DNA from: Clostridiales bacterium | GTDB lineage: Bacteria > Bacillota > Clostridia > Lachnospirales > JAQSXR01 | Assembly (NCBI GenBank): GCA_029256575.1 | Contig: JAQSXR010000010.1 | Coordinates: 1-43,794, forward strand | Direction of reading: 5' to 3' | DNA length: 43,794 nucleotides | Shown: positions 1 to 43,794 of the stretch, in pieces | How the letters are laid out: every line of letters begins with the position of its first letter | How positions within the stretch are numbered: position 1 is the first letter of the stretch | Notes under the pieces: generated by a model | What the model was told of the DNA's origin: nothing | Databases searched by the model: none | The model's input: the letters and a program-made list of their open reading frames with translations, nothing else | Translations under genes and position numbers: made by a program

Positions 1-1
1 T

Positions 2-118
2 AACAGGGAATTGAAAGGGCAAGTTGAACAGGTGTATTTAAGAGGAGAACTTATTGTAGAACGTGGAGAATTTCTAGGTGGCAAAGGGAAATATGTAAGC
101 CGAGAACTAAAGCTATAA
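2..118 (+). CDS. Hydantoinase/dihydropyrimidinase-type amidohydrolase, C-terminal end only (partial)
   Basis: Reading from base 2, an open frame runs to the TAA at 116-118 and gives 38 residues, including VYLRGELIVERGEF and a Gly/Lys-rich stretch ending in YVSREL. This matches the usual C-terminus of D-hydantoinase, dihydropyrimidinase and allantoinase-like cyclic amidohydrolases, where the last strands of the composite domain end in G-x-G-x-(Y/F)-(L/V)-x-R. The catalytic part lies beyond the left edge and cannot be judged. The gene ends 18 bp before the next start, so it is probably the upstream member of the same operon. An HyuA-type hydantoinase is a standard neighbour of ssnA, ygeX, ygeY and xdh genes in anaerobic purine clusters, which supports the call. 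The family is fairly certain; the substrate is inferred. Confidence 0.6.
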   Translation, partial: NRELKGQVEQVYLRGELIVERGEFLGGKGKYVSRELKL

Positions 119-136
119 ATAAAGAATGGAGGTTAG

Positions 137-2254
137 ATGATGCACAAAATTAGTCAACCAGTTATTAAGAAAGATCATATTGAGAAAATGAGTGGAGATG
201 CAAAATATATAGCAGATATCAAAATTGATGATATTTTACATGCTAAGATTCTTCGCTCTACTAAAGCCCATGCAAGAATCGTAGAGATTAAGATTCCTAA
301 ACTTGAAGATGGTTATTATATAGTGGATTATAAGGATATTCCAGGTGAAAATGTACTTAAAGTCGTAACAAGTGAACAACCAATATTTGCAGAAGAAGAA
401 GTTAACTTTATTGGGGAGGCAATACTCTTAGTTGCAGGCAAGGACGAAGCAAGAGTTCAGGAGATTATCCATTCCATTGAAGTAGTATACGAGGAAGAGA
501 AAGCAATATACACCCTAGAAGATGCGACTGAATTTACATCTGAATACGGGTATAAAAAAGGTGAAGCAGAAAAAGCATTTGAACATGCCGCGAAAGTAAT
601 AGAAGAGACCTTCGATACTGGTTATCAAGAGCAAGCTTACATAGAACCACAGGGTGTAATAGGATATTTGCAGGATAACAAAGTTACGATATTAGGTTCT
701 ATGCAATGTCCTTATTATGTAAAGGCTGCAGTTGTGCAGGTTATGGGATATGAGGAAAACCAAGTTCAAATTATCCAAACAACTACAGGCGGAGGTTTTG
801 GTGGTAAGGAAGATTATCCTTCTATGTTAGGCTGTCAAGTAGCGATTGCTACAGCCAAAATAAAAAAACCAATTCGACTAATATTAAATCGTAGAGAAGA
901 TATGGCGGTAACGCCGAAAAGACACCCAGCCCATCTTGTATATAGAGCAGCTCTCGATAAAGAGAATAATATTATTGGAATGGATGTTGAGATAAAATTA
1001 GATGGCGGGGCTTATGCTGGGTTATCAAGTGTAGTATTACAACGTTCATTAATTACTGCTACAGGAGTTTACTTAATACCAAATATAAAAATACATGGAA
1101 AAGTTATGACAACCAATACAGTACCGAATGGTGCATTTCGAGGATTTGGCGCACCACAAAGTTTATTTGCAATTGAGACCTTTATGGTTCACTTAGCAAA
1201 TAAGATTGGGTTGACTCCGTTAGAATTCAAGGAAAAATATCTGTATAAACAAGGCGATATAACGGCAACCAGTGGAAAACTTCAATTTCCAGTAAAATTA
1301 CCAGAAATGCTACATAATATTGAAGATATGTCATTGTATAAAAGAAAAAAAGAGCAATATACCAATCAAAGTGGAAGATATCGAAAAGGCATTGGTATGG
1401 CATTTTTTCTACATGGCTGTGGATTTACAGGTTCAGCAGAGCGAGACCTGATAAAATCAGTCGTAAAACTAGTAAAACATGAAGATAATACGTTAGAAAT
1501 ATTATCTAGTAACACAGATATTGGTCAAGGACTTAAAACAACACTTTGTAAAGTAGTAGCAGAAGTGCTTGAGATTCCATTGTCTCAAGTCAAATTTATA
1601 AACCCAGATACTGATCGAGTACCTAATTCTGGGCCAACGGTTGCATCAAGATCTTTAATGATTGTTGGAAAACTTTTAGAGCGAGCAGCAAAACGATTAA
1701 GAGATAATTGGATACTAAATAAATATCAAGTGATTGAAGAGCACTATAAACAACCTTATATGATTCCTTGGGATTCAAATACCTTCTCAGGAGATGCATA
1801 TCCAACCTACTCATGGGGAATCAATGTGGTAGAAGTGGAGGTAGATACCATGCTTGCAACCACTAATTTATTGGGGGTATGGGGAGTTTATGATGTTGGG
1901 ACAGTCATAGATCAAACCATTATGAAGGGGCAAATGGAAGGTGGTATGTTACAAGGTTTAGGATACGCTTCAATGGAAAAAATGGAGAATTTAGAAGGTG
2001 TCATCCGACAAGCAAGTATTACCGACTATACGATTCCCACTGCAAAAGATACCATACCTTTTGAAACGGCCTGCATTGACAATCCTTACGAAGATGGACC
2101 TTTTGGAGCCAAAGGGGCAGGGGAACTTACAATACTAGGAACAGCTCCTGCTTACATCGAAGCAGTAGAACAAGCGGTTGGCATAGGAATCAACTGTATT
2201 CCATTAACACCTGAAAAGTTATTAAAGCTTGAAAAAGGAGGATTTCAATTATGA
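137..2254 (+). CDS. Molybdenum hydroxylase, Mo-cofactor-binding subunit (xanthine dehydrogenase / selenium-type family)
   Basis: This 705-residue protein is the molybdopterin-binding large subunit of a xanthine-dehydrogenase-family enzyme, which hydroxylates a purine-like ring using water as oxygen source. Visible motifs are GGGFGGKED (218-226), the RREDM and KRHP stretch (about 252-263), AFRGFGAPQ (333-341), TDIGQGLKT in the third quarter, and GAKGAGE (657-663), whose final Glu663 corresponds to the catalytic glutamate. The length is slightly short for the family (roughly 750). An ATGATG pair allows a start at 137 or 140, preceded by GGAGG at 129-133. The gene overlaps the 2Fe-2S subunit by ATGA, and the FAD subunit follows, giving the classical three-subunit layout. 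The closest named families are XdhA and the Mo subunit of the putative selenate reductase/selenium-dependent hydroxylase group. The family is certain; substrate and selenium dependence are inferred from neighbours. Confidence 0.9.
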   Translation: MMHKISQPVIKKDHIEKMSGDAKYIADIKIDDILHAKILRSTKAHARIVEIKIPKLEDGYYIVDYKDIPGENVLKVVTSEQPIFAEEEVNFIGEAILLVAGKDEARVQEIIHSIEVVYEEEKAIYTLEDATEFTSEYGYKKGEAEKAFEHAAKVIEETFDTGYQEQAYIEPQGVIGYLQDNKVTILGSMQCPYYVKAAVVQVMGYEENQVQIIQTTTGGGFGGKEDYPSMLGCQVAIATAKIKKPIRLILNRREDMAVTPKRHPAHLVYRAALDKENNIIGMDVEIKLDGGAYAGLSSVVLQRSLITATGVYLIPNIKIHGKVMTTNTVPNGAFRGFGAPQSLFAIETFMVHLANKIGLTPLEFKEKYLYKQGDITATSGKLQFPVKLPEMLHNIEDMSLYKRKKEQYTNQSGRYRKGIGMAFFLHGCGFTGSAERDLIKSVVKLVKHEDNTLEILSSNTDIGQGLKTTLCKVVAEVLEIPLSQVKFINPDTDRVPNSGPTVASRSLMIVGKLLERAAKRLRDNWILNKYQVIEEHYKQPYMIPWDSNTFSGDAYPTYSWGINVVEVEVDTMLATTNLLGVWGVYDVGTVIDQTIMKGQMEGGMLQGLGYASMEKMENLEGVIRQASITDYTIPTAKDTIPFETACIDNPYEDGPFGAKGAGELTILGTAPAYIEAVEQAVGIGINCIPLTPEKLLKLEKGGFQL

Positions 2255-2718
2255 TAAACTTTTTTTTAAATGAAGAAAATGTTCAAATTGATTGCGACCC
2301 ATCGTTTCGATTACTAGATATATTAAGAGACAAATTCCAACTAATGGGCCCGAAAGAAGGCTGCGGGGAAGGCGAATGTGGGGCCTGTGCAGTAATTATT
2401 GATGGAAAATTAATAAATTCTTGTCTAGTTGCAATGGGAAGCCTGAATAATTCAAAAGTAATTACCATTGAAGGCTACTCTAAAACAGATAGGTACAAAG
2501 TGTTAGAGAGGACTTTTGCAGAAGCTGGGGCTGTTCAATGTGGATTTTGTACACCAGGAATGATAATGGCTGCGGAAGCATTATTATCCGTAAATGCAAA
2601 TCCAACCGTAGAGGATATTAGAGAAGCAATATCAGGTAACCTCTGCAGATGCACAGGCTACAATATGATCATAAATGCGATAAAACTAGCAGCGGAACAG
2701 GGGGTAGGATTATGGTAG
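2251..2718 (+). CDS. Molybdenum hydroxylase, [2Fe-2S] subunit
   Basis: This 155-residue iron-sulfur subunit passes electrons from the molybdenum site to FAD. The plant-type [2Fe-2S] cluster ligands are Cys38, Cys43, Cys46 and Cys58. The second, helical-domain cluster uses Cys97, Cys100, Cys132 and Cys134 in QCGFCTPG and CRCTGY. The length is normal for XdhC/CoxS-type subunits. The start overlaps the stop of the Mo subunit (ATGA), implying translational coupling, and its own stop overlaps the start of the FAD subunit by 7 bp. The three genes therefore encode one complex, expected in the cytoplasm. The domain assignment is seen directly; the role in purine breakdown is inferred from context. 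Confidence 0.93.
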   Translation: MINFFLNEENVQIDCDPSFRLLDILRDKFQLMGPKEGCGEGECGACAVIIDGKLINSCLVAMGSLNNSKVITIEGYSKTDRYKVLERTFAEAGAVQCGFCTPGMIMAAEALLSVNANPTVEDIREAISGNLCRCTGYNMIINAIKLAAEQGVGLW

Positions 2719-3530
2719 GTTTATATCCAAAGTACCTAGAAGAAGCGGTGGAAATGAAATATGCTCATAAAGAAGCAAAGCTGTATGCAGGCGGAACAGA
2801 CTGGATGGTTCGACATGCTGAGTGCAATCAACTACTTTTCCTAAATCAAATACAAGAGTTAAAAGTGATAAATGAGGATACAGATAATATTTATATTGGT
2901 TCGGGATGTACTTATTTTGAATTACTAAACAATGATTTAGTACCTGAAATATTAAAAGAAGCGATTAGAGGAATTGCAGCACCTGCTATCAAGAATATAG
3001 GCACAATAGGCGGAAATATTTGTAATGCATCTCCTGCCGGTGATACATTGCCAATTCTATATGCATTGGGTGCGAAGGTAGAAGTGATATCGGTAGATAA
3101 AAATAAGATATTTCCAATCGAAGACTTTATATTAGGAGTTCGAAAGTTATTGTTAAATGATACAGAGATATTAAAACGAATAATTATTCAAAAACATGAA
3201 TTTTCAAATACATATTATCAAAAAGTAGGAGCTAGAAAATCACAGGCCCTTTCAAAAGCTTCTTTTGTTGGATTAGCGAATATTCAGGAGGGGAAACTGG
3301 TGGACCTAAGAATTGCTTTCGGCTCAGTTGCGTCAACTATCATAAGAGTGAAACAAATAGAAGAAAAATATATTGATATCAATATCAAAGAGCTACCTTC
3401 CCACATCGGTGAAATAAAAGCTGACTACGATTCTTACATTATTCCAATCGATGACCAACGTTCGACCGCGAGTTATCGTAAAGCAGTATGCATGAACCTG
3501 TTAGAGGATTTTCTGAGAAAATTGAAATAA
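2712..3530 (+). CDS. Molybdenum hydroxylase, FAD-binding subunit
   Basis: This 272-residue CoxM/XdhB-type flavoprotein subunit accepts electrons from the 2Fe-2S clusters and passes them to NAD+ or another acceptor. FAD-binding motifs are AGGTD (26-30) and the stretch from Thr98 to Asp111 with TIGGN and NASPAGD. The frame is open further upstream to an ATG at 2649, but that would extend deep into the preceding gene. The ATG at 2712 follows a G-rich Shine-Dalgarno stretch (about 2700-2708), gives a normal N-terminus and overlaps the upstream stop, so it is chosen. This is the only FAD-binding hydroxylase domain I find in the operon, which matters because the second hydroxylase at 10706 and YgfK both lack a flavin module. 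Confidence 0.92.
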   Translation: MVGLYPKYLEEAVEMKYAHKEAKLYAGGTDWMVRHAECNQLLFLNQIQELKVINEDTDNIYIGSGCTYFELLNNDLVPEILKEAIRGIAAPAIKNIGTIGGNICNASPAGDTLPILYALGAKVEVISVDKNKIFPIEDFILGVRKLLLNDTEILKRIIIQKHEFSNTYYQKVGARKSQALSKASFVGLANIQEGKLVDLRIAFGSVASTIIRVKQIEEKYIDINIKELPSHIGEIKADYDSYIIPIDDQRSTASYRKAVCMNLLEDFLRKLK

Positions 3531-3568
3531 GTTTAATAAATTAGATAGAAAAGGAAGGAGGAGACTCC

Positions 3569-4903
3569 ATGATTTTAATTGGAAATGGAAACGTGATAAC
3601 ACGAGATAATAATAATACCTATTTGGAAAACGGGGCGATTTGTATCGAGAATCAATTTATTTATGATATTGGTTCCTTGAAAGAACTACAAATTCGATAT
3701 CCGGAAGCAGAATTTATTGATGCACACGGTGGATTGATAATGCCAGGGTATATCAATACACATAATCATATCTATAGCGCATTAGCAAGGGGGTTAAGTA
3801 TTCCAGGAAACAACCCTTCTAATTTTCTAGAGATATTGCAAGGTACTTGGTGGAAGCTAGATCTAGAACTCACCATGAAGCAGATAGCATTAAGTGCAAA
3901 AATAACCTTCCTCGATTGTATTAGAAATGGGGTTACTACTGTATTTGATCATCATGCCAGTTATGGCAATATAAAGGGAAGTTTATTCAAGGTAGCAGAG
4001 ATCGCGAAGGAAATGGGAGTTAGGACCTGCCTTTCCTACGAGATATCGGATCGGGATGGACTCGATAAGATGAAGCAATCAGTTAGTGAGAACATAGAAT
4101 TCCTCGAATACGCGAACCATGATCAGACAGATATGATAAAAGCAATGATAGGGATGCACGCATCTTTTACATTAAGCGATGAAACGTTAGAATATTGTGT
4201 AAACTTAAATAAAGAGAATGGTGGATATCACATCCATGTGGCAGAAGGAATCAGCGATGCCATACATTGTAAAGATACTTATCAGATGTCGATTGTAGAA
4301 CGTTTATACAAGAAAGGAATACTTGGAAAGAAAACGATTGCAGCTCATTGTATACATATTGATGATTCGGATAGGAATCGACTACTGGAGACGGGTACCA
4401 TGGTTGTCCATAATCCAGAATCAAATATGGGGAACGCAGTAGGTTGCTCAGATGTACTTGCACTATATAAAAAAGGAATTCTAATAGGACTTGGAACAGA
4501 TGGATACACCAATGACATGTTAGAATCTATGAAAGTGGCTAATCTTTTACAAAAACATAATAGTGAGAACCCTTCTGCAGCATGGACAGAGATACCAACT
4601 ATGCTTTTTATGAATAATAAAAAGATTGCAGAGAGATTTTATAATAATCCATTGGGTATCATAGAAAAAGGTGCATATGCAGATATAATTATCTCTGATT
4701 ATCAACCATTTACTCCGATGAATTCTACTAATATGAACAGCCACATACTGTTTGGAATGAATGGAAGAAATACAATAACTACAATCATCAATGGTAAAGT
4801 ACGGATGAAAGACCGTAAATTTACGGTGATTGAGGATACTGAGATATTACTTGAATGTAGAGAAGAAGCAAATCATCTATGGAAAGCTTTAGGTGGAGAA
4901 TAA
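3569..4903 (+). CDS. ssnA: SsnA-like amidohydrolase / aminohydrolase
   Basis: This 444-residue metal-dependent amidohydrolase of the chlorohydrolase/guanine-deaminase branch matches the E. coli SsnA length (about 440). Metal and catalytic residues visible in order are His65 and His67 (NTHNH), His223 and Glu226 (HIHVAEG), His260 (AAHCIH) and Asp311 (GTDGYTND). The composite sandwich domain is formed by the N-terminus and the C-terminal segment with INGKVRMKDR. The start follows GGAAGGAGGAG. SsnA is a marker of selenium-dependent molybdenum-hydroxylase loci, and its family has been implicated in opening or deaminating a purine-ring intermediate in anaerobic purine breakdown. Here it sits between the hydroxylase FAD subunit and ygfK, the conserved neighbourhood. 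Family is strong; the exact substrate is not determinable here. Confidence 0.85.
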   Translation: MILIGNGNVITRDNNNTYLENGAICIENQFIYDIGSLKELQIRYPEAEFIDAHGGLIMPGYINTHNHIYSALARGLSIPGNNPSNFLEILQGTWWKLDLELTMKQIALSAKITFLDCIRNGVTTVFDHHASYGNIKGSLFKVAEIAKEMGVRTCLSYEISDRDGLDKMKQSVSENIEFLEYANHDQTDMIKAMIGMHASFTLSDETLEYCVNLNKENGGYHIHVAEGISDAIHCKDTYQMSIVERLYKKGILGKKTIAAHCIHIDDSDRNRLLETGTMVVHNPESNMGNAVGCSDVLALYKKGILIGLGTDGYTNDMLESMKVANLLQKHNSENPSAAWTEIPTMLFMNNKKIAERFYNNPLGIIEKGAYADIIISDYQPFTPMNSTNMNSHILFGMNGRNTITTIINGKVRMKDRKFTVIEDTEILLECREEANHLWKALGGE

Positions 4904-4926
4904 CGAAAAGAAGGGGAAATTTGAAA

Positions 4927-6549
4927 ATGAGTGATAAAATGAGACAAATAGAATACGAGGATCTACTAGATCAGGTCTTGGTTGAATATAAACGAAAGGG
5001 TACTTTATTCTATGTTCCTGTTATAAAGAGAGAAAATCATTTTCCAATTGGTCCAGCTGCAGGCCCACACACTCAATTAGCACAGAATATAATTGCTGCT
5101 TATGCAGGAGGAGCTAGATATTTTGAACTAAAAACAGTTCAAGTAATAGATGGTGAAAATCTTGGTATTGTAAAACCTTGCATCTATGTGAGTGATGAGG
5201 CATATAACACAGAATGGTCGACTGAACTTACCTCGAATCAAGCATTAGAAGAGTATATTAAGGCTTGGTATTTGTTGAAGGTGTTGATTAAAGAATTTGA
5301 TTTGGGTGATGAAAATGGTTTTGTATTCAATATGAGTGTAGGCTATAACCTTGAAGGAATTCAATCTCAAAAAATTGATTATTTTATAGAAAATATGAAA
5401 GATGCATATCAAACACCGATTTTTCTAAAATGCAAGAACTATACACTTGAAAATATAGATAGATTCCAGAATATTTCGCTAGAGTATATCGAACAAATTC
5501 ATTCTAAGCTATGCGATACGATTTCTATATCTACCATGCACGGATGCCCGGTAGAAGCGATTGAAAAGATTGCGACCTATTTATTGGCAGAGAAAAAGCT
5601 AAATGTTTATATAAAATGTAACCCAACCCTACTTGGCTTCGAAGAAGTCAGAAGAACATTAGATAAAATGGGTTACGGGTATGTAGCATTTGACCATGAA
5701 ATATTTGATGAGGATCTTTCGTTTGAGGCAGCAGTTCACTTAATCAAAAAATTGCAAAATGTTGCGAAAGAAATTAATAAGGAATTTGGTGTTAAATTAA
5801 CCAATACATTTCCGGTCAAGATTACAAATAACGAATTAGTAGGGGAAGATATGTATATGTCTGGTCCATCTCTTTATCCGCTATCAATAGGCGTGGCAGC
5901 TAAATTAAGTGAGGCCTTTCAAGGAGCGTTAAAGATTTCTTATTCCGGTGGAGCAGATAATAATAACATTGCTGCAATCTACGAAACAGGAATACAACCA
6001 ATCACGGTATCTACACTCCTATTAAAGCCAAACGGCTATAAAAACCTATTTAAGTTAAATCAAGCATTAGATAAGCTGGAGCCTATTATCGATAATAAAA
6101 AAATTAATGTTGAGAAATTAATGAAACTTGCACAAGATGCAACAACTGATAATGTATATTATAAACCAAAAGCAAAGAGGAAAAAAATATTGAATGAAGA
6201 CTACACAGTATTCTGTTCACTATGTAAAAACTGTGTGGATGTTTGTCCGAATAGAGCCAATATATTGATAGAATATGAAAATGAAAAATATACAATACAT
6301 AAGGATGCTCTTTGTAACGAATGTGGGAATTGTACTCATTTTTGTATTGCAGGACATCAACCATATAAAGAAAAGTTTACCGTTTTCAAATGTGAAAGTG
6401 ATTTTGATGATAGTAAAAATCCAGGTATCTATAAGACGGATCAGGTGATATGGGTTCGATATCAGGGTGAAGTTTATAAAGATAAACAAGAAGCACTTTC
6501 AAAGCTTTCTGATAATGTGAAAGAGATGATAAGACAAAGTTATAGTTAA
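4927..6549 (+). CDS. ygfK: Compact YgfK-like oxidoreductase: dihydroorotate/dihydropyrimidine-dehydrogenase-like domain plus 2x[4Fe-4S], no FAD/NAD(P)H module
   Basis: This 540-residue protein matches the two ends of E. coli YgfK as I remember it. Shared N-terminal signatures are PAAGPHTQLAQNI, NTEWSTE, FNMSVGYNLEGI, STMHGCP, KCNPTLLGF and SYSGGA, forming a TIM-barrel DHOD-like domain. The C-terminus has two CX2CX2CX3C clusters at Cys430/433/436/440 and Cys463/466/469/473, with PNRAN and CNECGNC as in YgfK. E. coli YgfK is about 1030 residues because a glutamate-synthase-small-subunit-like FAD/NAD(P)H module lies between these parts; here the barrel runs directly into the ferredoxin domain. 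The frame is continuous, with no sign of frameshift. The start at 4927 has AAGGGGAA upstream; an earlier ATG at 4879 overlaps ssnA and adds a foreign-looking extension. Role: probable reductive or oxidative step on a purine-derived ring. Confidence 0.82.
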   Translation: MSDKMRQIEYEDLLDQVLVEYKRKGTLFYVPVIKRENHFPIGPAAGPHTQLAQNIIAAYAGGARYFELKTVQVIDGENLGIVKPCIYVSDEAYNTEWSTELTSNQALEEYIKAWYLLKVLIKEFDLGDENGFVFNMSVGYNLEGIQSQKIDYFIENMKDAYQTPIFLKCKNYTLENIDRFQNISLEYIEQIHSKLCDTISISTMHGCPVEAIEKIATYLLAEKKLNVYIKCNPTLLGFEEVRRTLDKMGYGYVAFDHEIFDEDLSFEAAVHLIKKLQNVAKEINKEFGVKLTNTFPVKITNNELVGEDMYMSGPSLYPLSIGVAAKLSEAFQGALKISYSGGADNNNIAAIYETGIQPITVSTLLLKPNGYKNLFKLNQALDKLEPIIDNKKINVEKLMKLAQDATTDNVYYKPKAKRKKILNEDYTVFCSLCKNCVDVCPNRANILIEYENEKYTIHKDALCNECGNCTHFCIAGHQPYKEKFTVFKCESDFDDSKNPGIYKTDQVIWVRYQGEVYKDKQEALSKLSDNVKEMIRQSYS

Positions 6550-6599
6550 CTTTGTGTAATAAGATAATTGGGGATAGATTTGAATTGGAAGGAGAGGGA

Positions 6600-7811
6600 A
6601 TGTTGAATCAATTTGAGAATATACACTATGATAGAAAAAAGGGAAATAAAAAATCCTTAGACCATCTGAATTTGGAGACGGCAAAAAAGGCACATCGGTT
6701 TCATGAAAGTTTTCCTATGTATAAGGAAACACCACTTGTGGAATTACATAATTTATCCAAAGTATTTCGAGTTAAGAATATTTTTGTGAAAGATGAATCT
6801 TATCGCTTTGGATTAAATGCTTTTAAAGTATTAGGTGGAAGCTATGCCATCGGTAATTACATAGCAAGAAAGCTTGAAAAAGATATTGATGAGTTGCCAT
6901 ATCAAGAGATGATTTCAAAGGAAGTTAAGAATAAGTTGGGGGATTTGACTTTTATCTCAGCCACGGACGGAAATCATGGACGTGGTGTTGCATGGACAGC
7001 GAATCAACTTAATCAAAAGTCTGTAATCTATATGCCAAAAGGAAGTGCATTTGAAAGACTAGAGAATATCAGAAGAGAAGGTTCCCAAGCAATTATTACA
7101 GAACTAAATTATGATGATGCAGTTCGATTAGCCAATGAGCATGCGAAGAAAAATAACTGGGTTATGGTGCAAGATACGGCATGGGAAGGATATGAAGATA
7201 TACCATCTTGGATTATGCAAGGCTACACAACATTGGCATATGAAACATATATGCAGTTACAAGGAGTAATACCAACACACATATTTGTTCAAGCAGGGGT
7301 TGGTTCCTTTGCATCTGCCATTCAAGGTTTCTTTGCTAGTATTTATGGAGATGAGAGACCGATTACTACAATTGTAGAACCAGATAAGGCCGCTTGTATA
7401 TTTAAGACGGCAAAAGCGAGAGATGGTAAGATTCATACAGTAACAGGTGATATGAATACTATTATGGCAGGCCTTGCCTGTGGTGAACCTGCAACGATAG
7501 GATGGGAAGTGTTAAAGGACTATGCAGACAATTTTATATCTTGCCCAGATTATGTTGCAGCACAAGGAATGCGTATTCTAGGAAATCCACTAATTGGAGA
7601 TGACAGAATAATATCTGGTGAAAGTGGTGCAGCAGGCTTTGGATTTGTCAGCGAAATTATATCAAATCCAAATCTAGAGTGGCTCAAAATGGAACTTGAA
7701 ATAGATGAGAATTCTATTCTTCTTTTCTTTAATAGTGAAGGTGATACGGATAAAGATAATTATCGTAGAATAGTTTGGGATGGTTTATATGCAAAACAAG
7801 ATATGAACTAA
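6600..7811 (+). CDS. ygeX: 2,3-diaminopropionate ammonia-lyase
   Basis: This 403-residue PLP enzyme is close in length to E. coli YgeX (about 398). It cleaves 2,3-diaminopropionate to pyruvate and two ammonia. The PLP lysine is Lys76 in RFGLNAFK, preceded by VKDES; SATDGNHGRGVAW supplies the family SxxNHG-type phosphate/substrate loop, and the glycine-rich QAGVGSFA follows later. The ATG at 6600 is preceded by GGAAGGAGAGGGA, an excellent ribosome binding site; a TTG at 6552 in frame has no such site. It lies between ygfK and ygeY, the canonical order. In the anaerobic purine pathway this would be the terminal step, releasing carbon as pyruvate and nitrogen as ammonia. Confidence 0.92.
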   Translation: MLNQFENIHYDRKKGNKKSLDHLNLETAKKAHRFHESFPMYKETPLVELHNLSKVFRVKNIFVKDESYRFGLNAFKVLGGSYAIGNYIARKLEKDIDELPYQEMISKEVKNKLGDLTFISATDGNHGRGVAWTANQLNQKSVIYMPKGSAFERLENIRREGSQAIITELNYDDAVRLANEHAKKNNWVMVQDTAWEGYEDIPSWIMQGYTTLAYETYMQLQGVIPTHIFVQAGVGSFASAIQGFFASIYGDERPITTIVEPDKAACIFKTAKARDGKIHTVTGDMNTIMAGLACGEPATIGWEVLKDYADNFISCPDYVAAQGMRILGNPLIGDDRIISGESGAAGFGFVSEIISNPNLEWLKMELEIDENSILLFFNSEGDTDKDNYRRIVWDGLYAKQDMN

Positions 7812-7839
7812 GCAGAATAAGTGATTAGGAGGGACTTCC

Positions 7840-9024
7840 ATGTTAAATAAAGAAAGAGAAAATAATGTAATTGGCTTGTGTCAAAGATTAGTTCAAGTGA
7901 GAAGTTATTCAGGTGAAGAAGGAATTACTGCAAAGAAACTTGCTGATTTTTTTAGCCTAAATGGATTTGATAAAGTAAGCGTAGACAAATACGGCAATAT
8001 AATTGGTATGATTAAGGGAACTCGTCCAGGTAAAAAGATATTATTTGATGGACATATTGATACAGTTCCGGTTGGAAATGAAACAGACTGGACATACCCC
8101 CCGTTTTCAGCTGAAATTCATGAGGGAAAGATTTATGGACGAGGAACTTCAGACATGAAGGGAGCAGTTGCGGCAATGGCATGTGCTGCTGCAAATTATG
8201 CAAGGGATTGCAGGAAGAATTTTGCAGGTGAAATCTATGTTGCGGGAGTAGTACACGAAGAATGTTTTGAAGGAGTAGCAGCTAGGAATATTAGTCAATT
8301 AATAAAACCAGACTATGTAATAATCGGCGAAGCTTCTAACCTTAACGTGAAGATAGGACAAAGAGGACGTGCAGAGGTTAGACTAGAAACCTTTGGAGTG
8401 CCAGCTCATTCTGCTAATCCAGAGAAGGGTGTCAATGCAGTCTATAAAATGTGCAAGATAGTTGAAGCAATTAATCAATTAGTACCAACAATTCATCCGG
8501 TACTTGGGAAAGGAATTATGGAATTAACGGATATAAAGTCTAGCCCATATCCAGGTGCCTCAGTAGTACCAGAATACTGTGTTGCTACTTATGACAGAAG
8601 ACTATTGGTTGGTGAAACAAAAGAAACAGTTTTAAAACCAATTCAAGATTTAATAGAAAGACTCGAGAAAGAAGATCCGAAGATACAAGCAAAAGTTACG
8701 TATGCAGTTGGCAAAGAAAAATGCTATACAGGAGAAACCATTGAGGGAGAAAGATTTTTCCCAGGATGGCTATTTGATAAAGAGGAATCATTTGTTGTTG
8801 ATGTAGTCAAAGAATTAGAAGCAATGGGATTTGCTCCAGAGATAACACAATATAATTTTTGCACGAACGGAAGTCATTATGCTGGAGAGGCTGGAATTAA
8901 GACAATTGGAGTGGGACCGTCTATGGAAAATCTAGCGCATACGATTAATGAATATATTGAAATAGAGCAGTTAACAAAAGTAACAGAGGCTTATTATGGA
9001 ATATTAAAGGCGCTCTTAAAATAA
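7840..9024 (+). CDS. ygeY: M20-family metallopeptidase/amidohydrolase YgeY
   Basis: This 394-residue di-zinc M20 hydrolase (ArgE/DapE/ACY1 type) is similar in length to E. coli YgeY (about 400). Visible active-site motifs are DGHIDTVP (His72, Asp74), GRGTSDMKG (Asp105), HEECFEG (Glu140, Glu141) and GEASN. The central GQRGRAEVRL and HSANPEKGVNA stretches mark the dimerisation domain. The start follows AGGAGGG. YgeY is linked by conserved neighbourhood with ygeX and is thought to hydrolyse a ureido or carbamoyl derivative of diaminopropionate; that substrate is knowledge from the family, not visible here. Its stop codon lies inside a short tandem duplication that also copies the downstream ribosome binding site. 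Confidence 0.88.
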   Translation: MLNKERENNVIGLCQRLVQVRSYSGEEGITAKKLADFFSLNGFDKVSVDKYGNIIGMIKGTRPGKKILFDGHIDTVPVGNETDWTYPPFSAEIHEGKIYGRGTSDMKGAVAAMACAAANYARDCRKNFAGEIYVAGVVHEECFEGVAARNISQLIKPDYVIIGEASNLNVKIGQRGRAEVRLETFGVPAHSANPEKGVNAVYKMCKIVEAINQLVPTIHPVLGKGIMELTDIKSSPYPGASVVPEYCVATYDRRLLVGETKETVLKPIQDLIERLEKEDPKIQAKVTYAVGKEKCYTGETIEGERFFPGWLFDKEESFVVDVVKELEAMGFAPEITQYNFCTNGSHYAGEAGIKTIGVGPSMENLAHTINEYIEIEQLTKVTEAYYGILKALLK

Positions 9025-9050
9025 GAAAGGTACTCTTAAAATAAGAAAGG
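9013..9050 (+). repeat. Tandem duplication spanning the ygeY stop codon (18-bp unit, period 20)
   Basis: The 18-mer CTCTTAAAATAAGAAAGG occurs at 9013-9030 and again, identically, at 9033-9050. The first copy contains the ygeY TAA stop (9022-9024) and an AAGAAAGG Shine-Dalgarno sequence. The second copy supplies the Shine-Dalgarno actually used by the amidohydrolase starting at 9060. It looks like a recent slippage or duplication event. Confidence 0.9.
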
Positions 9051-9059
9051 AATTGGCCA

Positions 9060-10673
9060 ATGAAAATATTTATAAAAGGAGCGACGATTATTGATGGGAG
9101 TAAGAGTCCTTCCTACCAAGGAGATATATTCATTCATGCAGGAAAGATTAATAAAATAGGTACCTTAGATTTAGAGGAAATAATGCGCAATAGTGAGGAG
9201 GAGAATATTGAAATCATAGACGGAACAGGATTAATTGCCGCTCCGGGATTCATTGACACACATAGCCATAGTGATCTTAAGATATTAACAGAACCAGAAG
9301 TACTACCAAAAGTATTACAAGGAATTACGACAGAAGTGTTAGGGCAAGATGGAATATCGATGGCCCCCCTTCCAAAGAATTACATTGATTCTTGGAGAAA
9401 AAACATAGCAGGTCTTGATGGAGAGAGTAATGCAATCGATTGGGAATATGAAACCACTGAGAATTATCTAAAGATGATAGAGAAGGCAAAACCAGGTGTG
9501 AATGAAGCATATCTTGTTCCTCATGGGAATATTAGAATGGAAGCTATGGGGTTAGAGAATAGACAGCCTACTAAAGAAGAGATAGAGAAAATGTGCAAGA
9601 TAACCCGTAGAGAGATGGAGGCTGGATGTCTTGGATTATCTTCAGGATTAATTTATACTCCATGCGCCTATTCCGAAACAGAAGAGATTATTGAATTGTG
9701 TAAAGTGGTGGCAGAATATGACGGTGTATTTGTAGTTCATCAAAGAAGTGAAGCAGATACTATTCTTTCCTCTATGGAAGAAATAATTAGGATTGGAAGA
9801 CAATCAGGAGTTAAGATTCATTTTTCACACTTTAAGGTATGTGGAAAAGATAATTGGGATAAATTAGATGAGATGTTTAGCCTATTGGATAAAGCAAAAG
9901 AAGAAAAGATTGAGATATCTCTAGATCAATATCCTTATGTGGTGGGAAGTACAATGCTAGGGATAATTCTACCTCCATGGGTACACGATGGTGGAACGAA
10001 CCGACTCATTGAACGCTTAAAAGAGAGTGAACTACGAATTAAAATAAAAGAAGATATTCAAAATGGGATTCCTGGATGGGATAATTTCATACAATTCGCA
10101 GGGATAGAGGGAATCTTTATAACAAGTGTGGTAACAGAAAAGAATCAGGAATTGGTAGGACTCAGTTTAAGAGAAATAGGAGAGCGTAAGGGAAAAGATC
10201 CACTTGATGCAACCTTTGATTTATTAATTGAAGAAGAAAATGCAGTTGGAATGGTAGATATCTATGGAACCGAAGAACACGTGAAAAGAATAATGCAGCG
10301 GGGAGAGATGAATGCTTGCACGGACGGATTACTTGCTGGCAAGCCTCATCCAAGAGTGTATGGTTCATTTCCCCGAATTCTTGGTAAGTATGTAAGAGAA
10401 GAAAATACGATTTCTTTAGAAGATGCAATTTATAAAATGACACATAAAGCAGCAAAAGCAATGAGTATTTCAAATCGAGGCCTTTTAAAAGAGGGATACT
10501 ATGCGGATGTTACAATATTTGATTCTAATACCATAGTTGATAAAGGAACGTTTATAGATCCAATTCAGCAACCTATTGGTATTGAGTATGTAATCGTAAA
10601 TGGGACACTGACAGTTAAGAACGGAGTCCATACTAGTAAAAGAGCTGGATTCGTTATTAGGAGACAAAGCTAG
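9060..10673 (+). CDS. D-aminoacylase / N-acyl-D-amino-acid deacylase family amidohydrolase
   Basis: This 537-residue protein of the amidohydrolase-3 / D-aminoacylase family fits the family length (about 480-540). Features are the N-terminal sandwich strand with IKGATIIDG, the metal motif DTHSHSD (His68, His70), the family-typical GCLGLSSGLIYTP segment, VHQRSEAD and HFSHFK for later metal/catalytic histidines, and TDGLLAGKPHPR near residue 425, followed by a GLLKEGYYADVTIFD segment returning to the sandwich. Relatives remove acyl or carbamoyl-like groups from D-amino acids or dipeptides. Sitting between ygeY and the second molybdenum hydroxylase, it probably hydrolyses an open-ring or N-substituted intermediate of the same pathway. 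That role is inference; the family call is firm. Confidence 0.83.
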   Translation: MKIFIKGATIIDGSKSPSYQGDIFIHAGKINKIGTLDLEEIMRNSEEENIEIIDGTGLIAAPGFIDTHSHSDLKILTEPEVLPKVLQGITTEVLGQDGISMAPLPKNYIDSWRKNIAGLDGESNAIDWEYETTENYLKMIEKAKPGVNEAYLVPHGNIRMEAMGLENRQPTKEEIEKMCKITRREMEAGCLGLSSGLIYTPCAYSETEEIIELCKVVAEYDGVFVVHQRSEADTILSSMEEIIRIGRQSGVKIHFSHFKVCGKDNWDKLDEMFSLLDKAKEEKIEISLDQYPYVVGSTMLGIILPPWVHDGGTNRLIERLKESELRIKIKEDIQNGIPGWDNFIQFAGIEGIFITSVVTEKNQELVGLSLREIGERKGKDPLDATFDLLIEEENAVGMVDIYGTEEHVKRIMQRGEMNACTDGLLAGKPHPRVYGSFPRILGKYVREENTISLEDAIYKMTHKAAKAMSISNRGLLKEGYYADVTIFDSNTIVDKGTFIDPIQQPIGIEYVIVNGTLTVKNGVHTSKRAGFVIRRQS

Positions 10674-10705
10674 CTCAAGAAGATGAATAGAATGGAGGAA
10701 TTACA

Positions 10706-13258
10706 ATGTATCGGTTTTGTATTAACCAAGAAGAGATTACCATACAAGAAGATATAAATCTCTTGGAATATATGAGAGATCAATTAGATATTACTTCAAT
10801 TAAAAATGGGTGTATGGAAGGCTCTTGTGGAGCGTGTATGATTCTGGTAGATGGGAAAGCTGTTCGTGCCTGTCTACAGACAACTGCAAAAATGGATAAA
10901 AAACATATCTTAACAATAGAAGGCTTATCCAAAAGAGAGAAAGATGTATATGCTTGGGCATTTGGACAGGAAGGAGCCGTCCAATGTGGCTTCTGTATTC
11001 CGGGTATGATTATTAGTGCCAAGGGATTAATTGATGTGAATCCGAATCCATCAACAAAGGATGTAAAAAAAGCAATCAAAGGGAATATCTGCCGTTGCAC
11101 TGGTTATGTAAAGATTGAAAAGGGTATTCTTTTAGCAGCTAAATACCTAAGAGAAGGAAAAGAAATCACCAAGGCAAATGAGAGTGGACGAATCGGAGAA
11201 TGCAGTCATAGACCTGATGCACAAGAAAAGGCGTTGGGAATAGCCAAATTTGTCGATGATATAAAAGTATCTGGGATGGTATATGGGTCTGCTCTACGCT
11301 CCAGATTTCCAAGGGCCTTGGTAAAAAGCATTAATATAGAAAAAGCCTTAAGACATCCTGAGGTAGTGGGGATTGTATTAGCGGATGATATACCTGGTCA
11401 ACGAGTGATTGGACATCTAACACAAGACTGGCCAGCATTAATCAAAGTCGGTGAAGAGACAAGATATGTTGGTGATTCAATCGCACTAGTAGCAGCAACT
11501 ACAAAACAAGCTCTTTTAGAAATTAAGCAACTAATAGAAGTTGAATATGAAGAACGTATTCCTTTGTTATCTGCTAAAGAAGCTTTAGCAGAAGAAGCAT
11601 ACTCCATACATTTGAATGGAAATCTCTATAGAAGAGAATCGATTCAAAGAGGGGATGTAGATACTGCACTAAAGAATTCGGCATATACGGTGACAAATAT
11701 ATATAATACACCAGCTCAAGAACATGCTTTCTTAGAACCGGAAAGTGCATTAGCTGTGCCAGAAGGGGATTCCTTGGTTGTATATACAGGTGCTCAGAGT
11801 ATTTATGACGAATATAGAGAGATAGGGCAACTGTTAGGCATTTCGAAAGAGAATCTGAGAATTGTCAGCGCATATGTAGGTGGTGGCTTTGGTGGTAAAG
11901 AAGATATGATTGTTCAACATCATGCTGCACTTTTAGCGTATTTATGTAAAAAACCAGTAAAAGTAACGCTAACAAGAGAAGAAAGTCTGTTTGTTCATCC
12001 GAAACGTCATCCAATGGAGATGGAACTCACGACAGGTTGTGATAAAGAAGGTAGACTTACGGCGATGCGACTTCGCTTGATTGCTGATACGGGAGCGTAT
12101 GCATCACTAGGTGGACCAGTACTTCAAAGAGCTTGTACGCATGCAGCAGGTCCTTATAACTACCAGAACATTGATATTATTGGTTCCTCTGTCTATACCA
12201 ATAATGTTCCGTCAGGAGCTTTTCGAGGCTTTGGAGTAACGCAATCTATGTTTGCAACCGAATGTAATATCAATCAATTAGCGGAAAAAGTAGGACTTGA
12301 TCCGTATGAAATAAGATATCTAAATGCAATACGACCTGGACAAATACTACCAAATGGACAGATTGCAGATGAAGGAACTGGCTTTGTTGAAACACTTGAA
12401 GCAGTAAAAGATGCATATTATGATAATTATGAACATTCCGGTATTGCATGTGCAATTAAAAATGCCGGTGTTGGAGTAGGCGTTCCAGATACCAGTAGAG
12501 TACGCCTCAAGATTGTTGATGGGAAAGTAAGTCTTCGAACCAGTGCTGCTTGTATGGGTCAAGGAATTGCAGCAACTATGAGAGCAATCTTATGTGAAAC
12601 CACAGGATTAAGTCCCGAAGATGTAATCGTTGCAAGACCGGATACCGATATAACACCGAATGCTGGAACAAGTACTGCGTCCAGGCAAACTGTAATTACT
12701 GGAGAAACGACAAGAAGAGTATCATTGCAATTAAAAGAAGCATTAAGGCAACATACACTAGAAGAATTAGAAGGTCAAGAATACTATGAAGAATTTATTG
12801 GTATTACAGATCCAATGGGAACAGATAAACCAAATCCAGTGAGTCATCTAGCTTACGGATATGCTACGCAAGTTGTAATTTTAGATAATGAAGGTAAAGT
12901 GGGTAAAGTGGTAGCGGCTCATGATGTTGGTCGTGCCATTAATCCGAGTAATGTAGAAGGCCAAATTGAAGGCGGAGTAGTAATGGGCTTAGGGTATGGA
13001 CTAACAGAGAATCTACAAATGGAAAACGGAAAACCAACCGTTAAATTTGGAACCTTAGGATTATTTCGTTCTACGGAGGTTCCAGAAATTGAAACAATAC
13101 TAATAGAAAAAAACAAAGCTGAGTTAGCTTATGGAGCAAAAGGGGTGGGGGAGATTCCTCTAATTCCTACTTCGCCAGCAGCGCAGGCTGCGTATTACAA
13201 ATTTGATGGAAAGTTTCGAACATCTTTACCACTAGAAGATACCCCGTATAATAGATAA
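10706..13258 (+). CDS. Fused [2Fe-2S]-molybdopterin hydroxylase (XdhD / selenium-dependent xanthine dehydrogenase type)
   Basis: This 850-residue protein combines two modules. Residues 1-150 are a 2x[2Fe-2S] subunit with Cys36/41/44/56 and Cys94/97/129/131. Residues about 165-850 form a Mo-cofactor-binding subunit with GGGFGGKED, the REESL and KRHP stretch, AFRGFGVTQ, CMGQGIA and GAKGVGE (810-816, catalytic Glu816). This architecture and length match the family annotated as selenium-dependent xanthine dehydrogenase in clostridia and XdhD of E. coli (about 956). No FAD domain is present, so electrons must leave through a partner. The start follows TGGAGGA. It is the last gene before a regulatory gap, closing the operon. 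It likely acts on xanthine, hypoxanthine, urate or a related oxopurine; the substrate and the selenium ligand cannot be read from sequence. Confidence 0.88.
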   Translation: MYRFCINQEEITIQEDINLLEYMRDQLDITSIKNGCMEGSCGACMILVDGKAVRACLQTTAKMDKKHILTIEGLSKREKDVYAWAFGQEGAVQCGFCIPGMIISAKGLIDVNPNPSTKDVKKAIKGNICRCTGYVKIEKGILLAAKYLREGKEITKANESGRIGECSHRPDAQEKALGIAKFVDDIKVSGMVYGSALRSRFPRALVKSINIEKALRHPEVVGIVLADDIPGQRVIGHLTQDWPALIKVGEETRYVGDSIALVAATTKQALLEIKQLIEVEYEERIPLLSAKEALAEEAYSIHLNGNLYRRESIQRGDVDTALKNSAYTVTNIYNTPAQEHAFLEPESALAVPEGDSLVVYTGAQSIYDEYREIGQLLGISKENLRIVSAYVGGGFGGKEDMIVQHHAALLAYLCKKPVKVTLTREESLFVHPKRHPMEMELTTGCDKEGRLTAMRLRLIADTGAYASLGGPVLQRACTHAAGPYNYQNIDIIGSSVYTNNVPSGAFRGFGVTQSMFATECNINQLAEKVGLDPYEIRYLNAIRPGQILPNGQIADEGTGFVETLEAVKDAYYDNYEHSGIACAIKNAGVGVGVPDTSRVRLKIVDGKVSLRTSAACMGQGIAATMRAILCETTGLSPEDVIVARPDTDITPNAGTSTASRQTVITGETTRRVSLQLKEALRQHTLEELEGQEYYEEFIGITDPMGTDKPNPVSHLAYGYATQVVILDNEGKVGKVVAAHDVGRAINPSNVEGQIEGGVVMGLGYGLTENLQMENGKPTVKFGTLGLFRSTEVPEIETILIEKNKAELAYGAKGVGEIPLIPTSPAAQAAYYKFDGKFRTSLPLEDTPYNR

Positions 13259-13312
13259 ATAAAAATGAACATTGAATTAAAATAATAATTTTTTATGTTT
13301 TACTTTCACTTG

Positions 13313-13341
13313 TTGCAATTTGCTTTCAAAACGTATAGAAT
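13313..13341 (+). promoter_or_regulatory. Predicted sigma-A promoter for the deoR-family gene
   Basis: A -35 box TTGCAA (13313-13318) and a -10 box TAGAAT (13336-13341) are separated by 17 bp. The predicted start of transcription lies near 13348, about 23 bp ahead of the ATG at 13371. No strong terminator is visible between the preceding stop (13258) and this promoter, so readthrough from the purine operon is possible. Confidence 0.55.
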
Positions 13342-13370
13342 AGTATTACTAAGATATGGGAGTGATTAAT

Positions 13371-14135
13371 ATGGCTCAAAAAAGAATAGAATTTATTTTG
13401 CAAGAATTAGATGAAAAAGGCAGCGTTCGTGTTGCTGATTTAAGTAAACAATTGAAATGCTCAGAAGTTACAATAAGAAATGATATTCAGAAATTAGAAG
13501 AAAAAGGTTTGCTTTTCCGAACCCATGGTGGAGCAACAAAACTAGGTGCACAAGTTACGGTTGCATTTAACGCTGGAAATGTATATAAATGTGCGGATAA
13601 AAAACAAAGAATTGCAGAAAAGGCATATGAATACATAGAGAATCGGGATACCATTATTTTGGATGATGGCTCTATTAGTTATTACCTAGCAAAGTGCATT
13701 AAGGAAAACACATCGAAACATTTGGTGGTAATTACAAATTCATTAGTAGCTGCGGGAATACTTGCAGATTTAAAGCATGTTGATTTGTATCTACTTGGAG
13801 GACAAGTTGGAGGAAAACTTGCTGCTACCATGGGAGATGTAACGATAAGAAACTTAGAAGAATGTCACGCGGACAAAGCATTTATCAGTGCCTATGGAAT
13901 TAATTTTGATGTAGGGATTACATCAATTGATTCTCCTCAGATGCAGGTAAAGAAGGCAATATTAAAAGCAGCGAATAAAATATTTTTGTTAGTAGACAGT
14001 AGCAAATTCGGAGGAGGATATGTTCTTGCAGTTTGCCCGTTGTCAAGTATTTCTCGTATAATAACGGATGATGAAATTGAGAAAGATTATATCGATATGG
14101 CAAAGAGAGATCATGTGGAATTAGATATTGTCTAA
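13371..14135 (+). CDS. DeoR-family transcriptional regulator
   Basis: This 254-residue regulator has an N-terminal winged helix-turn-helix (about residues 1-55, with the RVADLSKQL, CSEVTIRNDI and LLFRTHGG signatures) and a C-terminal DeoR sensor domain of the ribose-5-phosphate-isomerase/CoA-transferase-like fold (ILDDGS, ITNSL, LLGG, DKAFIS, VDSSKFG). Members usually repress sugar catabolic genes and sense a sugar phosphate. The ATG at 13371 has GGGAGTG upstream; an in-frame ATG at 13356 lacks a site. It precedes the TIM-pdxA-DUF1537-rpiB-kdgT group and is the obvious candidate regulator of that group, responding perhaps to a four-carbon phosphate. That link is inference. Its stop codon sits within a three-copy 17-bp tandem repeat. 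Confidence 0.88.
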   Translation: MAQKRIEFILQELDEKGSVRVADLSKQLKCSEVTIRNDIQKLEEKGLLFRTHGGATKLGAQVTVAFNAGNVYKCADKKQRIAEKAYEYIENRDTIILDDGSISYYLAKCIKENTSKHLVVITNSLVAAGILADLKHVDLYLLGGQVGGKLAATMGDVTIRNLEECHADKAFISAYGINFDVGITSIDSPQMQVKKAILKAANKIFLLVDSSKFGGGYVLAVCPLSSISRIITDDEIEKDYIDMAKRDHVELDIV

Positions 14136-14175
14136 ATAGAATTATTGTCTAAAGAGAAAGATAGTCTAATAGAAT
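14127..14175 (+). repeat. Three imperfect tandem copies of a 17-bp unit across the deoR stop codon
   Basis: Units begin at 14127 (ATTGTCTAAATAGAATT), 14144 (ATTGTCTAAAGAGAAAG) and 14161 (ATAGTCTAATAGAATAA), an exact 17-bp period with point differences. The deoR TAA stop (14133-14135) falls inside the first unit. The copies have diverged, so this is older than the ygeY duplication. Confidence 0.75.
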
Positions 14176-14211
14176 AAATATAATTTATTTAAAATAAATA
14201 GTATGGATTTA

Positions 14212-14245
14212 AAAAAGTAACCTGGAATGCTTCAGGTTACTTTTT
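14212..14245. terminator. Bidirectional intrinsic terminator between deoR and the TIM-like gene
   Basis: The perfect 8-bp stem GTAACCTG (14217-14224) / CAGGTTAC (14233-14240) closes an 8-nt loop. It is preceded by A-rich sequence and followed by TTTTT (14241-14245), so it can terminate both deoR on the + strand and the convergent TIM-like gene on the - strand. Confidence 0.85.
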
Positions 14246-14281
14246 GGTTAATAATTTATATTCTAATTTAAATATACAGTG

Positions 14282-15064
14282 TTAATGATTTAATTCGTGC
14301 GCTTGCTTAGCATCTCGGATTAATTTGTTGAATGCAACAGCTTGCCAAGCACTTCTTCCAGTGAATAATCCATCGATTGAAGGTTGTATAATTAATTCGT
14401 TGGCATTCGAAGGATTGACACTGCCACCATATAGTACCGGAATTTTGTTTGCTACTTCTCCGAATAGTTCTATTAAACATTTTTTGATAACTTGGTGTTT
14501 TTCTTCAACATAATCAACAGCTGCTGGTAACCCGTTTACACCAATTGCCCATACTGGTTCATATGCTACCCAGATGTTGGATACATGTTCTGGCTTTACA
14601 TCATGGAAACCAACTTTTAATTGTGTACGAAGAACTTCGTTGCTGATGCCGTAATTTTTTTCTTCTAATGTTTCACCAATACAAAGCAAAGTAGTAAAAT
14701 TGTGTTCTAGAGCGCATTTCACTTTTTTGTTTTCTGTTGCATCTGTTTCACCAAATATATGACGTCTTTCAGAATGACCAATCATAACTAAATCTAAATT
14801 CATTTCTTTAAGCATTAACGGAGAAATTTCTCCGGTATATTGCCCTTCTTCCTCCCAGCACATATTTTGTGATCCTAATTTAATATAGTCTCTGTCAACG
14901 CAAGTTATTGCATTACTTAGTGAGGTATAAGATGGTATTACAAATAATTCGATTTCATCTCTACTAATATCCATAGTTAAATTAACTAAATCTTTTAGAT
15001 AAGCAGTAGTTTCTTGTATGTTTTTATACATTTTTAGATTTGTTCCAAAATATAGTTTTTTCAT
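14282..15064 (-). CDS. Triosephosphate-isomerase-family protein (possible four-carbon ketose-phosphate isomerase)
   Basis: This 260-residue TIM-barrel isomerase keeps the catalytic residues of triosephosphate isomerase: Asn9 and Lys11 (GTNLKM), His97 (GHSERR) and Glu169 (AYEPVWAIG), plus the phosphate loop YGGSVN. Two positions are unusual. The first motif is GTNLKMYK instead of the usual GNWKMN, and flexible loop 6 continues as AIGVNGLPAA instead of AIGTGKTA. Such changes are known to me from the TpiA2/EryH/LerI branch, which isomerises L-erythrulose 1-phosphate in erythritol catabolism. Its location, divergent from pdxA2, DUF1537 kinase and an RpiB paralogue, also argues against the housekeeping tpiA. 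It could alternatively just convert the dihydroxyacetone phosphate made by PdxA2. The start ATG (15062-15064) follows AAAGGATTGGAG on the - strand. Confidence 0.85.
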   Translation of the reverse strand: MKKLYFGTNLKMYKNIQETTAYLKDLVNLTMDISRDEIELFVIPSYTSLSNAITCVDRDYIKLGSQNMCWEEEGQYTGEISPLMLKEMNLDLVMIGHSERRHIFGETDATENKKVKCALEHNFTTLLCIGETLEEKNYGISNEVLRTQLKVGFHDVKPEHVSNIWVAYEPVWAIGVNGLPAAVDYVEEKHQVIKKCLIELFGEVANKIPVLYGGSVNPSNANELIIQPSIDGLFTGRSAWQAVAFNKLIRDAKQAHELNH

Positions 15065-15425
15065 AAATTTTTGTCTCCAATCCTTTCGGGCTTAATATAT
15101 AGTATAACTTTGATTATGATGTGTAAGCTTATAAGTACATTTTACATCAGGTTAAATATAAAAACAAGATTAAACATAAACAAAAAGAAGAAAAAGAAAA
15201 TAAAATAAAACATAACATAATTAAAACAAAACAATATAATTAGTGATATGTAACAAAAACCAAGAAGAAATAATAGCATAAATAGCGAAAATGTAAAAAA
15301 CACTTGAAAAATGCTCTGAAATAGAATAAGATAAAGAAGTAGACGAAAGTAAAACGAAAGATAAGCAAAACAAAACGATAATAAACAAAAAGTCTATTAA
15401 TAAATATCGAAAGGAAAAACAAAAT
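15065..15425. promoter_or_regulatory. 361-bp divergent intergenic region with A-rich leader before pdxA
   Basis: No gene is supported here. Near the TIM-like gene a TATACT -10-like box lies on the - strand at 15101-15106, and overlapping palindromes TAAGCTTA (15124-15131) and CTTATAAG (15128-15135) could be an operator. From about 15160 to 15425 the + strand becomes strikingly A-rich and T-poor: my hand count over 15181-15420 is 147 A and 40 T in 240 bases. It contains no convincing hairpin or open frame on the + strand. It could be an unstructured 5' leader or curved, A-tract-rich DNA. I could not place a confident + strand promoter. Confidence 0.5.
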
Positions 15426-16442
15426 ATGAACAATAATTTCAAACCAATAACAGCAATTACTATGGGTGATCCAGCTGGTATAGGACCAGAAATAGTGATA
15501 GGAACAATGTTAGACCAAAGTATACATGATTGTTGTAAACCATTTGTAATTGGTAGCATTGCAATGTTAGAAAAAGCCGCAAAAATATTAAATAAAGAAT
15601 TAAAATATAATAAAATCTCAGCACCTACTGAAGCGAAATATGAAATGGGAACAATAGATGTATTGGAAACAGGCGATTATGATACTGATTCTATCGAATG
15701 GGGTGAAGTTCAAGAACTTGCAGGTAAGATGAGTTATGATTGGATTCTAAAATCGATTGAACTTGGGTTAGCAAAAGAAATTGATGCAGTGTCAACTTCA
15801 CCAATTCACAAACGTGCAATTAAATTAGCAGGGGTAAAGGAAGCAGGACATACAGAGATATATGAAAATGAAACGAATTCTCCATATGCACTTACAATGT
15901 TCTCATGCCATAAGTTAAGAGTTTTCTTTATTAGTCGTCATATTTCACTTGTAGATTCTTGTAAATATGCAACGAAAGAAAAAGTTCTTGAAAATATAAT
16001 TAATATTAATGAAGAACTAAAAAAAGTTGGTATCGATAAACCACATATAGCAGTTGCAGCAATTAATCCACATGGTGGAGAAAATGGATTGTTTGGAACA
16101 GAAGAAGTTGACCACTTAATACCAGCGGTTAAGGCTGCTCAAGAAATGGGAATAGATGCAATAGGACCATGCCCAGCTGATTCTGTATTCCATATTGGTA
16201 AATCAGGATGTTATGACGCAATTATTTCCATAAATCATGACCAAGGACATATAGCATGTAAGACATTAGATTTTGAGAAATCAGTAACCTTAACATTTGG
16301 TCTTCCATTTATCAGAAGCTCTGTAGATCATGGAACAGCATTTGATATAGCAGGAAAAGGAATCGCAGGTTCTGTCAGTTTAATCGAATCAACAAGAGTT
16401 GTTTCAGAGTATGCAATATTAATGCACAACAGATCAGTATAA
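15426..16442 (+). CDS. pdxA2: PdxA2-like 4-phospho-D-threonate/D-erythronate dehydrogenase family
   Basis: This 338-residue member of the 4-hydroxythreonine-4-phosphate dehydrogenase family binds a divalent metal through three histidines. Visible are TMGDPAGIGPEI near the N-terminus, GHTEIYE (His142), INPHGGE (second histidine) and NHDQGH (third), then SVDHGTAFDIAGKG. In PdxA2 relatives the enzyme oxidises a four-carbon acid-sugar 4-phosphate and decarboxylates it to dihydroxyacetone phosphate. The direct neighbour is a DUF1537 kinase, the known partner, so the PdxA2 role is much more likely than pyridoxine synthesis; no other pyridoxine gene is nearby. The start follows GAAAGGAAA after the long A-rich leader. 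Confidence 0.85.
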   Translation: MNNNFKPITAITMGDPAGIGPEIVIGTMLDQSIHDCCKPFVIGSIAMLEKAAKILNKELKYNKISAPTEAKYEMGTIDVLETGDYDTDSIEWGEVQELAGKMSYDWILKSIELGLAKEIDAVSTSPIHKRAIKLAGVKEAGHTEIYENETNSPYALTMFSCHKLRVFFISRHISLVDSCKYATKEKVLENIININEELKKVGIDKPHIAVAAINPHGGENGLFGTEEVDHLIPAVKAAQEMGIDAIGPCPADSVFHIGKSGCYDAIISINHDQGHIACKTLDFEKSVTLTFGLPFIRSSVDHGTAFDIAGKGIAGSVSLIESTRVVSEYAILMHNRSV

Positions 16443-16486
16443 TAAATGTCAGACAGTTTATCACACTTGAGTTAGGAGGAAAACAC

Positions 16487-17836
16487 ATGCCATTGATTGG
16501 TGCAGTAGCAGATGATTTAACCGGCGCAACGACAACCGGTGTATTACTTGCTCGTTCAAAAGCAAGAACAGCAGTATTCTTTAATGAAGCAGCTGCAGAA
16601 AATGCGGATAACGCAGAACAACTAGATGCAATTCTAGTAAGTAGCAATAGTAGATCGTTACCGGCGAATGAAGCATATGAAAAAGTGAAATCAGCAACAC
16701 AGGCGTTACAACGTATGGGAGTAAAGTATTTCAGTAAAAGGATTGATACTACTCTACGTGGAGGAGTTGGCGTAGAAATCGATGCAATGATGGATTGCAT
16801 GGAAGACGATGTAGTGGCAATAGTAGTTCCTGCGATGCCTCAATCTAGAAGAATTTTGGTTGGTGGGTTTTCTGTAATCGATGGAGTGGCGTTAATTCGT
16901 ACTCCTGTTGCACAAGATGTACGTACTCCGGTGAGTGAGAACTATATACCTAGATTATTAGAAAGTCAAACAAGAAGAAAAGTAGGGTTAGTTACGTTAG
17001 ACACTGTATTACAAGGTGTTGATCGTATCAAACAAAAGTTGAGCAATACCCGTGCCAAAGGAAATGAAATTATCGTAGTTGATGCAATTACATTAGAGGA
17101 TGTTGAAGCAATTGCACAAGCATGCGTTAATCTGGAATGGAATGTAGTAGCGGTTGACCCTGGTGCTTTTACTTCGAAATTGGCCTATTTTAGAAATCTC
17201 ATTCAAAAAGAAGAAACAAATGTACCAGGAGGAACGGGTGAAGATCTCAATAAGACAGTACTAATTGCAGCAGGAAGTGCTACACCAGTAACAAAAAGAC
17301 AAATGGAAGTTCTATGTGAAGACCCGCGTGTAGTCAGAGTTAGTGTTGAACCTGTTCCACTAGTTGATGGTGGTGAAAGTGCAAAAGCTGAAGTTGAAAG
17401 AACGGTTGAACAAGTGCTTAAGTATTTTAACAACGAGAAATTACCGAGAGCTATTCTGATGGAAACTGCACTACATGGTGAATTATTAAATCTAAGTGCA
17501 GAAGATGCAAAGAGACATTACGCAGACGGGATGAGTGCAGATAGAATCAATGCAGGGCTTGGAATGATAATCTCCCGTATTCTAGAAACAGTTGGACAAG
17601 AAAAAATAACTGGATTATATACAACTGGTGGAGACACTATGGTTAATGTATGTTATCAATTAGGCGTTGAATGTATTGAAGTATTGGATTATGTTATAGC
17701 ACAGACAGATGTTGGAAGGTTAGTTGGTAACTATGCTGGATTACCGATTATCGGAAAAGGTGGTCTTACTGGTACAGAACATACAGCTGTAGAGGTTGTT
17801 GAACGATTATTTAAAGAGGCAACAAGACAATTATAG
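16487..17836 (+). CDS. Four-carbon acid-sugar kinase (DUF1537 family; D-threonate/D-erythronate kinase type)
   Basis: This 449-residue DUF1537-family kinase has the N-terminal ADDLTGA motif (Asp9-Asp10) followed by TTTGV, the SKRIDTTLRGG substrate-site segment (about residues 85-95), and the C-terminal nucleotide-binding half with TTGGDT and GLPIIGKGGLTG. Members use ATP to phosphorylate D-threonate, L-threonate or D-erythronate at C4. The order pdxA2-DUF1537 is the described D-threonate/erythronate route: kinase, then PdxA2 to dihydroxyacetone phosphate. Start at 16487 follows TTAGGAGGAAA. The next gene begins 12 bp after its stop. Confidence 0.88.
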   Translation: MPLIGAVADDLTGATTTGVLLARSKARTAVFFNEAAAENADNAEQLDAILVSSNSRSLPANEAYEKVKSATQALQRMGVKYFSKRIDTTLRGGVGVEIDAMMDCMEDDVVAIVVPAMPQSRRILVGGFSVIDGVALIRTPVAQDVRTPVSENYIPRLLESQTRRKVGLVTLDTVLQGVDRIKQKLSNTRAKGNEIIVVDAITLEDVEAIAQACVNLEWNVVAVDPGAFTSKLAYFRNLIQKEETNVPGGTGEDLNKTVLIAAGSATPVTKRQMEVLCEDPRVVRVSVEPVPLVDGGESAKAEVERTVEQVLKYFNNEKLPRAILMETALHGELLNLSAEDAKRHYADGMSADRINAGLGMIISRILETVGQEKITGLYTTGGDTMVNVCYQLGVECIEVLDYVIAQTDVGRLVGNYAGLPIIGKGGLTGTEHTAVEVVERLFKEATRQL

Positions 17837-17848
17837 GAGGTGATAAAT

Positions 17849-18292
17849 ATGAGAATAGCAATTGGATGTGACGAAGCAGCTTATAGTTTAAAAGTAGAAA
17901 TTATGAAACATTTAGATGAAATTGGAGTTGAATATGAAGATTTCGGTGCGAAGTCAGGTGAAGTAATTCTTTATCCTGATGTAGCAATAACGGTAGCGGA
18001 AGCGGTAGCGAAAGGTGACTTTGAAAGAGGTATCTTAGTTTGTGGAACTGGAATTGGTATGGCGATCTCAGCAAATAAAGTTCAAGGAATTCGTGCAGCA
18101 GTATGCCACGATCCATTCTCTACAGAACGATCAAGAAAGAGTAACGATGCTCAGATTATGTGTATGGGTGAAAGAGTAATCGGAGTAGAACTTGCTAAAT
18201 ACTTAGTTGACATATGGTTAAGATGCGATTTCGCTGGGGGCGGATCAACATCAAAAGTCAATAGAATTATGGAATACGAAAAACATAACTAG
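17849..18292 (+). CDS. RpiB/LacAB-family sugar-phosphate isomerase lacking the ring-opening histidine
   Basis: This 147-residue RpiB-fold isomerase has catalytic Cys65 in VCGTGIGM, and SRKSND and GERVIG in the expected places. Compared with E. coli RpiB as remembered, the N-terminal GCDH motif is GCDE (Glu9) and the SRQHND histidine that opens the furanose ring is replaced by Ser98 (SRKSND). Losing ring-opening histidine suggests a linear substrate such as a tetrose or tetrulose phosphate, as for the erythritol-pathway EryI/DerI isomerases. The ATG at 17849 is preceded by AGGAGGTGA at good spacing; the GTG at 17840 overlaps that site and is rejected. It is co-transcribed with the DUF1537 kinase. 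Confidence 0.85.
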   Translation: MRIAIGCDEAAYSLKVEIMKHLDEIGVEYEDFGAKSGEVILYPDVAITVAEAVAKGDFERGILVCGTGIGMAISANKVQGIRAAVCHDPFSTERSRKSNDAQIMCMGERVIGVELAKYLVDIWLRCDFAGGGSTSKVNRIMEYEKHN

Positions 18293-18336
18293 TAAATAAA
18301 GGTTACTTATTAATCACGTATTGGGAGGTATTTTAT

Positions 18337-19365
18337 ATGAAAAATGGTATACAAAAAGAAGAAAAACAAGGTTTGGATTTAAATCTATTAGAAAGAATGA
18401 AAAAAATTCCAGGTGGGTTGGTTATCATTCCTCTCGTAATAGCAGTATTGATAGCAACATTTTTTCCAAAAGCATTTCAAGTTGGTGGTTATGTAACCGC
18501 ATTATTCTATAATGGAAATGCAGCAATGATGGGATTATTCCTTATCATCTGTGGATCATCAATTAACGTAAAGCAAGTAGGTATGCCTCTATATAAAGGT
18601 ATTACATTAACAGGAATTAAGTTTGTTCTAGGTGTTGTTTTAGGGCTTGCAGTTGGAAAAATATTTGGACCAGCTGGTTTTCTCGGAATCACTCCATTTG
18701 TAATAATAGCTGCTCTTACAAACTCAAATGGTTCATTATATATTTCATTATCATCACAATTTGGTAATGCAACTGATACAGGAGCAATTTCACTTCTTTC
18801 ATTAAACGATGGTCCATTCTTTACATTAGTTGCGCTAGGTGCAACAGGACTTGCTTCAATACCAATAATGAGTTTAGTTGCAACATTAATACCAATATTG
18901 ATTGGTTTTGCATGGGGTAACCTTGATAAAGGATTCCGTAAAGCATGTTCTGCAGCTCAACCAATTATTACATTCTTTATGACAATTTCAATTGGTTCAA
19001 AGACAGATGTTAAGACAATCATAACAGCTGGTGCATCCGGTATTATTCTTGGTATAATTTCAGTATCAACTGCAGTATTATTCTTCTATGTATTTAATCT
19101 TCTTCTTCCTAAGAAGGAAAGAAATGCGATGGGTGCAGCAATAGGTACAACAGCATTGAACTCAGCAATGACACCAGCAGCAGTAGCAGAAGCTGATCCA
19201 AGTATGGCTAAATACACAGAAATGGCTACCGCACAATGTGCTACCGCATCAATTATTACCTTGTTCCTTTGTCCTTTCATAGTTGCTTTCTTTGATAATT
19301 CAATGAGAAAGAGAAAAGCTGGTATTTACTCAGTTGAAGGATGGGCAGCAGACAAAGCATTATAG
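18337..19365 (+). CDS. kdgT: KdgT-type 2-keto-3-deoxygluconate/acid-sugar permease
   Basis: This 342-residue integral membrane protein has about ten hydrophobic helices. It is recognised from KIPGGLVIIPL near residue 25, NGNAAMMGLFLIICGSSI, ITLTGIKFVLG, ALTNSNGSLY, the LSLNDGPFFT segment and IGTTALNSAMTPAAVAEADP, all typical of the KdgT transporter family (Bacterial 2-keto-3-deoxygluconate permease). The start follows GGGAGGT. As the transporter of this cluster it is expected to import the acid sugar used by the kinase, for example threonate or erythronate, rather than keto-deoxygluconate; substrate is inferred from neighbours. Confidence 0.88.
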   Translation: MKNGIQKEEKQGLDLNLLERMKKIPGGLVIIPLVIAVLIATFFPKAFQVGGYVTALFYNGNAAMMGLFLIICGSSINVKQVGMPLYKGITLTGIKFVLGVVLGLAVGKIFGPAGFLGITPFVIIAALTNSNGSLYISLSSQFGNATDTGAISLLSLNDGPFFTLVALGATGLASIPIMSLVATLIPILIGFAWGNLDKGFRKACSAAQPIITFFMTISIGSKTDVKTIITAGASGIILGIISVSTAVLFFYVFNLLLPKKERNAMGAAIGTTALNSAMTPAAVAEADPSMAKYTEMATAQCATASIITLFLCPFIVAFFDNSMRKRKAGIYSVEGWAADKAL

Positions 19366-19420
19366 GTTACTCGTAAATAAAGAATAGACATTTGACTTTT
19401 CAAGTATATAGGAGGTAAGA

Positions 19421-19915
19421 ATGAAGATTATTGTTAAAATGAGGACACAATTTATATATGATTTACTATTGTTTCACACTTATTCCAAATTCTCAGGATT
19501 CATGATAAATGTATCGGGATTAGGAATAATAATAACCGGAGGTCTTATGTTAGGTATGGATAAAATTCAACTGATTCAGGCACTTCTATATGTAGCTATT
19601 GGTATTTTGTTCTTATCTTATACGCCATTTACTTTGAAAAGAAAAGCAATGAAAATGATAAAAGCGCCACAATATCAATCAGAAATAGCATATGGTTTCA
19701 ATGAAGAAGGAATCGAAGAAGAAATGTTAGGGCAAGTAAATCATTATTCTTGGAGCCAAGTGGAAAAAGCAATTTCAACACCAAAGGACATAGCTTTTTA
19801 TGTTGGAAAAGAAGAAGCACTTATTTTACCAAAAGAAAGCTTTGGAGAAAATTTCTTACCAACTATGAAACTGATTGCTGAAAATGTGACAAGAGATAGA
19901 ATTTATATAAGATAA
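19421..19915 (+). CDS. YcxB-like small membrane protein
   Basis: This 164-residue protein has two transmembrane helices (about residues 27-46 and 50-68) followed by a cytoplasmic domain beginning with YGFNEEGIEEE and containing SWSQVEKAISTPKDIAFYVGKEEALILPK. This is the pattern of the YcxB-like C-terminal domain family, whose function is unknown. The ATG follows TAGGAGGT. It starts 55 bp after the permease and could be the tail of that operon, but its domain gives no metabolic link. The 3' end, including the stop codon, is embedded in a 28-bp tandem repeat; the final residues TRDRIYIR come from the first repeat unit. Confidence 0.7.
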   Translation: MKIIVKMRTQFIYDLLLFHTYSKFSGFMINVSGLGIIITGGLMLGMDKIQLIQALLYVAIGILFLSYTPFTLKRKAMKMIKAPQYQSEIAYGFNEEGIEEEMLGQVNHYSWSQVEKAISTPKDIAFYVGKEEALILPKESFGENFLPTMKLIAENVTRDRIYIR

Positions 19916-19970
19916 GACAAGAGATAAAATTTATATCAGATAAGACAAGTGATAGAATTTATATGATAAT
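19888..19970 (+). repeat. Three tandem copies of a 28-bp unit across the YcxB-like gene stop codon
   Basis: Units start at 19888, 19916 and 19944, each beginning GACAAG(A/T)GATA and continuing AATTTATAT. The first unit encodes the gene's last codons and its TAA stop (19913-19915). The second and third units are untranslated and differ at a few positions. The exact 28-bp period indicates tandem duplication of the gene's 3' end. Confidence 0.85.
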
Positions 19971-20018
19971 TTTAAAACGTCCCCCCCCTTTTAAAACATA
20001 GATGAAATAAATGAAAGG

Positions 20019-20053
20019 CTGCCTAGAATATAGAAATTGTTCTGGGCAGTTTT
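20019..20053 (+). terminator. Intrinsic terminator upstream of the phosphofructokinase gene
   Basis: The stem CTGCCTAGAA (20019-20028) pairs with TTCTGGGCAG (20040-20049) with one G-T wobble, closing an 11-nt loop. TTTT follows at 20050-20053. It would end transcripts coming from the acid-sugar/YcxB-like group. Confidence 0.65.
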
Positions 20054-20093
20054 CAATAAGAATGAAATTTACAATGATAGAAAGGAAGATAAT

Positions 20094-21314
20094 ATGAATA
20101 ATATTTTAGTAGCACAGTCAGGTGGACCGACAGTAGCAATTAATGCAACTTTAGCTGGGGTTATTCAGGCTGCACAAACGAATTCAATGATAGATAATAT
20201 ATATGGAGCAATAAATGGTATCCAAGGAGTATTAGAAGAAAAGTTTATAGATTTAAAGAAGTATATAAAAGATACAAATGATCTTGAGTTGCTTGGGCAA
20301 ACACCTTCCTCAGCTCTAGGCTCATGCAGATTTATACTAAAATCGTGGAAGGAAGACGAAGAACAATATAAGAAATTTATTGATATTGCACGTAAATATG
20401 ATATTTCGTATTTCATATATATAGGTGGAAATGATTCGATGGATACCGTTCATAAATTATCGGAATATTGTAAGGAAAATGGAATTGATGATATAAAGAT
20501 TATAGGCGCACCAAAAACAATTGATAATGATTTAGTAGGTACTGATCATTGCCCTGGATTTGGGTCAGCAGCAAAATATATAGCTACAACTTTTGCTGAA
20601 TTAGAAAGAGATATATCCGTGTATCAAATCCCAGCGGTTACGATTGTCGAAGTTATGGGAAGAAATGCAGGTTGGTTAACTGCGGCCTCTGCGCTATCTA
20701 GAGTAAATGGTGGAACGGGTCCAGCACTAATCTATTTGTGTGAGACGAATTTTGATACGGAACAATTTATTGAAGATGTTAAAGAAAAGTTACTTGATAA
20801 GAACGGTATTCTTATCGCAATAAGTGAAGGTTTGAAAGATTCATATGGCAACTATATTTCAGATATACTTCAATCAGATGCAGTAGATGCTTTCGGCCAT
20901 AAGAATATTTCTGGTACCGGAAAAGTGTTAGAAAGTATCGTACGTAATAGAATAGGTTGTAAAGTGCGATCCATAGAATTAAATCTTATGCAACGTTGTG
21001 CATCACATATCGCAAGTGCAACTGACATAAATGAGGCAAAAATGCTTGGTATGAAGGCACTACAACGAGCTATGGAAGGTATTTCAGGAGAGATGGCATC
21101 AATTATTAGAACGAATTCGAATCCCTATACGGTTGTATATTCTTCCCTTCCGGTTGGAGAGGTTGCAAATCATGAAAAGAAAATTCCTTCTTATCTAATT
21201 AGTGAAAATGGAAATGATGTCACAAAAGAAATGCTTCAATACTTAATCCCTTTGGTTCAAGGAGAAGTAAATACTTTATATGAAAATGGAATTCCAAAGC
21301 ATATGGTATTTTAA
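20094..21314 (+). CDS. 6-phosphofructokinase, pyrophosphate-dependent type
   Basis: This 406-residue PFK-family enzyme phosphorylates fructose 6-phosphate. Motifs are SGGPTVAINATL (9-20), GGNDS (111-115), PKTIDND (140-146, with the catalytic Asp144) and MGRNAGW. Two residues point to pyrophosphate as phosphoryl donor: Asp114 where ATP enzymes have Gly (E. coli Gly104), and Lys141 where they have Gly (E. coli Gly124). The ATG at 20094 has AAAGGAAG upstream; an earlier frame start at 20037 lies inside the preceding terminator. It is flanked by terminators and so is probably monocistronic. PPi-PFK enzymes are common in energy-limited anaerobes. Confidence 0.87.
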   Translation: MNNILVAQSGGPTVAINATLAGVIQAAQTNSMIDNIYGAINGIQGVLEEKFIDLKKYIKDTNDLELLGQTPSSALGSCRFILKSWKEDEEQYKKFIDIARKYDISYFIYIGGNDSMDTVHKLSEYCKENGIDDIKIIGAPKTIDNDLVGTDHCPGFGSAAKYIATTFAELERDISVYQIPAVTIVEVMGRNAGWLTAASALSRVNGGTGPALIYLCETNFDTEQFIEDVKEKLLDKNGILIAISEGLKDSYGNYISDILQSDAVDAFGHKNISGTGKVLESIVRNRIGCKVRSIELNLMQRCASHIASATDINEAKMLGMKALQRAMEGISGEMASIIRTNSNPYTVVYSSLPVGEVANHEKKIPSYLISENGNDVTKEMLQYLIPLVQGEVNTLYENGIPKHMVF

Positions 21315-21386
21315 GTAGTCATTAATTCGTATATTACATATGATTTGTACGAATAAGATAATAAGCATATAAATAAATATGGTAAT

Positions 21387-21433
21387 TAATGGGTAGAATT
21401 ACTTGTAAATCAAGTGTTTTGCCCATTATTTTT
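21387..21433 (+). terminator. Probable intrinsic terminator of the PFK gene
   Basis: Outer stem TAATGGG (21387-21393) / CCCATTA (21422-21428) and inner stem ACTTG (21401-21405) / CAAGT (21411-21415) are joined by an internal loop. TTTTT follows from 21429. The interrupted stem makes it weaker than the others here. Confidence 0.55.
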
Positions 21434-21500
21434 AGATAAAATGTTTAAATAGTCAATTAATAGGGGACAGGGTTACGTAATGTTAAGCAAAATATAATAA

Positions 21501-21529
21501 TTGACAAGCTTTTATGTCTGAATTATAAT
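21501..21529 (+). promoter_or_regulatory. Perfect consensus sigma-A promoter before the chemotaxis receptor gene
   Basis: TTGACA at 21501-21506 and TATAAT at 21524-21529 match the consensus at all 12 positions with the ideal 17-bp spacer. The predicted transcription start is near 21536, leaving a leader of about 120 nt before the ATG at 21655. Many receptor genes use a flagellar sigma factor; this one appears to use the housekeeping one. Confidence 0.85.
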
Positions 21530-21654
21530 TATATCTGTTCAGTTAATTTTTTGAAAATATACAAAATCGTTTTGGTAAATAATAGTATTTATTTAACTGT
21601 AACTTAGTAACTAATTATGGTGTGCTATGAGGCAAAAGAAGGGTGGTATAATTC

Positions 21655-23727
21655 ATGAATAAGATGGAAACAAGTAAAAATGTAACAAATAAAAATGAAT
21701 TAAACAAAAAAAGAGGTTCTATAAAGGTAAAATTATTATTAATACCTTTGATCGTTGTATTAGTCGGAATTGCTACTATAGGAGCTATATCTGCTTATTT
21801 TACCAAGGAAAGCTTACTCGATGAAATGAGGAATAATGGATTTTTTGCATCGCAACAATTTGTTGATCGAATGGGAGATAATAAAGAAGCATTAAGTAAT
21901 ATTAATAATGTGTTAGAAGATAAAATTAGAATAGCTGGTACTACAGTAATAGCAAATAAGGACAATTTAGATAGTAATAAATTAAAGAAACTTGCAAAAG
22001 AATTCGGGGCGGATCAGATATATTGGTATAATAATAAAGGGGAAATTCTTTATTCCACCGTTGATGATTATGTAGGATGGGTTGCACCGGAAGATCATCC
22101 GGTTTACCAATTTTTAATTGGTGGAGAAGATGAACTTATGGAAGCAGAGATTAGAAAAGATTCGGAATCTGATAATTATGGAAAGAATGGCTATATAAGA
22201 GGTGATAACGATTATTTTGTTCAAGTAGTAATTAGTGCGAATGATGTACAAGCATTAACGGAAAAATTTAGTTATCAAACCCTCGTAGATGACTTGGTTT
22301 CCAATGAAAACATAAGTTATGCGCTGTTTATTGATAAGAACCTAGTTGCGGTTGCGAGCAGTGATAAGGATGAAATTGGAACAATTCTTGATGATGAAGG
22401 TAGCATTGTAGCCGCTAGAGATGGAAAATCTTATGCTTCAGAATTCTATGATGATACCAGTGGTACTAAAGTCTATGACGTATTAATGCCAGCTGTAATA
22501 AATGGAGAACATATTGGTGCTGTAGATATCGGTTATTCAATGAAAAATGTTAATTCGACTATTATGAAAAATATAATAACTGTTTCAATTACAGGACTTA
22601 TTGTATTCATAGTATTAGCACTTGTTCTGTTTATAACTTCTACTGGAGCTATTAAAATAATACATAAGCTAAAGAAACAACTTGGTTTTATGGCGGCTGG
22701 AGATTTCAGTAAAGAAATACCCGCAGGGTTGACTAACAAAAATGATGAGTTTGGGCAAATGGCACAAGCTGTTGATAGCATGCAAAGTGCGGTTAAGGAC
22801 ATGATAAGAAGCGTGCTCGATAAATCACAACAAGTAGCAGCATCATCCGAACAATTAACAGTATCATCGCAACAATCTTCCATAACGGCGGATGAAGTTT
22901 CTAGAGCAATAGAAGAAATTGCAAAAGGAGCAAGTGATCAAGCAAAAGATACTGAGACGACTGCTGTTAATGTTGAAGAAATGGGAGACTTATTAGATCA
23001 AGACGTAAAGCATATGCACGAACTTAATGATGCCACAGCTGAAATAGATAAACAAAAAGAAGAAGGCTTTACGATACTAAAAGAACTTGTTGATAAAACT
23101 AATAAAAGTGGTGATGCTTCACAAAAGGTTTATGAAATTATGGTAAGCAATAATGAAAGTGCAGTAAAGATAGAAAGTGCAAGCGAAATGATAAAAAGCA
23201 TTGCAGCTCAAACGAATTTATTAGCACTTAATGCTGCAATCGAAGCTGCAAGAGCAGGAGAAGCAGGAAGAGGATTTGCAATAGTTGCAGATGAAATAAG
23301 AAAACTTGCGGAGCAATCCAATAACTTTACAAATGATATTAAGATTGTAATTGAAGAGTTAAAGACAAAATCGCAAGGTGCTCTTAATACGATGCAGGAT
23401 GTAAAGGGGATTATAGATTCTCAAGCAGATAGCGTTAAAGACACGGAAAGCAAATTTGTTTTGATAGCGCAAGCAATCGATTCAATAAAAGAGATTACTG
23501 AGAATTTAAATCATTCCGCTAAATTAATGATAACGAATAAAAATAAGATTATTGGATTGACTCAGAATTTATCTGCAATTTCAGAAGAAAATGCAGCAGG
23601 AACACAAGAAGCATCAGCTTCAATGGAAGAACAAGCAACTAAGATAGAAGAGATTGCAAATTCAGGTAGATCCTTAGCAACTATTGCAGAGGAATTACGT
23701 GTCTTGATTGAAAAATTTATAGTTTAA
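21655..23727 (+). CDS. Methyl-accepting chemotaxis protein with periplasmic-type Cache sensor
   Basis: This 690-residue receptor has the standard layout: TM1 (about 26-47), an extracellular sensor of about 250 residues with Cache-like [10 protein letters not shown] and [12 protein letters not shown] strands, TM2 (about 303-325), a HAMP segment, and a long cytoplasmic coiled coil. The signalling tip is at about 515-556 with the invariant [16 protein letters not shown] and [18 protein letters not shown]. It would sense a small ligand and control CheA kinase. No CheW-binding pentapeptide or che genes are nearby. The ATG follows AAGGGTGG. Its own consensus promoter and a strong terminator make it a single-gene unit. 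Confidence 0.93.
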
Positions 23728-23736
23728 ACTAAATTT

Positions 23737-23780
23737 AAAAAGCAATATTATTTGGAAACTCCAAGTAATATTGCTTTTTT
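23737..23780. terminator. Strong bidirectional terminator between the chemotaxis receptor and msrA
   Basis: A 19-bp stem (23737-23755 pairing with 23761-23779, one G-T wobble) closes a 5-nt loop AAACT. It runs from an A-tract on the left to a T-tract on the right, with GCAATATTA and TAATATTGC as core arms, so it can serve both convergent genes. Confidence 0.9.
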
Positions 23781-23805
23781 ATAATTGGAAACCTAATTGA
23801 AAAGT

Positions 23806-24339
23806 TTATTTCATATCATCTTTTGCAAGCTTTGCTTTTTCGAATTTATCCACGCCAATATGGCAATAGCCTTGTGGATTTTTATCTAAATATTTCTGAT
23901 GATATTCTTCTGCGATATAATAATTTTGTAATGGTAATACTTCAATCGCAATCGGCTTTTCATATTTTGTTTGGAGTTCTTTGATTGAAGCTAAAATTGT
24001 TTCTACATCATTACTATCTACATAATAGATTCCTGTTCGATATTGACTTCCAATATCATTTCCCTGACGATTTACAGAGGTTGGATTAATTACATCATAG
24101 TAAAGGGTCAGTATATATTCAAGGCGGATTTGTTTAGGATCATATATTACTTTAACCGTTTCAGCATGTCCTGTATTATGGTGACACACTTCCTCATAAG
24201 TTGGATTCTCAGTATTTCCATTTGCATAACCTACATTTGTTTCTATTATTCCACCAATATTCGCTAGATACTTCTCGGTACCCCAAAAGCAACCGCCTGC
24301 TAGATATATTTCTTTCATATTATTTGTATTTTGATTCAA
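23806..24339 (-). CDS. msrA: Peptide methionine-S-sulfoxide reductase MsrA
   Basis: The protein is 177 residues from the chosen start. It reduces methionine-S-sulfoxide in proteins. The catalytic motif GCFWG lies near the N-terminus, with NVGYANG, NTGHAE, DPTSVNRQGNDIGSQYR-like and EEYHQKYL family segments. The predicted promoter puts the transcript start near 24360, excluding the longer frame start at 24381. AGAGGTG (24353-24347 on the - strand) lies 7 bp from a TTG at 24339, while the first ATG (24318) is about 28 bp away, so TTG is preferred; the ATG start would give 170 residues beginning directly MKEIYLAGGCFWG. Both keep the full domain. Confidence 0.9.
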   Translation of the reverse strand: MNQNTNNMKEIYLAGGCFWGTEKYLANIGGIIETNVGYANGNTENPTYEEVCHHNTGHAETVKVIYDPKQIRLEYILTLYYDVINPTSVNRQGNDIGSQYRTGIYYVDSNDVETILASIKELQTKYEKPIAIEVLPLQNYYIAEEYHQKYLDKNPQGYCHIGVDKFEKAKLAKDDMK

Positions 24340-24366
24340 TATAAAGCACCTCTTTTCTGTTATAAA

Positions 24367-24395
24367 ATTATATAACAACAAATATAAAATATCAA
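24367..24395 (-). promoter_or_regulatory. Predicted sigma-A promoter of msrA
   Basis: On the - strand, TTGATA (24395-24390) and TATAAT (24372-24367) are separated by 17 bp. Transcription would begin near 24360, about 20 bp ahead of the TTG start codon. Confidence 0.75.
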
Positions 24396-24422
24396 TACAT
24401 TACAAACATCTTAAGATATAGT

Positions 24423-24566
24423 CTGGATAAAAAACAGGACACTCAGAGGCAGGAGGACTTAATCGATTTAAGAAAAGAAGTTAAGAACGGATTTTACCAC
24501 TTATATTATGAAAGAGTAATCGTACTATATAAAAATAGGAACGGTTACTTTTTTATTTTTACATAA
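24423..24566 (+). pseudogene. Possible short gene remnant, weakly FlgM-like
   Basis: This frame reads 47 residues to a TAA (24564-24566) and includes DTQRQEDLIDLRKEVKNGFY. That resembles, weakly, the C-terminal sigma-binding part of the anti-sigma factor FlgM (pattern D-x-x-x-hydrophobic-K-x-x-I-x-x-G-x-Y). I find no start codon with a ribosome binding site, and the last third of the frame runs through an intrinsic terminator. It may be a decayed fragment or coincidence. Confidence 0.2.
24515..24554 (+). terminator. Intrinsic terminator upstream of the FNR-type regulator gene
   Basis: GTAATCGT (24516-24523) pairs with ACGGTTAC (24541-24548) with one wobble across a 17-nt loop, followed by TTTTTT (24549-24554). 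No complete + strand gene precedes it; the upstream gene msrA is on the other strand. It may end a short unannotated transcript or insulate the regulator gene. Confidence 0.6.
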
Positions 24567-24625
24567 ACTGTTGAATGATATGTTACAATTTAACTAATAA
24601 TATTACAACGAAAGGGATGATTAGA

Positions 24626-25348
24626 ATGCAAATAAAAAAACATGATTGTAGCTTCTGTCATAATAAGTTATGTATACATAAGGTTCCAATTTTTTCTTCA
24701 CTAGAGTACGAGGACCTTTTAAAAATCTCAGACTTGATTCATCATAAAGAATATCAAAAAGGAGAATTAATTTTCTTAGATGGAGAAAAAGTGGATTCAA
24801 TTGTAATCATGAATGAAGGAAGTGCAAAAGCTGTAAAGTATAATGTAGAAGGTAAAGAACAAATTTTGTATGTTTTTTCGGAAGGTGATTTCTTTGGGGA
24901 ACAATATTTGCTGAACAATCAGACAGCCGACTATAGTGTGGAAGCGCTAGAAACAGTAAAAGCTTGTACGTTGTCTAGAGATAACTTTAGGGATTTGTTA
25001 TATACTCATCCAGATATAGCAATAAAGATAATTGAAGATCTAGGTGAACGAATGAGTCGTCTAGAAAATATTGTACAAAGCATGGGCGTTCGAAGTGTTG
25101 ATGCTAGAGTAAGTGGGTTATTAATAGATTTCGCGAAAAAATACGGATCAAATATAGAGGGAGGGACCTTGGTTCAATTGCCATTAAGCCGAGAAGGTAT
25201 TGCAAATTATCTTGGAATTGCGAGAGAAACAGTAAGTCGAAAATTTGGACAATTAGAGAATGATGGCATTATTCAATCAATGAATAATAAAGCAATTTTA
25301 ATATTAAATAAAAATGCATTAGAAGAAATAGCAAAAATAATTGAATAA
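24626..25348 (+). CDS. FNR-type Crp-family regulator with N-terminal cysteine cluster
   Basis: This 240-residue Crp/Fnr regulator has N-terminal Cys8, Cys11 and Cys16 plus Cys114 in VKACTLS. This is the arrangement of FNR, where three N-terminal cysteines and one central cysteine hold an oxygen- or NO-sensitive [4Fe-4S] cluster; spacing is CX2CX4C rather than the CX2CX5C of E. coli. The cyclic-nucleotide-like beta roll (about 22-120) contains GDFFGEQ. The helix-turn-helix has RETVSRKFGQLE, with Glu201, Ser204 and Arg205 matching the FNR residues that read TTGAT half-sites. The ATG at 24626 has AAAGGG upstream at suitable spacing. Immediately downstream are ric and a flavodiiron protein, so it likely controls NO/oxygen defence. 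Confidence 0.87.
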   Translation: MQIKKHDCSFCHNKLCIHKVPIFSSLEYEDLLKISDLIHHKEYQKGELIFLDGEKVDSIVIMNEGSAKAVKYNVEGKEQILYVFSEGDFFGEQYLLNNQTADYSVEALETVKACTLSRDNFRDLLYTHPDIAIKIIEDLGERMSRLENIVQSMGVRSVDARVSGLLIDFAKKYGSNIEGGTLVQLPLSREGIANYLGIARETVSRKFGQLENDGIIQSMNNKAILILNKNALEEIAKIIE

Positions 25349-25353
25349 AAAAT

Positions 25354-25395
25354 TTGATTTGAATCACAGTAATTCTTTTCTTTGTTGGTTATACT
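25354..25395 (+). promoter_or_regulatory. FNR-like box and -10 element upstream of ric
   Basis: TTGAT-TTGA-ATCAC at 25354-25367 matches the FNR palindrome TTGAT-N4-ATCAA at 9 of 10 specified positions. TATACT at 25390-25395 is a good -10 box and no strong -35 is present. With transcription starting near 25402, the box is centred at about -41.5, the classical position for an activator that replaces the -35 element. The adjacent regulator carries the matching recognition residues. Confidence 0.7.
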
Positions 25396-25440
25396 GACTA
25401 TATTAAGTAAACAAAAAACAACCAAAAAGGAGAAATTACT

Positions 25441-26133
25441 ATGAATTATACAGATAAAAATATAACATTAGGAAAAGTTGTAGCTGGGTTACCACAAGCA
25501 GCAGATATATTTGAAGAACACGGTATTGATTTTTGTTGCGGAGGGCATCGATTATTGGCTCAGGTTATAGAGGAACAAGGAATCGATAAGAATTCTTTAT
25601 ACGAGAGTTTGCAGAAAGCAGATGATGAAAGAAAAAGCAGCTATCAAAATCAAGGAGATGACTTCGAGAATATGAGTCCAGTAGCACTCTCGGCTTATAT
25701 TGATGATAAACATCATAGTTATTTGCGAGAGGCGTTACCAGAAGCTTCAGAATTATTGAATACGATATTAAGAGTACACGGCAACAGTCATAGAGAGCTA
25801 TTCCATGTTTATAAATTATTCGGGCAATTAAAAACTGACTTAGAACAACATCTCTTAAAGGAAGAAACACTTGTATTTCCGTCATATGGACAGACACATT
25901 CAGATATCAATGAAACGAGAGTAGTCATCAAAGAACTTATGGAAGAGCATGATGCAGCAGGCGATATCTTGAAGGAGTTACGTCGTATTACAAATGACTA
26001 TAATATTCCGGATGATGTTTGTGGAACTTTTGAGAGAACATATGTGAAATTAGCTGAGATTGAGAAAGATCTACACAGACACATTCATTTAGAAAATAAT
26101 ATATTATTTTTAGAAAAGCAAAATAATCAATAA
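25441..26133 (+). CDS. ric: Iron-sulfur cluster repair di-iron protein (RIC; ScdA/YtfE family)
   Basis: This 230-residue protein has an N-terminal ScdA domain with the diagnostic DFCCGG (Cys32, Cys33) and a C-terminal hemerythrin-like four-helix bundle. Candidate iron ligands are the histidines and glutamates in HHSYL, HGNSHREL, EQHLLKEE, EEHDAAG and HRHIHLENN. RIC proteins restore Fe-S clusters damaged by nitric oxide or peroxide. The start follows AAGGAGAAA. It lies behind an FNR-like box and ahead of a flavodiiron NO/O2 reductase, a coherent stress unit. Confidence 0.92.
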   Translation: MNYTDKNITLGKVVAGLPQAADIFEEHGIDFCCGGHRLLAQVIEEQGIDKNSLYESLQKADDERKSSYQNQGDDFENMSPVALSAYIDDKHHSYLREALPEASELLNTILRVHGNSHRELFHVYKLFGQLKTDLEQHLLKEETLVFPSYGQTHSDINETRVVIKELMEEHDAAGDILKELRRITNDYNIPDDVCGTFERTYVKLAEIEKDLHRHIHLENNILFLEKQNNQ

Positions 26134-26199
26134 TCTTTTACAAACAATAGATTGAAGATATTCTAAATTACAAAAGAGATAAAACAAGGAGGAAATATT

Positions 26200-27390
26200 A
26201 TGTCAAAAAAAATAACAGATAAAGTAACTTGGGTTGGTAAGGTAGATTGGGAATTAAAAGGTTTTCATGGCCATGAGTATTCAACCGATAAAGGTTCATC
26301 CTACAATTCATATTTGATAAGAGATAAGAAAACAGTTTTGATTGATACTGTATGGCAACCATATGATAAAGAATTTGTAGCACGCTTAAAACAAGAGATT
26401 AACTTAGATGAAATTGACTATATAATTGCAAATCATGGAGAAATAGATCATAGTGGTGCATTACCTGAATTAATGAGGGAAATTCCAAATACTCCGATTT
26501 ATTGTACAAAAAATGGTGCAAAGATTTTAAAGGGGCACTATCATCAAGATTGGAACTTTGTCACAGTAAAGACGGGAGATACATTAGATATCGGAGAAAG
26601 CAAGCTAGTATTCGTAGAAGCACCAATGTTACATTGGCCAGACAGTATGTTTACTTATATGACTGGGGAAAATATATTATTTAGCAATGATGCCTTTGGA
26701 CAACACTATGCGACAGAATCTCTATATAATGATGTAGTTGACCAAAGTGAACTTTTTGTTGAAGCTACTAAGTATTATGCAAATATTCTTACACCATTTA
26801 GTGCTCTTGTAATAAAGAAAATTGAAGAAGTATTAAGCTTTAATCTACCAGTAGATTTGATCTGTACGAGCCACGGAGTAATCTGGAAAGACAATCCAAC
26901 TCAAATTATACACCAATATCTAAAATGGGCAGATAATTACCAAGAGAATCAAATTACTATAATATATGATACTATGTGGAATTCTACTAGAAAAATGGCA
27001 GAAGCAATCGCAAAAGGTATAATGGAAGCAGATCCTAACGTTACAATTAAATTATGCAATTCTGCTATAGAAGATAAGAATGATCTAATAACAGAAATAT
27101 TTAAATCTAAGGCTATTCTTCTTGGATCTCCAACTGTTAACGGTGGATATCTATATTCAATAGGCGGGTTACTTGAAATGGCAAAAGGCTTAAAATTCAA
27201 GAATAAAAAAGCAGCAGCATTTGGTAGCTATGGATGGGGTGGAGAAGTAGTGAAACAACTATCCGAAAAGCTTACGGAATGTGGATTTAGTGTAGTAAAT
27301 GAAGGACATCGTTCCCTATGGGTGCCTGATGAACAAGAATTAGATAATTGTGTTGAATATGGAAAACAATTTGTAGAAGCTACGAGGTAA
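26200..27390 (+). CDS. fprA: Flavodiiron protein (FprA-type O2/NO reductase)
   Basis: This 396-residue protein has a metallo-beta-lactamase-like di-iron domain followed by a flavodoxin domain. Iron ligands visible are His79, Glu81, Asp83 and His84 (NHGEIDHSG), then the histidine in MLHWPD, the aspartate in SNDAFGQH and the histidine in TSHGVIW. FMN binding is in the C-terminal half, beginning TIIYDTMWNSTRKMAEAI. No rubredoxin or NADH-oxidase extension is present, so an external rubredoxin or other donor is needed. The enzyme reduces oxygen to water or NO to N2O in the cytoplasm of anaerobes. The start follows AAGGAGGAAA; a terminator follows. Cotranscription with ric is likely (66-bp gap). 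Confidence 0.94.
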   Translation: MSKKITDKVTWVGKVDWELKGFHGHEYSTDKGSSYNSYLIRDKKTVLIDTVWQPYDKEFVARLKQEINLDEIDYIIANHGEIDHSGALPELMREIPNTPIYCTKNGAKILKGHYHQDWNFVTVKTGDTLDIGESKLVFVEAPMLHWPDSMFTYMTGENILFSNDAFGQHYATESLYNDVVDQSELFVEATKYYANILTPFSALVIKKIEEVLSFNLPVDLICTSHGVIWKDNPTQIIHQYLKWADNYQENQITIIYDTMWNSTRKMAEAIAKGIMEADPNVTIKLCNSAIEDKNDLITEIFKSKAILLGSPTVNGGYLYSIGGLLEMAKGLKFKNKKAAAFGSYGWGGEVVKQLSEKLTECGFSVVNEGHRSLWVPDEQELDNCVEYGKQFVEATR

Positions 27391-27437
27391 GATTAATCAA
27401 ACTATTTGTGGCTTAATATAGTAAATATTGTTATGAT

Positions 27438-27468
27438 AAAAGTGTAAGAATAATCTTCTTACACTTTT
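27438..27468 (+). terminator. Intrinsic terminator after the flavodiiron gene
   Basis: A perfect 13-bp stem, AAAGTGTAAGAA-type arm (27438-27450) with TTCTTACACTTTT (27456-27468), closes loop TAATC and continues into T residues. Confidence 0.9.
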
Positions 27469-27544
27469 TTGCATTTATATTTTAGTATAATAATATATTT
27501 GTGTTAGAATAAAAAATAAGCAAATTTATATGGAGAGATATTAT

Positions 27545-28552
27545 ATGAAAAAAGAAACTAAGAAAATATTTATTGGATTAAGTTGTTTCATTGTTGCATT
27601 TTTCTATCTCATTATTGCTGCGAGTCACTACTTTTATAAACTTGCTATTAAACGTAGTTACAAGAAATTTATGCATAACAATAAAGACTTACCAAGAAAA
27701 TATCACAAAAAAGTAAAGTCACCAGAAGAGACAACTACGTTAATAGATGCAGTTGAACCTACTCCTGTTGAACAAAGTGGTGAAGAATGGGTAAATGAAA
27801 AAGGATATGAGACTTGGAACATAACATCTGAAGATGGATTAAAGTTAGTTGGTTATTATATACCGGCAACCATTCAATCGAACAAAACGGTAATATTAGC
27901 ACATGGGTATTCCTCAAAAGGAAAGAATATGGGCAATTGTGCAAAATTGTATTCCGAAAAACTAGGATATAATGTACTGATGCCAGACGCACGCGGACAT
28001 GGAGAAAGTGAAGGAGACTATATTGGTTTTGGATGGCCAGAACGAAAAGACTACCTTATTTGGATTCAAAGAATTATTAATGAGGTAGGAACTAACGCAC
28101 AAATTGTACTTCATGGTATTTCTATGGGAGCAGCTACGGTAATGATGGTAAGTGGGGAAGACTTACCAGAACAAGTTAAAGTAATTGTGGAAGACTGTGG
28201 GTATACATCTGCATATGAACAGTTATCTTATCAATTAAAGAGGATGTATAATTTACCTAAGTTTCCACTTATGCCTGCAACCAGTCTCTTAACAGATATC
28301 AAAGATGGTTATAATTTTTATGAGGCCTCTGCTTTAAAACAAGTACAAAAGAACAAATTGCCTATGCTTTTTATCCATGGAGAAGAAGACCTCTTCGTTC
28401 CAACTGAAATGGTTTGGAAGTTATATGAAGTCTGTGTTACGGAAAAAGATATTTACTTAGTGAAAGGTGCCGGACATGGAATGGCATACAGCACAGATAA
28501 ACCTACATATGAGAAAAAAGTAGCGGAATTCATATCGAAATTTATAAAATAA
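27545..28552 (+). CDS. Membrane-anchored alpha/beta hydrolase
   Basis: This 335-residue protein has an N-terminal transmembrane anchor (about residues 7-30) and a serine-hydrolase domain. The nucleophile is Ser193 in GISMGA, the acid is probably the Asp in HGEEDLFVP and the base the His in GAGHGMAYS. The oxyanion region HGYSSKGKNMG and the ARGHGESEGDY segment are typical of the YqkD/BAAT-like branch of uncharacterised hydrolases. The domain probably lies outside the membrane. The ATG at 27545 follows GGAGAG; the ATG at 27530 precedes that site and is rejected. Substrate unknown. It stands alone between terminators. Confidence 0.85.
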   Translation: MKKETKKIFIGLSCFIVAFFYLIIAASHYFYKLAIKRSYKKFMHNNKDLPRKYHKKVKSPEETTTLIDAVEPTPVEQSGEEWVNEKGYETWNITSEDGLKLVGYYIPATIQSNKTVILAHGYSSKGKNMGNCAKLYSEKLGYNVLMPDARGHGESEGDYIGFGWPERKDYLIWIQRIINEVGTNAQIVLHGISMGAATVMMVSGEDLPEQVKVIVEDCGYTSAYEQLSYQLKRMYNLPKFPLMPATSLLTDIKDGYNFYEASALKQVQKNKLPMLFIHGEEDLFVPTEMVWKLYEVCVTEKDIYLVKGAGHGMAYSTDKPTYEKKVAEFISKFIK

Positions 28553-28570
28553 AAAAATAATAAATTCATT

Positions 28571-28604
28571 AAGAAGACTTATGTTTATGCATAAGTCTTC
28601 TTTC
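28571..28604 (+). terminator. Intrinsic terminator after the alpha/beta hydrolase gene
   Basis: The 13-bp perfect stem AAGAAGACTTATG (28571-28583) / CATAAGTCTTCTT (28590-28602) closes a 6-nt loop. The T-tract is short, so efficiency is uncertain. Confidence 0.75.
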
Positions 28605-28674
28605 ATATTTAGGTAATTGCCTCATAAGTAATCTTGTCGCACAATACATTACATTTGTCATGGTCATAATCTAT

Positions 28675-28689
28675 CGGAAGTCATTTCCG
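28675..28689. promoter_or_regulatory. Candidate response-regulator operator upstream of the ABC transporter operon
   Basis: CGGAA-GTCAT-TTCCG is a perfect 5-bp inverted repeat with a 5-bp spacer. It lies 64 bp before the ATPase start and just upstream of a weak -10-like GATAAT (28706-28711). A NarL-type regulator encoded in the same operon could bind it. No direct evidence. Confidence 0.35.
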
Positions 28690-28752
28690 TAGAAAGATAA
28701 GAAATGATAATATAAGTACATTGATAAGAAGATAAGGAAAGGCAGGATAAAT

Positions 28753-29700
28753 ATGAGAGATTTAGTTTCTGTAAATAATATAACAAAGAATTATGGAGAT
28801 TTTTGTGCAGTTGATAGTTTGAGTTTTTCAGTTGGAGAGGGAGAAATCTTTGGATTTCTTGGTCCAAATGGAGCGGGGAAGTCGACTACCTTAAGTATAA
28901 TCACAACATTAATAGACTTTGACAAAGGAAAAGTTGCGATTGACGGATTTGATATTAATAAAGATCGCTTAGAGGCAAAGAAGTTAATGGGTATGGTTCC
29001 TCAAGAAATTGCATTATATAAGCACTTAACTGCGCTCGACAATGTAAAGTTCTTTGCATCTCTATATGGCTTAAAGGGTGATAAATTAGATAAAGCAGCC
29101 AAAGAAGCCTTGGAATTTGTTGGACTTAGTGATCGCATGAAAATGAAACCGAAAAAAATGTCTGGTGGAATGCAAAGAAGATTAAATATCGCATGCGGGA
29201 TTGCACATAATCCGAAATTAATTGTAATGGATGAACCAACAGTTGGTGTAGATGCTCAATCAAGAGAACATATCTTAAATTCTATTCGTATCCTACGGGA
29301 TCGAGGAGCAACTGTTATCTATACTTCTCATTACATGCAGGAAGTAGAAGAAATCTGCGATAGAATCGCAATTATTGATAGAGGAAAGCTTGTGGCAATA
29401 GGAACGAAAGATGAATTGGTATCTAATGTAACCGACATTCATTCATTTATCATCACTACTAAATTTCCGGTTGAATTTGATAAAAAAGAATTTGAGAAAA
29501 AGATTGCCTACTTACCTGGAGTAAAGAATATTTACCTAGATGAATGGGTAATAAAAGTTGATATCCAAGTAGGCCATAATAGTGTCAATAAAATATTAGA
29601 GGTAGTGATTGAAGGTAATCTTCCAATCTATAACGTTGTCAGTGAAGTACCGAATTTAGAGACTACATTCTTAACATTAACAGGGCATGAATTGCGATAA
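28753..29700 (+). CDS. ABC transporter ATP-binding protein (LnrL-like, ABC-2 exporter)
   Basis: This 315-residue ATPase has Walker A GPNGAGKST (37-45), Q-loop Gln84, signature SGGMQ (137-141), Walker B LIVMDEP (156-162) and a switch histidine in YTSHYMQE. The C-terminal 90 residues form the extra domain typical of drug-export ATPases of the DrrA/LnrL type. The start follows GGAAAGGCAGGA. Two ABC-2 permeases, a histidine kinase and a response regulator follow in the same direction, resembling the Bacillus linearmycin-resistance lnrJKLMN unit. It would energise export or membrane clearance of an amphipathic compound. Confidence 0.92.
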   Translation: MRDLVSVNNITKNYGDFCAVDSLSFSVGEGEIFGFLGPNGAGKSTTLSIITTLIDFDKGKVAIDGFDINKDRLEAKKLMGMVPQEIALYKHLTALDNVKFFASLYGLKGDKLDKAAKEALEFVGLSDRMKMKPKKMSGGMQRRLNIACGIAHNPKLIVMDEPTVGVDAQSREHILNSIRILRDRGATVIYTSHYMQEVEEICDRIAIIDRGKLVAIGTKDELVSNVTDIHSFIITTKFPVEFDKKEFEKKIAYLPGVKNIYLDEWVIKVDIQVGHNSVNKILEVVIEGNLPIYNVVSEVPNLETTFLTLTGHELR

Positions 29701-29763
29701 TTTAGCAGATAACAAGGATTTGCATAAGCAAGCAGTCCTAGTTCGCATGGAAGGGAAATTGAT

Positions 29764-30858
29764 ATGATTATATTAAATGAAATCAAAGCTTTTTTTAGTG
29801 ATAAAGTCAACCTATCGTTTATGTTTGCATTTCCAATTGTTTTAATATTCTTGTTAGGAAACCTATTATCAACACAAGATTACGCAGATGCTTCAATTGG
29901 TGAGCTAAGAATTGGGTATATGATAAAGACGACAAATCAAGTAGAGGTAACTTTTGCAAAAGAATTTATAGAATCTGTTTCTGAAGAAGGGACTGCCATT
30001 TTAAAAGAGATGACAGATGAACGAGATGCGAAGTTAAGCGTTGCGAATAATGAACTAGAAGGTTTTACTATATTTGGAGAAGATGAGATTCTTATATACG
30101 AAGGTAAAGATCAAATTAAGAATAGGACCATAACAGCACTTTTTACTGGGTATTCTAATTTATCAAAAGCAGTAAAAGTAATAGCAAATTCGGTACCAGA
30201 TAAACTTAACGGAATCAATACGAATGTGAGCAGTTTCGTTGAGGAGAAAGAATTTAATGCTAATCGCTCAATGTTAGATTATTATGGAGTAAGTATGATT
30301 ATCATGATGGCTTTTATTGGTTCGATTATAGGAGCGGGTACCTTTGGGGAAGAGATTAGACTGAGAACCGTTAACAGGTTAATTGTGGCTCCAGTAAGTC
30401 GTACTAAGATATTTTTTCAAAAAGTAATTGGTCAAATACCATCTGCAATTATTGAAATAGTGGTTGTTATGTTTGTTAGTGTAGCTTTTTTTAATGTTCA
30501 TTATGCCAAATCACTTGGTGATAATCTGATCTTATTTACTCTTTTTTTATTAACTAGTTTTACAATGCTGATAATAGGTGTTGTTATTGGCTTATTTATT
30601 CAGACAAATCCAATGCTCCTAATTATACCTGTGTTATGGGTTATGATGTTTTTAAGTGGAACTTTCTCAAAACAAATATTTATAAAAGGTGTTTCAGATA
30701 GAATGCCGGTATACCAGTTGCAACAGGCAGCATTTGATATAACAGTTTTTGGTAGAACGAATAAAGCAATCACTATTATCCTAATTGAAATCACAATAAT
30801 TATTTTAATGACAATCATCGGAGTTATTCGATTTAATAAACTGAAAGAAGCGAGGTAG
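29764..30858 (+). CDS. ABC-2 type permease (LnrM-like)
   Basis: This 364-residue membrane protein has one N-terminal helix (about 17-37), an extracytoplasmic domain of about 140 residues, then five C-terminal helices beginning near residue 175 (MIIMMAFIGSIIGAGTF). The segment FGEEIRLRTVNRLIVAPVSR after the first core helix is the typical ABC-2 coupling region. Starts after GGAAGGGAAA. It ends 7 bp before the next permease start, so the two are presumably translated together and form a heterodimer with the upstream ATPase. Confidence 0.88.
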   Translation: MIILNEIKAFFSDKVNLSFMFAFPIVLIFLLGNLLSTQDYADASIGELRIGYMIKTTNQVEVTFAKEFIESVSEEGTAILKEMTDERDAKLSVANNELEGFTIFGEDEILIYEGKDQIKNRTITALFTGYSNLSKAVKVIANSVPDKLNGINTNVSSFVEEKEFNANRSMLDYYGVSMIIMMAFIGSIIGAGTFGEEIRLRTVNRLIVAPVSRTKIFFQKVIGQIPSAIIEIVVVMFVSVAFFNVHYAKSLGDNLILFTLFLLTSFTMLIIGVVIGLFIQTNPMLLIIPVLWVMMFLSGTFSKQIFIKGVSDRMPVYQLQQAAFDITVFGRTNKAITIILIEITIIILMTIIGVIRFNKLKEAR

Positions 30859-30865
30859 GGGGCAT

Positions 30866-32017
30866 ATGAAAAATATTATATTATTTATGAAGAGTAACTT
30901 AAAAAGAAACATGATATCTTTGGTAATTTCAATTGCTTTCTCTATTATTATCTGCTCATTATTTGTATCATTCGGAAAAGCATTTGTTGATTATGATACG
31001 CATAATATTTCAGTAGGATTACTAGATAATGATAAAAGCAGTATTTCATTAGACTTCAAACGATATTTAAATAAAGAATTAAGCATTGATACAGTAGAAA
31101 ATATGTCCTATGATAATCTTGCAAATAAATTGATAGAAAGAGAAATATCAGCTATAATTGAAATACCAAAAGATTTCCAAGAAAATGGTATAAATAAAGG
31201 AAAACTTCCGAATGTTATTTTTACAACCTTAGATGATTATGAGAACATTGCTTTTATTAAGTCGTATATAGACATATACTCTAATAGTGTAAACATTATC
31301 GTAGAAGCAGCAGAAAATGATAAAAGTCAGTTTGATAAAATGTTCGCTGGATATAAATCAGAGGGTATGAAGATTGAAAAAGGCGAAGCATATATTCCGA
31401 ATAGAGAAAAGGATTTGGCACAGGCGGGATTATCTATAACAGCAGGATTCTTCACTTTTATGATGATGGTAATGAGCTACTGCATAGCACTTGTTGTCAT
31501 GGATGACAAACAAAGTGGTGTGTTCAATAGAATTCAAATATCACCGGTTAAATCAGCGCAGTATATTATAGGAACAACTTTATTTGCAGTCTTCACAAGT
31601 CTTTTTATATTAGCTACATTTTGCGTGTTTCTTGTTGTTAGGAATTATCAGATTGGAATCCCAATTGGTTATTTAGCGCTCATTATGTCCTTGTTTGCAA
31701 TCGTTATATTAGGGTTAGCTCTTATTGTAGCATTATTTTGTAAGAGTAAGAATGCGATGATGACAATCATTATTACTTTTGGAGTTATTGGACCAGTAAT
31801 AGGCGGAGCTTATTTTCCATTAGATTTAGCACCTCAAACGTTACAAAATCTGGCCAAAGTAACCCCGCATTATTGGATGATGCAGGGAATAAAGGATTTG
31901 GTAATTAATCCAAATCAATCAGGAATGAGTAATATTATTATTCTTTCTCTCTTTGCAGTGCTAAGTTATCTTATAGCAGCGGCAAAATTTGTACAAAAGG
32001 AAAGTAGTAAAGAATAA
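30866..32017 (+). CDS. ABC-2 type permease (LnrN-like)
   Basis: This 383-residue permease has the same layout as its neighbour: N-terminal helix (about 16-38), an external domain to about residue 185, then a run of helices starting ITAGFFTFMMMVMSYCIALVV. The coupling motif is SGVFNRIQISPVKSAQYI. The late GPVIGGAYFPLDLAPQTLQNLAKVTP-type segment (about 310-335) is characteristic of antibiotic-export ABC-2 permeases. The start follows GTAGGGGG with 7-bp spacing from the preceding stop. Likely pairs with the upstream permease. Confidence 0.88.
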   Translation: MKNIILFMKSNLKRNMISLVISIAFSIIICSLFVSFGKAFVDYDTHNISVGLLDNDKSSISLDFKRYLNKELSIDTVENMSYDNLANKLIEREISAIIEIPKDFQENGINKGKLPNVIFTTLDDYENIAFIKSYIDIYSNSVNIIVEAAENDKSQFDKMFAGYKSEGMKIEKGEAYIPNREKDLAQAGLSITAGFFTFMMMVMSYCIALVVMDDKQSGVFNRIQISPVKSAQYIIGTTLFAVFTSLFILATFCVFLVVRNYQIGIPIGYLALIMSLFAIVILGLALIVALFCKSKNAMMTIIITFGVIGPVIGGAYFPLDLAPQTLQNLAKVTPHYWMMQGIKDLVINPNQSGMSNIIILSLFAVLSYLIAAAKFVQKESSKE

Positions 32018-32037
32018 GAAAAACAAAGGAGTTATGT

Positions 32038-33159
32038 ATGCTAAAGCGATCAGTTATGTATTTAGTATTTAAAGGAGTTGCGATTGCTTGTTCTTCTATG
32101 TTTGTGTATAGGTCTGGAGTCGGGATTGACTATATGTTAATCTTGGTTCTGGCCTTTTCGTGTGTTATAATGGCTAGTTTTTTATTCGATCGGATAGGAA
32201 TAATGCACAATGATATAATACAAATAATAATAAATACAACGCTTTTGTTGACTTCTTTTTTACTCGATATGAAGAGTTTATTTCCGTTTATAATAATTTT
32301 GATTTTTCAAATGGTTGAAAGTTTTGCAAAAGGTATAAATTTCTATTACATGCTTATGGGGTCCACGGCTCTAGCTATGGTTATTATTAATACAAAAGCT
32401 GACGTGCTTATGTACACAGGATTATTAGTTATTATAATGGTATATACTAAAATAATCAGAGATAAGGCAGAAATTAATAAAATAATAATACTTGAGCAAA
32501 AAGATGAATTGGCAAGGTTGAATCAGAAACTGTTAGACAATAATCGCTTGGTTAAAACACTACAATATACAGCAGCACTTGAAGAACGTAATCGATTGGC
32601 GATTAGACTTCATGACAAGGTTGGTCACGGAATTTCCGGAAGCATTATCTTGCTAGAGGCTTCAAGTTTAATGTTTGATACGAATATGGAAAAAGCAAAA
32701 GATGGTATTGATAAAGCAATCTTAAATTTAAGAGATGGTGTTGATGATATCAGATTAGCACTTCGAGAAGAAAGGCCAATTCGAAGTGAGCTTGGTCTAA
32801 ATGAGCTTCATACCATTTTAGAGAAATTTCGAGTAACCCATAATATAGTTACCTCAATGCATCATTCGGGCAACTTAAACCTAATAGGAATGGACATATG
32901 GCAGTGTATCTACGAGAATTTAGAAGAGACATTAACGAATTTATTGAAACACTCAAATGCAACCAAATTTAAATTATCAATTCATGTATTTAATAAAGTC
33001 ATTAAGGTAGAATATCAGGATAATGGAAAATCGGAGACAAAATTTGTTAAAGGACTTGGACTTGAAGCAATTGAGGAACGTGCGATAAAGTGCGGAGGAA
33101 GATGCTTTATTGAAAAAATGGAGAATGAGTTTCGTATAACAAATATATTTACATATTAA
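32038..33159 (+). CDS. Sensor histidine kinase, NarL-partner (HisKA_3) type
   Basis: This 373-residue kinase has five or six membrane helices in residues 1-140 with almost no extracytoplasmic loop, a linker coiled coil (about 145-180) and the HisKA_3 motif EERNRLAIRLHDKVGH, with phospho-acceptor His192. The ATPase domain has the N-box NLLKHSNAT and the glycine segments DNGKSE and GLGLEAIEERA. Kinases with such buried sensors usually detect membrane-active compounds, often together with the adjacent ABC exporter. Starts after AAAGGAG. The response regulator follows 61 bp later. Confidence 0.9.
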   Translation: MLKRSVMYLVFKGVAIACSSMFVYRSGVGIDYMLILVLAFSCVIMASFLFDRIGIMHNDIIQIIINTTLLLTSFLLDMKSLFPFIIILIFQMVESFAKGINFYYMLMGSTALAMVIINTKADVLMYTGLLVIIMVYTKIIRDKAEINKIIILEQKDELARLNQKLLDNNRLVKTLQYTAALEERNRLAIRLHDKVGHGISGSIILLEASSLMFDTNMEKAKDGIDKAILNLRDGVDDIRLALREERPIRSELGLNELHTILEKFRVTHNIVTSMHHSGNLNLIGMDIWQCIYENLEETLTNLLKHSNATKFKLSIHVFNKVIKVEYQDNGKSETKFVKGLGLEAIEERAIKCGGRCFIEKMENEFRITNIFTY

Positions 33160-33220
33160 GTTCATTAACAAGATTTTAGTATATAACCATATAGGTTTTG
33201 AGGAAAGGTACGGTGTATAG

Positions 33221-33844
33221 ATGATTCGAATTTTGATCGTGGATGATGATTCAATTATTAGAGAAGGACTAAAAATGATTATGGAAACACAACAAGATAT
33301 AACAGTTGTGGGATGTGGGGAAAATGGGCAGCAGGCAGTGGAACTGTGCAGACGCTATAAACCAGATGTAGCACTTTTAGACATTAGAATGCCAATGATG
33401 GACGGAATTGAGGCTTCTCAGCTCATTATAAAAGAAAAATTAGCCGCTCCACTTTTACTTACTACTTTTGACGAGAAAGATTTAATTCTTCGTGCACTTA
33501 AAAGCGGTGTAAGCGGGTATATATTAAAAAATAGCCCAGCTGATCGAATATTGGGAGCGATTAGAGTAGTAGCATCAGGTGGAACAGTGTTTCAAAAGGA
33601 TATTCTAGATTACATAACGAGTCAGATGAAGGTTAGCCCCAAAGAAAATATTTTTACTCAATTAACGGAAAGAGAATTAGAAGTAACTGCGTTGGTATCA
33701 CGCGGTCTGTCGAATAAAGAAATAGGAGAAGCTTTATTTATATCAGATGGAACAGTTCGAAATCATATTAGCTCAATTCTAGATAAAACTCATTTGGAAC
33801 ATAGGACTCAAATTGCAATTGCATTTTTAAGTCAAAATAGCTAA
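33221..33844 (+). CDS. NarL/LuxR-family response regulator
   Basis: This 207-residue regulator has a receiver domain with the acidic pocket VDDD (8-10), phospho-acceptor Asp54 (LLDIRMP), Thr in LLTTFDE and Lys in YILKN. The C-terminal LuxR helix-turn-helix is LTERELEV followed by GLSNKEIGEALFISDGTVRNHISSIL. It pairs with the kinase just upstream and most likely activates the ABC transporter operon; the inverted repeat at 28675-28689 is a candidate target. Start follows GAGGAAAGG. Confidence 0.93.
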   Translation: MIRILIVDDDSIIREGLKMIMETQQDITVVGCGENGQQAVELCRRYKPDVALLDIRMPMMDGIEASQLIIKEKLAAPLLLTTFDEKDLILRALKSGVSGYILKNSPADRILGAIRVVASGGTVFQKDILDYITSQMKVSPKENIFTQLTERELEVTALVSRGLSNKEIGEALFISDGTVRNHISSILDKTHLEHRTQIAIAFLSQNS

Positions 33845-33950
33845 AAATGGGCGAAATGTAATTTGAAATTGATACACAATTAACTGAATTAATTATATAA
33901 AATTGTGGGAAACTATTAAATACAAATAATAATTCTTAAATGAGATATTG

Positions 33951-33979
33951 TTGAATATTAGGAAAAGTTAGTATATAAT
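33951..33979 (+). promoter_or_regulatory. Predicted sigma-A promoter of the V-ATPase operon
   Basis: TTGAAT (33951-33956) and TATAAT (33974-33979) are separated by 17 bp. The predicted transcript start is near 33986, about 40 bp before the first V-ATPase gene. Confidence 0.75.
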
Positions 33980-34026
33980 GAAATAATAACTATTATTACA
34001 AATAGTTGGATATTGGAGGTGAAAGA

Positions 34027-34335
34027 ATGGCAAAGGAGACAGTGCAAGCTATTCGCGAAGCAGAGTTGAAAGCCTCACAGATAGAGAAAGATGCAGCCGG
34101 GAAACGGGATGAAATTATTCTGAAAGCGGAAGAGGATGCAAAAGTTAAAATATCTTCTGTAATAAAAGAAGCTCTTGCAAAAGCGGAACAAGATTTAGAA
34201 CAAGCACAGTTTCAAGGAACAGAACGAATGAAAAATGCGGTAATAAAAGCAGAACAAGAAATTCTTGAACTGAAAGAAATGGTTAAGAGCAAAGAACAGG
34301 TTGCAATTGATCTTGTTCTTGCACAAGTTATTTAG
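34027..34335 (+). CDS. ntpF: V-type ATPase peripheral-stalk subunit G/H (NtpF-like)
   Basis: This 102-residue, Ala/Glu/Lys-rich protein is predicted to be almost entirely coiled coil (AIREAELKASQIEKDA, KAEEDAKVKISSVIKEA, AEQEILELKEMV). It matches the small stalk subunit that pairs with subunit E, called NtpF in Enterococcus hirae and AhaH in archaea. The ATG at 34027 follows GGAGGTGAA; a TTG at 34006 precedes that site and is rejected. It is the first gene of the operon, as in E. hirae. Confidence 0.8.
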   Translation: MAKETVQAIREAELKASQIEKDAAGKRDEIILKAEEDAKVKISSVIKEALAKAEQDLEQAQFQGTERMKNAVIKAEQEILELKEMVKSKEQVAIDLVLAQVI

Positions 34336-34396
34336 ACGTAAGCGAATACAAAAAATATCCGCTTTGATTAAAGAATAGCTAAGGAGGTGTTTTTCT

Positions 34397-36887
<2,491 letters not shown>

Positions 36888-36906
36888 CAGTTAGGAGAAA
36901 TTGGCT

Positions 36907-37503
36907 ATGACTGGATTAGAAACGATAATAAAGCATATCGAAGGTGATGCTTTTGCTACTGCAAGATATATAATCTCAGTAGCAAATGATAAAGCCAAAG
37001 AGATTGCGGCTGTTGCACAAGCAGAAATAAACACAAAACGTTCAGAAATTGAAGAACGAAACAAACTAGAGTTGGAAGCGATTATAAGCCGTTCAGAGTC
37101 TGCTGCCCTCTTACAAGGAAATAAATTAATTTTACAAGCAAAACAGCAATTAATAAATAATGTAATAGTTAGTGCGAAGGATTCTCTTGTGAAGTTACCA
37201 AATGATGAATATTTTAAAGTTATCATAAAAATGGTAAAAAAATATGCATTAGCACAACCAGGTCAAATCGCATTTTCGAAATCAGACAAGGAACGTTTAC
37301 CAGAACAATTTGGGACATTATTACAAACTGCACTTGCAGAAAAAACGGGAGCTTCATTAGTTATTTCTGAGGAAACAAGAAATATTAATGGCGGATTTGT
37401 TTTGATTTATGGTGATGTGGAAGAAAACTGTTCTTTCGATGCATTAATTTTAGCTTCTAAAGAGTCATTGCAAGATAATGTAAGCAAAGTGCTGTTTGAA
37501 TAG
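36907..37503 (+). CDS. ntpE: V-type ATPase peripheral-stalk subunit E
   Basis: This 198-residue protein has an N-terminal helical half rich in Ala, Glu, Lys and Arg (ANDKAKEIAAVAQAEINTKR), and a C-terminal globular half with INGGFVLIYGDVEENCSFDALI, the typical subunit E end. It forms the stator stalk with the NtpF-like subunit. AGGAGA lies 8 bp before the ATG at 36907, so the in-frame TTG at 36901 is not used. It sits between K and C as in other V-ATPase operons. Confidence 0.9.
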   Translation: MTGLETIIKHIEGDAFATARYIISVANDKAKEIAAVAQAEINTKRSEIEERNKLELEAIISRSESAALLQGNKLILQAKQQLINNVIVSAKDSLVKLPNDEYFKVIIKMVKKYALAQPGQIAFSKSDKERLPEQFGTLLQTALAEKTGASLVISEETRNINGGFVLIYGDVEENCSFDALILASKESLQDNVSKVLFE

Positions 37504-37541
37504 AATAGCTAAAATTAATTTATGAAAGGAAAGGTGATAGC

Positions 37542-38510
37542 ATGGCTAAAAACCAATACATTTTTGCAAATGCACGTATTCGTACAAAAGAGCTAGCCTT
37601 ACTTGATAAACCTTTTTTTGATCAACTATTAGCTTGCAAGAACTATGATGATTGTTTGCTTCTTTTAGCAAATAAAGGCTGGGGTACATCTGGTGAGGAA
37701 TCAGCAGAACAAATTTTATCAAAGGAACGCGAGAAAACATGGGAATTAGTAAGTGAACTTGTAGAAGATATTTCTGTATTTGATACTTTCTTATATGGGA
37801 ATGATTTTCATAATTTAAAAGCAGCAATCAAGCAAGTTTATATTAATGAAGAAGTTCCGAATATTTATATTACCCATGGAACTATAAAACCAGAAATAAT
37901 TTATGATGCAGTGAAGAAACATGATTTTTCTACTCTTCCGGAGCATATGATAAAATGTGCAGATGAAGCTTATCAAGTTCAAATGCATACAGGAGATAGT
38001 CAATTATGCGACGTAATTATTGATAAAGCAACCTTGGATACAATTTACAAAAGAGGTAAAGCTTCAGGCAATGAATTACTTGCAGAATACGCCGAACTTA
38101 AAGTCGCTTCTGCTGATTTAAATATAGCAATTCGTGGATTTAAGACAGGAAAGAAGAAAGAATTTTTAGAAAGAGCGTTAGCCCCTTGTGATAGCATTGA
38201 TATCAACAGACTTATGGAGGCGGCTCTCGATAAAGAAGAAGCGATTTATGATTACTTATCCAATACAGTTTATGCGGATGCGGTACAAGCAATCAAAGAA
38301 TCACCTTCTACATTTGAGAGATGGTGTGATAACCTAATAATAAGACGTATAAGACCACAAAAGCATAACCCATTTACATTATCTCCTATAGCAGCATATA
38401 TACTTGCTCGCGAAAATGAAATAAAATCTGTAAGAATATTACTTTCAGGGAAATTAAATGATCTTCCAGATAGTTCAATTCTAGAAAGATTGAGGGAAAT
38501 GTATGTATAA
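37542..38510 (+). CDS. ntpC: V-type ATPase central-stalk subunit C (d subunit)
   Basis: This 322-residue, mostly helical protein has the expected size (about 330) for the d/C subunit that sockets the rotor shaft to the K ring. Signatures are YIFANARIRTKE at the N-terminus, YGNDFHNLKAAIKQ about residue 88, and NLIIRRIRPQKHNPFTLSPIAAYILARENEIKSVRIL-type C-terminal sequence (about 268-303), where the ILARENEIK run is diagnostic. Starts after GAAAGG with GTGATAGC. The stop overlaps the next start by 8 bp. Confidence 0.92.
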   Translation: MAKNQYIFANARIRTKELALLDKPFFDQLLACKNYDDCLLLLANKGWGTSGEESAEQILSKEREKTWELVSELVEDISVFDTFLYGNDFHNLKAAIKQVYINEEVPNIYITHGTIKPEIIYDAVKKHDFSTLPEHMIKCADEAYQVQMHTGDSQLCDVIIDKATLDTIYKRGKASGNELLAEYAELKVASADLNIAIRGFKTGKKKEFLERALAPCDSIDINRLMEAALDKEEAIYDYLSNTVYADAVQAIKESPSTFERWCDNLIIRRIRPQKHNPFTLSPIAAYILARENEIKSVRILLSGKLNDLPDSSILERLREMYV

Positions 38511-38823
38511 AATAGCAGTTTTAGGTGATCGTGACAGCATATATGGATTTGCAGCACTTGGATTAGATACTTTTCCAGTAAGCAATGCAGAAGAGGCAGC
38601 CAAGAAATTGAAGATGCTTGCAGAAGGTAAATATGCAGTCATTTATTTAACAGAGGCATTACAAGCACAGTTAGAAATTGAGATAGACCAATATAGAACA
38701 GAACCACTACCTGCTATTATTCCGATTCCTGGTGTTTCGGGTAATACTGGAATGGGTATGCGTAGTGTAAGAAAATCAGTAGAGCAAGCAGTTGGATCTG
38801 ATATTATATTTAACGAAAAATAG
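38503..38823 (+). CDS. ntpG: V-type ATPase subunit F (NtpG)
   Basis: This 106-residue protein begins MYKIAVLGDRDSIYGFAALG, the standard F-subunit N-terminus (Rossmann-like), and has YLTEAL and IPIPG. It attaches to the D-subunit shaft. In E. hirae nomenclature it is NtpG. The gene overlaps ntpC by 8 bp and is followed 20 bp later by ntpA. Confidence 0.93.
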   Translation: MYKIAVLGDRDSIYGFAALGLDTFPVSNAEEAAKKLKMLAEGKYAVIYLTEALQAQLEIEIDQYRTEPLPAIIPIPGVSGNTGMGMRSVRKSVEQAVGSDIIFNEK

Positions 38824-38843
38824 TGAAGTAGGTGAATAGGAAA

Positions 38844-40613
38844 ATGAGCAATGGCACTATAAAAAAAGTTGCAGGTCCGTTAGTTATTGCCGAAGGAATG
38901 CGCGATGCCAATATGTTTGACGTTGTACGTGTTAGTGATCAGCGACTAATAGGTGAAATCATTGAAATACATGGTGACCAAGCTTCTGTTCAAGTTTATG
39001 AGGAGACCGCCGGCCTAGGGCCAGGTGAGCCAGTAGAATCAACAGGTGCTCCACTTAGCGTTGAACTTGGACCAGGACTGATAGGTAGTATATTTGACGG
39101 AATACAACGACCACTAGTAGCGATTATGGAAGCTACAGGTAATAACTTAGTACGTGGGGTGGAGATTCCTTCTCTAAAAAGAGAAGCAAAATGGCACTTC
39201 GTACCAACCATAGCTGCAGGAGAAACTGTAGAGGGTGGAGATATTATCGGTACTGTTCTAGAAACAGAGATAGTTTCACATAAGATTATGATTCCAAATA
39301 ATATGAGAGGTACTATTAAGTCGATTACAGAAGGCGATTATACAATTGAAGAAACAATTGCTGTCCTTGAAAATGAAGACAAAACTACCACTGATATTAC
39401 AATGTTACAAAAATGGCCTATTCGTTTGGGTCGACCATACAAAGAAAAATTATCTCCAAAGATGCCACTTGTTACTGGTCAACGTGTTATCGATACTTTA
39501 TTCCCAATTGCAAAAGGTGGCGTAGCCGCAGTTCCAGGACCATTTGGTAGTGGTAAAACAGTTGTTCAACATCAATTAGCAAAATGGGCAGAAGCTGATA
39601 TCGTTGTATATATTGGCTGTGGAGAACGTGGTAATGAGATGACTGACGTATTAAACGAATTTCCTGAATTAAAGGATCCTAAGACTGGACACTCTTTAAT
39701 GGAAAGAACGGTATTAATCGCAAATACATCTGACATGCCGGTTGCAGCTCGTGAAGCTTCTATCTATGTAGGGATAACAATTGCAGAATATTTCCGTGAT
39801 ATGGGATATTCCGTTGCCTTAATGGCAGACTCCACATCTCGTTGGGCAGAAGCTCTTCGTGAAATGTCAGGAAGGTTAGAAGAAATGCCAGGTGAAGAAG
39901 GTTATCCTGCATATCTAGGAAGCCGACTTGCACAGTTTTATGAACGTGCTGGAAGAGTAATTTCTCTTGGTAAAGATGGTAGAGAAGGCGCACTTTCAGT
40001 TATTGGGGCAGTATCTCCTCCAGGTGGAGATATATCAGAACCAGTATCTCAAGCAACACTTAGAATCGTAAAAGTATTTTGGGGATTGGATGCTAACTTA
40101 GCATATAGAAGACATTTCCCTGCTATCAACTGGTTAACGAGTTATTCTCTTTATGTTGATTCAATGGGTAAGTGGTTTACGGATCAAGTAAATGAAAATT
40201 GGATGAAATCACGTGCTCGAATCATGCGTATCTTACATGATGAATCAGAACTTGATGAAATTGTAAAATTAGTTGGTATGGATGCTCTTTCTGCACCAGA
40301 CCGAATTAAATTAGAAGCAGCGCGTTCTATTCGTGAAGACTTTTTACATCAAGATGCTTTTCACGAAGTAGATACCTATACTTCATTGGATAAACAATTT
40401 AAGATGATGGAATTGGTACTTAATTTCTTTGATATTGCCTCAAGTGCATTAGAAAAAGGAGCTAAAGTAGACGGATTGGTTAAATTACCAGTTCGAGAAA
40501 AAATTGGTCGTTTTAAATACATTGCAAGTAACAAAATTGATCAAGAATATCAAGATATTATTAAGAGTTTAAATATTGAAGTCGAAGAATTAATTAAAAA
40601 GGAGGAATCCTAA
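38844..40613 (+). CDS. ntpA: V-type ATPase catalytic subunit A
   Basis: This 589-residue catalytic subunit has the Walker A loop GPFGSGKT (232-239), ERGNEM for the catalytic glutamate region, [19 protein letters not shown] for Walker B and neighbours, and the A-specific non-homologous insertion (about 110-190). It hydrolyses or makes ATP. The ATG at 38844 is chosen; an in-frame GTG at 38832 overlaps the probable ribosome-binding region (AGGTG and TAGG). The stop overlaps the ntpB start by one base. Confidence 0.97.
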
Positions 40614-41983
40614 TGCCAAAAGAATATAGAACCATTCAAGAGGTAGCCGGTCCTCTTATGCTAGTTCGTGGTGTAGAAAATGTTAAATACAGTGAATTAG
40701 CCGAAATAGAACTTGCAAGTGGCGAAAAACGTCGTTGTAGAGTTCTTGAAATTGATGGAGATAATGCACTCGTTCAATTATTTGAAAGTGCTACTGGTAT
40801 TAATCTTGCGAAGAGTAAAGTACGATTCTTAGGACATAGTATGGAGCTTGGAGTATCAGATGATATGCTTGGTCGTGTATTTGATGGTCTTGGACGTCCG
40901 ATTGATAAGGGCCCTGAGATTCTACCAAAGAAACGTATGGATATCAATGGTTTGCCAATGAATCCAGCAGCAAGAAATTATCCTCAAGAATTTATTCAAA
41001 CTGGAGTTTCTGCGATTGATGGGTTGAATACACTTGTTCGTGGACAAAAATTACCAATATTCTCAGCAAGTGGTTTACCACATGCTGAACTTGCAGCACA
41101 AATAGCGCGTCAAGCAAAGGTACGTGGTACAAGTGAACCTTTTGCCGTTGTATTTGCAGCTTTAGGTATAACTTTTGAAGAGGCAAATTTCTTTACTGAA
41201 AGTTTCCGTGAAACAGGAGCAATTGACCGTACTGTTATGTTTATTAATTTAGCAAATGACCCTGCAGTTGAACGTATAGCAACTCCACGTATGGCACTGA
41301 CAGCAGCTGAATACCTTGCTTTTGAAAAGAATATGCATGTACTAGTTATACTAACAGACATCACAAATTATGCTGATTCATTACGTGAAATATCTGCAGC
41401 ACGTAAAGAAGTTCCAGGACGTAGAGGATACCCAGGGTATATGTATACCGACTTGGCTTCTATGTACGAACGTGCAGGCCGCCAAAAAGGCAATGCAGGA
41501 AGTATTACAATGATACCGATATTAACTATGCCAGAAGATGATAAAACACATCCTATTCCTGACTTAACTGGATATATTACAGAAGGACAGATTATTCTTA
41601 GTCGTGAATTATATCGTAAAGGTATAACACCTCCTATAGATGTATTACCATCATTATCTCGTTTAAAAGATAAAGGTATTGGAGCAGGAAAAACTCGTGA
41701 AGATCATGCAAATACAATGAACCAATTATTTGCGGCATATGCAAGAGGTAAAGAAGCAAAGGAATTAATGGTTGTATTAGGCGAAGCAGCTTTAACAGAT
41801 ATTGATAAACTATATGCGAAATTTTCGGATGCCTTTGAACAAGAATATGTTTCACAAGGGTACCTTACAAATCGTGATATAGAAGAAACAATAGATCTTG
41901 GTTGGAAATTATTATCAATTCTTCCTAGAACTGAACTTAAGAGAATTAAGGAAGAGTTCCTTGATAAATATTATGGTAAATAG
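40613..41983 (+). CDS. ntpB: V-type ATPase regulatory subunit B
   Basis: This 456-residue subunit is homologous to A but lacks a P-loop: the equivalent position reads [14 protein letters not shown]. Other signatures are [53 protein letters not shown]-type sequence (about 247-282) and [11 protein letters not shown]. It alternates with A in the hexamer. Start ATG overlaps the ntpA stop (TAATG), after AAAGGAGGA. Confidence 0.97.
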
Positions 41984-42012
41984 ATTCTATACAACAAGAA
42001 GGAGGTGCTGTT

Positions 42013-42678
42013 TTGGCTAGAAAACATATTAATCCAACTCGTATGGAATTAACTAAGCTAAAGAAGAAATTGGTTACTGCTGTTCGGGGACATAAACTTC
42101 TGAAGGATAAACGTGATGAGTTAATGCGCCAATTTCTGGACTTGGTTCGAGAAAATAAAACATTGCGTGAAAAGGTTGAGGCAGGAGTCACCGCTGCCAA
42201 TAAAAATTTCGTGTTAGCACGGGCTGGAATGTCTGATGAAATTTTAAATGTTGCATTAATGGCACCTAGACAAGAGGTTTATCTTGATACTAGTACGCGT
42301 AATGTAATGAGTGTTGATATACCAATCTTTGAATATAAAACAAAAACACCGGATGCAAATGATATATATCCATATGGATTTGCATTTACGTCAAGTGATC
42401 TTGATGATGCAGTAAAATCATTACAGGATATTCTTCCAGATATGCTCAGGTTAGCAGAGTATGAGAAATCGTGTCAATTGTTAGCTTCAGAAATTGAGAA
42501 AACAAGACGCCGTGTAAACGCATTGGAACACATTATGATTCCTGAAATGCAAGAAAGTATTAAGTATATCAAAATGAAGCTTGATGAAAATGAACGTAGT
42601 ACACAGATACGATTAATGAAAGTAAAAGATATGATGTTAGAAAAAGTGTACCATTATAGTGAGAAATTAGTGAACTAA
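42013..42678 (+). CDS. ntpD: V-type ATPase central-shaft subunit D, TTG start
   Basis: This 221-residue helical protein begins with INPTRMELTKLKKKL, the invariant D-subunit N-terminus, and ends with a long helix EKVYHYSEKL. It forms the rotating shaft. The start codon is TTG at 42013, supported by GGAGGTG at 42001-42007 and by the family N-terminus; no ATG lies near enough. It is the last gene of the operon; NtpH- and NtpJ-like genes are absent here. Confidence 0.94.
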   Translation: MARKHINPTRMELTKLKKKLVTAVRGHKLLKDKRDELMRQFLDLVRENKTLREKVEAGVTAANKNFVLARAGMSDEILNVALMAPRQEVYLDTSTRNVMSVDIPIFEYKTKTPDANDIYPYGFAFTSSDLDDAVKSLQDILPDMLRLAEYEKSCQLLASEIEKTRRRVNALEHIMIPEMQESIKYIKMKLDENERSTQIRLMKVKDMMLEKVYHYSEKLVN

Positions 42679-42730
42679 GTAATGGTCATAAAGTACAAAA
42701 AATAGTATTATTTTCATATTTGTATTGAAG

Positions 42731-42775
42731 CAACTCCTTAAGAAATGTATAATATTTCTTAAGGAGTTGTTATTT
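42731..42775 (+). terminator. Terminator of the V-ATPase operon
   Basis: A perfect 16-bp stem CAACTCCTTAAGAAAT (42731-42746) / ATTTCTTAAGGAGTTG (42754-42769) closes a 7-nt loop and is followed by TTATTTT. The AAGGAGTT arm resembles a Shine-Dalgarno sequence, but no start codon follows. Confidence 0.82.
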
Positions 42776-42777
42776 TA

Positions 42778-42800
42778 TGAAATAGAAACTTTCTATTTCA
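42778..42800. promoter_or_regulatory. Inverted repeat upstream of the NYN-domain gene
   Basis: TGAAATAG (42778-42785) and CTATTTCA (42793-42800) are perfect complements separated by AAACTTT, which is itself nearly symmetric. It lies about 85 bp before the next start and just after the V-ATPase terminator. It may be an operator or a second stem; no T-tract follows. Confidence 0.35.
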
Positions 42801-42883
42801 CAAGTACGGCATCAGCTGTTTACTTAATAATTAAGAATCTACAATAAATTAAACTAGTAGTAATATATATATAGGAGGTTATT

Positions 42884-43792
42884 ATGCTAGAAGAAAAAAG
42901 ATTTGCTGTTTCAATTGATGCAGATAATGTATCAGCAAAATATATAAAGTACATTTTAGATGAAATATCAAATTATGGAGTGGCAACATATAAAAGAATT
43001 TATGGGGATTGGACAAAACCAAATGCTTCTGCTTGGAAGGACGTATTACTTGAGAATTCAGTTACACCTGTTCAACAATATGGGTATACAGTAGGCAAGA
43101 ATGCAACAGATTCCGCCATGATAATCGATGCTATGGATATCCTTTATTCTGGGAATGTAGAGGGATTTTGCATTGTATCGAGTGATAGCGATTTTACAAA
43201 GTTATCTTCTAGGTTAAGGGAATCAGGAATGTTCGTAGTTGGTATGGGAGAAAAGAAAACACCAAAGCCATTTATTGCAGCATGTAATCAGTTTAAATAT
43301 CTTGATGTACTAGCTGAATCTGAGAATAAAAGTATTGCGATAGAAGTGAGTCGCATGAAACCTACTGTCAATGAAGACCTAGTAAAAGCACAAGAAAATG
43401 AAAGCGAATCTGGAAGCAATACGAGAAGTAATAAAAATCCGTATACTCAAAGTAATATAGATAATATTAAAACGATGACGGATTTAAGCATTATCAAAAC
43501 TGCAATCATTAAGATGGTGAATGAAGCAGATGCGGAAGATCAAAGTATTAACATGGGGGAACTTGGAAGTAGACTAGTTAAGAGGTACCCTGATTTTGAT
43601 GTAAGAAATTATGGTGATACAAAACTATCAAAGTTCTTGAAAAAGCTAGACTTTCTTGAGATAAATGCAAGAGGAAAAGATAGTACATCCATGTGGGTTT
43701 CCTTGAAAGACAATACCCCTCAAGAAGAAATAGAGTCAAAGAGTGCGGCTCCACAAAAGCGTAGAAGAAGAAGTACGAAGAAAAATAAATAA
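42884..43792 (+). CDS. NYN-domain protein with LOTUS/OST-HTH domain
   Basis: This 302-residue protein has an N-terminal NYN domain of the PIN-like nuclease superfamily, with acidic residues Asp12 and Asp14 (SIDADN), Asp76 and Asp82 (NATDSAMIID) and Asp101/Asp103 (SSDSDF) placed as a metal site. Residues about 195-270 form an OST-HTH/LOTUS-type domain (IIKMVNEADAED, LGSRLVKRYPDFDVRNYG, LSKFLKKLDF), and the tail is basic (QKRRRRSTKKNK). This NYN-LOTUS pairing occurs in bacteria and in eukaryotic MARF1-type RNA-regulatory proteins. It is expected to bind or cut RNA, but function in bacteria is little known. The start follows TAGGAGGT; the stop TAA lies 2 bp before the right edge. Confidence 0.85.
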   Translation: MLEEKRFAVSIDADNVSAKYIKYILDEISNYGVATYKRIYGDWTKPNASAWKDVLLENSVTPVQQYGYTVGKNATDSAMIIDAMDILYSGNVEGFCIVSSDSDFTKLSSRLRESGMFVVGMGEKKTPKPFIAACNQFKYLDVLAESENKSIAIEVSRMKPTVNEDLVKAQENESESGSNTRSNKNPYTQSNIDNIKTMTDLSIIKTAIIKMVNEADAEDQSINMGELGSRLVKRYPDFDVRNYGDTKLSKFLKKLDFLEINARGKDSTSMWVSLKDNTPQEEIESKSAAPQKRRRRSTKKNK

Positions 43793-43794
43793 AT

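Follow-up and report, generated by a model that had tools for sequence, protein, structure and literature searches.

A short form of YgfK without the NAD(P)H module in an anaerobic uric-acid operon of a Clostridiales bacterium

The window (the whole 43,794-nucleotide stretch of DNA analysed here) encodes a 540-residue YgfK of short architecture, in which the barrel is followed by a C-terminal domain with two [4Fe-4S] motifs and the NAD(P)H module of the long form is absent. The enzyme is probably the yanthine (2,8-dioxopurine) reductase of the anaerobic uric-acid pathway, with ferredoxin or a comparable Fe-S protein as its electron source; its FMN content, substrate and donor are all putative here. 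It belongs to a widespread and apparently undescribed family: neither a description nor a biochemical test of a short YgfK was found in the open-access literature searched.

Architecture of the short YgfK and its operon

The reading frame is uninterrupted. An alternative upstream ATG at 4879 overlaps ssnA, and the start at 4927 agrees with the 'MSD' start of relatives. The family profile TIGR03315 (Se_ygfK, 1012 positions) matches the protein with 642.3 bits (E 1e-192) in two stretches, the first aligning residues 2-417 with profile positions 1-427 and the second, from the genome scan, aligning bases 6214-6531 (residues 430 onward) with positions 886-1001. Positions of about 430-885, the GltD-like module, are unmatched, and the full-length cut-off of 835.3 bits is not reached. 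On alignment with long forms (E. coli YgfK of 1032 aa and eight others), a single clean gap with colinear flanks was observed, corresponding to the whole GltD-like region of about 450 residues with its own N-terminal cysteines and its Fe-S, FAD and NAD(P)H parts. The first-pass annotation had stated that the internal FAD/NAD(P)H module is missing in an open frame, and the profile and alignment gaps bear this out; its likening of the barrel and the C-terminal 2x[4Fe-4S] domain to those of E. coli YgfK also holds, as both ends match the profile and all eight cysteines are present. The two cluster motifs are complete (C430-x2-C433-x2-C436-x3-C440-P and C463-x2-C466-x2-C469-x3-C473), their cysteines are invariant across 30 short forms, and alignments showed barrel residues common to short and long forms. 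An artefact or frameshift was considered and rejected, given about 30 short homologues with identical end points, one of them 58% identical and in another genome of the class.

The barrel was identified through structure comparison, since a phmmer search of the PDB with the single window protein gave no match and the matches of a short-YgfK profile to the PDB were confined to ferredoxin-like parts. The Pfam family PF01180 likewise had no match to the window protein at E <= 1. An AlphaFold2 model built from 30 aligned short homologues had a mean pLDDT of 89.9 and a pTM of 0.92, and its top Foldseek matches were to pig dihydropyrimidine dehydrogenase (DPD). With VIA-align, residues of about 20-400 gave Z scores of 24-25 to DHODHs and to the FMN domain of DPD (pig, chain residues 532-932), and the predicted barrel would thus share its fold with both. 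A profile-profile comparison of short YgfK with UacX/PreA was colinear through both the barrel and the cluster region (probability 98.7, E 3e-16), and UacX/PreA match DPD by sequence with an E value of about 1e-62.

The surrounding genes run in the order HyuA tail, three-subunit xanthine dehydrogenase (XDH), SsnA, short YgfK, YgeX, YgeY, UacY-like protein and selenium-dependent xanthine dehydrogenase (SeXDH), followed by a DeoR-family regulator (Table 1). Judged by sequence, this operon is the gene set of the anaerobic reductive uric-acid pathway (PMC12507026) in its UacY-containing, C. difficile-like variant. Besides short YgfK, the operon encodes no YgfK or UacX homologue. Two distinct molybdenum hydroxylases are encoded here, the three-subunit XDH, which includes an FAD subunit of its own (137-3530), and the fused Se-dependent enzyme (10706-13258).

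Table 1. Features of the window operon and positions of polyferredoxin-like genes at other loci
Feature	Position	Strand	Basis or remark
HyuA-like hydantoinase, 3' end	2-118	+	Translation; ending resembles HyuA tail in L047; cut by contig edge (contig starts at base 1)
XdhA-like molybdopterin subunit, three-subunit xanthine dehydrogenase	137-2254	+	
2x[2Fe-2S] subunit, same enzyme	2251-2718	+	
FAD-binding subunit, same enzyme	2649-3530	+	ORF as listed; real start probably further downstream
SsnA, amidohydrolase opening the reduced purine	3569-4903	+	PRK07203 641 bits (cut-off 444); TIGR03314 587 bits (cut-off 455.5)
Short YgfK, 540 aa	4927-6549	+	FMN barrel, then C-terminal 2x[4Fe-4S]; GltD-like module absent
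Predicted FMN-binding barrel, residues 36-400	5032-6126	+	AlphaFold2 model; VIA-align
Junction, site of the ~450-residue GltD-like Fe-S/FAD/NAD(P)H insertion in long YgfK	6178-6213	+	TIGR03315 stops at 427, resumes at 886; alignment
Two [4Fe-4S] motifs, Cys 430/433/436/440 and 463/466/469/473	6214-6345	+	Sequence
YgeX, 2,3-diaminopropionate ammonia-lyase	6552-7811	+	TIGR03528 632 bits (cut-off 532)
YgeY, M20 hydrolase	7840-9024	+	PRK13004 501 bits (cut-off 321)
UacY-like D-aminoacylase (Amidohydro_3)	9060-10673	+	PF07969; 62-65% identity to UacY-position protein of Clostridioides-type clusters
SeXDH (XdhAC/XdhD position, urate to yanthine)	10706-13258	+	TIGR03311 1380 bits (cut-off 830)
DeoR-family regulator, after operon	13356-14135	+	
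Polyferredoxin-like gene, L055	14273-14896		
Polyferredoxin-like gene, L079	11647-11859		
Polyferredoxin-like gene, L107, L125, L127			After SeXDH
Polyferredoxin-like gene, L072, L092, L095, L113, L116, L118			Before SeXDH

Function and electron supply

In C. difficile, the corresponding step is linked to UacX, which has no FAD domain; reduced methyl viologen served as reductant in its assay, and ferredoxin is its proposed donor (PMC12507026). Two loci from genomes of about 4.2 Mb in the Peptostreptococcaceae, taken as Clostridioides (L181, L182), have the order YgeX-YgeY-UacY-SsnA-UacT-UacX-HyuA-SeXDH, with a UacX of 369 aa. In Metaclostridioides mangenotii (L050) and two loci of its family (L188, L189), the order is YgeX-YgeY-UacY-SsnA-shortYgfK-UacT-HyuA-SeXDH, and UacX is absent. 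These like operons, with one protein swapped for the other, are the strongest evidence that short YgfK may perform the job of UacX. UacY was found at 9/24 short-form loci versus 0/45 long-form loci (Fisher p 2e-5) and YgeW at 8/24 versus 34/45 (Fisher p 9e-4), both p values being too small, as the loci are related and were picked by similarity to the window protein.

Short YgfK resembles several known enzymes. With E. coli YgfK (TIGR03315/IPR017701), an NADH-dependent yanthine reductase, it shares the N-terminal FMN barrel, the C-terminal 2x[4Fe-4S] domain, the adjoining ssnA and the uric-acid operon, but it is without the entire GltD-like Fe-S/FAD/NAD(P)H insertion and scores 642 against the family cut-off of 835. 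UacX likewise combines an FMN barrel with one 2x[4Fe-4S] domain, has no FAD/NAD(P)H domains and occurs alongside UacY and SeXDH in operons that are the same in all other respects; however, it belongs to the PF01180 family and is only about 26% identical to short YgfK over stretches of 100-150 residues, while short YgfK falls in the YgfK sequence family and has a longer barrel. PydAc, the ferredoxin-dependent dihydropyrimidine dehydrogenase of Clostridium chromiireducens, is also a ring reductase of a strict anaerobe without FAD/NAD(P)H domains; it works with reduced ferredoxin or methyl viologen and not with NAD(P)H, and the enzyme tested with ferredoxin has two Fdx domains (PMC7332683). It differs in its uracil substrate, its DPD-like sequence and its 16 cluster cysteines, short YgfK having one such domain with eight, and the window operon is uricolytic with no pyrimidine-degradation cluster. 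PreA of the E. coli PreT-PreA enzyme has the same pair of FMN barrel and C-terminal 2x[4Fe-4S] domain, but the NAD(H) subunit PreT adjoins it and none lies beside the window protein.

No NfnB-, PreT- or GltD-like gene was found in the window operon or at any of the 24 short-form loci, and the 45 long-form loci likewise gave no NfnB or PreT gene. Since the module is absent as well, electrons must reach short YgfK via another protein, as the first-pass annotation had supposed. The C-terminal dicluster domain is the likely point of entry, as there is no NAD(P)H site and the same has been proposed for PydAc and UacX. The donor to the two C-terminal [4Fe-4S] clusters would be a low-potential carrier of single electrons, with a clostridial 2[4Fe-4S] ferredoxin as the likeliest candidate; from the clusters, electrons would pass to the FMN in the barrel and then as hydride to the purine ring; hydrolysis of the dearomatised product by SsnA would draw the reduction of yanthine forward. 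It has been reported that YgfK, SsnA and NAD(P)H together convert yanthine and that E. coli YgfK with NAD(P)H yields product only if SsnA is present (PMC12507026). The earlier description of a ferredoxin-linked purine-degrading dehydrogenase therefore stands in its first half, ferredoxin being the best candidate by analogy with PydAc and UacX; the word dehydrogenase does not fit, YgfK being a yanthine reductase in published biochemistry.

A search of the genome by family revealed a canonical 2[4Fe-4S] ferredoxin (contig C21), two RnfC-type genes and NfnAB, which are candidates for supplying reduced ferredoxin to short YgfK. Two points weigh against the ferredoxin reading. Short YgfK has a single Fdx domain, unlike the PydAc tested with ferredoxin, and a small ferredoxin gene directly 3' of YgfK was found at one short-form locus only (L079), where its product resembles a carrier that elsewhere accompanies SeXDH. 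This polyferredoxin-like protein (3-4 cluster motifs and about 160-220 aa; 70 aa in L079) is encoded mostly overlapping or abutting the SeXDH gene, at short- and long-form loci alike, and could be the electron carrier that serves the urate-to-yanthine enzyme, the donor of which has been termed undiscovered (PMC12990295).

Other arrangements were weighed against a ferredoxin-type donor. The enzyme might be split, with short YgfK acting like PreA and fed in trans by a GltD-like NAD(P)H oxidoreductase from another locus. PreT-PreA is a precedent for such a split, and the genome holds two well-matched GltD-like proteins, NfnB and one encoded between hypB and hypA. Both of these genes lie outside the operon, however, and have their own partners (NfnA and hypA/hypB, respectively), and this arrangement is unlikely in view of the 24 short-form loci without an NfnB- or PreT-like gene. 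As to the genes themselves, the NfnB-like ORF (L009 3142-4374) encodes 410 aa versus about 465 aa in relatives, possibly owing to a frameshift or an assembly error, and the large hyp-cluster protein runs off contig C2 at its end and continues where C19 starts (L010 5053-6929, L011 2-904).

It was also proposed in the first-pass annotation that the flavin subunit of the molybdenum hydroxylase could be the donor. In a broader form, the molybdenum hydroxylases of the operon would pass electrons on through that subunit, or straight from one Fe-S cluster to another, so that purine oxidation is coupled to the reduction of yanthine. Although an FAD subunit and two such hydroxylases are encoded in the window operon, the subunit completes the three-subunit XDH with the products of 137-2718, and an XDH FAD subunit was near 4/24 short-form loci versus 6/45 long-form loci, not clearly commoner with the short form; as a general donor it does not hold up, and we regard the coupling as very unlikely. 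That the short protein has another substrate or role and merely inherited its operon position seems highly improbable, because the window protein is the sole YgfK/UacX homologue of its operon, ssnA is near 20/24 short-form loci and barrel residues are kept across both forms, even though one genome (G253) has a short copy apart from any ssnA while a full-length YgfK occupies its cluster, and some short-form loci (L195) have no ssnA in reach. A ferredoxin-fed yanthine reductase is hence the preferred reading.

Distribution and origin of the short form

Among 392 genomes of the order, the long-form cut-off was passed in 34 and a short form was found in four (G000, G328, G048 and G253), one of which, G253, has both. 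Six short and eight long forms were seen in 391 sampled genomes of the class. In a scan of named species genomes, from which the best 80 loci were kept, at least 21 of these loci had short forms of 513-628 aa, with carriers including Clostridium sp. KNHs205, Metaclostridioides mangenotii, Veillonella sp. R32, Butyricicoccus, Blautia, Sedimentibacter, Tissierellaceae and a Spirochaetales MAG. The total of about 30 short forms covers Clostridia, Veillonella and one spirochaete; in 21 short-form genomes tested, the long form was found in none and two short copies in one. No relatives of short YgfK were found in IMG/VR. The G253 short copy (L046 8421-10145) lies near an iron alcohol dehydrogenase gene and may act on another substrate, the long YgfK of that genome being the one in its uric-acid operon. 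The nearest relative of the window protein (L195 8402-11196, G699; 58% identity over aligned columns) is in a small cluster with HyuA-like and YgeX genes only. A Megasphaera YgfK of intermediate length (L100 10001-12511, 836 aa) has possibly lost part of the module.

A careful tree of 58 rows and 535 shared columns was built, the well-supported branches of which require the architecture to have changed three times or more; the short forms do not make a single exclusive clade, though an AU test did not reject one clade of the main short forms (p 0.70). The Blautia form (L055, genome G328) falls inside the long forms of Lachnospiraceae, with 64% identity to L119_long, and retains 'PLLDC', the module-opening stretch of long forms; its position and this stretch mark it as a clear secondary loss of the module. 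Another short form, L064, groups with E. coli YgfK and is probably a secondary loss too. A quick outgroup tree had grouped L055 with other short forms; this was set aside in favour of the careful tree and the identity to L119_long.

With an outgroup, the root falls among short forms, but at about 10 changes per column the outgroup lies very far away, and its branches are too long for the tree alone to fix the root, which was therefore argued from domain parsimony. UacX, PreA and the FMN part of DPD are all without an insert between the barrel and the C-terminal clusters; hence, parsimony favours an insertion in the long form. For the window lineage and the bulk of short forms, an ancestral short state is thus favoured over loss, though not proven. 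The module loss read from the window alone finds no support in this lineage, clear loss being confined to cases such as L055 and probably L064. The short lineage is old, and the NADH-dependent long enzyme probably came about when a GltD-like module was inserted into a short ancestor, the module being lost again at least once.

Significance

Ring reductases without FAD/NAD(P)H domains are already known in PydAc and UacX, and short YgfK is apparently a third variant of this concept. A published survey used two markers (PMC12507026), TIGR03315, whose cut-off short YgfK does not reach, and PF01180, to which the window protein has no match; therefore, carriers may have been counted as without yanthine reductase. 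Gout has been connected with gut anaerobes that degrade uric acid, and such bacteria are being engineered for use as probiotics; the reductant that each enzyme needs decides which genes can be moved as a set and how costly the pathway is to the cell. It is possible, though we hold this only tentatively, that the ancestral yanthine reductase was of the short form and that these anaerobes run both urate to yanthine (SeXDH) and yanthine to dihydroyanthine (short YgfK) on ferredoxin-type carriers alone, independently of NAD(P)H. If so, the NADH-dependent pathway of enteric bacteria would be a later adaptation through insertion of the GltD module. The two forms offer a natural experiment, in which the same pathway and the same operon occur with the NAD(P)H module present or absent.
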